NCBI RefSeq assembly: GCF_010183535.1
Contig: NC_071333.1
Location: 4,586,587 to 4,650,586 of the forward strand
From: Caenorhabditis remanei
Taxonomy: Eukaryota; Nematoda; Chromadorea; Rhabditida; Rhabditidae
DNA: 64,000 nt
Direction: 5' to 3'
Shown: piece by piece, positions 1 to 64,000 of the stretch
How positions within the stretch are numbered: the stretch's first letter is position 1
Layout of the letters: the number at the start of each line of letters is the position of its first letter
The notes under the pieces: model-generated
The model's input: only the letters and a program-made list of their open reading frames with translations
Databases searched by the model: none
Told to the model about the DNA's origin: nothing
Made by a program: the position numbers and the translations under genes

Positions 1-599
1 TAAGAGAATAGAAACTCGTAAAGTAACCATAGATTTCAATCAACCGGCAAAAACTGAGATGCGAAATGCGAAATTTGAAATGAACTTCCACAGAAAAATG
101 GGAACGCAGGGAGTGTATATAACTCACGCAGTTGAAAGGTGCGGAAATTCCTGGGCAGATGTTATTTATGTATTCCAGATGTGTCCTAGAGTTTCTCGTG
201 CAGGAACATTTTGTATGTTATGGTCGAAAATCCTAAAGTTCATAATCTTCTGAGCGCTACTGTATATTGACTTTGTGAACAATAATTTTGAAAATTAAAA
301 ACACCTGAACAACAACATATTTTTCTTCATGATGCTCATTTATTACATCTGCAAGAAAGCACGTGGAGACAATGTGCAGATTATGAAATATATTTTTTGA
401 CTCATGACCTAGGACACTATTTAGTGACAAAGTGAAACAGGTACATCTTCAAGCGCAAAATGAGACAAAAAGCTAGTTGAAGCATGGATCTTATTTGTTT
501 TGTCGGATTCTGTCAATGAATAATCTAGTAGGAAAAGAAACAGCAGGAAATTCGCGGCTATGCCGCGATTTTCGGGATTATTTGAATTCCCTCCGAAAT
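1..599. other. no recognisable gene
   Basis: Short open frames exist here but none has splice sites, codon pattern or similarity that I can support. AT-rich sequence; nothing further seen. Confidence 0.4.
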
Positions 600-890
600 T
601 CAAAACTTTTTTCAAGAAGTTTCTAGAATTTTCTGGAATTTCTGCATTCTAGAATCGGAAATATTTCTGGAAGATTCGGGAAGTTTCTAGAAAATTCAGG
701 AAAAATCTAGAAACTTCCGAACCTTCTGGAATCTTTTGGAAGGCTCTGGAAAAGTCAGTCTGGAATTTTCTTGACGGTTCTTTTAATTTCTTAAACTTCC
801 TAGAACTTTCAAGATGTATCTGGATGTTTTTAGAAGTTTTTAGAAGTTTCTGGAACATTCTGGAAACTTTTGGAAATTTCTGGATGTTGC
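600..890. repeat. degenerate TTCnnGAA array (heat-shock-element-like)
   Basis: The segment is a run of degenerate units built from TTCTGGAA, TTCTAGAA and GAAnnTTC blocks at about 10-20 bp spacing. Inverted nGAAn/nTTCn blocks are the consensus of heat shock elements bound by HSF1. In C. elegans, Helitron-carried repeats of this kind are known to spread HSF1 sites. Whether this copy is Helitron-derived cannot be seen: no clear Helitron ends were found. Confidence 0.6.
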
Positions 891-1039
891 GGCCAAACTG
901 GCTCAAATTTTTCGGAGTATTGTCAATGGAAAATCTGCAAAGTGTCCCAAGGAAATGTACGGGACTATAGAGTTTACAAATTTATCAACGTACTCGCTCA
1001 GTGGGGTTCTGTACCTTCCAAGATATTCAGGTTCGACTG

Positions 1040-1215
1040 TAAATGTTCAAAACTCTGGAACTACCGTAATCCTACAGTAACCGGCCAAACTTTTTTTGGG
1101 TGTCATACTGAGGGGTCAAGGTTGTTACCACCTCAATCTGGTCTTCCCTCGTTCTGTTTGGAACCCTTTTTTCATTTTTTGGGTTACGGTAGCTACAGTA
1201 ATCCTACAGTAATCT
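1040..1215. repeat. TACAGTAATCC-type dispersed repeat
   Basis: Copies of CTACAGTAATCC and CTACAGTAACC, plus GGTAGCTACAGTAATCC near 1190, flank a segment with TTTTTTTGGGTGTCA. TACAGTAA-containing repeats are abundant in Caenorhabditis genomes. No gene is visible between 891 and 2780; open frames there look like noise. Confidence 0.45.
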
Positions 1216-2782
1216 GACACCCAGGGTCCAAAAAATTGAAGCGCTCGGAGGTTCATGGTTATACCCCCAAACATCTTTTGAAACGGTTCAGAAAGAAAAA
1301 AGTTATTCAGGGAGAAGCGTCGGACACACACACAGAACTATTCCATTAGTAGGCAGAAGATTGTATGTGTTCGGCTTATCTGAAAAAGGTACACTGTTTA
1401 CCTAAACTACTTTTTCTGCTCAATATTTTCTACAATTGTTATGAAAACGGTATCAACAACATGGCAAAGATACTAGACGCTGTTGAGGAGTACTGAGTAT
1501 TTAGTTTTAAATAAAGTTTATGTGAAATAATGTTAATGATTTCACAAAAGAGTTCCTGTATTTTTTGAAAATAACAATGGGTTTCTCCATTTTTCCAAAT
1601 TCCCAACGTCCATATTCTAACATCAATTAGATAGTCTCCTTCATATTTCTCCATTTTTCTATCCGTCGTTTTCTCCCTACGTGCTCTGCATTGAGATGGA
1701 TATGTCTTATATTACACTGAAAAAGATAGGAAATGACTCCCGGGAAGATATTTTTAATGGGTTCCAAGGTTCGTTGGCGTCGGGGTATGAGAAGTACATT
1801 GAGATGCAGAGAGAATGAAAAGTTTTTTTGGTTTGTCTTCAATTTGGAAGCCTTTTTTCCCAGGTGAGAGACCGTACGACACTAAGAAAAAGGCAGAAAA
1901 GAGAAAAGCTGTTAAGAAAATACGTGACCAAGATGTGGATGTTTCGGAGAACAGTACAAGATATTACAGAACGTATAAATACTCTGAAAAAATAATCAAG
2001 TTTTGAACCAGGTTCTTTGAAATGTTCTTCTAAACGAAAATGCATTTGTTGGAGAGAAGAAATGTGACTGCTGAAAGAGAGTCAGCATTTAGGCGTAATG
2101 CGGGGGCATCCAATTGGGAAACGTCCACTCTATTTACTTTTCCAATTCAGAAAATTCTACAAAACGTCGGATTTAAAAAAACAGTTTTTATAAAATGGAA
2201 GACTGGACAGAAACAGAAAAAAACCTATCAGGGTATCAAAGTGCATTCAGGCAATGAAAAAGGAGGGCAAGATGTTGTTATTATACAGTTTCGTGCTTTT
2301 AAATTTTGGATTTTCGGTATTTCATTTTCAATTTTCATCTTTCTTTTCAATTTTCCTGGAAAAAACGTTAATATTTTTTAATGCGGTCTTCTGGCGATGC
2401 TCCTTCCTTCCAAAAAAAAACCTGGAACTTTTATATTTGACGCAAAACTTTTGCCGACTCTTTTGCTTGGACATTCTCTTCTGGACATCGCTTCCCGATC
2501 ATATTTTTTCACGTTCCCATTTACCATTTGACGAATTTTATTGGTCCTAAACAGTTCGTCTCCGGCATCCCAACAGAGGACTTTATCCGACATTTCTCTT
2601 CTGGTTGTTTTCACGTAACCACCTTGCTTGGTTCTGCTGTCTCCACATTTTGGTTGACTTTTTTTGCAACCTGAAGGTTGAAACTCTCTCTCTCTCTTGA
2701 ATCTACCAATGCTTTTTTTGTGGACCTGTTGACAAAATAAAGAGAAGTCGAAAGCCGTTCGTTTCGTTGTCTCTTCTCTATT

Positions 2783-2990
2783 CCCGTCACATTTTGTCTA
2801 CTTTGTGTCCGCACTTTGAATATTCCCATTTTTACAGTTTCGAGATTTCGCTTTTTTCGTCGTTCTTTTTTTTTTGGTCTATTTTTACCGATTTTTCTGG
2901 TTTTCATTAGGAAAAACTTTTTCTAAACGACAATTTTCAACATTTTTGTTGTATCTTCTCTTTTTCCGTCACATTTTGTCTACTTTTGTG
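2783..2990. repeat. two copies of a CGTCACATTTTGTCTAC motif
   Basis: A block of about 24 bp (CCGTCACATTTTGTCTACTTT) occurs at 2783-2806 and again at 2964-2990, each beside TTCTCT-rich sequence. This is probably a short local duplication. The surrounding 2.6-3.3 kb is low-complexity T- and A-rich DNA without a supported gene. Confidence 0.4.
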
Positions 2991-3795
2991 TAAAACCAGA
3001 AAAACCGGGGAAAATTGACGAAAAAATGACAACGTCAAAAAAAAAAACAAAATCTCGAAGCTGTAAAAATGGGAATTTTCTAAGTGTGGCCATAAAATAA
3101 AGAAAAATAAAACAGCTCATCCGCACAGTAACTGTGATACGACATAGGAACGACGGCGTAGTGGGCGGTTGGTGTTGATGTGAAAGTCATGGATCACGAA
3201 AGTGAGAGAAAAATGACATCAGCTCAACAAAAGACTATAATTCAGGAAGTTTCAAGACGTTCTACATCTTTAGCGACTTAAAATGTTGAAGAAATATGTG
3301 TTGAAACCAGTGAGAAAATTGGTTAATATTCTTTTGATTCTGGCTCAATTAGAAAGTGATCCTCCAGATCTAAAAGTATCTGAAAAAGAAGCAAAAATAT
3401 AAAATAAGGACTCCGTCCGTTTATAGTACTACAATAATAATATATAGTAATATAGTAATATAGTAATACAAAGAAAACAGGTACTTTTCTTGAAATATTT
3501 ATTCAAAACATTAAGTATGGAGGGGAAGGGGGGAGGGGGCAACAATCATAATGCTAGGGAGTTTCCGTACAAAAAAGTTGTCAACTACAAAAATGAAGCT
3601 CTACCTTTGTTCTGTATGGTTTATACATAATTTACTTTGTGGGACAATCAGTAATACCGTAACATTCTCTCAAAGTTAGTCATTTTTAACTATAAAGGGC
3701 AAATTGTATATCTTACTGCACGGTACTGCAGTTAGTCAGCGTATAGAACTCGCTGAGATCTACATTTTGGTATATTTTTCAGCTCATAATATTCG

Positions 3796-3927
3796 CACGG
3801 CATGCTTCTTACAACCGCGCTCCACCGAAATGCCCTTGAAAAATGCCTATTCTTTTTTGCGTTTCTCAGTTTCGCACACAATTTTCTTTGGTTTCGGTTG
3901 AGCGTGGTTGTAAGAAACGTGCCGTGC
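3796..3927. repeat. hairpin-forming inverted repeat inside copy A
   Basis: CACGGCATGCTTCTTACAAC at 3796 pairs with GTTGTAAGAAACGTGCCGTG ending at 3927, with a gap of about 65 bp. It corresponds to the centre of the larger palindrome at 25860-26285 and looks like part of a foldback or MITE element. Confidence 0.6.
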
Positions 3928-3956
3928 TAATGCGCTTATTATAGGTTCGCGAACAC

Positions 3957-4110
3957 ATGCCGGAGGTGTTAAAGGCGCATGGAGCTTTTCGGATGGCTCT
4001 CGTAGTTGGAAGCATGACAAACAGTAGTGAAAACATTCAAATTTTAACTACGAGACCCATCCGAAGAAATTCCATGCACCTTCAACACCCCAGACAAGTG
4101 TTGGCAAACC
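3957..4110. repeat. second inverted repeat (foldback) inside copy A
   Basis: The segment 3957-4018, ending CTCGTAGTT, is the approximate reverse complement of 4047-4110, starting AACTACGAGACCCATCCG. Arms are about 60 bp with a loop of about 28 bp. It is absent from copies B and C, so it is probably a separate small foldback insertion. Confidence 0.55.
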
Positions 4111-6067
4111 GATAACACTACCTTACTACCCTAGGCCCACCCTAGAACATTCTAGACCTAAAATAGTCCAACCTAGATGGTAGAGAAAGGAAAAGGGGGG
4201 GGGGAGGGAGTTAGGATTTAATAAAAATCAAAGTAAACATATCTAAAATTAATATTCCCGAAATGCCGGCGACAAATGACGATTTGGGCGACGAAGAAAA
4301 CGTTGGAGACCAATCAGTGACGACGGAGGGCTGGAGACGGCACATGAACTTCATTACTGTAAATAATTTTTTTTTAATCAGAAAATTGAAAACAAGGAAA
4401 AACACATTCCTACAACCTTAAAAAATTGATAATCAGAAGATTTTTGCGCAGAGAACTGTATCTTTCTGCGTTTGATCCTCAGAGATGATTTCAAATCAGA
4501 ATGCTCACCTTTTCTTCGATTTCTTCTCATACTTTTCACTTTCACTAACTCATTCTCAACCAATTTTTCTCCAATTTTCACATTGTCCTCAACTTTTCTC
4601 GTGGGCCAATCCCTCTCCGTTTCTGCAAATTTAAAAGATTTCGAGTTGCTCAAAATCTTTAGAACTGCTGTGCGCAGAATCAATCAGAGGAGTTTTTAGG
4701 AAGAACTGCTTCTAAAGGCTTACACGTCGTTGTGTTTCTGTCATTTTGGCCAAGTATTCAGGTCTCATCCGTTGACCAGACCAACCTCTCGAAACTCGTA
4801 CCCGATTTGTCAATTTTTCAAGGCTTTATACACATGTTAAGCTTAATTGAGGTTCAGTTTCTAAGTTTTTGTCTTTTAGAACAGGAATAAAAAATTGATC
4901 ATCCGTTTCTCATAAATTCAAAAAATCTGTTTTTCGACAGCTTTAATTGGAAAATGCTGAACAATTTCTTACTTCCGAACTTAATGTGAGTGAAACCACT
5001 TTTGTTGCTCACACCGCCCTATCAACTTGACTCATTGACTCGTCGCGAGCATTTCCGGTTGTTTCTCCAACATGTGTGGTCTCAAAGGTAGAATTTTTGC
5101 CTAGCTTAACCTATGACTACTGGAAAAAAATTTAACCGAAAATTGGAAAAATCGACACTTTTATGCCTAAAAACAAGGCTCAGCGATGTTTTTCTACTTT
5201 GAACTTGCTCGAACTTTTTTTTTATTAAAAATTATTTTATTGTATATGATAGTTTTGAGAGGCATTGCAAAATCAAAACACTTACTCTGTCTCCGAGTCC
5301 TTCTCCAATCTATCCAAAACTTTCAAAACTTCCACATTCATCCACTTTATCGCACACTAATTGGGAAATCTGAAAATTTTATGAGATTAATCACTGAATA
5401 AATACTTGTAAACAAAGAACATACATTAATTTTAAATATGTTGGTTGGCCTGCAATCGGCTAGCCTTTGAATATTAAAAATGGAGGGAAAAATATAATCG
5501 ATACCCTTACATTTCGAAATGATTAATGAATAAAAGGGAAGAGAAGTGGAATGGGAGAAATAGTAAAAGAGACACAGGCGTGTAGAGACCAGACGTTGAG
5601 GTGAGGGAACATGATTGATTGAGAGGGTGCACTGTGAATAAGAGCCAAACGAGCACTGTCGCAGGTCATCGTGTTGATAGCGGTGTGCTGGTCGATAAAA
5701 GAGCGAGAGCAACGGGGAGCGGTTTGGGCGTGCCAAGTATTGCAAACTGAGACGTTGACAGCAGTTAGAGGATAGACGAACAAAATAATACTTTATAAAG
5801 CTAAACTATTGTCTGAACGACAATTTGAAGTCATCTGAAAAGGAAGTGAAAACAATCAAAATATGTATTATGCATAATGCCCGTTCGCATTTTCAAAAAA
5901 TTATGCAGTTGTGGAACAGAACATTAATTCAAAAAAGAGAACTACTTGGAAGAAAAATGTTTTTTGTTGAGTTTCTGGTGCTAACAGTACTGCATTCAAA
6001 TTTTGCTGTTTAGGAAGACCGATCTAGCGTGAAATTGAACCTAGTTTAACAGACATGAAAAAAAAAA

Positions 6068-6838
6068 CAAAACGTCGTATTATTCGCCACCCTGTATTAA
6101 AGATTTTTGTGATGACTCGATGATCGCTGTTCGTTACGTTTTTTCTAAAAGAGTGTTCATCCGTTGTTGAAAATATGAGAAAAACGACAGAAAATAATCA
6201 AAAAAACAACGTTGTGTTCAATTTTTTACAGGAAAACCGTTTTTCCAAAAACTCATCAACATTTTTGAGCTGTGCGTGTTATGAGCTTTTGAAAAAGCAC
6301 CCACAAGATTATTTTCTGTGCAATTAAAGTCTCGTGGCAATATCTACAGCACCCAGCAACCTTCGTTATTGCGGTGAGACTCTAACTGCATGAAACCTTT
6401 TCGTGATTATATTCATTTGAACCGTCCTCAAAAATTGAATTCCAAAATGACCATGAGAACGAAAAAGTGTAGATCCGTTGTTAAAAATATGAGAAAAACG
6501 ACAGAAAATGATCAAAAAACAACGTTGTGTTCAACTTTTTACCGGAAAAACCGTTTTTTCCAAAAACTCATCAACATTTTTGAGCTGTACATGTTATGAG
6601 CTTTTGAAAAAGCACCCACAAGATTATTTTCTAAAACATTTTTAAAAAATGTACAGATTTTTTTTATTTATTTGCTCACTTTTGACGTTTTTTTCAAAAA
6701 TTGAACCAATTTTTACCGATTCTGTTAACTTTCCCCCCCCCCCCCCCCCCCCAAGCTGGATTTCTGTTCAGAAGCGAATAAAAACTAAATTATGTTAAAA
6801 ACGTGTGTTACTATAGTGTCATAGTGAACTCTGGTCAC
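6068..6838 (+). repeat. left terminal inverted repeat
   Basis: Reverse complement of 14208-14665. It runs from CGTCGTATTATTCGCCACCC, through a 20-base C tract (6733-6752), to CTCTGGTCAC. It contains an internal direct duplication: GAAAAACGACAGAAAATxATC occurs near 6178 and again near 6492. The CACCCTGTATT near the end resembles termini of Tc1/mariner-superfamily elements, but this is only a resemblance. Confidence 0.7.
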
Positions 6839-7152
6839 TATAAAAATGATTAATAAATATTGAAAAAATGGATTTATTCATAATATAAGAAAGCTGGAAA
6901 TTGGAAATTTTTATTTTAGTTCTATCTTTTTAGAAAATTCGTAATTTTTATGTAGGAGCCCAGGAAATTCCTCAAAATGAAATTTTCAAGCAAAACTGGG
7001 AGAATCCTGGTCTGTTAGCGTTAAAAATCAAGAAAAAACTAAAAAACGAGAAAATTGCGCCTATCGTGAGATTATTTTTTAAGTTTGATTTTTTTATGTT
7101 ACACATTCTTCTTTTTTTCAATCGTTCATTTATTTAAATTAAAAAAAAACAT

Positions 7153-7296
7153 ATTTTTTGTTGTACAACGGAACAGGCAGGATTGCCAGTTTTGGGGAAT
7201 GTGAGAAAAAAAAAGAAAATACAAATTTTTTGTTGTACAACGGAACAGGCAGGATTGCCAGTTTTGGGGAATGTGAGAAAAAAAAAGAAAATACAA
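7153..7296. repeat. perfect tandem duplication, 2 x 72 bp
   Basis: A 72-bp unit beginning ATTTTTTGTTGTACAACGG is repeated head to tail (7153-7224 and 7225-7296) with almost no differences, implying a recent event. It lies just 3' of the minus-strand gene. Confidence 0.85.
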
Positions 7297-7372
7297 TAAA
7301 AATCACGTGAACTATGAATGAAACAGGAGAAGCACGTATGCCAGAAATGAGTGAAGAATAATCCGTCCTCGT

Positions 7373-9758
7373 CTACTCTTTATGAACTGGTTTCTTCGGA
7401 ATGTGACCCGGAGATATGCCGCTTTTCTTGAGAAATTCAATAATAGACATATGCATCTCTCCTCCGTCTGACATGCTCAAGGATGGAACTTTAGGAGAAA
7501 CGCTGTTAATCCGACAAATTAGTTCTCGGAATGCTGAATAATTGAAACACGTGGGTATGAGGATGGGTTTTTAAACCTACATTGGTGTCCATATTGATCA
7601 AAAAAAAATCGGAAGTTTCTTTCATTCTGTGCAGTCATGATTCCACCTGAGAGCTTTACCAATTTCTTAATTTTTCCTTCTATTTCTGAATAGTCCGGTT
7701 TTGTGATCAGAGGATTGAAGTCGGAAGCATAAAACTCATCCTGAAATGATGAATCAGATATAATGACGCACTGGCAGGAGCGTCACCTTGAATAAATCGA
7801 AAGAGACACTCTTCCTTTCGGCTCCAATCAACTCGCCAGCGTTCATGGTCAACGATGATGCACAAGTAATTTTTCCTAGAATTGTGAAACTAAAAATTTT
7901 ATTCAACAATCTGCCTACCTGTTGATGTTCGACCTATAGTTATGAATCCGTTCGAGCAAAGATTTGGAGGTTTGTGCATCAATTTAGTGATTTCAGTGAA
8001 ATCAAAAATTGTAGAATCGGGCACGACTTCTCCAACAGAATCAATTTTTTCGAGAAGGAATTTACCAAATTCTGAAGTCGTGGATATATGCGAAATTGAT
8101 CAAGAAATGTTACCGATTGGATCTTTAATATCTGCTCCACTAGTTGATTTTGATATTGTTCCAAAATGTGCGTCCACACTCATATGAGTGTGGCCCACAC
8201 TTGGATACACCAAACAGATCTGTATATGAAAATTCATTACACATTCGTGGATTTCGACAGACCTCCTTGATGTGTTTCAGTTTTGTCAATGCGAATCCCA
8301 ATCCTCCAAGAAACATGAACGATTTGTTGTTTCGTGAACTGTCCAGTATTATATACAAAATGGAAGAAATCGATCTGAACTTAGAAATACCATTAAGCAA
8401 TACAGAGACATTATAATTTGAATCATGATGATAAGAGCCTTGCATCATAAAATATTCGACGTTTTTGAACTGGTGCACGCCTGAAATTCAGAATGTTTCA
8501 GTAAATTATTGTTGTTTACCTGTGTTCTCAGCCAACTGAACCGTTGTCAATGTGAGGGGAACTCTATCTAAGTCACTTATGCTTTTAGGTCTGCTTGCCA
8601 ACATTGGAAATTTGGTGTAACGGTTCGCCATAGCATCTGCTAAAAGAACAGAAACATCCGTATCGGAATCCCGAGAGAGTTTTGTCAAGCATTGCACAAT
8701 TACCCTCTGTTGACTGAAAATGGAAGGTGTCTTAACCATAATGTTTCATTTTTACCTGACGAGCACATGATGCATTTTGAGAGTGTTTTCAGCATCCATC
8801 TTTTCCTGTTTGTTCTTTGCCGTTGCAATCATCTCCGGAATTGTGGTGCAGCTTACGCATCGCGTAAGAGAATCTGATTTTCTTTCACGCAGTTTTAAAT
8901 TCATCTTTTTTCTCAATATTGAGATAGGGACTTCTAATGATTCTTTATTGGTGTTTCTGAAAATCAATTCTGTAGTGAGAAAATAATCATTAGAAAACCT
9001 CATTGAAAATTTAGGAGGAAGCATCAACTGGTTCAGAGAGTTGAATTGCACCACTTTTGAAAGATTACAAATTGCGGATGACATTTTTTCAATGGATTTT
9101 TGATACCACGGACGAGAAGTCACGTCTACATACGGGGTCTCCAATGCATTCAACAATCTTAACATGGGTAAAAGTTGAAATTTCGAATTGTAAGACTTTG
9201 AACTAACACATTCAGAGAGAACCCAAAGATTCAACTGAGAAGTTCTCCACATATAGAAACCTCCATATTGCAGGGAGCAAACTGTAATGAGTCATTGGAC
9301 ACTCGTACAAGAGTGGAGATGAATAGTTGACGAGCTTTCCGCTTTCCTTCGGTTCCCATTGAATTGAAAAATTGTAAATAATGAAAACGAGAGCACAAGA
9401 TGTCAACCCTACAAAACTGTAATAAAGTCAAGATGATTATTTGTTTCAGCAACCTTCTAACAAAGAATACACATTTCTTCGGGCAACACTCAGTTCCTAA
9501 GATGTCTTGTGAAGGATAAGAATGTGAAGGCATGCACAAATTCAGGAATTCCTTCTCTGCTGCTTCCAGCCTATCGAATGACTGAAATATAAAACCTGCT
9601 TTTGAACCATCAGTCCCGTACAATCTCTGTCTCCATTGATAGTGATCTCCAAAAACCGAAATTGACTCCGCGTAAAAATAGAAATGCTCTGTGTTAACCT
9701 TGTCGATCGCTTTATAGCGTGGCAACCTCGGGAAAAAGTTGTTGTCGTGTTTTCTCAT
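7373..9758 (-). CDS. transposon-derived protein with DUF7869-like domain (663 aa, 10 exons)
   Basis: Exons on the minus strand: 9758-9454, 9416-9261, 9202-8756, 8713-8520, 8480-8263, 8219-8114, 8071-7919, 7875-7787, 7740-7578 and 7533-7373; all phases match and the stop is TAG. From about residue 295 the order of motifs follows the DUF7869 family of uncharacterised transposon proteins. A CxxC-HH segment comes first (CVSC at ~285, HH at ~320). It is followed by an R-rich helix, a 'VLLADAMANRYTKFP' strand, HHDSNYNVSVLL, LDSSRNNKSFMF, and the hallmark VGHTHMSVDAHFGTIS near residue 490. In the family the third element is usually DNxxRENKN; here the second acidic-rich motif reads DSSRNN, so a key position may be altered. 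A hydrophobic stretch follows residue ~100. Role inferred: DDE/RNase-H-like nuclease of a mobile element. It is divergent from the next gene, 62 bp away. Confidence 0.78.
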
Positions 9759-9820
9759 GTGAACCACGTGTGAAGCACAATCATCAAAAACACTTTATTG
9801 CGAATTGTAGTGTTCTTCGA
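9759..9820. promoter_or_regulatory. compact bidirectional promoter region
   Basis: Only 62 bp separate the two divergent start codons (9758 on minus, 9821 on plus). It contains CACGTG (an E-box-like palindrome) near 9765-9770, just inside and beside the minus-gene start. Either both genes share this promoter or one has an upstream non-coding exon that I cannot see. Confidence 0.4.
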
Positions 9821-12449
9821 ATGTTGTCCGAACTGGTACTAGGTGATGTCGTTGTGGTATGCCGTCAAGAGGCACCGGAGTATCTTTCATCTTGCTTTCG
9901 AAATGCAAAGCTGGTATTTTTGAACGATCGGGAGAAAATAAGGCTTAAAAACTACGAGCAAGTTCGTTTCCACCCAGAAATTATATCATTTTTCACACTA
10001 CTTTTCAGATAAAGGTCCCTCGAAGTGAACCTATTTCTAACATTTTCCTTGATTTAGAAGACCGAAATCTTTATCTGACCAATTTCGTTTTGGATCAGAA
10101 TCTTTTGGAAATCCCAGTGAAAGCTATTGCGGTTTTTGAAAATAAAATTGCGGTAATAACTGGAAACTGGCATGAGGTAATTGTGAAATTTTAACAGATT
10201 TTCATTGGGAATAAATCACTATTGTTCGATCCTGATAGATTTGGAGATGGAATTCAAGATGCTCAGTTTTTCAAAGACATTTTTCACAAAGGAAAAGTGC
10301 AAGATGTGCAGATGAACATTCAGAACAAAAGAACAACAAAAAAATATTATGAAGAATCAGCAATCACATACAGTGATTATTCCAACTCTGGAGAACTCGG
10401 AGTATTCACAATTGAAGAATATTTATCAGTCGATCGAGTTGCACAGAACTTCGAAAAAAACTTAGGATCAGACGATATAGATGGAGCCAATTCCAGTACA
10501 AACACTTCTGTTCAAAACATGCCTATTGGATTTGAGAAAGATTGTCTTAATGAAATCTACGAACCGACTGAAAACCCTGGAAAGATCGTCCCAGTCGTAT
10601 GTAGAAACAGAGATGAGAACATTTATATAAGTTTTTCCAGAAGCCGATCCCAATTTCTGCACTCGACTCTAGAAAAGTTAGAGAAATCGAGATACTTCGG
10701 TACATGCAAAAAGTGGACGAACTGTTGAACGGATTGACAGTGAACCAGAAAGAAGTCATGGTTTCTGCTGATCAAATCACGTTGTCGAGAAATTTTGCTA
10801 CCTCTGACAGTACCGTAAGGAAGATGAAGAATCATTTGGCTAAACATTCGGAGCTACCCCACCCAGATCCCATCATAGTTGTGAAACAGTTAGTCTTGTG
10901 TCTATTAATCTGGCCAATAAAAACTACATCAGAAACGAAAATCTTCAAGTTGTTTCGGGTAACAGAAGAGTGTCTGCATATAAAGCAATGTCTAGAAACA
11001 AGGTATTAGAAATTTAAACCTTTATAAAAAGAGAAACAGGAAGTTTCAGATTTGGGTTTCCGAGATTGATTCTGAAGACTTTTTGAAATTCCGGCTCAAT
11101 AGTTATTTCGGTTCAAATGTTGATGCCGATCACGAACTCATTGTTATGGTAATGTTGTGAATCAGTCAATAAAAGGAGCAAGAACGTTTCAGAAGAATAT
11201 AATCAAAGACCTACTATCATATCTGAATATTTCCAACTCAATGCTAAAAACATGGACTGCTATCGAAAAAAATAGAGTCTTCGGAAAGTTATTTCAGTCC
11301 AAGGTACATAGTTCCGTCTATTTTTAACTTTCATTTTGTGATTAGATGAAACTTCGACACCTCCTCGACATTTATCCACATGAGCGTTTGATGGAGACAC
11401 TGATGAAGCTCAGTTCTGATGGGCTAAAGTTTAATGGATACTCTCTACGAGATATTGGGAGGAAATATCGGAAAAACCCAAAATCAACCAACTCTGCTCT
11501 AGAAGCCGTAACCACAGACGTAGAACTGAAAAATGTGAGTTATTCTCCTTCAGGTTGTTTTCAAACTCCAAATTTAGGCAATTTCTAAACTAAGGCCAGA
11601 TGTCAAGTTTCTGCTGGAAGAGAAAAACGTTCCTGAAGACGTGGCTCAAGAATTATCTATAATTTATGAAGATGATCTGGAATTCCTCAATTTCGCCAGG
11701 TATAACAAAATGCTCTAGATAGTACAAACTACGATTCTTCCAGAAGCTCAGATCTACGATGCATCAATAGAGCGACACCATTGTCAGCGGTTACTGACAA
11801 GTTCCATGTCTTTCTCAATAAGAAAAAGACTTCTCCGCCTTGCTCAAAAACGAACTTCATTGTATCTAATATCTCCGATACTGAATTTGACATTCTATTG
11901 ACAGCCAATCATGAGTTTGCACTTCAAGCGACAAAAATCAAGGAATCGATTTTTATATTATCAGTGGGATCATTACTTTCGAATTCGGATCACATTCTAT
12001 TGCTACCAGATCAAATGGGAATCGAAGACTGCAACGGAAGTAAGTAAGATCCACAATTTTATCATTTACTACGCAAGTTTCAGAGCTGAATAACTATGTG
12101 TCTCTCGAGATAATAATAAAAGTGGATGGAGAAATACTTCAGGGAAGAGCAAAAACCACATTTTTATCTCGCTGTGGGATAACCAACCGAATCATTTATA
12201 CCACTGATCAACTGTTCGGACTATCCCAAGAACACAAAACCTACTACATAGACTTCGGAGGACTAATTTCAGAAGGTTAGCAGACTGAATAATGAACAGT
12301 TCACTTCAAGAACAATTTCAGAGCTCGCAAAGCTACTCATTCCGCCAGATGCTACAATTGTTGTCAAGACCGCAAATCAGCAACAAAAACTCCAAAAATA
12401 TTTCACCAGAAGAGTTACCGAGAGCCTTACGATTGCGCCCACCAGATAA
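9821..12449 (+). CDS. unrecognised 700-aa protein, 12 exons, partner of DUF7869-like gene
   Basis: Exons: 9821-9961, 10009-10152, 10198-10596, 10641-10809, 10890-11002, 11050-11148, 11193-11303, 11346-11534, 11578-11699, 11744-12039, 12084-12275 and 12322-12449. All phases agree and the product ends at TAA. I do not recognise the protein. The first ~130 residues are rich in short beta-like strands (for example AIFIGNKSLLFDPDRFG). Residues ~140-270 are acidic and probably disordered. The middle is helical, and the last 200 residues again look beta-rich, with YYIDFGG near the end, faintly Tudor-like but not a firm match. No signal peptide or membrane segment is seen. The least certain junction is intron 4: donor A|GTACCG at 10810, chosen because the unspliced frame does not continue. 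Its position inside the inverted repeats suggests a second transposon protein. Confidence 0.72.
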
Positions 12450-13171
12450 TGCAAAGATGATCCGTATCATTTTAGTTACTTGATCTCCCGAGCGTTTGCT
12501 GACACTTAATTGTTTTCGTTTAAATTATTCATAACTTCTTTCCCCAGAAATGGCAGTCTTGCCCTTTCCGCACTTGAATTTCTCTTTTTTTATTTTCCTC
12601 GTTGTATTCATCAGAAACGGCAGCATTGCTAATCATGATAATAAAAGTTCACAAATAAACTATTTAAAGGTTCACGTTTTCAATATAATTTCATAATAAA
12701 CATTATAAATTAAAAGGTCAACAAACCCAGGGAATAAAAAAACCTTGCAAAATGGTAGGGAAATAATATCCTCTTCGCGAGCATGTAATTTTGCACATAT
12801 TACTTCAATTCGCAGCGATACAGACTCAGAAAAACATTCAATTTTTAATAAATTAACTTTTTCTGTTAAAACCCATAAAACCTTCAAAATTTGATGAAAA
12901 CACTTTTTTTTTGGGGAGCTGAACAGAATTATATAGCTTTTTTCATGTTCACAACACTTTTTAAAAACTTTCCAAATTCCAGCTTTCTTATATCTCTCCT
13001 TTGTTAGTTGCTTCAATGTTGGGACGTGTACACGTTGGAATTAGCACTGATGGATTTTAGTTTGAAAAGAAAAGTTCAGAAACGTCTCACGACCCTACTG
13101 ACTGTCTCACAATAAGAACTCTGTTTTATTATACTAATCAGGAGTAGATCTCTAATTTTGTAGTAGACAAC
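12450..13171. other. intergenic, no gene seen
   Basis: Contains the putative 3' end of the plus-strand gene (AATAAA-like sequences around 12650) and AT-rich sequence. A minus-strand open frame at 12672-13016 has no splice or similarity support. Confidence 0.4.
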
Positions 13172-14207
13172 TTTTTTGTTCGAGCACTCGCTAGATATTT
13201 ACAGTCAGTGAAAGCAAAGATATCAAAAATGCTATACGGATTTAGGTCTCTTTTAACAGTCGAATGATTACTGTACATTTTCCGATAATGTACATTATTT
13301 GCAGGTGAAGCCGCGGCCTCGGCTTTCTAAAATATAAACTGAAAACATGACTTGATATACTTCTGATTTTTGGTAGCAATCTGACCACCAGGGTTCAACC
13401 CCCACTGGTGCCAAAACTTTTTTTTTTGTTTTTGACTTCTGGATGCTAAAGTCCTTACTTTTCTGCGAGATTCAATTTCGAAACATCCTTCGAAAGATTC
13501 TTCGAAAATTGTATCAAAAATATCGAAGATATAATAATCCGAAATTCGACTCTCAAGGCTAATAGATGATAAAAACTGTAATATTGGTTTTGACACCAAT
13601 TGGAACCGAACCCTGAATATCAGATTGGCACCAATAAGTCAAAAACAAAAAACAAAAAAGTTTTGGCACCAGTGGGGGTCGAACCCTGGTTCTCAGATTG
13701 TTACCAAAAAGTCAGTGGGAGAACCCTAGATGTCAGATTGGGAACAAAATTGAAAAACCCAAAAAATCTTTTCAAAAACAACCACGTATTTCAACATTAT
13801 GAAAAGAGCCGCGGCCGGCTGTGCGACAGCGTTGCATAATGGCAGATGTTTGCGTCGGAAGCGTTGAATGAGTTCTGATAGAAAAACCTTACAAATTTCA
13901 TAAAAATGATGGAAAAACTAGAGAACAGCTGCACTCAGAAAGCAAATATTGTCGATGTATTTTTTTGTTGGGTGAACACCTGCTATTTTCAGAGCCTCTT
14001 TGAATAAGAAGAAAATGGAAAAATGATCAATTAAAGGGGTGTTATGAAAAAAGAATAGAATGCTCACACATTCACCTGCAAATAATGAACATTATCGGAA
14101 AATGTACAGTAATCATCCGACTGTTAAAAGAGACCTAAATCCGTATAGCATTTTTGGTATCTTTGCTTTCACTGACTGTAAATATCTAGCGAGTGCTCGA
14201 ACAAAAA
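13172..14207. mobile_element. MITE-like element with ~130-bp terminal inverted repeats
   Basis: 13172-13305 (TTTTTGTTCGAGCACTCGCT to TTTGCAGGTGAA) is the reverse complement of 14076-14207. The interior is itself partly palindromic: GGTTCAACCCCCACTGG near 13393 mirrors CCAGTGGGGGTCGAACCCTGG near 13668. No transposase frame is visible, so it is non-autonomous. It sits flush against the inner edge of the right 14208-14665 repeat. Confidence 0.65.
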
Positions 14208-14665
14208 GTGACCAGAGTTCACTATGACACTATAGTAATACACGTTTTTAACATAATTTAGTTTTTATCCGCTTCTGAACAGAAATCCAGCTTGGGGGGG
14301 GGGGGGGGGGAAAGTTAACAGAATCGGTAAAAATTGGTTCAATTTTTGAAAAAAACGTCAAAAGTGAGCAAATAAAAAAAATCTGGCCATTTTAGAAAAA
14401 TGTTTTAGAAAATAATCTTGTGGGTGCTTTTTCAAAAGCTCATAACATACACAGCTCAAAAATGTTGATGAGTTTTTGGAAAACCGGTTTTCCGGTAAAA
14501 AATTGAACACAACGTTGTTTTTTTGATCATTTTCTGTCGTTTTTCTCATATTTTTGCCAACGGATGAACACTCTTCTAGAAAAAACGTAACGAACAGCGA
14601 CCATCCAGTCATCACAAAAATCTTTAATACAGGGTGGCAAATAAGTACACGACGTTTCGTTTTTG
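14208..14665 (-). repeat. right terminal inverted repeat
   Basis: Reverse complement of 6068-6838, without the internal duplication of the left copy. It includes a 17-base G tract (14294-14310) matching the left C tract, and ends in AATACAGGGTGGCAAATAAGT...GACGTTTCG. Confidence 0.7.
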
Positions 14666-14722
14666 CACTTGTTGGCACTGTGCCAAGAGACATTTTCGAA
14701 ATGTTTCGAATATTTTCGAAAG

Positions 14723-14986
14723 TCAGAGCTTGGCAAATTTGCTCCAACCACCCGCAATGAGACCCTGGAGTTCCTATTCAACAATCAGAGTGGTGACAAG
14801 AAGAAAATTTACCAGGAGCATGATATGGTTTATGTTAGAGATTACCGTAATCTTAAAAGCCCTAACTGGGTAACAGGCATCATCACACGACGAGGCGGAC
14901 ACACTCTATACAAAGTGCTAATCAACGACCCCGCTAAACGTGACGAAAAGTTTATTCAGCTGTTCGGAACAGAAAAGGGTCAATAA
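14723..14986 (+). pseudogene. LTR-retrotransposon integrase C-terminal fragment
   Basis: An open stretch of about 87 codons beginning ELGKFAPTTRN and containing EHDMVYVRDYRNL, WVTGIITRR and TLYKVLI, ending FGTEKGQ and a stop. The order 'D-x-V-x-V-R-x-Y ... W-x-x-G-x-I ... Y-x-V' is typical of the C-terminal integrase domain of Ty3/gypsy- and Pao-type polyproteins. The rest of the polyprotein is missing. A close inverted homologue lies at 17753-18070. Confidence 0.65.
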
Positions 14987-15337
14987 AAAATGAGTTCTTC
15001 GAACTGGAAAATAGAACAAATAGAGCTCATTTTCATTTTCTACTCAAGAAAGAGAAATGAGAGCAAGCTGTTCTATTTTCCGGTCAATGAACTGAATTCG
15101 TGAACATTCACATAATATGGAGCATCTGGTAACCTCGAAAATTGTCCATTTTTATCATACTTGCTCATTCGTACTCCGTTACATAAACTTACCATTGAAT
15201 TTCTCAAAACTACACTATCGGAAATGCCAGATTTTTGAGCAGACCACGTTTCCGAGATATTCCTAGGGGAAGTCGTACGGAAAAATTATCAACTACAGTA
15301 AGAAAGCCTTGCTTTTGATCTACAACATTGATTTAAT
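14987..15337 (+). repeat. sequence following integrase fragment, left arm of inverted duplication
   Basis: Matches the reverse complement of 17410-17760 nearly base for base, from ATGAGTTCTTCGAACTGG to TAAGAAAGCCTTGCTTTTGATC. Because it directly follows the integrase stop it may be 3' UTR or LTR sequence. A related trace (TGTAGATCAAAAGCAAGGC) recurs near 20180. Confidence 0.65.
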
Positions 15338-15880
15338 TTTGAGCTCAAGACACAGTCACTGACAACGTGGCTCCTTCTCAAAAGTACACCAGATTCTTAA
15401 CGAAAAATCACAAATGTCGCAATGTGTATGACCAGTGCTTTAGTAGTGAGAGTCCTGATTGGCGGCATACAGACTTGTCAAAAATCGGGCCGGACCGGGA
15501 TTTTCCTTGACCGGGCCGAAAATTCTCTTGGCCCGGATTCAAAAATGGGTACCCATTTTTACCAATTCTTTTTTGAAATTTTTCGAAAAAAAAAAGAGTA
15601 AAAATGCTTAAATCATCATACTTATTCACATTTTGATTCAATTTTAAATGTTTATTCGAAAACTATATTTTTTTCAAAAAATTTCAAAAAATTTCCAAAA
15701 ACTTCCAAAAAAAAGTTCAAAAACACAAAATGTTTTGAAAAAATGTTTCAAAACGGGCCGAGCGGGTCGGGCCGAGATTTTTCTTGATTTGGCCCGGCCT
15801 GGCCCGGCCCGGCCCGTGACAAGTCTGGCTGCATATCTTTCGTGGAGTTTTCGTCTGTAATGTTATAAAAAGATATTTAA
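15338..15880 (+). repeat. direct repeat copy 1 (partner 17027-17410)
   Basis: TTGAGCTCAAGACACAGTCACTGACA through TGTTATAAAAAGATATTTA occurs twice in the same orientation, each copy carrying a MITE at the same site. The duplication therefore came after the MITE insertion. Confidence 0.7.
15470..15827. mobile_element. hAT-like MITE with GGCCCG-rich ends, copy 1
   Basis: Starts CAGACTTGTCA and ends TGACAAGTCTG; the subterminal regions are GGGCCGGGCC-type runs. Flanks are GCGGCATA (15462-15469) and GCTGCATA (15828-15835), an 8-bp target duplication with one mismatch. CA...TG ends with an 8-bp duplication suggest the hAT superfamily. No transposase is encoded. Confidence 0.7.
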
Positions 15881-15959
15881 AATTTTGCCCGGACAACCGC
15901 CACCAGTCTCTTCGAGTACAGCCTGAAAAACTTCGTGTATTCTTTTCAGCATAGTTCAA

Positions 15960-17026
15960 CCTTTTAATGACAAATAATGAGGCTTGAAACGTCGTGACAT
16001 CACAGTTTTTTGCATATTTCGGGTGAACAGAAAGAAAATGTGAAGAAAGGGACGCTTATCTTTTTAAAGGACATCGAAACTGGAAGAAGGCCAAAAACAC
16101 TTAATTCAGAAAATAGATGAGTCATAAAAGTTTTATCAATTTGACAGAATCTTCACAGTCGACCGATCATACTGTAAAACATAGTTCATTGAGTATTCAC
16201 TAACTCCATTCTGTTTCATAATGTTATTTAATAATATATCACTTATGAAAAACATTCTCATTCTTCATTTCACTCTAGGACCCCTCAATAGTTAATGTAT
16301 TTCCCCACGGAGGATTCGGTGCCATCTACCAAAATGGCAGATGTTTGCACCTGGAGCTTTCAAAAATCTGCTAGAGAACAACAGAAAATAAATTAAAAAG
16401 TATACCAAAAACTGGAGTAAAAAAGTGAACATCTGGACTTGTGCAGTGAGGAAATGTCATCGATGTATGATGTTGTTACCACCTGCCAGTTTTGAAGCGC
16501 TCGTAGATGGACATAAACGAGAAAGAATAGTTTCTTTTGATAGGGGCGAAATGTGAAAGTGTGATGAAATTTTTTTGACAAAGAATTTCAACTCCGACAA
16601 ATGGATAGTCTCCGTCAGAAGACGTTTAAAGGAAGAAAACATTGTTCATCAAAAAATGACTGAAAATTATTCAGTCGTTTGAAACACACGTTTACTTCAT
16701 TCCCGCTGAATCCACTTTTTCGACGTGAGGAGATCTGACAAAAGAAATCTTTTTTGATCAAAATTTGAACATTTCATATATTAGTTGATACAGTAACCCA
16801 AGAACAAACAAGTGTTTGACTTTTCACACGATTTCAAATCCTTTCAATTATATGCAACTGATATGAATCGAAAATCCGTACTTCGCTGAAAATACATATT
16901 CTTGACGTTTTTTTTTTAAATTTTCTCCCATCCATTCGACAACATCTGAATAATTTGGAACAGTTGGATTCGGTTCGATTCACCATAATGCAAGGCTGTC
17001 AGAAATTGCGGCCGGAATAATTTTGT
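15960..17026. other. spacer between repeats, no gene seen
   Basis: About 1.1 kb of AT-rich DNA without a supported coding region. Short minus-strand frames at 16393-16642 show no conserved motif. Confidence 0.35.
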
Positions 17027-17159
17027 TTTTGAGCTCAAGACACAGTCACTGACAAGGTGGCTCCTTCTCAAAAGTACACCAGATTCTTAACGAAAAATCA
17101 CAAATGTCGCAATGTGTATGACCAGTGCTTTAGTAGTGAGAGTCCTGATTGGCTGCATA

Positions 17160-17352
17160 CAGACTTGTCAAAAATCGGGCCGGGCCGAGATTTTCCTTGA
17201 CCGGGCCGGGCCGGGACGGGCCGAAAATTCTCTTGGCCCGGTAAAAAAAAATTCAAAAACACAAAATGTTTCAAAACGGGCCGAGACGGGCCCGGCCGGG
17301 CCGAGGTTTTTTCTGATTTTGGCCCGGCCCGGCCCGGCCCGTGAGAAGTCTG
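17160..17352. mobile_element. hAT-like MITE with GGCCCG-rich ends, copy 2 (internally deleted)
   Basis: Same termini as copy 1, flanked by a perfect 8-bp repeat GCTGCATA (17152-17159 and 17353-17360). It is 193 bp against 358 bp, having lost central sequence. Confidence 0.75.
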
Positions 17353-17409
17353 GCTGCATATCTTTGGTGGAGTTTTTGTCTTTAATGTTATAAAAAGATA
17401 TTTAGAATT

Positions 17410-18070
17410 TTGCTGTAGATCAAAAGCAAGGCTTTCTTACTGTAGTTGATAATTATTTAGTACGACTTTCCCCTAGGAATATCTCGGAAACGTGGTCTGC
17501 TCAAAAATCTGGCATTTCCGATAGTGTAGTTTTGAGAAATTCAATGGTAAGTTTATGTAACGGAGTACGAATGAGCAAGTATGATAAAAATGGACAATTT
17601 TCGAGGTTACCAGATGCTCCATATTATGTGAATGTTCACGAATTCAGTTCATTGACCGGAAAATAGAACAGCTTGCTCTCATTTCTCTTTCTTGAGTAGA
17701 AAATGAAAATGAGCTCTATTTGTTCTATTTTCCAGTTCGAAGAACTCATTTTTTATTGACCCTTTTCTGTTCCGAACAGCTGAATAAACTTTTCGTTACG
17801 TTTAGCGGGGTCGTTGATTAGCACTTTGTATAGAGTGTGTCCGACTCGTCGTGTGATGATGCCTGTTACCCAGGTAGGGCTTTTTAGATTACGGTACTCT
17901 CTAACATAAACCATATCATGCTCCTGGTAAATCTTTTCCTTGTCACCATTCTGATTGTTGAACAGGAACTCCAGGGTCACATTGCGGGTGGTTGGAGCAA
18001 ATTTGCCAAGCTCTGAGTCTTTGTTCACTTGTTTTGGCCAGTTGGATCTGATAAAACTTGGGAAATGCTT
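17410..18070 (-). pseudogene. inverted integrase C-terminal fragment with downstream arm
   Basis: On the minus strand, about 18070-17753 encodes WPKQVNKDSELGKFAPTTRN, then EHDMVYVREYRNL, WVTGIITRR, TLYKVLI and FGTEKGQ-stop. It is about 90% identical to the plus-strand fragment at 14723-14986. 17410-17752 is the matching downstream arm. Together the two form a palindromic arrangement of retroelement 3' ends about 3.3 kb across. Confidence 0.65.
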
Positions 18071-18074
18071 GAAT

Positions 18075-19586
18075 CCTTTTGTGATGAGGCGATGACCGTT
18101 TCGACTGTTATGGGGTAGAAATGAAGTTGGGAATTACATCAACTTTTACATGAGCAATCCCTTGATTCTTGATTTTTTTATGCTGGCTTTGCTTGGCTAT
18201 GACAAAGTCGTTGGTGTACTCAAGGGAGAAATTCTAGTTGAGCAGAATAGTAGCCCATCCTTGTAACCTATTGCATTGAAAATTGGAATTCCTTTCTTTT
18301 CTCCGAAAATGGATATCAGCGGTTTGTAATCCGTTCGGAGAGTAAAGTGACGCTCATGGATGCAGCGGGGGTGTTTGGTGACGGCAGTTATCAGACCAAA
18401 TGTTTTTCATCAATCAGATTGTAGTTTCTTTGAAATAATGAATCAGCTACATTACCTCACAATCTCGCGATCATAGACTCCATAACTTGTTGAAAGATAG
18501 CAGTTGCTGTTTAACACCAAATGGAGGACGATTAAACTAATTAAGACCGCAGTGGGTGTCGAACTCTATTTGGATTGCGACTTAAAACCACTGAAACAAG
18601 TATCTGCGAAGTATATCAGTAAAATTATTTGGAATGACAACTCATCATTTTCCGAAAGATTCAAACAGGGATCACCAGATACTTCAAAGCAGAGAGTGCT
18701 GAAACGTGATGTGCATTACGATATCCAGATGAACCAGAGACACTACGTATCTGCAAAAATGGTTCCTCCTATCCAGCACGCTGGCATGAAGGGGCCTTAG
18801 TTTATCAAGCAAACGTCTCTAACGCGATCGGTCAGCTAGAAATACTGCAACCTTCCACAAACGGACGGACCCGTGTGTTCAAAGAAAAACTTATTGAACT
18901 GGAAAATAGTACATTTGCTTATTTCTCATCATTTTGTAAATAGTTGGACAGAACAGCTGGAATTCAATTCGTTTCTTACTCTTCAATGACAAATGTGAGC
19001 AAGCTGCTCCGTTTTCCGGTCGATGAGTCGAACGCATTACATTTTACAAATCTGGAAGGAAATTTGAGAATTTTGAAATGTATGAACTAGTCGGTTGACG
19101 CAGCTTACTGCTGTTCAATCTCCTTCCCTACACCACACTTCTCAGTTTTTCAGCGCCTGCGGGGCTTCACTAATGGTTCAAACAATTGAATTTTAAATGT
19201 TGACTGATCGGCGGCGATACCGCCTCCCTCCTCTGATCATGGACCATGTTTTAACAATTTCTCATTCTTGACTTTATTACTTTTTTGTAAATCACAGAGC
19301 TACGATGAAGTTCCTTATTGACAAATCACCATTACGTTTTGAGTAGTGTTCTTTCATTCATTATACTCCTAAAAAGCTTCTGTGTGTAACTTCTGTGCGG
19401 CGGTGACATCCGAGGTTTCAAAATTAAATGTACTAAATGCAGGTGAAGTCTATTTTGGCTTATGACTGAGGAAACCATTTCCGAAGGCATTTTCTTTTAA
19501 TTAACATCTTTCCACGTAAATCGACGAGGGGGCTTTGGCGGAGTGTCGCTGCGTATTTTTGTGTTGGCAACAGGGTTATGGGGTAC
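18075..19586. other. decayed repeat DNA, no supported gene
   Basis: A plus-strand frame at 18504-18800 is open for 98 codons, but I cannot assign it. 18895-19035 resembles the region after the integrase fragments (ACTGGAAAATAG..., GAGCAAGCTG...CCGGTC), so this is probably more of the same retroelement debris. Confidence 0.35.
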
Positions 19587-19907
19587 CAGTGTTGCGCGGA
19601 ATTCCGACTTCCTACTTCCGGTCTGTTTTTTCACTTCCGACTTCCGGCTTCCGACTTCCATCATTTTATAACGGTGGAATTTAGGAAAAGTAAACTTTGC
19701 AGAAATACAAGGAAATATGGTCTAAAAAGACAGAAAATAATTTTTACTAATTTTTTTCACTAATTTTTACGAATTTTATAACCTTTTCTTTAGGAGTTTT
19801 GGATCTTTGTGAAAAAAATCTACTTCCGACCTCCGACTTCCTACTTCCGTTTTCAAAATTTTGCTTCCGACTTCCGTTTTAGAGAAAATCACAGCCGCGC
19901 AACTCTG
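19587..19907. mobile_element. hAT-like MITE of the TTCCGACTTCC type
   Basis: Begins CAGTGTTGCGCGG and ends CCGCGCAACTCTG, flanked by TGGGGTAC (19579-19586) and GGGGGTAC (19908-19915), an 8-bp target duplication with one mismatch. The interior carries arrays of CTTCCGACTTCC. Non-coding. Confidence 0.7.
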
Positions 19908-20410
19908 GGGGGTACCATGCTACTTCCAACTATATTATAGTTTTCCACATCGTACGATAAATCAATGTGTACTAAAGTTCATCCGAATTTGTTCGGTCAA
20001 GCGAGTATGATGAAAATGGAAAATGATCAACTGTTATGCTTTCCGGTTCATCAATCAAGAAACTTTACAAATTTGCGAACAGCTGGATTAGCAATTTTTC
20101 GTCTGACTCGTTAGTTATTCTTCTTCCAATTCGCTCACTTGAAAGTTTCTCTGTTTTCTATTCCTGCCCATTTTATTGTTGTAGATCAAAAGCAAGGCAT
20201 ACGTTCTCTGTGATGTCTCGTACCTCTTCTCTACAGTCTCTCGATGGCAACAGGTGCCGAGCATCTGCACTTTCTCCTCCCTAAACTAGTTCTACTCTGT
20301 ATTGGCTCCACCCACCAAATTATCCTCAATTTATTCATTTTCAACTTGCATTTCATTGCCTTTCTTGTACATGCAATTTTCATCTTTATTATTTTATCAT
20401 TTTTATTTTC

Positions 20411-20412
20411 AG
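20411..20412 (+). promoter_or_regulatory. likely SL trans-splice acceptor
   Basis: TTTTATTTTCAG ends four bases before the ATG at 20417. That is the usual arrangement for spliced-leader addition in nematode mRNAs; no upstream donor is evident. Confidence 0.5.
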
Positions 20413-20416
20413 CAGG

Positions 20417-21912
20417 ATGAAGGTGGTTATTTTGCTTCTCTCGCTGCCAATCTTCGTCTCATCATATTATATATGTGGTCATTTCGACCCAAACAGTATT
20501 AAAACTCTATGGAATGTCGGTGTCGGGGAAACTCTCCAGATCACGGGAGGATTCTTTGAACAAAGAAACTGCTACAAGCTGCCCAAATTTATAACGACCG
20601 CAAATGGAACATGGTATGCATCTCCCCAAGAAGGAGAGGCGCAAGACTACTATTTGTTGGTAAGTGGGTGATTCTAGATTTTATGAGATCAGGGTTAGGG
20701 ACAAAATTTTAGTGACACCCCTAGTGAAATTCTGAGGGTAAGGGGTTCGATTCCGGTTGCAATCAAAGTTGTTATTTCCTTTTTGGTTAGTTTAGTCTTA
20801 AGGGTCACGATATCGATTAGAGAACCAGTCGAACCATTTTTGACACTATGGAAAAGTCCTAACCAGATTGCAGCCCTGGTACTGACATTCTGAAAACACA
20901 GATTATTAGAATATTAATATTCAGTTTGTGGTCAGTTTGTTTTGCATTCGGACGGTCTACAACGGAATTTTTTGGAAAAAAGACGTTTAGCATCGGCCTG
21001 CTGAAAACTGGTAATTTCGGAATGTTGAAAGTTTAGTTTATCTAGAAAATTTTAGCACTATCAAAGGTCAAACGTTGGTTCTAAGATTAAAATGAATTAG
21101 AAAGACTTTTTTAGTATCCAAATATCGCAAACTGAATTTCCGGATCACCACATTGATCCTCAAAACTATGAGCTTAATTTCCGCAATCTTAAAATTTTCT
21201 TTTTTGAGTTTCGATAAGTTAGAGAGAGAGAGAGAGAGAGTTAAAATAATTTAAGGAGAGAACGACACTCACTGTTACCATTTCAGTGGCAGAGAGATAT
21301 ATATAATAGATCTGGATTATTTCGTATGAAGGTGCATAATATTTCGAATGAAACCACGTTTAACGCGGGAGTCGGACAGAAGAACACATCGATTGTTTCG
21401 TTGGATGAAGACCCGATCATTTCACTACTGAACAACACAACTGTGCGAACCGAGATTCTTGAGACAGAGACTCCAGAGACTCCAGGTAACCATTGCCGAG
21501 GATTTAAAACTCAAAGTAAAAATCTTTTTCAGAACTATTCGAAATGCCACCAATCGAGTCTGACGAGGAAGTGGATCTTCTTCAAGAACTCAATCTCTTC
21601 GTGGAAACTCCTGAAACCACTTCACCTCTGGAAACCCCGGCAACTCCAAAGATTCAGCCTTCAACTACCACCAAAGGTCGAATGGCAGCCGTACTCCTTG
21701 CATTGATTTTCGTGGTGGTTATTCTCATCGCTCTTGGTTACTACGGATGTGAAAAAACAAAGAAGAAAGGTTAGTTGGATGAGCGTAGTGGTGATGGGAT
21801 GGTTAGATGAAAAAAAACATCAGAGAGCAATAGTGAACTCAAAAATATCTTTTACATTTCAGCTACATCCGAAAAAGTTCACATGGGCTCAGTTCTTCAG
21901 GAAAAAGTATAA
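20417..21912 (+). CDS. type I membrane glycoprotein, 242 aa, 4 exons
   Basis: Exons 20417-20659, 21287-21485, 21533-21769 and 21863-21912; total 729 nt with matched phases. The product starts MKVVILLLSLPIFVSS, a clear signal peptide. About 180 extracellular residues follow, with several N-glycosylation sequons (NGT, NRS, NIS, NET, NTS, NNTT) and an acidic Pro/Thr-rich stalk. Then comes one membrane segment (MAAVLLALIFVVVILIALGY) and a short basic, lysine-rich cytoplasmic tail ending LQEKV. No known ectodomain was recognised; the first 80 residues contain few cysteines. Intron 1 (627 bp) holds a (GA)n run. It may be a cell-surface receptor or adhesion-type protein; the function is not inferable. 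Confidence 0.82.
21219..21240. repeat. (GA)n microsatellite in intron
   Basis: About ten GA dinucleotides within intron 1 of the membrane glycoprotein gene. Confidence 0.8.
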
Positions 21913-22679
21913 ATTTGGATTTCAATTCGATGCAATTTTCAGTAGGGATTCGGATACTAATACCTGAAGTTAATATTTTTTCAGCTGTGTTCTAACTATT
22001 CGCCTACAATGTTTTCAATCAAGAACTAATACGCCAGGATTACTCTACAAATACGCTTCTTCTTACACCGAAACTTCGGAATCGTCGTCTAATTTCTTTA
22101 ATATCGCTGCTCATAACATTCAAGAAAGCGCTAACACAATAAAATTCTAAACTAGAAAAGTGCACATTTATAAACACGACCTCACAGCTGAAGAGAACCG
22201 TCGAAAGGCGAACAATGAAAAGGGAAAAAGATGGGGAAGACTTTTTTCGTTTTTTGTGTGACTATGTTCTCCAGAAATCGTATGTATTTTATTTTCTTTG
22301 GAGAAAGAGACACAGAAAAGTTGGGACAGCCGATTGCGTCAAAGTGTCGAAAACTGCCATTAGGCGACGCAAACCAATGGGCACAGCAAAATAACGAGTG
22401 AGAGAGCGCGTGTCAAGAGAAAAAAAGAATAGTACTGATTGGTGTTGAACAGTTGTTTTTTTTTTTTTGCTTCACACCTCAAGATAAAAAAGGAACTCTT
22501 CGTAACAAAAACTTTTGGTCAGTCAAGGCAGTCACGTGAAAAATAATTCAGTGAGAAATAGATGAATTCGAATTTCCAAATATCCACAACTGAGACGGTA
22601 TTTATTGTATGTTGGATGTTTCAAATTAAAAATAATCAACTTTGAAAACTTTGCCACCTCCCTTCTTTAATGTGCTTTT

Positions 22680-23150
22680 CCAAGATCCCTTCATTCTGGT
22701 GTACAGTGTATTATAAGAATAAGACACATTCTCTGTGAAGCCCAGATACCGCCAGAGAAGTAATATGACACCGGCACTATTTTAGGGTTACCAAATCGGC
22801 CTTGCAGTGCCAAAAATGCCTCAGTTTGTTTATGCGATAGGATGTTTATTTCCGGCCAATTCTCGGCCCGTCCTTATCAAAAACGGCCCGCATCAAAGGA
22901 GGGTGCAGACATAAACCAGGCGGTTCTTTCCTCTTCTATTCCCTCTCCCTATAAACAATACAGAGAAGGGGGCACAACGAGTGGCGTGAAGGAAAGAACC
23001 ACGGAGACTTAGAGAAAGAAAGAAACAAAAAAACAAGCAGAACTAGTACCCCGCCCACTTTTTTTGTGGTCTTCGCCATTCCGACTTGAGACGGCCTACG
23101 AGTATGGCTGTCAAACTAATTCTTCTGATTTTATTTGAGTTCTAATGGTC
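22680..23150 (-). repeat. promoter-like repeat, copy R1
   Basis: Reverse complement of 46200-46710, with partial similarity to 47640-47940. Shared landmarks are GGCCTACGAGTATGGCTGTCA, AGAACTAGTACCCCGCCCAC, GACACCGxCACTATTTT and GCCCAGATACCGCCAGAGAAG. Copies R1 and R2 each lie just upstream of a small exon ending CATTTGGAAG or TATTTGGAAG followed by GTGAGAG, so a promoter plus first exon may have been duplicated. Confidence 0.65.
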
Positions 23151-23167
23151 TTATTGTTTGTTTGTAG

Positions 23168-23178
23168 ATATTTGGAAG
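23168..23178 (+). promoter_or_regulatory. possible 5' non-coding mini-exon
   Basis: TTTGTAG|ATATTTGGAAG|GTGAGAG has good acceptor and donor sites. The same motif (ACATTTGGAAG|GTGAGAG) occurs in the related minus-strand gene near 46194-46204. Confidence 0.4.
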
Positions 23179-23279
23179 GTGAGAGTCGTGTCTATATAGT
23201 TATAAAATTTTTGAGTTTTTATGAAATTTACTGAGTATTTTGATAAGCTTTTTATTCGTGAAACTTTCTGTGTTTTCAG

Positions 23280-24332
23280 ATGGAATCCACCGACAAAGAT
23301 GGACACGTTGATGACCTGCCGCTCTTCCCGACGTCTCATCGTCTTGCACATCATGCCAATGATTATGTAAGTTGTTGACTCCTATTAAATCTGCTAGACA
23401 ACATGCCAAAATGTACGATTGCCTGTTCACCTGCTAGAGGATTTCTAACATTCAGGCCCCCAGGGATATTTTTTCGTTGAGCCTCAATGTCTATCCATGG
23501 GCCTAGTTGATGGATCTATTATCTGTCTCCCCTTGTCAATCTGAAATCAAGTTTGAAATTTTTGTGTTTTCCAGGGCACAGAGAAGGACATCTAACGCCT
23601 CCTTCTGGAAACGGTGAGTTCCCCTTCCTGTAATCGGCTTGTTACCGTGCAGAAATTCCTGCTAAGATTCTTGAATAATCAATGTTTTTCCAGGCACAAG
23701 ACGCTCAAGATGATGGACTCCAGGAGAGAAAAGGAAAGGAGCAGAGATTCACGGAAAATGATGCTGTAAGTCATTGTCTCTCTATCTGTCAGTTGGTACG
23801 TAAAGGCGTGAGGCCCGCAGCAAACAGATTTTACCGTAAAATTAGAATTTGGCACTCAACTACGTCTTTTTTGCCACAGTGATAACCGTTGTGCGACGGA
23901 GCGCGTTTTCGCCACCTTACGCTTTACATATGATATTATATAAGTATCCCGATGTCCATTCATTTACGTAATCAAGTTAATTTTCAGATGACCGATGAAG
24001 TATACCGGGTGTTTCTTCATAATTTGGCGTTGGGGGAATTGAAGAAGAGAAGTCCTCTTCGTTACGGATTGCTCACATTGAGCAATCCTGAGCCAACTTC
24101 TCAGCCTTCCCCGGTTCCAGCACGTCATCCATGGTCTCCCTCCCCGCCGAATCCCGAGGTAATCAAAACATTATTCAAAACATATTTCCTAGTTAAAAAC
24201 TTTTTTCAGCAGCCATCCACATCAGGCTACACTGAGGAGAACGCAAGACGAGCAAGTGAGCGATTTGAAGAGGAGATGTTTCAAGCCATCGAGGAGAGCA
24301 AAAACAGAAAGAGAAAGAGGACAGGGAAATAA
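23280..24332 (+). CDS. unrecognised 150-aa basic-tailed protein, 4 coding exons
   Basis: Coding exons 23280-23366, 23694-23765, 23988-24158 and 24210-24332, all in phase. The product begins MESTDKDGHVDDLP. The third exon encodes the best-ordered part (MTDEVYRVFLHNLALGEL) and a Pro/Ser-rich linker (PSPVPARHPWSPSPPNPE). The last exon is a charged helix ending in KNRKRKRTGK, a likely nuclear localisation signal. A 39-nt exon at 23575-23613 has good splice sites but contains in-frame TAA. A donor just after the stop (AAAA|GTGAGT) and an acceptor near 24625 suggest a 3'-UTR intron. No family assigned; nuclear location inferred. Confidence 0.72.
23575..23613 (+). other. candidate poison (cassette) exon
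   Basis: Bounded by TTTTCCAG and GTGAGT, 39 nt long (a multiple of three). Read in the frame of the preceding exon it gives GTEKDI then TAA at 23593-23595. Inclusion would truncate the protein after 35 residues. Confidence 0.45.
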
Positions 24333-24339
24333 AAGTGAG

Positions 24340-25580
24340 TAAAGAGAAAGGGATGGGTATGAAAAGGGTAAAAAAGTAGTTACAAATAAAGACCGGATGA
24401 TAGCAAAATCACTCGGTGAACTGATATTAATGAGGAAATTGGGCCAGACCTAGACAACTACAAAAAAAAACAAAACGGGCACGCTACAACGGAAAACATG
24501 AACATATAAAAACCGATAGCTGAAAAATGTGATCATTTTAGCGACCAGAAAAAAAAAGAAATAAAACAAACTACTCAAAGAAGCTTAGAGTCACGTCACT
24601 ATTCGAATAACGAGTCAATTTTCAGTCTCTACGCCTGCTGCTTCCTACTCATCAACGTCTGAGTGCTTCTAAATTTTAAAATGTTATTAAATGTATTTTC
24701 CGGTGTTTCTAGATTATAATTTATTGATTGTCTAATTTATTTTACTTCAAAAATAAAATTCGTAGTTCAACCCTGTCATACTGAAATCTTGTTAGCCATT
24801 TTTCCTCTCCCATGTGCCCTGTGGTTGCGCAAGATGGGAGGCGCACAGTTGTGTTCTCAGAGTGATGATGTAACAGAGCTAATTTCGGAAAAAAGTCATG
24901 AGAAAGGTCTCTAGCCTCGCAAGGAAACCTGGAGTTTCCCTATCCGTCGAGTGTTTTTTGTGCTCATTCGTGATATGCTTGATGACAAATCGAATGAAAA
25001 TACTCAAAACACATTGTTTGCAAGAATTTCTCCAAAAATTCTTATTTTAGCATGTTAGACAAAAAAAATTTACGAAAATGACGTTTTCGGTAGAAATTTC
25101 TATTTTTTCACTTTTTACTTCATAAAACGTCGAAGATATTGATCCGGAAATCCCAATTATTCATCCGGAATACCCCGAAAACCGATTTTGAAAAATTGCG
25201 ACAACTATGCCCCAGGCCACCTCAAGCCCTCTCACTGATTCGAAGGTCCTACAATTCATTTCAAACAGGACAATAGAAAACAGAGAAACGCCGTTTTGAT
25301 CAGTTTGAGAACGATGATTGGTGGACGGAAAGCAAAGTCTTTGACGTTTAGACACTAGAAAAATACAAAAACAAAAAATGAAAATCCAATCTAAACATTA
25401 AAAAAAACTGCAATTTTTGCTTCAAAAACTAGCATCTTCCTCCATAATTTAATAAGTTGGGTTAACTCAAAACATTTTTATTCCCGTGTCGGAGAACATG
25501 TAAATCCATTGTGAATCCAATTTTTGACAAAAGAATCTCAAACCATCTTGTTTTTATGAACAATTAATTTCAAAAATGAC
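24340..25580. other. 3' region and intergenic DNA, no other gene seen
   Basis: AATAAA-like sites occur near 24752, as expected for the 3' end of the preceding gene. The remainder is AT-rich, with no supported coding sequence. Confidence 0.35.
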
Positions 25581-25859
25581 AAGTCTTTTGAGTCAGATTT
25601 ATGCATCAAGTGTTGAGAGAAACTTCATATCTGGAAATATCTGAAAAGCGAAGCAAAGATATAAAACAAGGACTTTGTCCATTTACAGTAATAAAAAAAA
25701 CGAGGTATTTGTATTAAATAATTTATACAAAACATCAGGAGAAATTACTTTGTCGATATGTAACTTGCTAGGGAGTGTCTGTACAAAAAAGTTGTCAACT
25801 ACAAAAATGTAGCTCTACTCTATTTATGCTCTGTTCAGCCCATACAAAATTTAGTATAT

Positions 25860-26285
25860 CGGACAATCAGGTGACACCGAAATACACTGTCAAAGTTGGT
25901 CATTTTCCACTGAAAACAGCCAAAGTTGATAACCTTTTGAGCGGTACTGTAGGCCAAGATCTACATTTTGGTATATTTTTCAGCTTATAATATTAGCAAG
26001 GCATGCTTCTTACACCCGCACTCTACCGAAACCGATGAAAATTGTGAACGAATTTGAGAGACTCAGAAAAAAGAGACATTTTCAAGGGCATTTCGGTGGA
26101 GCGCAGTTGTAAGAACTGTGCTGAGCTAATATTATGAGCTGAAACACATACCAAAATGTAGATCTCAGCGAGTTCTATGTCGCTGACCTACTGCAGTACC
26201 GTGCAGTAAGATATACAATTTGGCTTTTTTAGTGAAAAACGACTAACTTTGAGAGGGTGTTACGGTATCACTGACTATACTATTA
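25860..26285. repeat. large palindrome (MITE-like) inside copy B
   Basis: 25860-26036 is the imperfect reverse complement of 26090-26285 (arms about 180 bp, loop about 55 bp). Both arms contain GATCTACATTTTGGTAT. Copies A and C hold the same block with a shortened right arm. Confidence 0.7.
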
Positions 26286-26332
26286 CCTAACCAGACTCAT
26301 TCCTATACCTAGCCTAAAAGGTCTGAACCTAT

Positions 26333-26354
26333 GGGGGGGGGGGGGGGGGGGGGG
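26333..26354 (+). repeat. 22-base poly-G tract
   Basis: Uninterrupted G run followed by AGGGG. Long G tracts are potential G-quadruplexes and in C. elegans depend on the DOG-1/FANCJ helicase for stability. Confidence 0.9.
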
Positions 26355-28002
26355 AGGGGAATTAGGATTCAATAAAAATATTAAAATGAAAAACATATCT
26401 AAAATTGATATTTTCCAAATTGCGGTGACGTTCTCGACGACGACGGCGATGGTGGCGACGAAGACGTCGACGGCTCAACAGCTCCTACTGTAAATGCTTG
26501 TTTTATCAATTTAGTAGCTCGAAAACAAGAAAATATACTCCAACACTTGTTGAATGCAATAGCAAAATTCACAATCAATTTTAGAATTGATATGGGCAAA
26601 ACTCATCAAGATTTTCAGTAAAAAACTGCTGTACAGCAAAACACGCAGTTTGTTTGGCATTTTTATCTGGTCTTCATGCTTGAGCCTCTGAACCACACCA
26701 AAGTCATCCAATTCAAACACAATATGCCGATTTTCAAAAGTTTCATGTTAATTTTTTCTAATTATAATCCAGTTTCTCAGTTTTCATCTTTCTGGGCGAT
26801 GAATTGGCATCTGGAGCTGATTTGCTACAAGTTTTATCCACGTCGTTTTATAAATTCAAAGGATCGGGCACTGGCCAGCTCTGATTTGCAAACTAGAAAA
26901 CAATTACTCATTATAGTAGGGGGGTTGAAGGCTTGGCCTGCCTGAGAAACTAGCTTAACAAAACTCATTCGAAAAATGAAGAAATTATCATGAAAATAAG
27001 AGCTCAACGATGTTTGTACGTTGAAATTTCCAGGCCCCCGACTTGCCTGACTAACTAGCTCGGCCAAATTTATCCTGAAATTTGAGAAATCGTCATTTTT
27101 ATTCTTAAAAATAAGACCTCAGCAATGTTTGTACGTCGAGATTTTCTCGAATTTCCGCATGAGAATATTTATCAATATCTATGATAGTTTTGAGATGTTT
27201 TGCAAAATCAAAACACTTACTCTGTCTCCGTGTGTTTGCATCATTCTTCAATCTATCCAAAATTTTCGAAACTCCAGCATCCATTCACTTAGTCGTCCAC
27301 CAATTGGAAAATCTGGAAATTTCATGAGATTAAACACTGAATATCAGTATTTGTAAACAGAGAACTTACATTAATTTTAATTATGTTGGTTGGCCTTGCA
27401 ATCGGCTGGCCTGGAATATTAGAAAATGGAGGGAAAAATATAATCGATTCCCTCACATTTCGAAATGATGAATCAAAAGGGGAAAAAAGGAAAAAAAGAA
27501 AAAGAGGCACAGATGTGGAGGTGAGAGAGCATGGATGTCAGAGAGAGTGCAGAGTGAATCAGAGCCAAGCACTGTCGGAGGTCAACTTGTTGATTGCGGC
27601 TTGCTTCTCAGTGAGAGAGCGAGGGCAGGTGTGTGTTTCGGTGGGACGTGCCATCTGTGGTAACTTGTGACATGGACGACAGATAGAGGGAGAAAAAAAG
27701 AGCAAGATGCAGTTGAAGTGCTCTTTGAACGACAGTTCGGTCCCTGACACCATCAAAAGTATGTATCGTTGTCGAAAAAGTTGTTGCCGAACAAATCTGA
27801 TGAAAAAAAAAAATAGCGATAAAACGAGATGTGCGTGTCTAAATATTGCTATTAGTTGGGATACTCTGGAGAAGCCATACCCGTGTGGGACATTATTTGA
27901 TTTTAAGTTCATTTCCGATGGTTCCGAACTGGAAATAGTGGTTTTCGTAGGGTATGTATGACAATCAGATTTTCGATTTTTTAATTGAATTCGAATTTCA
28001 TT

Positions 28003-28135
28003 AAAAAGAAACTGAAAACCAGGTGATGTCCGATATTTCTGAAAAAAATCGATGTTTTCTTGGAATTCCATCGGAAAAGAACTGAAAATCAGATGATGTC
28101 TGGAGTTTCTGAAATATTTTGATTTTTCTTCGGTC
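28003..28135. repeat. two diverged ~70-bp tandem units
   Basis: AACTGAAAACCAGGTGATGTC at 28008 and AACTGAAAATCAGATGATGTC at 28080 start two similar units that end in TTTTCTTxGG. Confidence 0.5.
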
Positions 28136-28319
28136 AAGGATCTGGAGCGGCTACACTTGATGCGCTAACTGGTAATCTCATAACATAGTAATACTAACAT
28201 ACTGATACATACCAATCTGACAATCACACTACAAGTTTTATTTCGGAGCTCCCACTCTTACTCATCTGACCACTTATTACTCTCATGAGTCTTCTACCAG
28301 CAGCAAAAATGTTGATTGC

Positions 28320-28385
28320 ACGCAACTACAACACTTCGCAACTGCGACGTTTCGCAACTACGTCATTTCGCAACCGAATTGTCGC
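28320..28385. repeat. short TTTCGCAACTACG tandem repeat
   Basis: CTTCGCAACTGCGACG, TTTCGCAACTACGTCA and TTTCGCAACCG follow each other, between copies B and C. Confidence 0.5.
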
Positions 28386-28409
28386 GGAGCCAAAAATAAA
28401 GGCTTTAGA

Positions 28410-30660
28410 GTCAGCTCTATGCCTCAAGTGTTAAGAGGAACTCCACATCTGAAAATATCTGAAAAGAGAAGCAACGATATAAAATAAGGACTCTGTCCGT
28501 TATGAGGAATACACAAAAGGTACTTTAGTTGAATTATTTATTCAAAATATTATATATGGGAGGGAAGGGGGTAAAGGGAACAATCCTAATGCTAGGGAGT
28601 GTCCGTACAAAAAAGTTGTCAACTACAAAAATGTAGCTCTACCTATGTATATTTGGAATCAGCGTTTTCTCAGCTTTCCAATGATATATGTCACGTTCTA
28701 TAACTCTTCGGTCTCGCTGAGATCTACATTTTGGTATATTTTTCAGCTCATAATATTAGCTCAGCACACTTCATACAATTGCGCTCCACCGAAATGCCCT
28801 TGAAAAATGTCTCTTTTTCTCTGTGTTTCTTAACTTCGTACTCAATTTTCTTTGGTTTCGGTAGAGCTCGGTTGTAAGAAGCTTGCCTTGCTAATAGTAA
28901 ATAATTTTAACAATAAAATCTTACAGTTCTATTGCCTAAGCAAAGTCATTCCTAGACCTAACCTAAGAAATGCTAAACCTAGTCTAATTGTGAGGGCGGG
29001 GAGTTTGGATTCAATAAAAATAGTAAAATGAATAAAAACATATCTAAAATTGATATTTTCCCAATATCGGCGACGATTGCGACGACGACGACAATGGCGA
29101 TGGTGGCGACAAAGACGACTACGGGCGCCTGGAGACGGCACAGCAATTACATTTCTGAAAATGCTTCGTTTTTTAATTCAATAAGTCAAAAACTGGAAAA
29201 ATGCATATCCACGCTCGTTGAATGCAATAAAAAGATTGATAAACAGAGAAATTTTGAGCAGTGAGAGTGTATTTTTCTGTTTTTGATGCTGAGAGACAGT
29301 TTAAAATTTGAATGCTCACCTCTACTTTCAATTCTTCCTTCTTACTGCCCACATTTGCTCCTTCTTCTACTTCCAACCCTTCTCCAACTCTCAAATTGTC
29401 CTTGCCTTCGTTCTGGGGACATTTGATCACCGAATCTGCAAATTTGAAAGATATTTGAATGTTCAGTGACTTCAGAATTGATACGTGCAGAAATATCAAG
29501 AGAATTTTCAGTAAAAACTGATGTACAGCAATATTTTTTTTTGTTATTTTGCTTTAGTTTTTATAGCTGGGCTTTTGAATTACACCAACCTCTTCTATTT
29601 CAAACAAAAAAGGCCGATTTTTCAAGGCTTATTGTTTATTTTGTCTAATTGAGGTAACTTGATATGTCGGGTTGATCTGCTACAAAATTTCTTAACGTCT
29701 TTTCATAATTTCGGAGAATTAAGTTTTGGGTAGCTTGGATTTGGAAACTAGAAAACAATTCCTTATTATAGTTGCTTGGCTTGCTCAGCCTGGAGGCCTG
29801 GCCTGCCTGAAAAACTAGCTTAACAAAATACATTCGAAAAATGAAGAAATTATCATTCTTATTCCTGAAAATAAGAGCTCAACGATGTTTGTACGTTGAA
29901 ATTTCCAGGTGCCCCGACTTGCCGGACTAACTAGCTCAGCCAAATTTATCCTGAAATTTGAGAAATTGTCACTTTTATTTCTAAAAATAAGACCTCAGCA
30001 ATGTTTGTACGTCGAAATTTTCTCGAATTTCCTCTTCAGAATTTTTATCAATATCTATGGTAGTTTTGAGATGTTTTGCGAAATCAAAACACTTACTATG
30101 TTTCCGTGGGGTTCTATCATCTTTCATTCTATCCAAAACTTTCAAAACTTCCATTCATCTTCCATTGAAACATCTATTTAATCGTCCACCAATCGGAAAA
30201 TCTGGAAGTTTCATGAGAATAAACACTGAATATAAATACCTGTAAACTGAGAACTTACATTAATTTTAAATATGCTGGTCGGCCCTGCAATCGGCTGGCC
30301 TTGGAATTCTAGAAAATGGAGAGAAAAGTACAATTGATAGTACTTTCCCTCACATAATTTCGAAAAAAATGATGAATCGAAAGGAAAAGAAAGAGAAGGA
30401 GAGAAAGAGAAAAAGAGACACAGATATGGAGGTGAGAGAACATGGATGTCAGAGAGAGTTCAGAGTGAATCAGAGCCAAGCACTGTCGGAGGTCAACTTG
30501 TTGATAGCTTCTCCAAGAGAGAGCGAGGGCAGGTGTGTGTTTCGGTGGGGTGTGCCATCTGTGGTAAGATGTGACTTGGACGACAGATAGTGGGAGAAAA
30601 AAGGCTACATGCTGTTGAAGTGTTTTCTGAACAACAGTTTGGTGCCTGAATCTGAAAATC
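28410..30660. repeat. dispersed 2.3 kb repeat, copy C
   Basis: The best preserved copy with respect to coding potential (see the minus-strand candidate at 29119-30154). It begins GAAAATATCTGAAAAGAGAAGC and carries the same ordered blocks as copies A and B. Confidence 0.7.
29119..30154 (-). CDS. candidate 69-aa protein encoded in copy C of the repeat
   Basis: Three minus-strand exons, 30154-30097, 29435-29320 and 29154-29119, join in phase to a 210-nt frame. It starts MEVLKVLDRMKDDRTPRKH, continues through an acidic/lysine-rich segment (DNLRVGEGLEVEEG) and ends KCNCCAVSRRP. Support comes from comparison: the start codon, the GTAAGTGTTTTGATTT donor, the TTTGCAG acceptor of exon 2 and its GTGAGC donor are conserved in copy A. 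The start and first donor are also conserved in copy B. Copies A and B are broken (frameshift, exon loss). The ~660-bp first intron is long for this window. It could be a lineage-specific gene family or coding remains of a mobile element. Confidence 0.35.
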
Positions 30661-31192
30661 AACTGATAACAATCAGAAGTATCTATATTTTATTATCTAT
30701 GTCCATGTTCCCAAAAAAAAAGTGCAGTCGTGGGAACACAAACTTTATTCAAACAATTTCCCAGACCATGTCCATTTTCCCAAAAAATAATGCGGTAAAA
30801 ATAATACATACAGTTTAACATTATTAAAATTGAAAATCTGGATTTTCAGACACTTTTTATTGAATTTTTTCTCTCAAAAACTTTAGTTGCCAACTAAAAA
30901 TAACATCCCACTAGAATTTTTGAGACTGGAATTCATCCCACTCGAAAAGCCTTTGATCTTCACTACAATCGCACATAGAAAAGCAAAAATACTGTTTTTT
31001 GCCTCCGGTATCATATCGCTTTAATGGTTTCAGAGAAGTTTTTGTCGCATATACACCCACACTCGTAAAATTCCGAGCGACAACGCCCCCGAACTCTCGT
31101 TGTTAATCGTCCGGGAGGAAAGTGTACAAAACGGGAGCTTGACAGCAGAGAAGTCACAAATTGATCCAGTCGACACCGACAGACAACCAACA

Positions 31193-31550
31193 ATGATCTT
31201 CGAGGTTCCAACAAAATACTTTCCACCGACGACTGATGCAGCCAAAGAAGTCAAGAAGACTGCCTACGTTAGTCCATTCGAAAAGTTCTTGAGAACTGAG
31301 ATGGCTTCGATGAATAAATTTCTCGGAGGATCGTATAATGGTATGTACATTAAACCAGCAAACTACAGTACTCTAACAAACAATTTTTCCAGGAACGAAA
31401 TCTTCTCTCTCTGACACCATTAAGTCCACCATCTTGTCATCATCCAAAGTCTTCAACTTTTCTTCTGGCATCGGGTTGACCTCGGCATTAGCGGAGAAGA
31501 TGACTAACATCTTATCGGATTTGACGGCTTGTTTCAAATTGACCTTGTGA
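31193..31550 (+). CDS. unrecognised 101-aa protein, 2 exons
   Basis: Exons 31193-31340 and 31393-31550 join in phase; intron 52 bp. The product begins MIFEVPTKYFPPTTDAAKEV. It has a central helical stretch (FEKFLRTEMASMNKFLGG), then a Ser/Thr-rich segment and a hydrophobic end (LSDLTACFKLTL). No signal peptide is obvious. Codon use looks genuine (few rare codons, high GC for this window). The frame is open upstream of the ATG to about 31035, where GGTTTCAG could be a trans-splice or cis-splice acceptor, so an N-terminal extension is possible. Function unknown. Confidence 0.7.
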
Positions 31551-32450
31551 ACCTCTGGAAAACTTGGCGCGAGATTCCGTGCATTTCAATGAATTTTTGA
31601 ATATTCCGAGTTGTTGATTTCCGTCGATATTACGCCTGTGTATGTACAAAAACCGACAGACGAGTCGTTTCTCATAAAAATATGCAAAAGTTGAGAAAAA
31701 AACAAATTTATTGAGACACAAAGCTGAAGATCTAAGAAAATTAACACTTTTGATGATTCTGGTCTAGCGGCATATTCAGAATTGTCCTGAGAAATAATCA
31801 TGCTATCAAAAAACAGTATCAAATGAATTGAACACAACAAATAATCAAGACAAAGGATTATGCAGATTCGTTTCACAGTAAATAAAAAATGCTTTGACTT
31901 TTCAGTCCTCCTACAGTATCTCAACCTCACTACAAATGGTGATTGCACTGTTGTTAGCTTTCTCTATTAACAGTAATCAAAACGAATCTTTATGGTGAAA
32001 CAAACTGTTAGAATTATCAGAAAATTAGTAAACTTTTCGAAGAATTTAAAACAAATGTTTTGTGAAAGTACAACTAAATCTGTTTCGGCCACTATCTTGG
32101 ACAGTCAAGTCTAAATAAGTTTTCCAAAATGAAAGAGGGGCTGGCCTCGTCAGCAAGATACCCTTCTTTCAGTAAAATGGTGCTGACGCATTTCAATAAA
32201 ACTAGTTTCTAATTTCTGTTTTAAATTTAAGACAAAGGTTAAAGAGTATTCTCACGGATATTTAGTTCTAGTTAAGGAAAACGTACCCTTACACTGACCA
32301 AACAATGTTGAGAACTTGAACAAATTCATGGTAACAACGACAGCTGGTAATCGACTGAAGTTTGAGTCATCTTCTCATTTCACCGTGTTTTCCAGCAATT
32401 TCAGCAACGAGGGTATCTAGAAGAACATGAGAGAAGCCGGTTCGTCTGAA
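31551..32450. other. intergenic, no gene seen
   Basis: Minus-strand frames at 31512-31948 lack splice signals and conserved motifs. Nothing else recognised. Confidence 0.35.
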
Positions 32451-32639
32451 AATTGATATGTCAAGTTTACGGAGAGGCATTACCAAGAAAAAAGGAAGGT
32501 CTATGCTTCTAGCAGAAACTAAAGTAATCCTGAATTGGGAAAAAAAGTCAGATCGGTGCTACTCAAAGTGGGATTCTGCTTTTCGTAGCGCCGAAACTTG
32601 TAACAAATACTTACATTTTGAGTTTGCCATTGTTGGTTC

Positions 32640-32890
32640 CTTCTTCCGACACCTGAGGTCAGGAACCGTATCGTATCCATAAATACTAGATTGGAAAAAA
32701 CGACATCTACGCAGGGCCAACTTAACAGCTGAGGTAGGATTCCTTTTTTAGCTTGATGATGGTGTAGACAAGAAGATGTGCTCGCCTGAAAAATGTGAGT
32801 GATCAAATATCCAGATCTCATATTCACATTTGTATCATCACGTAAGCCACCATTATCCCTTTCCCCCGTTTTGCTGTTCATTACTCACCA
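32640..32890 (-). pseudogene. exon-like segment related to 37480-37735
   Basis: On the minus strand the stretch 'GGLRDDTN' is followed by a donor (GTGAATATG), a 44-bp intron and the acceptor TTTTTCAG before ASTSSCLHHHQ. A homologous 'VGFRDDTN' plus donor occurs at about 37664 in the same orientation. The two bracket the BAZ2-like domain array and are probably the same exon from duplicated gene copies. Confidence 0.35.
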
Positions 32891-33306
32891 ATTCTCCATC
32901 GTTTACCATCGTCTCTTCCTTTGATTGTCATTCATTCGATATAGTTTTTAAGTCTTCTTTTCCGTCTCCGCCGTTTGCAACACCACCTCATTCACATGAT
33001 CCTCCAGACAACCAATCACATTAATATCGACGCTTTCGCAAGCTTCAGAAGCCCTTAGCCATAGAATTTGACGGTCTTTGGGGGCGTACTTGTTGGTAGT
33101 GCACGCCGGATTATGACCTCTCAACGATTCTAGAGACACGACGAGCACTGTATCCGTATGAGGGAGCATTCAATAGTTGCGATAGAATATATCGGTTCCA
33201 AGGGGGAAATATCAAATTTGGAGATTGGCTTTGTGGATTTTCTGGTTGATATTTTGAGCCTCCTGATGCACTCTACAATTCGTCTATTTTTTTGTTGAAA
33301 TGTCAT

Positions 33307-33792
33307 CTACTTCTTTTGCTCCGTTAGTACTTCACACTGACCAAGTCCCGGGGTGAACTTCCGAAGCTGGACATTACCCGAAATATTGGGAGAAGCAGTT
33401 CTGGCAACTGGCGCCGCGCTATTCTTTTCAGGAGTCACTGGCCTTGTCGGTGGCTCCGAATCAATCTCCAGATGTTGTTCCTCTTTCACTACAGCCACCA
33501 CCTTCTCATCGTTCTTCTTCTTACTCCTGGCAGATCGAAGCGCTCTTGTTTTTGCTTCTCTCATATATTTCTCTCCTTTTAGCATCGAAATTTCCTCGAG
33601 ATTCTTTTCAATCTCCATGACAACGCTACGAGAGCATACTAGTTCATAACAGCGGAATATGAGACCTGAGACTTTCTGTTCACCGGCTAAGGCGAGGAAA
33701 TTAGAGAATTGAAGTGGTTGGGAGACTTCGATTTCTCGTTTTTCCAGCAATAGATGCATCACTTCGGTGGAGTTCTCACGGTCGAAACCCAT
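33307..33792 (-). CDS. WHIM1-like exon of a BAZ2-type chromatin protein (161 codons)
   Basis: An open frame from ATG (33792) to TAG, preceded by the acceptor ATTTTCCAG and by an in-frame GQGGGK leader. Residues ~45-105 (KVSGLIFRCYELV ... EIEKNLEEISMLKGEKYMRE) match the pattern of the WHIM1 motif in BAZ2/ACF-type remodeller subunits. In those proteins an 'F-x-x-x-E-L ... I-x-x-E-I-D-K-x-L-E-x-M-S' helix pair follows the DDT domain. The C-terminal third is basic, then Pro/Ser-rich. The DDT-like exons lie just upstream in transcription at 34312-34771. It may be one exon of a larger gene or a free-standing derivative; joining the DDT exon directly would create a stop. Confidence 0.6.
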   Translation of the reverse strand: MGFDRENSTEVMHLLLEKREIEVSQPLQFSNFLALAGEQKVSGLIFRCYELVCSRSVVMEIEKNLEEISMLKGEKYMREAKTRALRSARSKKKNDEKVVAVVKEEQHLEIDSEPPTRPVTPEKNSAAPVARTASPNISGNVQLRKFTPGLGQCEVLTEQKK

Positions 33793-33844
33793 TTTTCCGC
33801 CGCCTTGACCGGATCTGGAAAATATGCGAAATTTATATTAAATG

Positions 33845-34215
33845 GGTACAGTAACCTAAACGCGCCAATCACATAAATGCCATTGTCTTAGCGTAAAGAC
33901 AGTGAAAGCGCACTAAAAAAACCACAAAAAAGATACTCAAGTACAGTAACCCAAACTACAGTATCCTCAATACTGAGTGTATCAATTTTGTTAAAGATAC
34001 GCACAGTAATTAAAATTTAAGCTACAGTAACCTACACGTTTGTGAACTGAAATGTCGCAATAAGATCTAAATCATCTTGGCAGTAATGACTTACGCTAAG
34101 GTAGACTAAGCTACAGTAACCTTAACCATTGTATCTCAGATTCTACTATGATTCTTGACTACAGTAACCCTAAAATTCTTTAAACTACAGTAACCCCTAT
34201 CTCTACAGTACTCCC
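33845..34215. repeat. TACAGTAACC dispersed-repeat cluster
   Basis: At least eight CTACAGTAACC-like units occur between 33845 and 34215, spaced irregularly. This is a repeat class common in Caenorhabditis genomes. It separates the WHIM1-like and DDT-like exons. Confidence 0.75.
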
Positions 34216-34311
34216 GCTTACTTTGATATTTGATATTTTTATTTAACTATTTAAATATACAGAAAAAGTCACTTCATTTCCCGTTCCGGAAAACTCTAAC
34301 GCTCTTTTATC

Positions 34312-34771
34312 TCAATAGTTGCCTAGTCCACTGCAAAAACACGCCGGCCTTCTCACGATCGCTCACAACGCTTCCAGTTTTGGTGTCTTTTCGAAGTATG
34401 GAATATTCAAAGTGTTTGATTTTACTGATGTTCAGCGTAAACTCACCAATTCTTAAAAAATCTTCCAAAGCTTTGCATGAATTCGTGAAACATCAGAGCG
34501 CCGACGAATACTTGCGCTTTCTGACACTGATTAGTTCTCCCCCAGAATTCGGGTACGTGTCTCACTTCGTTAAAGTTGACCAACAAGGCGTCACCCTTTC
34601 GCTTCCTCTCACTTCACACTTATCCAGTTCATTCGACATTATCTGACTATGCACAAGCTCCTCCCCGAAGTCATCGTGGAGCTCCACATTGTCTACTGGC
34701 TCATCCGACTCTTCGACTTTTGGTGGTGAAGATGAGGTTTTCTTGCGTGATGTGGTGGAGAGCCAATTTTG
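34312..34771 (-). pseudogene. DDT-domain-like exons of a BAZ2-type gene
   Basis: Minus-strand segments 34771-34613, 34526-34447 and 34330-34312 join in phase. The first is an acidic linker (SSPPKVEESDEPVDNVELHD). The second encodes QVFVGALMFHEFMQSFGRFF, which fits the start of the DDT domain ('A-F-x-D-x-L-M-x-x-E-F-L-x-x-F-G'). The third gives only GLGNY and a stop, so the domain is cut short. The 5' boundary is unclear: an in-frame TGA lies at 34772-34774. DDT domains bind ISWI-type ATPases in chromatin remodellers. I regard this as part of a damaged gene copy. Confidence 0.55.
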
Positions 34772-34959
34772 TCAGGTACTGAAAGATTGAAATATTTGGA
34801 ATGAGAAAATTATGTCTGTCCGGGTGGCCAGAATCCTAATTTTTTGATTTTCAGATACTACAAAAGTTGGTTAATTAAAATTTCGAAATTTCAGGAAATT
34901 GATAAAAAAATAAAAATTGAAGACGCTATCTTTATGTTTTCCTAGATCTTCAGAATTCT

Positions 34960-35370
34960 ATAAGTCTATTTTTGATTTTGGGCTTTTTCGAATATTTTGC
35001 CTGTCTCTCTGTCTGTGTGTCTGTCGGTTAGGGCGTTTGTCCGGTTATCCGGATGTCCACATTTATACTGTTGAAATTTTTCACATCGTCGGAAATTTTG
35101 TGCTTCGAAAATTTCAGATTTAGCAGAGTTCCATGTTCTTGATTTTGTACGATTTGAAGATTTCAACCTGTCTGTCCGTGTGTCTGTTTATACGGTGTCC
35201 AGATGTACACATTTCTACAATTTTTGTTTCATGATATATTAATAAGGAAATTATGAAATTTCCTGATACATGAATGCATGTATTTGTCTGTGTGTCTATA
35301 TTCCCAGATGTCCGCAAAAGGGACATCTGCAAACGGACACATGGACCGGCGCTGACATAAAAAAGTTTCT
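34960..35370. repeat. TGTCTGTC / TCCGGATGTCC low-complexity satellite
   Basis: Degenerate runs such as CTGTCTCTCTGTCTGTGTGTC and GTCCGGTTATCCGGATGTCC. Similar blocks recur at 36080-36190 and 36790-37260, always between BAZ2-like fragments, so the satellite was probably duplicated with them. Confidence 0.6.
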
Positions 35371-35439
35371 CCGATTTTTCTGTCTTCCTGTAAATCTCGA
35401 TGCCCAGACTACAATTTTTTCTAATTTTTTCAATACCAA

Positions 35440-35970
35440 CTCACCCTGACAACCTTCAAATAAGTGCTCAACTTCCTTCCATCCGGTGCAAAATAGGAGA
35501 CATCTTTCTTGACTTCAGAAGCAGTGACACCCCGAGCACATGTCTGACGTTTCCTTCCCATCTAGAGAGGCAGTCGAAGCATAGCCTCATCGTCCATTTC
35601 CCCTCCTCGGGATCCTGTAATTTGAGTGTCACCTCGTGTGCTGCAGGGACATTTTGCAGCGAGTGCCGCCTGCTCTTCTTGCTTTTTTTGGTTCGTTTTC
35701 CACTAACTCATCCATGAGAACATTGTCTTTCCATAGTTTGTGGAAAATTTTGTTGTGACTGATTCAGGCACGACCAACATCAGAGTGGTCAGTGTTGACT
35801 TGACGGCAATTGGCAAACATCAACTCGACGTCGTCGGCAATGTCTTCTGGAGAGAGTATCTGGAAATAGGGATGTGATCAATTGAAATCTTCGAAAATGG
35901 AATTTTGGCGGAGTCAAGATACCCAGAAACTGTGAAACATGCCTCTCTACAAGTTCTAAATCTCCTGGCT
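35440..35970 (-). pseudogene. BAZ2-type bromodomain end followed by MBD/TAM segment, copy 1
   Basis: On the minus strand SPEDIADDVELMFANC and TDHSDVGRA match the last part of a BAZ2-type bromodomain ('D-V-R-L-V-F-x-N-C ... D-S-D-I-G-R-A-G'). An in-frame TGA then replaces the glycine codon, although ISHNKIFHKLW continues the expected helix. After a Lys-rich linker and an acceptor (CTCTCTAG), MGRKRQTCARG ... DVSYFAPDGRKLSTYL follows the MBD/TAM pattern ('G-W-x-R-x ... V-x-Y-x-x-P-x-G-K-K-L'). The bromodomain lies before the MBD, opposite to a normal BAZ2. The 3' end of one copy therefore seems fused to the 5' part of the next. Confidence 0.6.
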
Positions 35971-36239
35971 TCAAAGTTTGTCAGCCTGAACGTTCAGATG
36001 TAGAGATGTTATGTTTTCAAAATGTTCTAAGACGCTATTTTCATGTTTTGCTGAATATTCAGAATTCAAAAAGTATCTTTTTGATCTCGAGTTTTTTAGA
36101 ATATTGTCTGTCTCTCTGTCTATGTGTTTGTCGCTCCTGAAGTCCAAAAAAAGAACATCCGGACAAACGGACACATGGCCAGACAATGACATAAAAAGCG
36201 TATTTTGATTTTTTTGTCTTCCCGTAAATCGGGATGACC

Positions 36240-36790
36240 AGACTAGGGTTTTTCATTACTTTTATAATGCCAACTCACCCTGACAACCTTCAAATAAGTG
36301 CTCAACTTCTTTCCATCCTGTGCAAAATAGGAGAAATTTCCCTTGACTTCAGAAACAATGGTACTCCGAACACAAAGCTGACGTCTCCATCCCATCTGAA
36401 GAGGCAGTCAAAGCATAGCCTCCGTCGTCCCTCTCTCTTCGGGATCTTCTGATTTGAGTGCCGCCTTGTGTGCTTCAATGACTTTGCAGCAAGTCCCGCC
36501 TGCTCTTCTTGTTTCTTTGGATGCATTTTCTACCAACTCATCCATGTAAACGTCGTTTTTCCATCGATTGTGAAAGAACTTGTTTAGACTGATTCAGGCA
36601 CGACCGATATCCGCGTGATCGATGGCAATTGGCAAACATCAGCTCGACGTTTTCGGTAAAATCTTTTGGAGAGTCGTATCTGAAAACGGGCGATTTTGAA
36701 AAAAAAATGGTCGAGCCAAGATGTCCAAAAGCTGTGAAACATGTCTTTCAAGGGTTCTAGATCTTCGGTTAATGGTTTTTTCACAAAAAA
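36240..36790 (-). pseudogene. BAZ2-type bromodomain end followed by MBD/TAM segment, copy 2
   Basis: Tandem duplicate of 35440-35970 on the same strand. It has VELMFANC, a diverged segment with a deletion, then GRA and the same in-frame TGA followed by ISLNKFFHNRW. After the acceptor CTCTTCAG comes MGWRRQLCVRS ... FSYFAQDGKKLSTYLKVVR, a better MBD/TAM match because the GWRR signature is kept. The upstream donor (GT in copy 1) is GC here, so splicing may be lost. Probably a non-functional fragment. Confidence 0.6.
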
Positions 36791-37339
36791 GTTTTGTCTG
36801 TGAGTCTGTGAGTCCGGATATCCAGTTTTCCAAGTGTTTGACTGTCTGTCCGTCAGTTTCTTTGAATATCCGGATGTCGGGGTTTGAAAACATCTAAATT
36901 AATACCGACTGGGTATTGTTATAGTAAGGCTCCATCATTCAACTTCTATCTGTCCACTTGTTTGTCAAAATACCGGTTTGTCCGAATATCTAGGTGTTCA
37001 TGTCCAAATATGAATGTCCAAATATCTAGTGTCAATACTTTGATCCCTCTTGTCAAGAATTTTACGAGTTTGTTTGTCTGTCTGTGTGCCCCACTGTCCA
37101 GGTAACCGATTTTCCAAGTATCTGTCTTTCTGTGAGTATTTCCAAATTTTCGTATGACCCGGTTTTAAAAAATATACATAGATTGCCAAAAATTGAAGCT
37201 ATTGTTTCAAAAAGTATATATTTTTTATACTTCTGTTTGTTCAGATGTCCGAATGTCCCACCTTTTGTCGACTCAGGCAGGGATTTTGAACTCCTCCTCT
37301 TTCCTAGACTCCGCCCGCATACACCTCAAAACCAAAAAT

Positions 37340-37735
37340 TCACGTAAATTCATCATTCATCTGCCCCGTCTTCAAGTCCATCGGCTTCAAAATCGGTTTG
37401 GGTGCATCTTACTTTGACTTCGCCACGTCAGACATTTTCAGATGACTTGGATGACCCAAATTCATCGATCCCACCTTTGTCTATCAATCAGTTCCAAGTC
37501 GGGAAGTCTCCGACTTTGTCCAAAGTGAGGATTCCCAACTTGATGTCGTGAAGGACCCATTATTTAGTGAAAGTCGGTGAAGAGCTCGTTTGCGGATTCC
37601 GCGCTTGAGCATACAGGAGCAGAGAGATTCGATGGAGTTTCTGGAAAAAAGAACATTTACATTTGTATCATCACGAAAGCCAACATTAAATTTCTTCCCG
37701 TTTTGATGGTCATCATTCTCCAAAACATTAGTTTT
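37340..37735 (-). pseudogene. 5' exon-like remains of a BAZ2-like copy
   Basis: Minus-strand open pieces: NGKKFNVGFRDDTN, then a donor and an acceptor only 20 bp apart (probably a deleted intron), then TPSNLSAPVCSSAESANELF. Further pieces GPSRHQVGNPHFGQ and SDVAKSK follow in shifted frames. Amino-acid composition suggests former coding sequence, with frameshifts. Similar to 32640-32890. Confidence 0.35.
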
Positions 37736-37739
37736 TGGA

Positions 37740-39280
37740 AACTGTGAGTATTCTCCGTTCTGTGTTTCTTGTATTTAATACATTTCGAATACTTTTTCTA
37801 TTTTTCAATGCCCTGTTTACATGGAACAAACTTATTCTTGTTTTAAATGTTTTTTTCTCGAATTTTTTCAAAAATAGTTCTTTTTAGATGAGAACAGGAA
37901 CTTGAACACATGAAAAGCTCTAACAAGGGTTCAATAACAATAAGGGTTTTCTATGAGGAACTGTGTTTTTTTAAATCAATAAATCTGAGTTGACTAGAGT
38001 TTTTGGAGACAAATCTTGTTCAAAGAGCCGTTTTTATATTTAAAGAAAAGATTTTTATGTGCTTTTTAATTTTCAGAGCAGATGATTAATCCGAATCATT
38101 CAAAATGTTTTATTTTGTCCAAATTGAAAAATTTCACTCGTTGGCATTGCATGTTCCTGGTCAAAATAAAGAAAGCATACCCTTTTTTACATTTCCTTCT
38201 TCCTTGTCGCATCGAAAAACTGAAAAACACCGTCGATATTAGTGAATATTGCAAATCCATAGTGACTTGATAATATCATTTTTTTCTTGTACATTTGTCG
38301 TGCCGAGACCTAGATTTGCAGGTGCGACGCGGTTGCAACGCGGTCTTGTGTTGGCAAAAGAGGGCAGAAAATGCGCACATAGAGATGAGAGGGATGCGAT
38401 AAGCCGTAGAGACGCAGAGAAACGGGAGAAAATGGCAGGACGGTCTTGGGGCGGTGTGCGATGGGTGGGGAAGAAGAGGGGGATGAAGAGGAGGGGAATA
38501 AAGAAATGAAGAAAAGGAAAATAAGACAATAATAAGGAGGTTTGAAGTTGATGTGGAAAGTTTTTGATATTAAACTGCGGGTGCTTAGGATGGTACCGTT
38601 TCTGGAAGGAATCCGATGAGATGAACAAAAATCATTTATTGTCTGGTGCTAAAAATTTGATGTAATGGTTTCCTCTGAATAACAAAAAAGCAGTCTGTAG
38701 TGTCAAGATTTTTTTTAAATCTCTGTGAGCTTTGAATGAAATTCCATAAGTATGAAAAGATCCACAATAACCGCTCAACCACAGGATGCCCTATGGGTTT
38801 TCAGGAATTTAGTAGTAGAGATGGTTTTCGATTTGATTTTGAAAAAGACACGTTTTACTCGGAAAAGTAAAGACAGTGTTAAAACCTTCAAAGAACCTTC
38901 ATCAAGTCACGTCATCTTTCAAACCTGAATAAATGAGAAAATTGTCGCAATTTTCACAAAAATGAAAATTGACAGTCATAGAAGATTTTGTTGAAATACA
39001 CTTTCCTCAAATGGGAAATAATAATGAAAATATCGGCAGAATAGCATCGCTAAGTGGTCTGGAAGACGGTAGTCTTTCAAGCTATTGAGTAGCGATTCAT
39101 CTTAAGTTGCATTGAAATGATCCGAAGCTAGAATTCAAAAGGCCATCATATGTGCTTCTTTTGAGCCATAAATTTCATTATTAACATTTGAACAGAGAAT
39201 TGCAATCACTGAGGAACTGGTCAACAAAAAAGTTGATGACTCATAATTTTTTCCCAAAACAGATACATTTCATTAAACTT
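37740..39280. other. no supported gene; GC-richer repeat block at 38290-38470
   Basis: 38290-38470 (GTGCCGAGACCTAGATTTGC, GACGCGGTTGCAACGCGG) is GC-rich and repeat-like, possibly promoter-associated. I see no coding exon I would defend. The rest is AT-rich. Confidence 0.3.
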
Positions 39281-39284
39281 TTCA

Positions 39285-39707
39285 TTGAATTTAATATATG
39301 TGGATTCTAAACGAATTGCAGAAGCGACTATGTTTTTCGACATTATCCACTTTTCGCTTTTTAAATCAATAGTTGAATTTTTTCTCTACAGCTTCAACCA
39401 CGACATCTTTCCTTTTCAGCACGAACAGAAAGCGTTTGTTGGTGTCTTTGACCTCAATTATAAGATCTTGATCAGAAAAATAGATATCAATGTTTGTGAA
39501 TAACATTCATTCACGCGACATACAATTATCTTCTACTTTTTTTCTTCTTCCACCTAATCACCTGGAAAATTATACATCATTTCTAAGAGATGACGTTTTG
39601 GTCAGTTCCGAGTCTATTTATTTAAATGAAAGCCATGTAAAGAGAAGAAAGTCAGAAGAAAATTTAAATATAAAGAGTAGTGTTGTAGGTTTTTTGAAAA
39701 CATAGAG
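39285..39707 (+). other. possible coding exons, unresolved
   Basis: TTTCCTTTTCAG at about 39419 is a good acceptor before HEQKAFVGVFDLNYKILIRK. A second open frame (39490-39705) is shifted and needs an intron that I cannot place. Could be a small gene or a decayed one. Confidence 0.25.
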
Positions 39708-39774
39708 GTAAATAATTTGAGAAAAATTTGAAACTACATTGGAACATGTTATTAAGGTATTTGGTTATCGGAGT

Positions 39775-40331
39775 TCAAATGAGATAAGTCTTGAAATCGT
39801 TTCCTGACGTCTTCTTGGCCGCTGATGAATCAGTTGCAATTCGCTGAAAAAATTGATAGACTTTTGAATTCTAGATATTTGTAATGTTTTTACTTGGTTT
39901 GAATGGAGTAGCGGGTGATCAAACTCATCAGAAAGCTTGAAAACAATTTGAAAACAATTTTGCGTTAGGAAAGAACCAAAAAGGAGACGTAACCCAGTTA
40001 TTATATTTTTCAAAGTGAAAGTGGTATTAAGCGTATCAAGTTATACGAGGAACTTCAAGATATGACATGACCACCTAAACTTTTCATGGGTCCGAGCTAT
40101 TTTACGGAAATCAAAACGCACACACACAGTCTTAATTATTACTTGAAGCAGATTACTGTACCTTGTCCTCCTTTGGAGTCGCCGGCGCCCTGTGTTTCGG
40201 CGGTACCTCCTCCTGAAATTATTTTTTTGAAAATGTCAACACTTTTTTTGTATTACGTTGGTCACATCTTCCTGGACCACAGAATTCTGGGGAGTTCGTG
40301 GACTCTTTTTGGTGCTGATTGCGCTGCCCAT
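39775..40331 (-). CDS. small 64-aa Lys/Pro-rich protein, 3 exons
   Basis: Exons 40331-40257, 40212-40162 and 39843-39775 are all multiples of three and join to a 195-nt frame ending TGA. The product starts MGSAISTKKSPRTPQNSV, has a central EEVPPKHRAPATPKEDK, and ends SGNDFKTYLI. Gly2-Ser with Ser6 fits an N-myristoylation signal (MGxxxS), so membrane anchoring is possible. The rest is charged and probably disordered. Splice sites are strong (ATAATTTCAG, ATTTTTTCAG). Too short to be found by open-frame scanning. Function unknown. Confidence 0.6.
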
Positions 40332-40854
40332 CGCGCCTATTTCTAAATTCAATATTAGTTGGAAAGAAGAGAGAAAACAAAAAACTTGATAACAGTGAAA
40401 AACTGAGAAAAATGAACAAACAATATTTTCTGCATTCCAAGTTCTTTCAGGTCGACATAATTACAGCATTGGCGAACCGCCCATTTTTGTAGTACTACAG
40501 CTGGTTTTGAAATTGAGATGTTGTTTTCAAGATCTAAAGATCTCCGAAACCGCGACTCATTAATGAGAAATTAAAAAAAAAACATAATGATTGCTTAAAG
40601 AGTATTCTCAATTTTATCAAACTGCTTTAACTGAATAGTGGACTTGAAAATATACTGAAAGTATATTTTCGTGTTTTCTCAGTATTCATGAATTGTGGAG
40701 ATTCGCCGGGCTCTAAGACAAGCTCTTAATATCCCCAATGCATCGAGTTTTTAAAACATATCGAAACTAGAAAATCTGAAATTAGATAAAAAGAATGCGC
40801 AAATAAAAAGACTCACATTTTTTGCTACAGTTGATTGTGAATTGTATGATAGGT

Positions 40855-41238
40855 TCACGCATTCAATATGATATTATTTTGCGTAGGATGTCTTGGTTTT
40901 TTTTTTAAACTACATAATAAAGAACAAGCACTATCCATGTTTAAGATTATGATCAGTATTGGTAGATGTGATTGATATTCAACATCAAATCGGCATACAC
41001 CTGGAAAAACATTTTTGTAAATCAGTCATTCATTTGCTTGTACCTAAAACGGTTTTGCGGTAGTACATCCTCGTGTTTCTCTGGCGACCAATGTTCTCAT
41101 CATTCATTTTGTGTTGATGTTCAATTCCGTCATGAGCATACATTCTAATTCGAGAAGGTTGGTCTATTTCAAAGAATTGGAGAATCAAATGACAGAAAAA
41201 TACATTTTCATTTGTAATTATATAGAACTTTATGCTCA
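40855..41238 (-). CDS. partial gene, two exons, unrecognised
   Basis: Exon 41238-41044 (frame FYIITNENVFFCHLIL ... PSRIRMYAHDG ... NTRMYYRKTVL) has a GTACAAG donor. It joins in phase across a 43-bp intron to 41000-40855 (GVCRFDVEYQSHLPILII ... stop). The 5' end is not found: an acceptor GTGCGTCAG lies directly upstream, and a plausible earlier exon around 41297-41369 does not match in phase. No family recognised. Confidence 0.5.
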
Positions 41239-41239
41239 C

Positions 41240-43480
41240 TGACGCACGTGGATGATGATTGAACAGTAATTACAGACTTTGAGTTTTGTTTACCTCATGC
41301 TCTAAGACAAGAATAGATTTCGAAAATGTTTTTAGTTTATGCGAACAAAACCAAATAAACAAGAAATCTGCAATAGGACATGGTCAGATTAAAAATGTGT
41401 AAACCCAGAGAAATTTTCGAATGTCTAAAAGTTCGATTTCAGACGGTGAACATTATGCTTGCCAAAAGAATGTACGAAAATGTTGACTGACAAAACATGG
41501 TCTGATATTTATGGAAGATTTTTCAGAGTATATTCTAATTCTAATAGATGCTTGAAAAGTTTACTTTTTTTTAATTCGAAAAAAATTGAACTTTGGCACC
41601 AAGTACCCGGGCCGGGCCTTAACCAGTATGGATTCAAAGATGCGGAAAGCGAACTCTGGCTCGTAGCACGTGTACATTAGGAAGGAAGAGTCAAACTTGC
41701 TGTGTGAATGCTTTGAAATTCTGCATCAGTGAGTGAAATTTAGAATTAAGATTCAGCAAATTTCCAACAACTGTATTACAGGACAAGGACATCATAGCCA
41801 AAACAGAAGCAAAAAAAGAGGAATTCAAGAAATTGACAAAGCTAATTGGGGATTGCAACACTTTTTTTTAATTCTATCTTATGTTTCAATAATTCGGTAT
41901 TACCTCTGACAGCCTTTATATTTTCAAATTTTCAAGATTGACACCATCTTATCAAACTTTAAACCCATGAAGTTACGTTATTTTTTTTACCCCATTTGCT
42001 TTCCTCATCCAAGTTTGAAACTCCCCACATAACTTCTATCACTAGTTTTCAAAATTCCTTTTTAAAACCATTTTGTGTTCCCCTTTCCGCGATTTTTCTT
42101 CTTTCTATACTATTTCCCATGCCAATTACACATCTTCTTCAGGTTATCAACCCTTTCTCAATTTTTTTGTATTTACTCCGTGTATATAAGTCCATCTCGT
42201 GATGGGTTGTATTTTGACTTCCCTTGTCATGTGTTTCATAATTTAATTCTACTTTTGTCAATAAAAATACATACGTGTAATAAAAATTTTTAGTTCATTA
42301 CAAAGTTACGACGTTAAGAAGTGGACATTATAATCTTGGAATGATACAATAAAATGATACAATTAATAATACGATAAACAAGCAGTTTTATGCGATAAAG
42401 TCTTCAAAATAAAGCAGTTTTTTGTATCACTTTACATGTTAATGTTGAAATTGCACGGTAATAAGTATAACCGCTCGAATTTCTTCAAGTTGTCCATATT
42501 TGACAGAATTTAAGAAAAGTGGTGATTAACTAGCGGTTACAACAACTGAGAGGCTTATGAAAATTGCAGATATTTTTAATTCAATATAGAACTTGCAAAA
42601 TAGAAGGAACAAAAAGTGAAGTTGTTTAGTGAGTGTGAAAAACAGAAAAGGTTAGAAAATAATTAAAAAATTATGTAAGAAATCTCTGGAGATTTATTCT
42701 AGTTACAAAAATTTAAAGCCAAAAAACAGCAAATGGATTTTTGCAAGTGAAATATGGAAAAAACATTTGTTAAAAATTTTGAAAGAAGTTCTGAGTCAAG
42801 CTGAATATTTTGAAAACTATGAGAGATAAAAAATACAGATGTCCTTTCTCTTTCATTTGAATGCATGGTTTGGTTGTTTCCTAAAAATTTGACATCTGTC
42901 CTATATCTGTTGCATGTATAATGACGCGTCAAAAGTGTGCCAGAAACTTTGGAAAACATTAAAAATAAGCACTTTGACGGAATTTTTATATCATTTTGTG
43001 CTTTTCACTTGTCGAAACGTCAAAAACTGCGGTATCACAAATTTTGAGTCAAAACATTTATAGAAATGGTCAAACTTGAATTTTTCAGCCATTGTGGAAA
43101 AACGCGTCAATGTACGTAAGACAATGCTCAAAAACGGTAGACTTGGACAGTTTTTTTTCTGGTGGAAACACCAGTTTCATAAGAATCAGTTCAAAAATTT
43201 GAGAAAATCACCATGTTTGGTCGAAAACCAACAAAATCTGTAGACATCAACCTATTTTGAAAACGCGTTAACCAATCGTAGTGCTTTCTGGGGTGTAGTT
43301 GGCGCGTTTTTGAATACTCAAAATAAAATTTTTGAGAATCCCAATGAACAACTGATGAAAACCGCAGCTTTCGACGTTTTGAGAAAGCAGGTGTTCAATA
43401 ATTTGTAAAATGCTTTGTTCATCCTCTGTTTCTGTCACACAAACACTTATTGCAAGCTAGAAAAATTTATTTACTCAAAT
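41240..43480. other. intergenic, nothing firm
   Basis: A plus-strand frame at 41459-41680 contains WHQVPGPG but no other support. 42000-43480 is AT-rich with no recognisable repeats or genes. Confidence 0.3.
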
Positions 43481-43831
43481 TAAAAAGGGTAGATCTTCTG
43501 GTCATCGAATCGAAGTGTCCCTCATTGTCGCTCACTTCCATCTAAAAATAAGTTTTATCAACAAAGACCGTTCAATTTATATTACCGGTGTGTTCAGGCA
43601 GAGTAAGATCGGCGCTTGTGGAATTTTGTGTTCCGGCTGAAACATTATTTTGTAAACATATCTTCTCCCAGCTTCTTACCTCTTCATATCCTTCATCAAT
43701 AGAGTTTCTTTGTTGTGGTGCAAATTGAACGTCCTAAAATGTAGAATATTGTAAAGAATTGGTTTTTTTTTGAATTCACCATCAAAACGTCCTTGTGATC
43801 CACCACGAAATCTTCTGATGAAAGTGAAAAT

Positions 43832-46123
43832 TCATCCATCGGGAAGTGGCTCCTGTGCAGCTGGAATGGTGTCGACGACTGGTGTGGTTGCTGGAGTAGC
43901 TTCTGAGACAGTTGGTTGGTTCGAAATGCCTGCAAAATTAACTTGTTTGCAAATCAATTCCTCTTAAAAACTCACGATTTCTCAGCATGATGATTTCCGC
44001 GTAGACCAAGGCACCTTGCTCTCTGATGTATTTTCTCGCACTATCGACATTTTCAGCAGGCACATTTCCATATCTCATCTTCTTCTCCTGTTCCTCTATC
44101 TTCTTCCTGACCTTTTCGATCTCCTCATCAACTTGTTTCTCCTGTTTTCCTTCTTCGTCTTCAACCATTCCTCTCTGACAACTCTTCTCATCTCTTTTGC
44201 ACTGTCTTTCGAGTGAACACAGTTCGTCGTATGAGACCGTCCTCATCTCCAATTTTATAGCGTTGAACTCTGAAAAGTGATGAATTTTAAAGCATTTGGG
44301 TGGGAATTTCGGCCCGGCGCGGCCCGTTGCAACTCTGTTTTTTTCAAAAAGATGCTACAGAACAGAAGGGAGGAAACTCGATAATCTGATCAGGTGGAAG
44401 TCTCACTACAGGTTCTTAAACTTACATAAACCTTATTTTCTCCAAAACTGACATGGTAGCCAAAATCGAGCCGACGAACTGCTGTTGACGGTGCTTGCAG
44501 TGGTGGAAGGGGTGGTACTGTAGCGCCTAAAGAGCAAACATAAATAAGCTCAAAAGCACGCGTTCGGGTATCATGACGTTTATGAAGGTGCAAGGCGGTA
44601 GTCTGTTAGTTTCTGTCTGCATATGTACCAGTGCACCCGATCTTTTGAATACTATTGTGGGAACAAGCCAGTAATCTTTTTATCCTGCCCCTTGCATTTG
44701 GAACTCCACATAGTTCTATTAGGTTGGTTCATAATTTTCTGCAATTTTCGAGCTTGCCGGTTGTCGTTTTGTTTTCTCGGCACAGGAGTAGTTTTTCGAT
44801 GTGGTTGTTTTTGTGTTTGGTAGAACTACTCAAGTACTTGTTACAGTGTCAAAGTTTTACTCCTCGCTTTTTTTCTCGCCGAGAACGGAGCTTTGATTTA
44901 CACGCAACTTTTTGCGTTTTTAAAACGTCGTTTTGTTTTCAATCGTTTCTGGTCTAAAAATTATTTCATTCAAAAGGAAGTTGCTGGTGTATGTTAACAG
45001 AGGTCTCTTTGTTTCAACGCAAATAAATTTTAATTCCAAAGATTTGACAAAAGAAACTTGGATCTGACTGAAAAAATTCGTCTCTTTCAGCAGTCAGTGC
45101 TAGATTTGGAGTTATTGCAGGGAATCGTAGAAGCGGATCTGTATCAAACCACCCGTAGGTTGTTAACTTCTTTAAGGGTGACTCATGTAACTGTAGTTCA
45201 TGGATGGAAACCATATATCGGAATGAGAAAATACGTCGTTACATACCACACGTTTTGAATCAATATGAGATGGCACATGACATGGACCTAAGTTGGTTCT
45301 TAGTACTCTTCCACCCAACACACGTATGGTCAAGCAGTTTATTTATTAGAAATAAATAGTTGAGTTGTTACTCTAACGATGTGAGGAAAGTACAGTGTGT
45401 GGACTAAGATTTGCGCGTTCTGGATGTTCTCAAACCGAAAAAAGTGGTTTTTTAAATCTGGTACTCAGTACTCTGGGTGGAGTAGTGGGAACTCCTGAAC
45501 GAAGACAGGGAAGTAACATCAGATGTTTACGTTTCTTATTTTGATAAATTTAAAATCATGCGACTTCAGCACGGGGAGATATAACAAAACGGCGTTTTCA
45601 GTATGACAAAGCTTTTTCATGTGTTGGGAAAGTAACCCACAACAAACTGTTTCCATCTGGCTGGACAATATTTTTTTATTCATCGTATTAATCCAACCTT
45701 CTTCTCTTTAATTACAAACATTTTGCCTGACTTCAACGATATTTTAATAGTAAAGAATCCAAATAAAAAGGGGATATCAAAAAGAAGCAATTTTCCATTT
45801 CCAGTGATCTCAAATAGATGGTATACGCAGAGAGAATCAGTAAGCTACCAAAATCTTGTCAGAAGACTACCAATGCTGATAAACAGTATTTTGAATTTTA
45901 AAAATCTTTCTGGGTTTGAAAAAATAAAATCAAAGTTTTATCGAAAAATTGCAGAAAATTATTTACCAACCTAATACGTGTAGCAACAACCAAATAAGTC
46001 AGTAATTTAGGATAAGAATTTTAGGTTTAGCCCTGATGTTGACTCACAGTCTTGGTAAATCCCGTAGTCCGACACGTCGGATTGATTGTTGTCTTCGTTG
46101 TGTTGTTCATTCATAATGACAAT
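43832..46123 (-). CDS. coiled-coil protein, 185 aa, with mariner in intron
   Basis: Coding parts 46114-46048, 44526-44426, 44267-43976 and 43929-43832 join in phase to 558 nt; exon 1 begins at 46123 after ATATTTCAG. The product starts MNEQHNEDNNQSDVSDYG, then a Pro-rich stretch (TVPPLPPLQAPSTAV). A charged coiled coil follows (EEIEKVRKKIEEQEKKM, ~residues 95-130), and the end is Thr/Pro-rich (TPATTPVVDTIPAAQ). Intron 1 contains the 1256-bp mariner relic. The junction to exon 3 uses an acceptor two bases after TTTTCAG (CAG|AG). Beyond the stop, further open segments (DFVVDHKDVLM, DVQFAPQQRNSIDEGYEE) have good splice sites. An alternative 3' end reaching about 43470 is therefore possible. Confidence 0.55.
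44719..45974 (+). mobile_element. decayed mariner transposon
   Basis: Terminal inverted repeats: 44719 TTAGGTTGGTTCATAATTTT and, reversed, TTAGGTTGGTAAATAATTTT ending at 45974. Each is followed inward by CTGCAATTTTCGA or a close variant, and the element is flanked by TA. Length 1256 bp, as usual for mariner. Inside, a frame near 45070-45250 (TTRRLLTSLRVTHVTVV) matches the helix-turn-helix region of mariner transposase. Around 45470-45690 pieces such as 'GWSSGNS' and 'NKLFPSGW' fit the catalytic region out of frame. Stops and shifts show it is dead. It lies inside intron 1 of the minus-strand coiled-coil gene. Confidence 0.85.
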
Positions 46124-46199
46124 CTGAAATATCATACACTCAACAACTACAATAAAAATAAAAGTTTTATAACTGAGGATTGACTCTCTCACCTTCCAA

Positions 46200-47110
46200 A
46201 TGTCCACAATCAAACAATAAAAACCATTAGAATTAAAAAAAAATCAGAAGAATTAGTTTGACAGCCATACTCGTAGGCCGTCTCAAGTCGATATGGCGAA
46301 GCATACAAAAAAGTGGGCGGGGTACTAGTTCTGCTTGTTTTTTGTTTCTTTCTTTCTCTAAGTCTCCGTAATTCTCTCATCCACGTTACTCGTTGCGCCT
46401 CCTTCTCTGTACTGTTTATCGAATGAGGGAATAGAAGAGGCAAGAACTGTTCGGTTTATTTTTACATCCTTCTTTGATGCGGGCCATTGTTAATGCTCAT
46501 CTTTCACTCGTTCCACCGGCACTTTCAAAAAACAGTGTACCGACGTCCAGCCGGAGATAAACAGACGCATGAACAAACTGAGACAGTTTGGCACAGCGAG
46601 CCCGATTGAGTCCTAAAAATAGTGTCGGTGTCATATTACTTTTCTGGCGGTATCTGGGAGATTTCCATCAGAGCTGAAGACCTATAAGAATACACTGTAA
46701 ACCAGAGTGAAGAGACTTACTTCAACGTGTTGGGAGAGAGCAAGACATTGAAGTTTGCACTAGAATAACGTATTCCTAGTAAAAAGTATATGATTTTTAA
46801 TGCCATTAAAGTGGTTTGTATCGCTTGACAACACTATAGAAAATGTTTTTCAGAAATTGTTTATTATTGAAAAATGTTATCATCGGAATCAGAAATGACT
46901 TTGAATAGTCGTATTGGCTTAAAGTCAACACTGTTTATCGCTCTCTTTTCTCCAAACCAATCTTCCATTTGAAGTGATTGTATTCCGCAAGAAGATATTT
47001 TCGCCCGTTTTTTCGTTCTCGTTTGTTTCCCACCTCCACAATCTGTTTGCTTTTAGAATCTCAAATAATATTTTTCGAGAGATTTTTTGGATTCGAAAGA
47101 AATTGAAGTG
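46200..47110 (+). repeat. promoter-like repeat, copy R2
   Basis: Shares about 500 bp with R1 (22680-23150, inverted) and about 700 bp with R3 (47640-48150, direct). R3-shared landmarks are CCGACGTCCAGCCGGAGATAAACAG, GTCACATTACTTTTTGGCGG-like sequence and CACAATCxGxTTGCTTT. It lies directly upstream of the minus-strand coiled-coil gene. Confidence 0.6.
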
Positions 47111-47639
47111 TTTGTTTCAGAATGTTAACGGGTTCCCAGAATTTTTTTTTAATACCAACAGAAGCGCAATGGGAACGGGTCAGCAACGTTCTTGCATTTG
47201 CAAAATGAAAATGTTACTGTGTATTATTATGAAATACTGAAACTCATTCTAATCGTTTTTGGCTGTCCCTTACTTTCTATATCTCCTTCTCTCTTTTTAA
47301 CTGTCAGATTTTTAGTGGTTATTTTTCTCCACTCTCTTTTTCCATTATGTGAAATGTGAAAAAGGAATCCCTCTTACTTTGGAGGACGAAAGTGTTCGTT
47401 TGACGGAGAATATTTTTGAAGGACGAAAACTTCTTGTGTTGGCAATGTCCTTTGTTTCTAGTCTGTGACTAAGATAAAGTATCAACTCTGCAAATCCCAG
47501 AGTACCAGATTCCACAGAACCTTTGAAGCAAAATGTATAGGAGTAAAAGCTTATCGTCGTGTGAGTTGCCAGAAAACACTCAGATTCTGTAAAAAACAAA
47601 TAACGTCTTGAAGAGGAAATGACATTTCTTTCTTTCTCT

Positions 47640-48150
47640 AATTCTCCGTGGTTCTCTTTTCCACGTCACTCGTTGCACCTCCTTCTCTGTATTGTTCATC
47701 AAAAGAGGGACCGTTTTGATGTTCTCTTTCTCTCATTCCACCGACATCTTTGAAAACAGTGTGCCGACGTCCAGCCGGAGATAAACAGTTTATCGCATAA
47801 ACAAATTGACTCATTTTTTGCATAGCGAGACCGATTGAGTTACCCTAGAATAGTATCGGTGTCACATTACTTTTTGGCGGTAAGGGAGATTTTTTGACGA
47901 GAGCTAAAGCCTTTTTAGGATTTACTGTTAACCAGTATGTAGGAATCTTGGGAGAGAGCAGCACATTGAAAAATGAAGAGGGTTCGCACTATAATTTCGA
48001 CAAACTTCCATTTGAAATAGTCTTTTTCAGCAAGAAGAGGTGTTCGTTCGTCCGACAATTTAGTTTTGTCTCTTTCCCACTTTCACAATCCGCTTGCTTT
48101 CAGCATCCCAAATAACACTCTACTCTGGATCCGAGAGAAATGGAAAAAAC
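47640..48150 (+). repeat. promoter-like repeat, copy R3
   Basis: Direct, diverged copy of 46370-47110, about 1 kb downstream of it. No coding region follows it that I can support; 48150-48720 has only unsupported open frames. Confidence 0.55.
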
Positions 48151-48729
48151 AGAAACGGCTATGAAGAAACAACTTCAAAAACATTTCCAACAAATTCAGT
48201 TTATTGCGAGAATAAAACTGTATTCTTTGCTTTAAATTATTATTTTTGTTTTAAACTCTTCACAGCTATCTGTATAATAGATGGTTCGAATTGCACAATT
48301 TCCCATCTGCTAATAATTACTCCTTTGGGGGACAGTAGAAAAGAGAGCTGGATACATTTATTCTACGGTATCTTAGTCCTATTATTGTGGGTTTTTTAAG
48401 TGACAGATGGGTTAGCTGTTCCAAAAAAGACGTTTTACTATAATAAATTTGCCAATGATCATTCAAATGTTGTGAATCTTGAGATCTTTCGGATATTCTA
48501 TTTTAGATTACACTACAAGACATTTATCAACTATACGAATGCACAAATCCCAAATCTCCCTTTCCCTCACTTTTCCCGCTTTACTAATCACACCTTCTTT
48601 CTAATCCTAATGCGTCTTCTCCCTCCCGCGCAATGCTTTTCCACTAATCTAATCCACATGAGTGCACTCCAAGAAATTCCAAATGTGTATTATCCTAATT
48701 TTGTAATGTTTGAAAGGTTGGCTTGGTGA

Positions 48730-49030
48730 TTATCAAGTATAAACTCCGACTCCGCCTTTCTATGAAAAACGGGCTCCGGGACATTTCGACACCAGACATT
48801 TTGACACCATTGAAAAACGAGTAAATTTGTCTCAAGAAGAAGGTGGTTTTACGGTTCGAAGGGTCAGGGGTTCAACATCGGGTGCTTGGGAAAGTGTTTT
48901 ATTTTATTTTTGACTTCTTAATACCAATTTGACCACCAGGGTTCGACACCCACGATTGTTACTTTTTTATATATGTTTTTGACATTTTGGTACTATTATG
49001 ACGTCAGAGGTTCGACTCTTGATGCTGGCC
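48730..49030. repeat. GGTTCGA/TTGACACC-bearing repeat debris
   Basis: AGGGGTTCAACATCGGG, CAGGGTTCGACACCCAC and AGAGGTTCGACTCTTGA occur in series, next to GACATTTCGACACC/GACATTTTGACACC. Similar B-box-like phrases occur at 13393, 13668 and 20729. Non-coding. Confidence 0.4.
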
Positions 49031-49039
49031 AATCTTTTT

Positions 49040-49829
49040 TGCATTTGATTTCTGATTTTTTTTTCATTCAAGCTAGACAAGTGTGTTATTGCGATGAAGG
49101 AATTTGGCTACCAAGAGTACGCGCCGTCTTTCTTTTTCCCTTTTTCTTTTTCATCTATATAGTGTGCGTCGGACGCGACCCAGACTGAAGAACTTTGGGG
49201 GATTCTCGGGTATTTTGAAATTTTAAATGGATATGCTAGAATGCTCAGTCTGGTGCGTCTTCGGCGCAAACAGATGGTTTATCCAAACTTTGAATTGTGG
49301 TATCTCAACAATGGGCGGAGCTATCAAACAATTGTTCTACAAAAATGTAGCTCTGGTTTTGATCTACAAGATAAATTTGAATTTTACTTGACACGGTGCC
49401 AAGTTTTACTAATTTTTTACTACATCACTCATTGACACCGTTATCTATGTATTTACATATCGCCGCCGCTCTACTATTCTCTCAACATAAAAAATTGCGA
49501 TTTTTGTATTTTTTCAATGACAGACATCCAAAAAAAACATTTTTTATTGATTTTTCAAAAATTTTTCAGTAAAAGACATTCAAAAACAACATTTTTTATC
49601 ACGGATCCATCAATTTTGCATAACTTTCGTCAAAAATTCCATCTGAAAATCCTTTCTATTTTCCTCTTCCTTTGTGTTTCTCGTCCACGGCCCCCACCCT
49701 TTTTTTTTTAAATTTTATTTTTTATTTCTTCTTTCGTCATAAAATACACCAAAATATATAGGTTTTCGTCTTTTTTTTTGCAAAATATATAAAAAAATCG
49801 ACACTTTTTCCAAAAATTCAACTATTTCA
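49040..49829. other. intergenic, nothing firm
   Basis: Low-complexity T-rich stretches and short open frames only. Confidence 0.35.
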
Positions 49830-49837
49830 GCCATAAA

Positions 49838-52537
49838 ATGGACTTCGACCGCAATTATTGCTCGGGTTTCTTCCTCGGTCTTCTTCCCGACAAACCAAAT
49901 GGGAATAATCTGATTAAAGTAGCATGCTTCGCGACGGGAACTAATTTTCGACGTGTTTTGGACCGTTAAACGGAAAGCGAGTGCAAATTTGCTTATGGAG
50001 AAATTATTCATTTCATAACACAGTGAGTTTTTGGTTTTTCATCGATAAAAAAATAAATTTTAGCTGAAAATATTCATTTTTCTTACAGAACCGATCGTTT
50101 GGGACCAAAATCGGTTATTATGTTGCAAAAAACTGATCTTCAAATGTATCATCACGATAAAAGTATCATTCATGAGGTTCTGGTAAGTACATGGTTAATT
50201 TTGAGGCAAAATCAATTTAAAATCATCAAAAATAGCAGAAAAAACAGTAAAAATTGAAGAAAATCAATAATTTTCCGCAGGAAAATGCGAAATACGTGGT
50301 TTTAGATGTTTTTGGGACTTGAAAAACAGAAAACAAACGATTTTCAAACGGAAAACAGAGAAAATCGATAAATTTTACCCCGAAGACTGATCAAGGACTA
50401 AATATATTCAAAACAGACAGAAACTATGCCCAAGTTAACAATGAAAACAAGTTCTGAGAAAGTGTGCGGGTTTATCTGCATTGAAAGAGATTTTACTAAT
50501 TTTAGGTTGATTTTTACTCTAAAACCTATTTTTCCACCGATTTACTCCTAATTTTCCCAATTTTCTTTTCCAGCACACGATCAAAAATCTCTACGTCGAC
50601 GCTATCAACCTCCCCGCATCCGGAAATTTCAACCATCCGGATTTCGGTGAAATGATCGACACGACGTCGATAATGACGGTCGGATCATACGTGTTCATTA
50701 CCTTCATACTTGTCCTACATGAGAGAGACGACTCATTTGATCTTCAAATACTTGGAGGTCAGACGATGGAGGAAAGCCAAGAGAATGTTCGGAGAAATGA
50801 GGAGACTAAACAGTTTTTGAATGACATACATGAAGTCATTGCTATTGAGCATGATAAGAATAAGGAGGTGAGTGAAAACGAGCTCTTTTGAGACAACGAG
50901 CTGGAAATGGGGAGATTCCAAGCTAAAACTCGTGAAAAATGAGTTTTTCAGCGCGGATTCTAGTCTCAGGCAAAAATGCAATGTTTGAAATTCTAGACTA
51001 GATTTTGCACATTTAGAAAAACGCATTTCTCACGAATTTTATCTCGAAAATTTCTCATTTTCTGGAATTCTATTTCTCTTCAAGCTCCGCCCCATCATCA
51101 TCATCATTATATTACAGTCAGAAACCGCCGCGTGGGAGGCCATCGGATTGTTCGTTCTGAAGGGATACAACGACAAAGAAGTGACGTCAGGACTCCGCCC
51201 AGTTATGGAATTAATGGACAAATCGAAACTTCTGTTGTTCTTAAAACGAAAAGAGAGTACGTATAAAATAAGCGGAGCCCACTTCGCCCCTCCCTCCACA
51301 TTCTTTCCCCATTCTATCTCCCATAATCCCATAATTTGCTCAAAAATTACCAAGGAGAAAAAGAAGCTTTAAACTCCGCCCATTTTTCACATATTTGGTC
51401 GACAAATAAAATTCACCCACTTTCGTGTCTTTGTCGATTACAAAATCGGAAATTCGAAGTGAGGGGGGTTTCAAAGTTTTCGAAGATCCTAGTTGACGAA
51501 TCTTTGTACATTCAAATCTGTCGAAAATCAGAAAAATGTAGGCGCAGCCTCCAGATTAGACTCAGTCATACTTGTCACGGGCCGGGCCGGGCCGATTTCC
51601 AAATTTTCGCCGGCCCGGCCCTGCCCGGCCCTGGCCCGGCCCGGTCGGCCCGGGTGAAGCGACTTTTTTTTGAAAAACATGTTTTTTTCAGCAGTAATTT
51701 TTGAAAAAGTGATTTTTGGGGCATTTTCTGCAAAAATTCGACTGAATTGGCGATTTTTATTAGTTCTACAGTGAACTTAGTGATAAAAACGCACTTGAAA
51801 ATTATTTTTGGGGTGCAAAAATTTAAAAAAAATTTTCCACCCGGGCCGGCCCGTCAAATGATAAGTATGGACTCTTTTTTTCAATTGATTTGCCCTATTA
51901 TGTATTTAAATTTTTTTTGTATAAGGAAAACCAGGCCCCTCGCGGTCACGCCTACTCCCATTGTAGCGCTGCGTTCAAGTTTTGATCACTGCCGCTATGA
52001 AGAAAGAGCAAATTCCGCCACTTTCAGAAATGAACGTGTCTCTTGATTATGTCACGCCCATTTTCCAACGATTCAGAGTCCGTCGGCTTTAATCATTCGG
52101 TTTTGTAACTGGCAAAGACTCAAAAGTGGGCGGAGTCTTATCGATGGCCGAATATAGGAAAAAATGGACGAAGCTTAGAACTTTCTCTTATTCCAATTCT
52201 CAATTTTATGTTTGTTGTAAACTTTGTGCAAATTATGGAATTATATTGAGATTAGACTCCACCCACTCTTTCTTATCACTCTTAATTAAACTCGAAATAA
52301 TAATTTTCAGCCGCTCCAATTGTAATGATCAAACAAAAAGAAATGGATGGAGTCTGGGTGGATGATGATGATGAGAACCGAGGACAACCACAATACGGAT
52401 CTCTCTTCCCCAGAATCAAAGTGGACGCAACGAAAAAGAAGCGTCCTATTTCGGGAAAACCGCAAAAAGCGCAAGAAAATGTGGACGACGTGCGTTTTGA
52501 CTTTGGGCAAAAATTACTTCATAAAGCGAATTTTTGA
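49838..52537 (+). CDS. unrecognised five-exon gene with one in-frame TAA
   Basis: Exons 49838-50022, 50089-50182, 50574-50867, 51118-51256 and 52311-52537; all junction phases agree. TTTCAG eight bases before the ATG suggests trans-splicing. Exon 1 begins MDFDRNYCSGFFLGLLPDK. A TAA (49967-49969) interrupts it, yet the frame continues as TESECKFAYGEIIHFITQ into exon 2 (LGPKSVIMLQKTDLQMYHH). Exon 3 has VGSYVFITFILVLHE, a hydrophobic core or membrane strand, and an acidic helix. Exon 5 is acidic then Lys-rich (VWVDDDDENRGQPQYG, ATKKKRPISG). The TAA could be an error, a nonsense allele, or sit in a small cryptic intron (AAA|GTAGCA to GCGAG|TGC is in phase). Intron 4 contains a hAT-like MITE. Family unknown. 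Confidence 0.65.
51567..51869. mobile_element. hAT-like MITE with GGCCCG-rich ends, copy 3
   Basis: Begins CATACTTGTCACGGGCCGGG and ends GGCCCGTCAAATGATAAGTATG. Flanks GACTCAGT (51559-51566) and GACTCTTT (51870-51877) are an imperfect 8-bp duplication. Inserted in the last intron of the 49838-52537 gene. Confidence 0.65.
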
Positions 52538-53500
52538 GCTGAATTAGCTCAAAATTGTCATTTTTTGGCCTGAAACCTTCGAAAGTTGCATTCCTAGACA
52601 AGAAATCGCATTGTCGAAATAAAAATGAAGTATTTTATAGACGGAAGTGAGAGTTTTGAGTAAAAATATGGGATTTCGGCCCACAAATTCTCAAAAATCG
52701 TGGTTATGAGCTAAAAATCGGATTTTTGGGCTCAAAAACTTCCAGAAAATGGATTTGTTAGCTGAACATTGAAATTTCAGACCCAAACCCTCTCAAAAAT
52801 TTCACTTTTGCTCTGAACATCGACTCGTTCTGTCCAAAACCTGCCTAAAGTGGAATTTTTGAAAGAAAGTCATGTCTTTGTACGGTAGCAACTTTCAAAA
52901 CTAATACTGCATTTTGCAAATCTTTTGATAGTACTTTAAAATCTAAACCACTCCAGTCAGTCAAAAAATTTCTCATTCATCAGCTCAAAACTCAATCAGT
53001 CTGCCCATCCCTTCAATATGTTTTCTACTCCTATCTCTTCTGCTGTCTTCTTTGTCACAACAATGGTCTCCCATTCTAAGGTCGATAAATCTCTCCGTCA
53101 CTCATTTCTACGTACTCTTTTCATTGATAAACATCATCCCTCTCGGTTGGCACTCCGCACATTCATCGTCTCTTCTCCTCTGCCTTACTCTTTTCGCACT
53201 GTATCCCTCACAATGAATGCCGGCCACCTCTTTTTCTCTTCCACCATTTCTCTTCCATTTGCTTAGAGAATGTTCTCGAAGCTTTTTTTAAATGTGCGCT
53301 TTCAGTTTTCTTATGAAAATGTTTTGAAAAAATTTTAGATCATAAAATATTAGATTTTTTTGCGGTTAAAATGAGACCCAATTCATCAAAATCCACCCGA
53401 TTAATCTCTCACCATATCATGAAATGGAATTTTTGCATGTTTCTGACTGTCAAAAATTCAATTTACAGGTATTTGATGCTTTTCTATGACCAAAAGTAGG
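52538..53500. other. no supported gene
   Basis: Degenerate phrases such as CTCAAAAAT and GAGCTGAA recur. The open frame at 53018-53266 has no splice or motif support. Confidence 0.35.
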
Positions 53501-53519
53501 TCATATCAATAAGGAAACT

Positions 53520-54800
53520 ACCGGAAATGAGGCGATCCCTAGAAAATGATGTAACGATGGAGTATTGGGAGTTTTGATGAATTCACTCAAGAAGAGGACA
53601 GCTATTCCAAAGAGAAAGTAAGTTGTTCTTTTATTTAATAAATAAACTACTATTTCAGTTCTGTGACTCTGTTGGAAACAGGATAACTGGAATAATGCTG
53701 GCCCAAGCGACTTATGAGAAAACTTCGAAGAACATCCAACTATTGAACCAAAGGGGAAACAGACCAAATGTTAGATTGCATATAATACTGTGATCCGAGG
53801 CAAGTTATTTTCAAACAAACACCCTTTTTTTCAGAACATCTCCAGGTCCGGTTACAAAGCAACCAGGAGTTTTGCGCAACTTGGGAAACATACAAAAACT
53901 GGTGTGTTCTTCAAACAGTGGTGAACTACCGGGTTGAAAAAACTAAATGTTCACCAAGATGATGACCAGCCAATCATCATCTCTAAAGAAAAGTCGAAAC
54001 AACTAAGAGAGCATCTACAAATCAACTACATCGTTCCCAAAACTTGCTACCCAACTGGTCTGACAGATGAGATGCGAAAGGGCTCCAGTACGATGAAAAC
54101 AATCGCGCAGCACACTCGAATGTCGCCACAGCAGCGCTTGGAAAAAACGTGAAAGTTGATCACCGAGTTCCACAGCTACGAAATCGTGGAGCCTCAACTA
54201 CTGGAAAATTTGTTTTTCGGAAAATCTTGGCAACGTCGATTCTCGAGTTATCAAGTCGGAGCCGTTGCACGCTGAATGAACTAAATGTAAGAAGTATGAA
54301 GGAAGAAACGCGAAGTGGTCTCGTGGAGTCAAGGAAAGCGGTGTCTATCGTGGATTAGACATTACTAATTGGATGGTTATTGGACCGAATACTGGAAAAT
54401 CTGGAGTGCTCATTCAGAAGTTCATTGCAGAGTCTGGTAGTCTTGACAATTTGTTCAATTAGGAGATCCCTTGCGTGTTCCGATACAAGAAGTTTCTCCA
54501 AACAACCACAGGGAGGGTGTCAAGAATGCAGTTCATCAAGACGCTGGTGCTGATTTTCACATGCTCGTTGTGATGCTTGTCGATGACAACAAGAGGCGCT
54601 GCAATTTTTTAAAGTAATATCTCTGTGCCGACTCCCCAACACCCAATCAAAGCATCTATCTTCGTACTCTTGCCGGAAAAGCAAGCGATGGTGGAGAGAA
54701 CAAAACTTTCGGATCTATTGTGTTGAGTATCTTTCTTTATATGGATCGCAAAACTGGCGAGATAGCTGTCTAGTCAAAGCTGCCGAGTCTCAGAAAATCG
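53520..54800 (+). pseudogene. piwi-clade Argonaute pseudogene (PAZ to MID/PIWI)
   Basis: In succession the plus strand encodes, in different frames, pieces that follow the order of a PIWI/PRG protein. GNRITGIMLAQATYEKTSKN (~53675-53735) comes first, then GVFFKQW, then DDQPIIISKEKSKQL. Next is NYIVPKTCYPTGLTDEMRKG with HTRMSPQQR (54028-54140), the very conserved 'V-P-E-L-C-x-L-T-G-L-T-D-x-M-R' block. Then come YRGLDITNWMVIGP (~54350), GVKNAVHQDAGADFHMLVVML (MID) and RTLAGKASDGG ('V-x-x-K-T-L'). Frameshifts and stops (for example at 54150, 54356 and 54460) break the frame, and the catalytic PIWI part is missing. PRG proteins bind 21U piRNAs in the germline; this copy cannot. Confidence 0.75.
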
Positions 54801-55319
54801 ATATCACTGAAGTTTAAAAAGTGAGTATTTCTATTTGAAACCTAAAATGAGAAGTTGTTCTTTATTGAGCTTTTAGAGAGAAAAAAACATTCATAGAAAA
54901 TCATTTGTTAGATATTTAGCAAACCTTAGTTCAGCATCAAAAACATTATTCTCAGAGAAGTCGCAGCTTGCTGACGAGACCAACGACTTCTCTTTTTTTA
55001 ATCAGTGGTAGTTGATACTGTCCAAGCATTAAATGGTCGAAACAGTCTTAGAATCAGATATATCTTTTTGAAAGTTAAACAATATTGATTTCCCGCAGTT
55101 CATTGATGTATTTCGAGTGTCCCCAAAATGTCAATTGAGAAGATTACGATGAGGAAGCCGGAATGATTATTCAACTGTTGAATAATTAGGTAAATTAACA
55201 TATTCTTAATCTATAACACTGTGTTGAAATCATAACATACATATTTGGTTGAGAAAATCCTTCCTCAATTCATTTTGAAACTTGACGTGACTTTTCGCAA
55301 CTGACCAGAATTTAGGATT

Positions 55320-55760
55320 CTTAAAAAAGTTGGGTGACTTTCGTCTGTAGCGTTTTATTTTTGAGCTAAACACGTGAATGCTATGAACTGGACAGTATTA
55401 ATGATTGAGCTTTCAAACGTGAAAGCATTTACTGGGTGAGATTTCAATGTACAAATTCAAAAGACATATCTACAGAAAAAGCCAAGTCGTCACTGAATCT
55501 AATACTATCGTCATCGAATAGATGTTGTCTGCCGGTGACGTCGGTTTTATATAGCCAGTGACGTTTTTATCAGTTTGAGATTTATTTTGGCTCCCAGCCG
55601 GGGTTGAATATTTCAGTTTTTACGTATTTCTATAGTTTTGTGTTCTTCAACCGCCTGTTCTGTCTGTATCGAGTTTTCGAATAAAATTTTCCATAGAACA
55701 CTTTTACTGAATTCCAGTCGGCTATTGTCAGTGGGAGATGTCCTGTGAGAAAGCATTCTA
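55320..55760. repeat. possible solo-LTR-like sequence
   Basis: TGTTGTCTGCCGGTGACGTC is followed by GGTTTTATATAGCC (TATA-like) and, about 160 bp later, AATAAAA. This fits an LTR promoter/polyA layout, but no partner LTR or target duplication was found. Confidence 0.25.
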
Positions 55761-55910
55761 CATATTAACCTGCAACAGTTAAGCAATTGATAACTTCAGA
55801 GGTAGGTATTATCATGTACTGTTGTGAATAAACAATCAACGCTTGAACAATTCAATTAATTTATGATAATTTATTAGATAAAAATTAGAACAATTAAATT
55901 AAAAATTCCA

Positions 55911-56257
55911 TTATTTATCCGGTTTTCTGATACTCTCTGGAACTTGTTGTCGTAGTTTCTGCGAAAAAACTACACATACACTGGAAAATGCTTTTGGAAA
56001 GACCCAAAAAATAAAACTTACAGCAAATAAAGCTTTCATCAGATGCTTATAGTTGGCGAGTGGTTTTTCCAACTTGCCAAAATGCTGAAATCTTTGGGTT
56101 AGGAACACACAAAGCGGAAATTAGGTTAACTTCACACACTAATACAATAAATAATAAATACTAGAATTTCAAAAGAATCAAATCGTTTCGTGAAAGACAA
56201 ACCACCAAAATAGGTGTCAGCCATTCCGTTAAGCCAACGGGGAGAGAATGATTCCAT
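55911..56257 (-). CDS. small 68-aa basic protein, 3 exons
   Basis: Exons 56257-56162, 56084-56022 and 55958-55911, each a multiple of three, join to a 207-nt frame ending TAA. The product starts MESFSPRWLNGMADTYFGG, continues HFGKLEKPLANYKHLMKAL and ends QVPESIRKPDK. Splice sites are good (AAGATTTCAG, TTTTTCGCAG). It is basic and probably helical, with no signal peptide or recognised family. The 104-bp upstream A-rich stretch gives no promoter motif. Confidence 0.55.
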
Positions 56258-57160
56258 TTTCAAAAAAAACTTGGCATGAGAAAAAAAGACGCAAAAAAGC
56301 AGATATACGTAGATGATTTTTTTATTACTCTGCGGGAACTAACATCGGTTTTCTGTGTTCTCTCTTCGATCGATCTGTTTACATTGTTAAGGAATTCACA
56401 CTTTCAAGAATTGATCAAGATATGTGGTTGCTTTTGATACGCGAAATCTTTCAAATCGTTTTTTTCGCTTCTAATAAACAGCAATCTTTTTGTTTATTTA
56501 GTTTCTTTTTACACGTCACATATACCTTCTTCTTGAGTTTCCAAGTATGTTTCTTTGGAGCAGAATGGATGGTGATTGATAGGTAAATGAATAAATGAAC
56601 AGTTGAGACAGCGCAAACTAGAGGAACTTCCCCCCCCCCCCTTTCTCTATTTCTTTATTTTTTTCCGCTCGTTTCTTTCTTGTTTCGTGTGTATTTGTAT
56701 GGTTGTCGGGAACTTTTTGCTACAGCGGGACATGTATGAACCGAGAGTGCCGAGCAAGAGAAAAAAAGGGGCGCATGTTTCATGCAGAAAAACTTTGTCG
56801 ACGAAACGCGCTTGTCTTCTCCTCTCTGACATTAGATATTCCAGTTTTTTCTTTGTTTTTGGCGGGTTTTTCTACCTCCGCATTCCATTTACTGCTCAAA
56901 AAGCTTCTAGAACCATTATTCATTGAATGTTGAAGAGTGCCTCTTTTGCTGCTAAAGCCCGATTTTCTGTTTCAAAACTTTTTTTATTTTTCAGATCGTC
57001 ACATTTGTCAATGTGAAGTAAGAAACCATATGACATTTTGAATCAATGATTCAGAAGTATGTTTTTTCACTATTATAATTGAGGGAGATTGTGAGTAACA
57101 GTAATTTCAGCCCTCACGGCGAAAAATGTGTTTTTTTAGTGACTAAAATATTTGAATGCC
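56258..57160. other. intergenic, possible regulatory DNA
   Basis: Contains a C tract (~56630-56641), T/C-rich stretches and unsupported open frames at 56603-56933. Confidence 0.3.
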
Positions 57161-57164
57161 GAAT

Positions 57165-57921
57165 CTACGTTATGTTTTCAGATAATCTGCCCAGCTGACC
57201 AACATATTGATAAACATCGGTACCCACCAGCCAGATAAACGATGTGTTGGCAACATATGCTGAAAATAAGAAATGACAACTTGAGACGAAAGAATTCTGG
57301 AGTGTGTCGCGGTTAGTGAGGATGACGAAACTGTCGTTTTCCTCTCCGCCAAAGTTTGGTCTATAGGAGGAGAGTTGACGATTGGGCCTGATGCTAAGAA
57401 TAACTGAAAAGTATTTGGATAGTTAAGTTATCATTACTGACCATTCAAAAACTTCTAAGAATTGTAATGAGGTGCTCGTAGTAATGATCTGCCCTTTTAA
57501 GACTGTTTCTTCTTTTTGAAATAAAATGAATGCAAAGTCAACTATTATCATAATTGCTTTTTTTTCTTTTAAAAAAGCAAGCAAGAGTTCAGAAATATTT
57601 CAAAGAGTTCTTTCTGAACTATGAACTGTAACATGTCAAGAAGTAAGTATACAAGCAAAAATAACATTTCAACTGGAAGTCTTCTGCAGCCATCAATTAA
57701 CTCCACCGTATTCACTTTTTCAGTATTCAAATCTCTGAACCATTTGCTGAAATGATCTGGAATAATTATCCATACTCCGTGATCCTGTAACACAATTTTT
57801 GCCAGATAGAAACACTGCAGTTTCCTTATCCCAAATAACCGCAAGGCATTTATGTGTTCCTTTTTCCTGTTGTGTTGACTTTGTTTCTATCCGATACCAC
57901 TCAATGAAGTGGGATTTTGTT
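57165..57921 (-). CDS. partly resolved minus-strand gene(s), two strong exons
   Basis: Exon 57921-57720 opens after TTATTTCAG and encodes SHFIEWYRIETKSTQQEKG, then AVIWDKETAVFLSGKNCVTG and FQQMVQRFEY followed by TGA. The 'F-x-S-G-K-x-x-x-T-G-[AS]-[KR]-S' pattern recalls one repeat of TATA-binding protein, but weakly. Exon 57403-57165 opens after TACTTTTCAG and encodes 78 residues (PNFGGEENDSFVILTNRD ... FIWLVGTDVYQYVGQLGRL) to TAG. Between them lie further open segments that I could not join in phase. They may be terminal exons of two nested or alternative transcripts. Upstream exons were not found. Confidence 0.45.
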
Positions 57922-58612
57922 CTGAAATAAATAACGTTAAAAATTTGAAATTAGTGAGTTTTTTTGGTATTGATGCTAGAGTTTCCGACGACGACGGTGT
58001 TATTTTTTCTATTACTTACTAGATAAGGCAGTCAAATGCCTTTCATAAACATACACGCGTGGAAAACAAAATGAGCAGAAATATGAAAAAAACATTTGTT
58101 TGTTTACGAAAGCAGACAAAATCGCGAAAAATTGTGAAAAAAAAATACTATCTAGAATTTCTCTATCACTGTATCCGCTAGAAAAAGCTCAAAACTCAAT
58201 GCGAAATCTTTCATAAAATGCTGTCTTACGGTGTGCAACCTGACTGGAAAAGCTTGATGTGAACCGCTATAAACAAACGGGGGAAATTCAGGAAAATTTG
58301 AAACCAATTCACTGGGAATTAATGAAATATATTTTGCTTGTTCAAAGTATAAGTCGATATGTACGTTCCCCTTTCGTCTCCTCTCTCGGTCATTTTCTCT
58401 TCAACACATTGTTGGCAGGAGGAGGTCACCGCTAGCTGTACACACTAACACACATAAACCGATCGAGTAAGAGAAACCACAGATAGGAAAAATAGATAGT
58501 GATGAGAATGTCTGTTGCTCTCAGTTTTGCATTATCTCTATCGGTAGTTCACTGACCGCCACTTGTTCTTTCTAAAGAAACGTATACGGAGACACGCGGA
58601 GATAGCGTAAGT

Positions 58613-58837
58613 ATGGCAAAAAAAGATGGAGGGAAACGGACGGAGAATAAGTATTGCCGTTTCGTAAGGAGGCAAATTGAGAAAAAAGATAGGGAGGAAA
58701 AAGGTTCAGCAAAATTTCTCATTATTTTTGGAATGATTGTATGTGTATTCGATATAGGTTCCGTTAGATGTGAAATGCAAATAACACATCTACTCTACAT
58801 CACATCTATGTATATCTGTCATAGTTGTACGGAATAA
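58613..58837 (+). CDS. doubtful 74-aa open frame with hydrophobic segment
   Basis: Starts MAKKDGGKRTENKYC, very basic, then one hydrophobic stretch (FLIIFGMIVCVFDIG). A donor-like GCGTAAGT directly precedes the ATG, so the region may instead be the 5' UTR or intron of another gene. Confidence 0.2.
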   Translation: MAKKDGGKRTENKYCRFVRRQIEKKDREEKGSAKFLIIFGMIVCVFDIGSVRCEMQITHLLYITSMYICHSCTE

Positions 58838-58839
58838 GA

Positions 58840-60900
58840 TTTTTTTATTTCCGAAATCCGGAGACCGGATTCCGGACAACTATGATATCTAAATGTATCT
58901 AAAAATTTATTGACTTCAACTACCTAATAACACCACCTTCGGGTTAAAAAGTTTCAGAAAGTTGAAAAAAGCGTTCATATTGCTAGATGAGTACCAACAA
59001 CTTTTGAATCAACAGAAAAGACATTGCCGAATGTAAAAAAAAAAACGCTACAAAATCCATGAGAGCTTTTCGACAATGTCTGAAGATGTTTAGCAAAGTT
59101 TTAGTTACTGACATTGGTAATATTAGTCAATATAAAGTTTAAGACGATGTATCTTTTACTTTCCATCATCTACATGATTCGAAAAGATTTTTATCAATTT
59201 TTAAAGTGTTTGGAATAAAAACTCGCCATAGTTTTAAAATCGTGAGCATCATTGTCATTGAGGCATTTGTTGTTTTTCTAGATTGCTTCCATATCATGAA
59301 TCTGCCTCCAACTGTTATCATCTATAACTTCTGGCTTGAAAATGCTCGATTTTTAACAGGTTGGTCGTCCATGGAGTACCAGGGTTTAATTTTTGCAAAT
59401 ATCTCATCTGAAATCTCAATTTTTAGTAAACTTAATACTTAAAGTATGTTGAAATTGCGGAAATTCAATTAAAAAATGCAAATTCCTCTGAAAATTTAGT
59501 GAGAATCACCTGTAATAGTTGAAAATACAAAACTCGCAAATTTTTTGTAAATTCTCGAGCTGGAATTTCAACTCTAATAAAAATGAAAAGATGTGAACAT
59601 AAATTTCTTCAAAGTTTTCACATGAAAACAGGTGAAATAGATCAGAAATTGAACAAAAATACGAAAAAATAACTTCTACCCTGGAGAATTTTACGTTGCG
59701 GCTGGCCTAATTCACCACCTCGGCCAGCCGAGTCATTTTGGTGGGAATTCAAAATGGACTGTTTGCTGACTCGCTTTCTTGCAAGTTTTGAAAGAATTTT
59801 AGTATTAATTTCACAGTTTTGCTTTTGAAAAAGATAACGGTAAATATACGTGGTAATCCACATGAAAGTTTCCTGAATAATCGGTAGTGCATATTTTGTG
59901 CGAAAAATAAAGGAAACTTATTGAAACTGTAAAAGGGCAAATCTGATACAAGAAAAAGCTTCGATTAAAAAAAATTCTTTAACTTTTGTATAGATGCTGG
60001 TAGTAGATGGTATATTAAAACTGGGTGTGGGTAAAGACAAAACGTTTTGAGATGTGTACTGGTTATGTCGATTTCTGAAAAGTACCAACAATAGTTCAAC
60101 TTCAGATACGGACTCTAACTCGAAACAAAATCACTGAATTAACGAGTAATATACTTTACTTGTTAGAGGTATTCAATAATTGATAAGAGACTATTTGTTG
60201 AGGTGCAAGCACAATGAAAAATTATGTGGAAGTGAGAGAAGAAAACACTAGTAGAAAGGAAGAAACGGCGATAAGAATCTATTAGGGAGACCAGCCAAGA
60301 AACTGAAGAATGAAATGAATGAGCGAGGTAATCAGGACGACAAATGAAGTTTTAAAACACCATTATTTTATTTGACTAATGTATAATGAACGTCTATAAA
60401 AATTTTAAAAATTATAAAAGTTATATGTGTTGAACGCATTTCGTTTCTTCTTAAAAATTCAATTCAACGACTAATTGACTTTGTTTTTCCTTTGACGAGT
60501 CATATTTGCATACAACTTCTTTAAAAAACTGTGAAGAAAAATAGTATTCATCACAAATTCACGGTCTGCTGTCGGAGAGTGTTAAAAGCGGATCTAAATT
60601 ATTTGAAAATTCACGGAATGGTCTCGTAGTTGAAAAATACCAAATACAGTATTTTTGAGCTTTGCAGGTTTCAAAAGAACTGCAAATCATGTTGTCCGCT
60701 TCGAGACAATTTAGAAAACATTAGATGAGTCCGGTGGCACACTGTGAATTTATAATTATAAGTTAACGGTTTTTGACTATTATTTATTTTCAGTTTACCC
60801 CTCTTTTTTAATTCTAGTATGTCTCTTTGTTTGGGCTTTCAAGAAATTACTTTCCGTACCAAACTTTTTTTTTCGCTATTTTGAGAGTGCATATTTGTGC
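58840..60900. other. no supported gene
   Basis: Open frames at 59206-59442 and 59642-59940 lack support. A small hairpin lies at 59699-59730. Otherwise AT-rich. Confidence 0.3.
59699..59730. repeat. perfect 9-bp hairpin CGGCTGGCC/GGCCAGCCG
   Basis: GC-rich stem 59699-59707 pairs with 59722-59730 across a 14-nt loop, in otherwise AT-rich DNA. It may be the core of a degraded MITE. Confidence 0.6.
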
Positions 60901-60915
60901 TATTGACTGTTTCCA

Positions 60916-61149
60916 AAAGGTCGCTTCTGCGTGAACTGTGGATCGAACCTAGAGCTTCCCTTACGTCGTGGACAACGTTTTGTACAAAATCATCTGTTAC
61001 AAATTATACACACGCTCGGTGTCCAAACATTTGCTGCCACGACCGCAGTTTCAGATTTTAGTTTATCGGAGTCCGGTGCGTCAAATATTTCTGTGTCTGA
61101 CCCTTATAGACGAGTTGATACCCTTATATGTAGACGAGTTGATGCATAA
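60916..61149 (+). other. possible exon with CxxCG zinc-ribbon-like start
   Basis: The frame reads PKGRFCVNCGSNLELPLRRG and stays open to a stop at 61147-61149. FCxxCG is common in zinc ribbons, but no second CxxC follows within the frame. Splice partners were not found. Confidence 0.25.
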
Positions 61150-61411
61150 AGAAAAGTGGGTTGGCAGAATTAAAAGTCAGATAAGAACTAGTCGGAATTT
61201 CTGATATATTGCTTACCGTTTTCGGGAAATACACTATATTATGTACAACATTGTCTTATATTTTATTGAAACTACATTAAAAACCTGATCTTGATAAGAA
61301 GTTACATCGGCTGATTGTACTGATCTTAGTTGTTATCATATGCTAATTTCGTATTTTTGCGATATAAACTTTATTGATTTTAAAGAAAAAAAAACACGAT
61401 AAAATACGAGC

Positions 61412-61973
61412 TCATTCAAAAACGAGGTCATCGAAGGTGCCTTCGGAAGAGTTCTTGGATTCATACACTTTTTTCCCGTTATTCAACAAATTGAGATGAG
61501 ATCTGTAAATAATTATTGAATAAATTGCTTGGAAAAATTGTCAACATACTTGGTTGTCGAACGAAGGTTTTTGTATACCCTCAAAATTTGTCCGTTGGAT
61601 GTACAGTTGTGCACTGAAACTAATGATATGACATCGCTCTGAAAAATGAAATATTTTCATACAATTTGAAAACATTTATCTTACATTCTGGAGTGATTGG
61701 TCGCATTCAATGCGAGAAGATAAGGTAATGGTTCTTAAGGTGCAACTGAAAGGGATTTTTTGTAGTTCCTCATCAGCCTTTCTGAAAAAGTTGAGTATTT
61801 TTAAATATCTCAAACATTTTTAAAACTTACAGCTCTTCCTCAAGTAAAATTGCGCCAGCAAAACAAAATGTTTTCTCAAGATGACAGTTTATATCAATTT
61901 CAAAAGAAATCTGGTCAGAAGTGCCACAGGTCACCAGAACGGTGAAAATAAGAACAATTTCAGCAAACGTCAT
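61412..61973 (-). CDS. secreted Cys-containing protein, 139 aa, 4 exons
   Basis: Exons 61973-61831, 61781-61685, 61638-61550 and 61502-61412 join in phase to a 420-nt frame ending TGA. The product begins MTFAEIVLIFTVLVTCGTSD, a convincing signal peptide. The mature part has about five cysteines (INCHLEKTFC, PFSCTL, RIECDQ, HNCTS), compatible with disulphides, and sequons NCT and NSS. All three introns are 46-49 bp, with strong TTTTTCAG or TTTACAG acceptors. No known nematode secreted family (for example transthyretin-like) was matched. Likely extracellular; function unknown. Its exons are too short to show as long open frames. Confidence 0.75.
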
Positions 61974-62460
61974 GAGAACTTTGTTAGGAGGAACTAATCT
62001 GATTTGTTCGACCGAATTTTTATCACAAATTTTGAAGGGGCGGATCCAATTCGATTCGTTGTCGGAAAACTAGACAAGTACTGATAATAAGAAATAGATA
62101 TGCCTGATACGAGCAAAGTCCACTAAACAAACCACGCTGAGAAGAGAAATCGGCTAACACATAAGTTGTTTTTTCTTTTCTGAAAAAAAAGAATTTAGGA
62201 AGAATTTAGCAGAGAAATTTTGTGAAACTGATGGCATGGGAGAAATTCTTGTAAATAAAATTTAAAAAACTTGAGAATTTCTTCAAAAAAACATTTGATT
62301 GATATACTATAAAAACGCAATTACCCTGTAGCAGTTCTCTCAATTTCTGTTAGAATTGATGTTTATAGAAGAAATGCAACCCTCAGCTTTTTTGTTCAGT
62401 TCCTGTTTGTGAACCTAATGAGAATCTAAATGTGCAACTGTCGACTATCTCAAATTTTCA
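61974..62460. other. 5' flank of the secreted-protein gene; no other gene
   Basis: AT-rich sequence without further recognisable elements. Confidence 0.3.
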
Positions 62461-62523
62461 TAGTTTCGAATGTTTTATGGCTAGTTTCAAATGTTTTATG
62501 GCTAGTTTCTAATGTTTTATGGC
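62461..62523. repeat. 3 x 21-bp tandem repeat
   Basis: The unit TAGTTTCxAATGTTTTATGG + C is repeated three times (62461, 62482, 62503), differing only at one base (g, a, t). Confidence 0.9.
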
Positions 62524-63065
62524 TATCTGTTAAAATTTCAATTACCTAGATAAGAAAAAAATTTGAATTTTAGATGTCACTATGAACTATCTAAACGTTT
62601 TACGACCATATTCGAGTACGAGACGACAATTTGTTTCAATACAATACAAGTTAGAAAATTGAACAGTATTGTGGTGTCATTGAATTAGTCCTACATATAT
62701 GAAAAAACTATTTCACGGTTTTCAAACTGTCAGCATAATAAATCAACACAATTTTTAGTTCACTGTATCTTATCAGAACTAGACAATGCGTTTTCTGGGT
62801 CTAAAATACCTTTCATATCAGTAACATTCTTATACAGTTCAACTTGTTATTTTTTCTAAACAACATTATATCATTGACCTTTTTTCATCTTTCAACTTGT
62901 AATCACCCTCCATACATCACATTCATTTTGGAATTTCCTGGAGCCAAACTGCGTATAAACTGCACGTAACAACGACTGCTTCTTGCACAAAATGTCAAGA
63001 AATTATATTTTTATCGCCTTCCGCCTTGTTGTTTCTTCAGCACCGGTCGAAAAGTTTATGGTTCC

Positions 63066-63089
63066 GGCTGTTTTCAAAGGAAAACAGCC
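63066..63089. repeat. perfect 10-bp hairpin with 4-nt loop
   Basis: GGCTGTTTTC - AAAG - GAAAACAGCC. Could form an RNA or DNA hairpin; no associated gene is evident. Confidence 0.7.
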
Positions 63090-64000
63090 AATTACATCGC
63101 TTCTCATTGCAGACCAAATTGTAGACTGAAACTTCTCAACGTGAAGTATATGTAGTAGTAGTGTATTTAACTGATCACAGATGTTTTGACTATTAGAGGA
63201 TTATCAAGCAGCAATAGTTAGTAGACGCAACTATCAAAAACGGTTGTCTAATAAATAGTGAATTAGCATATAAACAAGAAAAAGTTTTCACTTTTCTAGA
63301 AGTTTTGTTAGTACTCCTTTTTAACACATCTGTTAGGTTTCACTAGCAATCATTCGATTTGAAAAAACCAGTCTGCTGTTTCTTAAAAAAAAACAATATA
63401 TTCAATCATTAGATTCATCTTTATTTCTCCAATAATGTGAATCGTTATCAGTTTTGTGCTCAATTTAAAAAAAAATTTCGATTGTGAGATCAAAAAGTCG
63501 CGGGACAGAAGAATAGGGAAATTTATTGACAAAAAAAGAACGCCATCAAAATGTTCATATTGTTTTTTTATAACATAATACATATATTTTTGGACCAAAA
63601 CTGAAAAAGACTGGTCGTCTTCTGTAGTTTTGTTTTGTTTTTTCTAGCTTTGTCGAACTTATTGGTGCTAATCTTTTTCCACCTAACTGCATGACAACTT
63701 CTAAATCTGAACTTCTTCTTCTCTGGTAGCAAAATGAAGTAATATAGATGTATCCCCCCATTCCTCCAGTCGTAAAAATCGTTATCTATTCAGAACCCAT
63801 GTCAAATGACTCCGACGTCAATATTAAAACTGTGAAATTGGGCAGTCATAAAACTGTGGCAAAAGGTTTTGATTGACATGTCACGAACAAATTATGATCA
63901 ACAATTTCTGGAAATCTACGCATCAATTGAAGCAGAAGTAGTATTTTTCCGATTGACACGTCAACAGTGAAGGAATGAACACGAATGTGAGCAGAAAATG
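63090..64000. other. no supported gene; weak exon candidate at 63640-63735 (-)
   Basis: On the minus strand, after TTTTGCTACCAG, the frame RRSSDLEVVMQLGGKRLAPI is Lys/Arg-rich and coding-like, but no matching exon was found before the window edge. Confidence 0.25.

What the first reader, a model, noticed from the sequence alone, without database searches (positions are those of the whole stretch)
6068..14665. Candidate undescribed two-gene DNA transposon: long inverted repeats around a divergent DUF7869-like gene and an unknown 700-aa gene
Seen: about 0.5-0.8 kb inverted repeats at 6068-6838 and 14208-14665 bracket exactly two genes with 62 bp between their starts. Known: DUF7869 proteins (hallmark VGHTHxDID-like motif) are widespread and uncharacterised, often repetitive, with features of a DDE/RNase H fold. 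Inference: a self-contained element whose second gene may be an accessory or target-selection protein. A two-gene element of this layout in nematodes would be of real interest.
Basis: partly seen in the sequence, partly recalled or inferred. Interest (0 to 1): 0.92.

Follow-up and report, generated by a model that had tools for sequence, protein, structure and literature searches.

The report
Two-gene worm transposon with ParB-like partner
The sequence is a mobile DNA element of a roundworm that carries two genes back to back, one likely encoding its cutting enzyme from an uncharacterised family and the other resembling a bacterial chromosome-segregation protein, which makes it a good candidate for an undescribed kind of animal transposon.

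Summary
Inverted arms (96% identical once an internal duplication is set aside) bracket two divergent, intact genes, 62 bp between starts. Gene A (669 aa) is a DUF7869 protein (Pfam E 5.5e-15). Gene B (712 aa) has a ParB-like region: UniRef names it so, and three diverged copies match TIGR00180, though weakly. In the host genome (Caenorhabditis remanei) gene A was found at four places; all four also carry gene B and at least one arm. Two of them, on different chromosomes, are 99.7% identical where they align. That family also has short copies without either gene. Of six insertions tested, two have empty sites, showing precise insertion at ATAT, compatible with a TA or ATAT duplication. The window copy's tips fit TA. 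One family's arms carry seven 35-bp near-perfect palindromes at 63-bp spacing, resembling a parS or iteron array. Most likely gene A is an RNase-H-fold transposase and gene B binds the arms; both functions are inferred. The one published parallel found is an algal Sola1 element with a ParB-methyltransferase gene. Corrections: the tips lie at 6097 and 14627, the outermost bases being mariner sequence, and another element is nested at 13173-14207.

The parts
6063..6094 (-). short end of a Tc1/mariner-type element facing outwards (not part of this element)
   Evidence: 34-36 bases here match the mariner ends in L005, L006, L009-L011
6095..6096 (.). TA next to the left tip (putative target duplication)
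   Evidence: CACCCTG-TA|TTAAAGATTTTTG
6097..6839 (+). left inverted arm, with an internal duplication (6148-6317 repeated at 6462-6632)
6883..6912 (+). probable inner remnant of the left arm, pairs with 12964-12993
   Evidence: pair I9, 30 nt, 93%
7373..9758 (-). gene A: DUF7869 protein, 669 aa, 9 exons (9758-9309, 9234-8756, 8713-8520, 8480-8263, 8219-8114, 8071-7919, 7875-7787, 7740-7581, 7533-7373); putative transposase. Exon model is mine
9759..9820 (.). 62-bp region between the two starts (possible divergent promoter)
9821..12449 (+). gene B: 712 aa (public record GCK72_022883, P0001), ParB-like
10641..11002 (+). exons of gene B with the ParB-like motif (DPIIVV..LQVVSGNRRVSAYK)
12964..12993 (-). 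probable inner remnant of the right arm
   Evidence: pair I9
13173..14207 (.). nested repeat element (137-bp inverted ends, 98%)
14207..14627 (-). right inverted arm
14628..14629 (.). TA next to the right tip
14630..14724 (+). end of a Tc1/mariner-type element facing outwards (not part of this element)
   Evidence: 84-96% matches to 5 places in the genome

Best explanation
This is one copy of a two-gene, cut-and-paste-type DNA transposon lineage of Caenorhabditis. Shown: a conserved two-gene layout with inverted arms in four copies, dispersal of one family to unrelated sites, precise insertion of that family at a TA-containing palindrome, and short derivatives without the genes. Inferred: gene A (DUF7869) is the transposase, with an RNase-H-like fold and candidate catalytic residues D336, D421 and D463 (the last in GHTHxSVD). 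Also inferred: gene B, with a ParB-like region followed by a helix-turn-helix-like stretch, binds repeated, partly palindromic sites in the arms and helps pair the ends, control expression or choose the target.
For: Same layout at C5:21.03-21.04 Mb and C2:14.07-14.08 Mb; a copy of the latter at C5:12.99 Mb, 99.7% identical over the 4.7 kb that align, has a sharp end in different flanking DNA. Gene A was found at 4 places, all 4 with gene B and at least one arm. 23 distinct ends of the C2 family share one tip, with 'AT' before ATAAGAG in 23 of 23. Empty sites were found for 2 of 6 tested insertions; 4 paralogues fetched for each read ATAT once. DUF7869: 5.5e-15. ParB. In both genes nonsynonymous differences (0.31-0.41) are far below saturated synonymous ones (0.72-0.85). 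Seven 35-bp palindromes lie in the C2 arms (4 left, 3 right) and recur in short copies.
Against: No fold confirmation: both predicted models are unusable (mean pLDDT 32 and 35), and the gene A profile finds no transposase in the PDB (only a transcriptional regulator, E 1.2). ParB support is weak in score: full-length P0001 and the C5 model have no ParB_N match at E up to 1, and the C2 piece scores 18.3 bits against a cut-off of 26.3; TIGR00180 scores 15.2 against 58.45 for the window copy. Gene B of the C2 family is not reached by a genome-wide search or by default tblastn at 1e-3 among the loci; its homology rests on tblastn of 1.9e-4 and 8.6e-5 and on a hand-joined model. A palindromic ATAT target cannot distinguish a 4-bp, 2-bp or absent duplication. 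Comparable strong palindromes were not found in the arms of the window or C5:21.04 copies. The selection estimate used only stretches with at least 30% local identity.
Confidence: 0.83

Rival explanations
1. A real transposon whose mobility depends on gene A alone (or on an unrelated transposase in trans); gene B is a captured cargo or self-regulator not needed for movement.
For: Short copies without either gene have moved, so both products could act in trans; the role of gene B is untested; ParB-methyltransferase genes in algal transposons are described as accessory (PMC12477816, passages).
Against: Gene B accompanies gene A in all 4 places found, across synonymous saturation, and is conserved at the protein level, which cargo rarely is.
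Confidence: 0.3
2. A host gene pair that happens to lie between inverted duplications; not mobile.
For: The window and C5:21.04-Mb copies are single in this genome, and their arms have no other full-length match.
Against: A related pair on two chromosomes at 99.7% identity with a sharp tip; short copies with empty sites; 4 of 4 gene A places have arms.
Confidence: 0.05
3. A dead copy of such a transposon: the window copy is intact by sequence but no longer mobile, and only the C2 family moved recently. (Compatible with the best explanation; it concerns present activity only.)
For: Window arms are 96% identical and the left arm is rearranged; a nested element and mariner ends have accumulated. 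The C2 and C5:12.99 copies are 99.7% identical.
Against: No stop or frameshift in gene A of my exon model or in the public model of gene B.
Confidence: 0.5

Closest known systems
Sola1-1_Ec32 of Ectocarpus (PMC12477816; passages read) and similar algal transposons cited there
   Different: there the protein is 1104 aa with a DNA methyltransferase domain, the element is 21.5 kb, the host is a brown alga and the transposase is Sola1; here no methyltransferase was recognised, the transposase candidate is DUF7869 and the host is a nematode
DUF7869 family (Pfam PF25273)
   Same: gene A matches at E 5.5e-15, over the curated cut-off; Caenorhabditis relatives P0002, P0003, P0004 and P0006 carry the Pfam domain, P0005 does not
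   Different: the family is only a domain of unknown function; no paper in the library held the term
Bacterial ParB-parS partition systems
   Same: ParB-like motif (GNRR/GHRR where ParB has GERR) followed by an HTH-like stretch; palindromic array at the ends of the C2 family
   Different: no ParA-like gene was seen among the two genes; eukaryotic transposon; CTP binding untested; match scores below curated cut-offs
Two-gene TIR transposons such as PIF/Harbinger, En/Spm and MuDR (recalled, no call)
   Same: transposase plus a DNA-binding partner between inverted repeats
   Different: neither protein matches a transposase or Myb family in Pfam at E up to 1
Tc1/mariner
   Same: TA-type target
   Different: gene A has no Tc1/mariner match in Pfam at E up to 1; long arms and a second gene

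Membership tests
DUF7869 (PF25273) | Pfam model over its curated cut-off | tested here: met
   55.9 bits against 26
ParB/sulfiredoxin domain | profile match over a curated cut-off | tested here: not met
   ParB_N 18.3 of 26.3 bits for a piece of the C2 copy, no match at E up to 1 for full-length P0001 or the C5 model; TIGR00180 matches 3 of 3 pieces, best E 3.1e-4, 15.2 of 58.45 bits for the window piece
ParB/sulfiredoxin domain | GxRR motif in the expected place and register | tested here: met
   G and RR invariant in 3 of 3 copies; aligned to GERR of ParB structures; UniRef name
ParB/sulfiredoxin domain | ParB fold | tested here: inconclusive
   fold model unusable, mean pLDDT 32
ParB/sulfiredoxin domain | CTP binding | not testable with these tools
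   needs purified protein
TIR DNA transposon | inverted ends, internal genes, dispersed copies | tested here: met
   (that gene A is the transposase is inferred)
TIR DNA transposon | target-site duplication | tested here: inconclusive
   ATAT target, palindromic: TA, ATAT or none; window copy fits TA
RNase-H-fold DDE/D transposase | RNase H fold with three acidic residues | tested here: inconclusive
   candidate D336, D421, D463; models too poor; no PDB profile hit to a transposase
Sola1 with ParB-methyltransferase | DNA methyltransferase domain in the second gene | tested here: not met
   no methyltransferase match for P0001 in Pfam or for its last 244 aa in PDB, Pfam and PHROGs
Tc1/mariner | Tc1/mariner DDE domain | tested here: not met
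   only DUF7869 at E up to 1

The most novel reading that the evidence does not exclude
An undescribed superfamily of animal cut-and-paste transposons in which a DUF7869 transposase works with a ParB-type protein that loads, perhaps as a CTP-dependent clamp, on parS-like palindrome arrays in the arms to bring the ends together or steer insertion to TA palindromes. It would suggest that other DUF7869 proteins of unknown function are transposases too.
Probability: 0.3. Interest if true: 0.92.

Novelty: new variant of a known kind. Interest (0 to 1): 0.78.

Why it matters
It gives a structural context (ends, target, partner gene, gene-less derivatives, empty sites) to DUF7869, a domain of unknown function, and so makes the claim that DUF7869 is a transposase directly testable. 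A ParB-like partner in an animal transposon was not found in print in the searches (open-licence papers only, and several lists were shown in part); the one parallel found is in algae. If ParB-type proteins recur as partners of unrelated transposases, this suggests a shared way of handling transposon ends.

Tried and rejected
Fold prediction: gene B alone and gene A relative P0003 with 4 others gave mean pLDDT 32 and 35; no fold search was run, since the tool warns that low-confidence models give meaningless matches. The predicted strand/helix order in residues 247-347 of P0003 looks RNase-H-like to me, but I do not rely on it.

Wider relatives: the profile search of gene B found only itself. 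The viral-contig scan with gene A had 37 pattern matches and no relative. A phage tblastn with gene B matched 83 records, 10 of them listed; best E 2e-3, those with annotation being glucosyltransferases or hypothetical proteins, outside the ParB region; taken as chance.

Degenerate methyltransferase in the C-terminal part of gene B: considered because of the algal parallel; searches gave no support.

Mariner-mariner junction as the target of the window copy: the joined palindrome with up to 2 mismatches was found 0 times in the genome. So whether the two outward mariner ends come from a junction, two later insertions or copying between the arms is open.

Similarity of tips between families: window against C5 copy 11 of 14 bases, reached by 13 of 3792 TA sites in the window; window against C2 10 of 14, reached by 62; C5 against C2 8 of 14, reached by 556. 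Suggestive only.

My first gene B model (778 aa) had wrong exon joins; it was replaced by the public record P0001. The C5 and C2 gene B models were joined by hand with homology as a guide, so their identities and scores are approximate and somewhat biased.

Full report
WHAT IS THERE. The interval holds two arms in inverted orientation and, between them, two divergent genes. The arms are 6097-6839 and 14207-14627. The left one contains a roughly 315-bp internal duplication; without it the arms agree at 406 of 423 aligned positions. A 30-bp inverted pair further in (6883-6912 / 12964-12993) is probably an inner remnant of the arms. A separate element with 137-bp inverted ends is nested at 13173-14207.

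THE GENES. Gene A runs from 9758 to 7373 on the minus strand in 9 exons with GT-AG introns of 39-74 nt and encodes 669 aa without a stop (exon model mine). It matches Pfam DUF7869 at E 5.5e-15, over the curated cut-off, and nothing else at E up to 1. A 5.8-billion-protein search found 5 relatives: three C. brenneri, one C. nigoni, one C. remanei (only the 7997 candidates sharing most words were scored). Candidate catalytic residues are D336 (ADAM), D421 (LDSS) and D463 (GHTHxSVD); that they are catalytic is inference. Gene B runs from 9821 to 12449 on the plus strand and corresponds to public protein GCK72_022883, 712 aa. Starts are 62 bp apart. The host is taken to be Caenorhabditis remanei: records naming that species lie on contigs of exactly the lengths of C6 and C5 of the window's genome.

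GENE B IS PARB-LIKE. UniRef's own name begins 'ParB/Sulfiredoxin domain'. Independently: a profile of three copies has a ParB as its only PDB match at E up to 10, E 0.052. A profile of the central region has 7 PDB matches at E up to 10: 4 named ParB (4umk E 0.012, 7bnr, 7bnk, 7o0n; the rest 0.4-0.7), one Spo0J (6sdk; a ParB by recall), and two others, a major urinary protein and a conserved hypothetical protein. TIGR00180 matches 3 of 3 pieces, best E 3.1e-4. PHROG families named ParB-like match up to 2 of 3 pieces, best 1.9e-5; for the window piece itself the best PHROGs are of unknown function and the best ParB-named one has E 0.033. Pfam ParB_N matches 1 of 3 pieces, E 0.002-0.0025, below its cut-off, and does not match full-length P0001 or the C5 model at E up to 1. 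The alignment puts GNRR/GHRR on the GERR motif of ParB. A helix-turn-helix-like stretch follows, with a weak match to a phage terminase small-subunit family (E 0.0054). The last 244 aa match nothing convincing.

SAME LAYOUT ELSEWHERE. Searching the host genome with gene A from C. nigoni gave 14 exon matches at four places: the window, C5:21.04 Mb, C2:14.08 Mb and C5:12.99 Mb. Searching with gene B (P0001) gave 12 matches at two of these, the window and C5:21.04. In the two C2-family copies gene B is more diverged: default tblastn at 1e-3 among the loci missed it. It was seen by local comparison, with tblastn E 1.9e-4 from P0001 and 8.6e-5 from the C5 model against the 6.3-kb element. A hand-joined C2 model gives blastp 7.7e-27 to P0001 and scores 121.6 bits with a profile of the other two, against at most 6.5 for 1000 shuffles. 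All four places have at least one arm. The C5:21.04 copy is about 6 kb with arms 98-99% identical built of 93-bp units. The C2 copy is about 6.3 kb with 39-bp terminal repeats and subterminal repeats of 63-bp units. The C5:12.99 copy is 99.7% identical to the C2 copy over the 4.7 kb that align (one 93-bp gap) but lacks one end within the 9.9 kb fetched. Its other end stops at the tip in different flanking DNA, so it is transposition rather than a segmental copy. Between the window copy and the C5:21.04 and C2 copies synonymous differences are saturated (0.72-0.85) while nonsynonymous ones are 0.31-0.41, in gene A (416 and 322 codons) and gene B (281 and 88 codons) alike (restricted to stretches of at least 30% local identity, which biases towards conservation). 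The pair has thus stayed together for a long time under constraint.

MOBILITY AND TARGET. The C2 arm has 57 matches in the genome, including eight short copies (about 0.75-2.9 kb) with both ends located. In the 17 loci fetched around such copies neither protein (tblastn, E 1e-3) nor the element's interior DNA finds a match. Twenty-three distinct ends, found in the fetched loci with up to 4 changes allowed, share the tip ATAAGAGATTGTAAATTTC; all 23 are preceded by AT, and the base before that is A 6, C 7, G 10, T 0 (my count; two of the 23, L053 and L054, share their flank). Of six joined flanks searched, two found empty sites; the search scored 40 of 297 candidates, so the other four are not excluded. 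For each of the two, four paralogues were fetched and all eight read ATAT once where the occupied site reads ATAT at both ends. Insertion is therefore exact at ATAT; whether the duplication is ATAT, TA or none cannot be told from a palindrome. The window copy reads CACCCTG-TA|TTAAAG...CTTTAA|TA-CAGGGTG. That fits a TA duplication, as does the C2 family if its element begins TAAGAG. TA is my preferred reading. The window arms themselves have only relic relatives: 76-81% matches at C6:3.11, 3.12 and 2.88 Mb.

A PARS-LIKE ARRAY. In the C2 copy a 35-bp palindrome (17-bp arms with one mismatch, 1-base centre) occurs 4 times in the left arm and 3 times in the right, at 63-bp spacing. Forms with up to 5 changes occur in 12 of the 16 other loci of this family examined beside the two gene-bearing ones, several loci belonging to one copy; they were not found in L043, L052, L053 and L054, where only one end was found. 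Palindromes this strong are rare: the 64-kb window has 6 with arms of 12 or more. The C5:21.04 arms carry a weaker one in the 93-bp units, and the window arms only short ones, so the array is clear in one family of three.

MECHANISM. Most likely the DUF7869 protein cuts and joins the ends, and the ParB-like protein binds repeated sites in the arms, assisting end pairing, regulation or target choice. Steps shown: layout, copies, precise insertion (C2 family), constraint on both genes. Steps inferred: enzyme activity, fold, DNA binding, roles. Structure prediction did not help.

KNOWN RELATIVES. No paper in the library held 'DUF7869'. Searches for ParB with transposons, Caenorhabditis, nematode or transposase (20 of 29, 11 of 11, 12 of 34 and 10 of 489 papers listed) and for two-gene elements, Sola and C. 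remanei transposons (1 of 1, 6 of 6 and 15 of 49 listed) gave one relevant paper, PMC12477816 (passages read). [quoted passage not shown] The other papers were seen only as search listings. Subscription literature and Repbase were not searched, so an existing entry for these C. remanei repeats under another name is possible.

VERDICT. A real two-gene transposon lineage, one family of which was mobile recently; a new variant of a known kind, possibly a new superfamily.

Noticed in passing
window 14723-18016: A second large inverted repeat (606 bp, 97%; 14723-15327 against 17411-18016) begins directly at the end of the mariner sequence; an ORF at 14645-14986 looks by eye (recall) like the C-terminal part of a retroelement integrase, but Pfam finds nothing convincing.
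   Followed up: partly
window 8172-8195; C5:21.04 copy at the homologous place: The codons of the GHTHxSVD motif form a 24-26-bp palindrome in both copies, conserved with the protein; probably a coding coincidence, but it could be a binding site.
   Followed up: no
window 6063-6094 and 14630-14724: The same end of one mariner family points outwards from both tips; the joined mariner-mariner junction was not found in the genome with up to 2 mismatches, so the order of events is unexplained.
   Followed up: partly
L053 (C6:20954104) and L054 (C4:18304250): Only about 110 bp of the C2-family end sits inside a larger repeat with its own long inverted repeats, at the same place in both: a nested or captured transposon end.
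   Followed up: partly
L020-L021, C6:3105000-3124800: Several kilobase-scale direct duplications (2.6 kb at 96%, 1.6 kb at 98%) and a 0.7-kb inverted one around relic pieces of the window arms.
   Followed up: no
window 7136-7296: Tandem duplication of a 72-bp unit just downstream of gene A.
   Followed up: no
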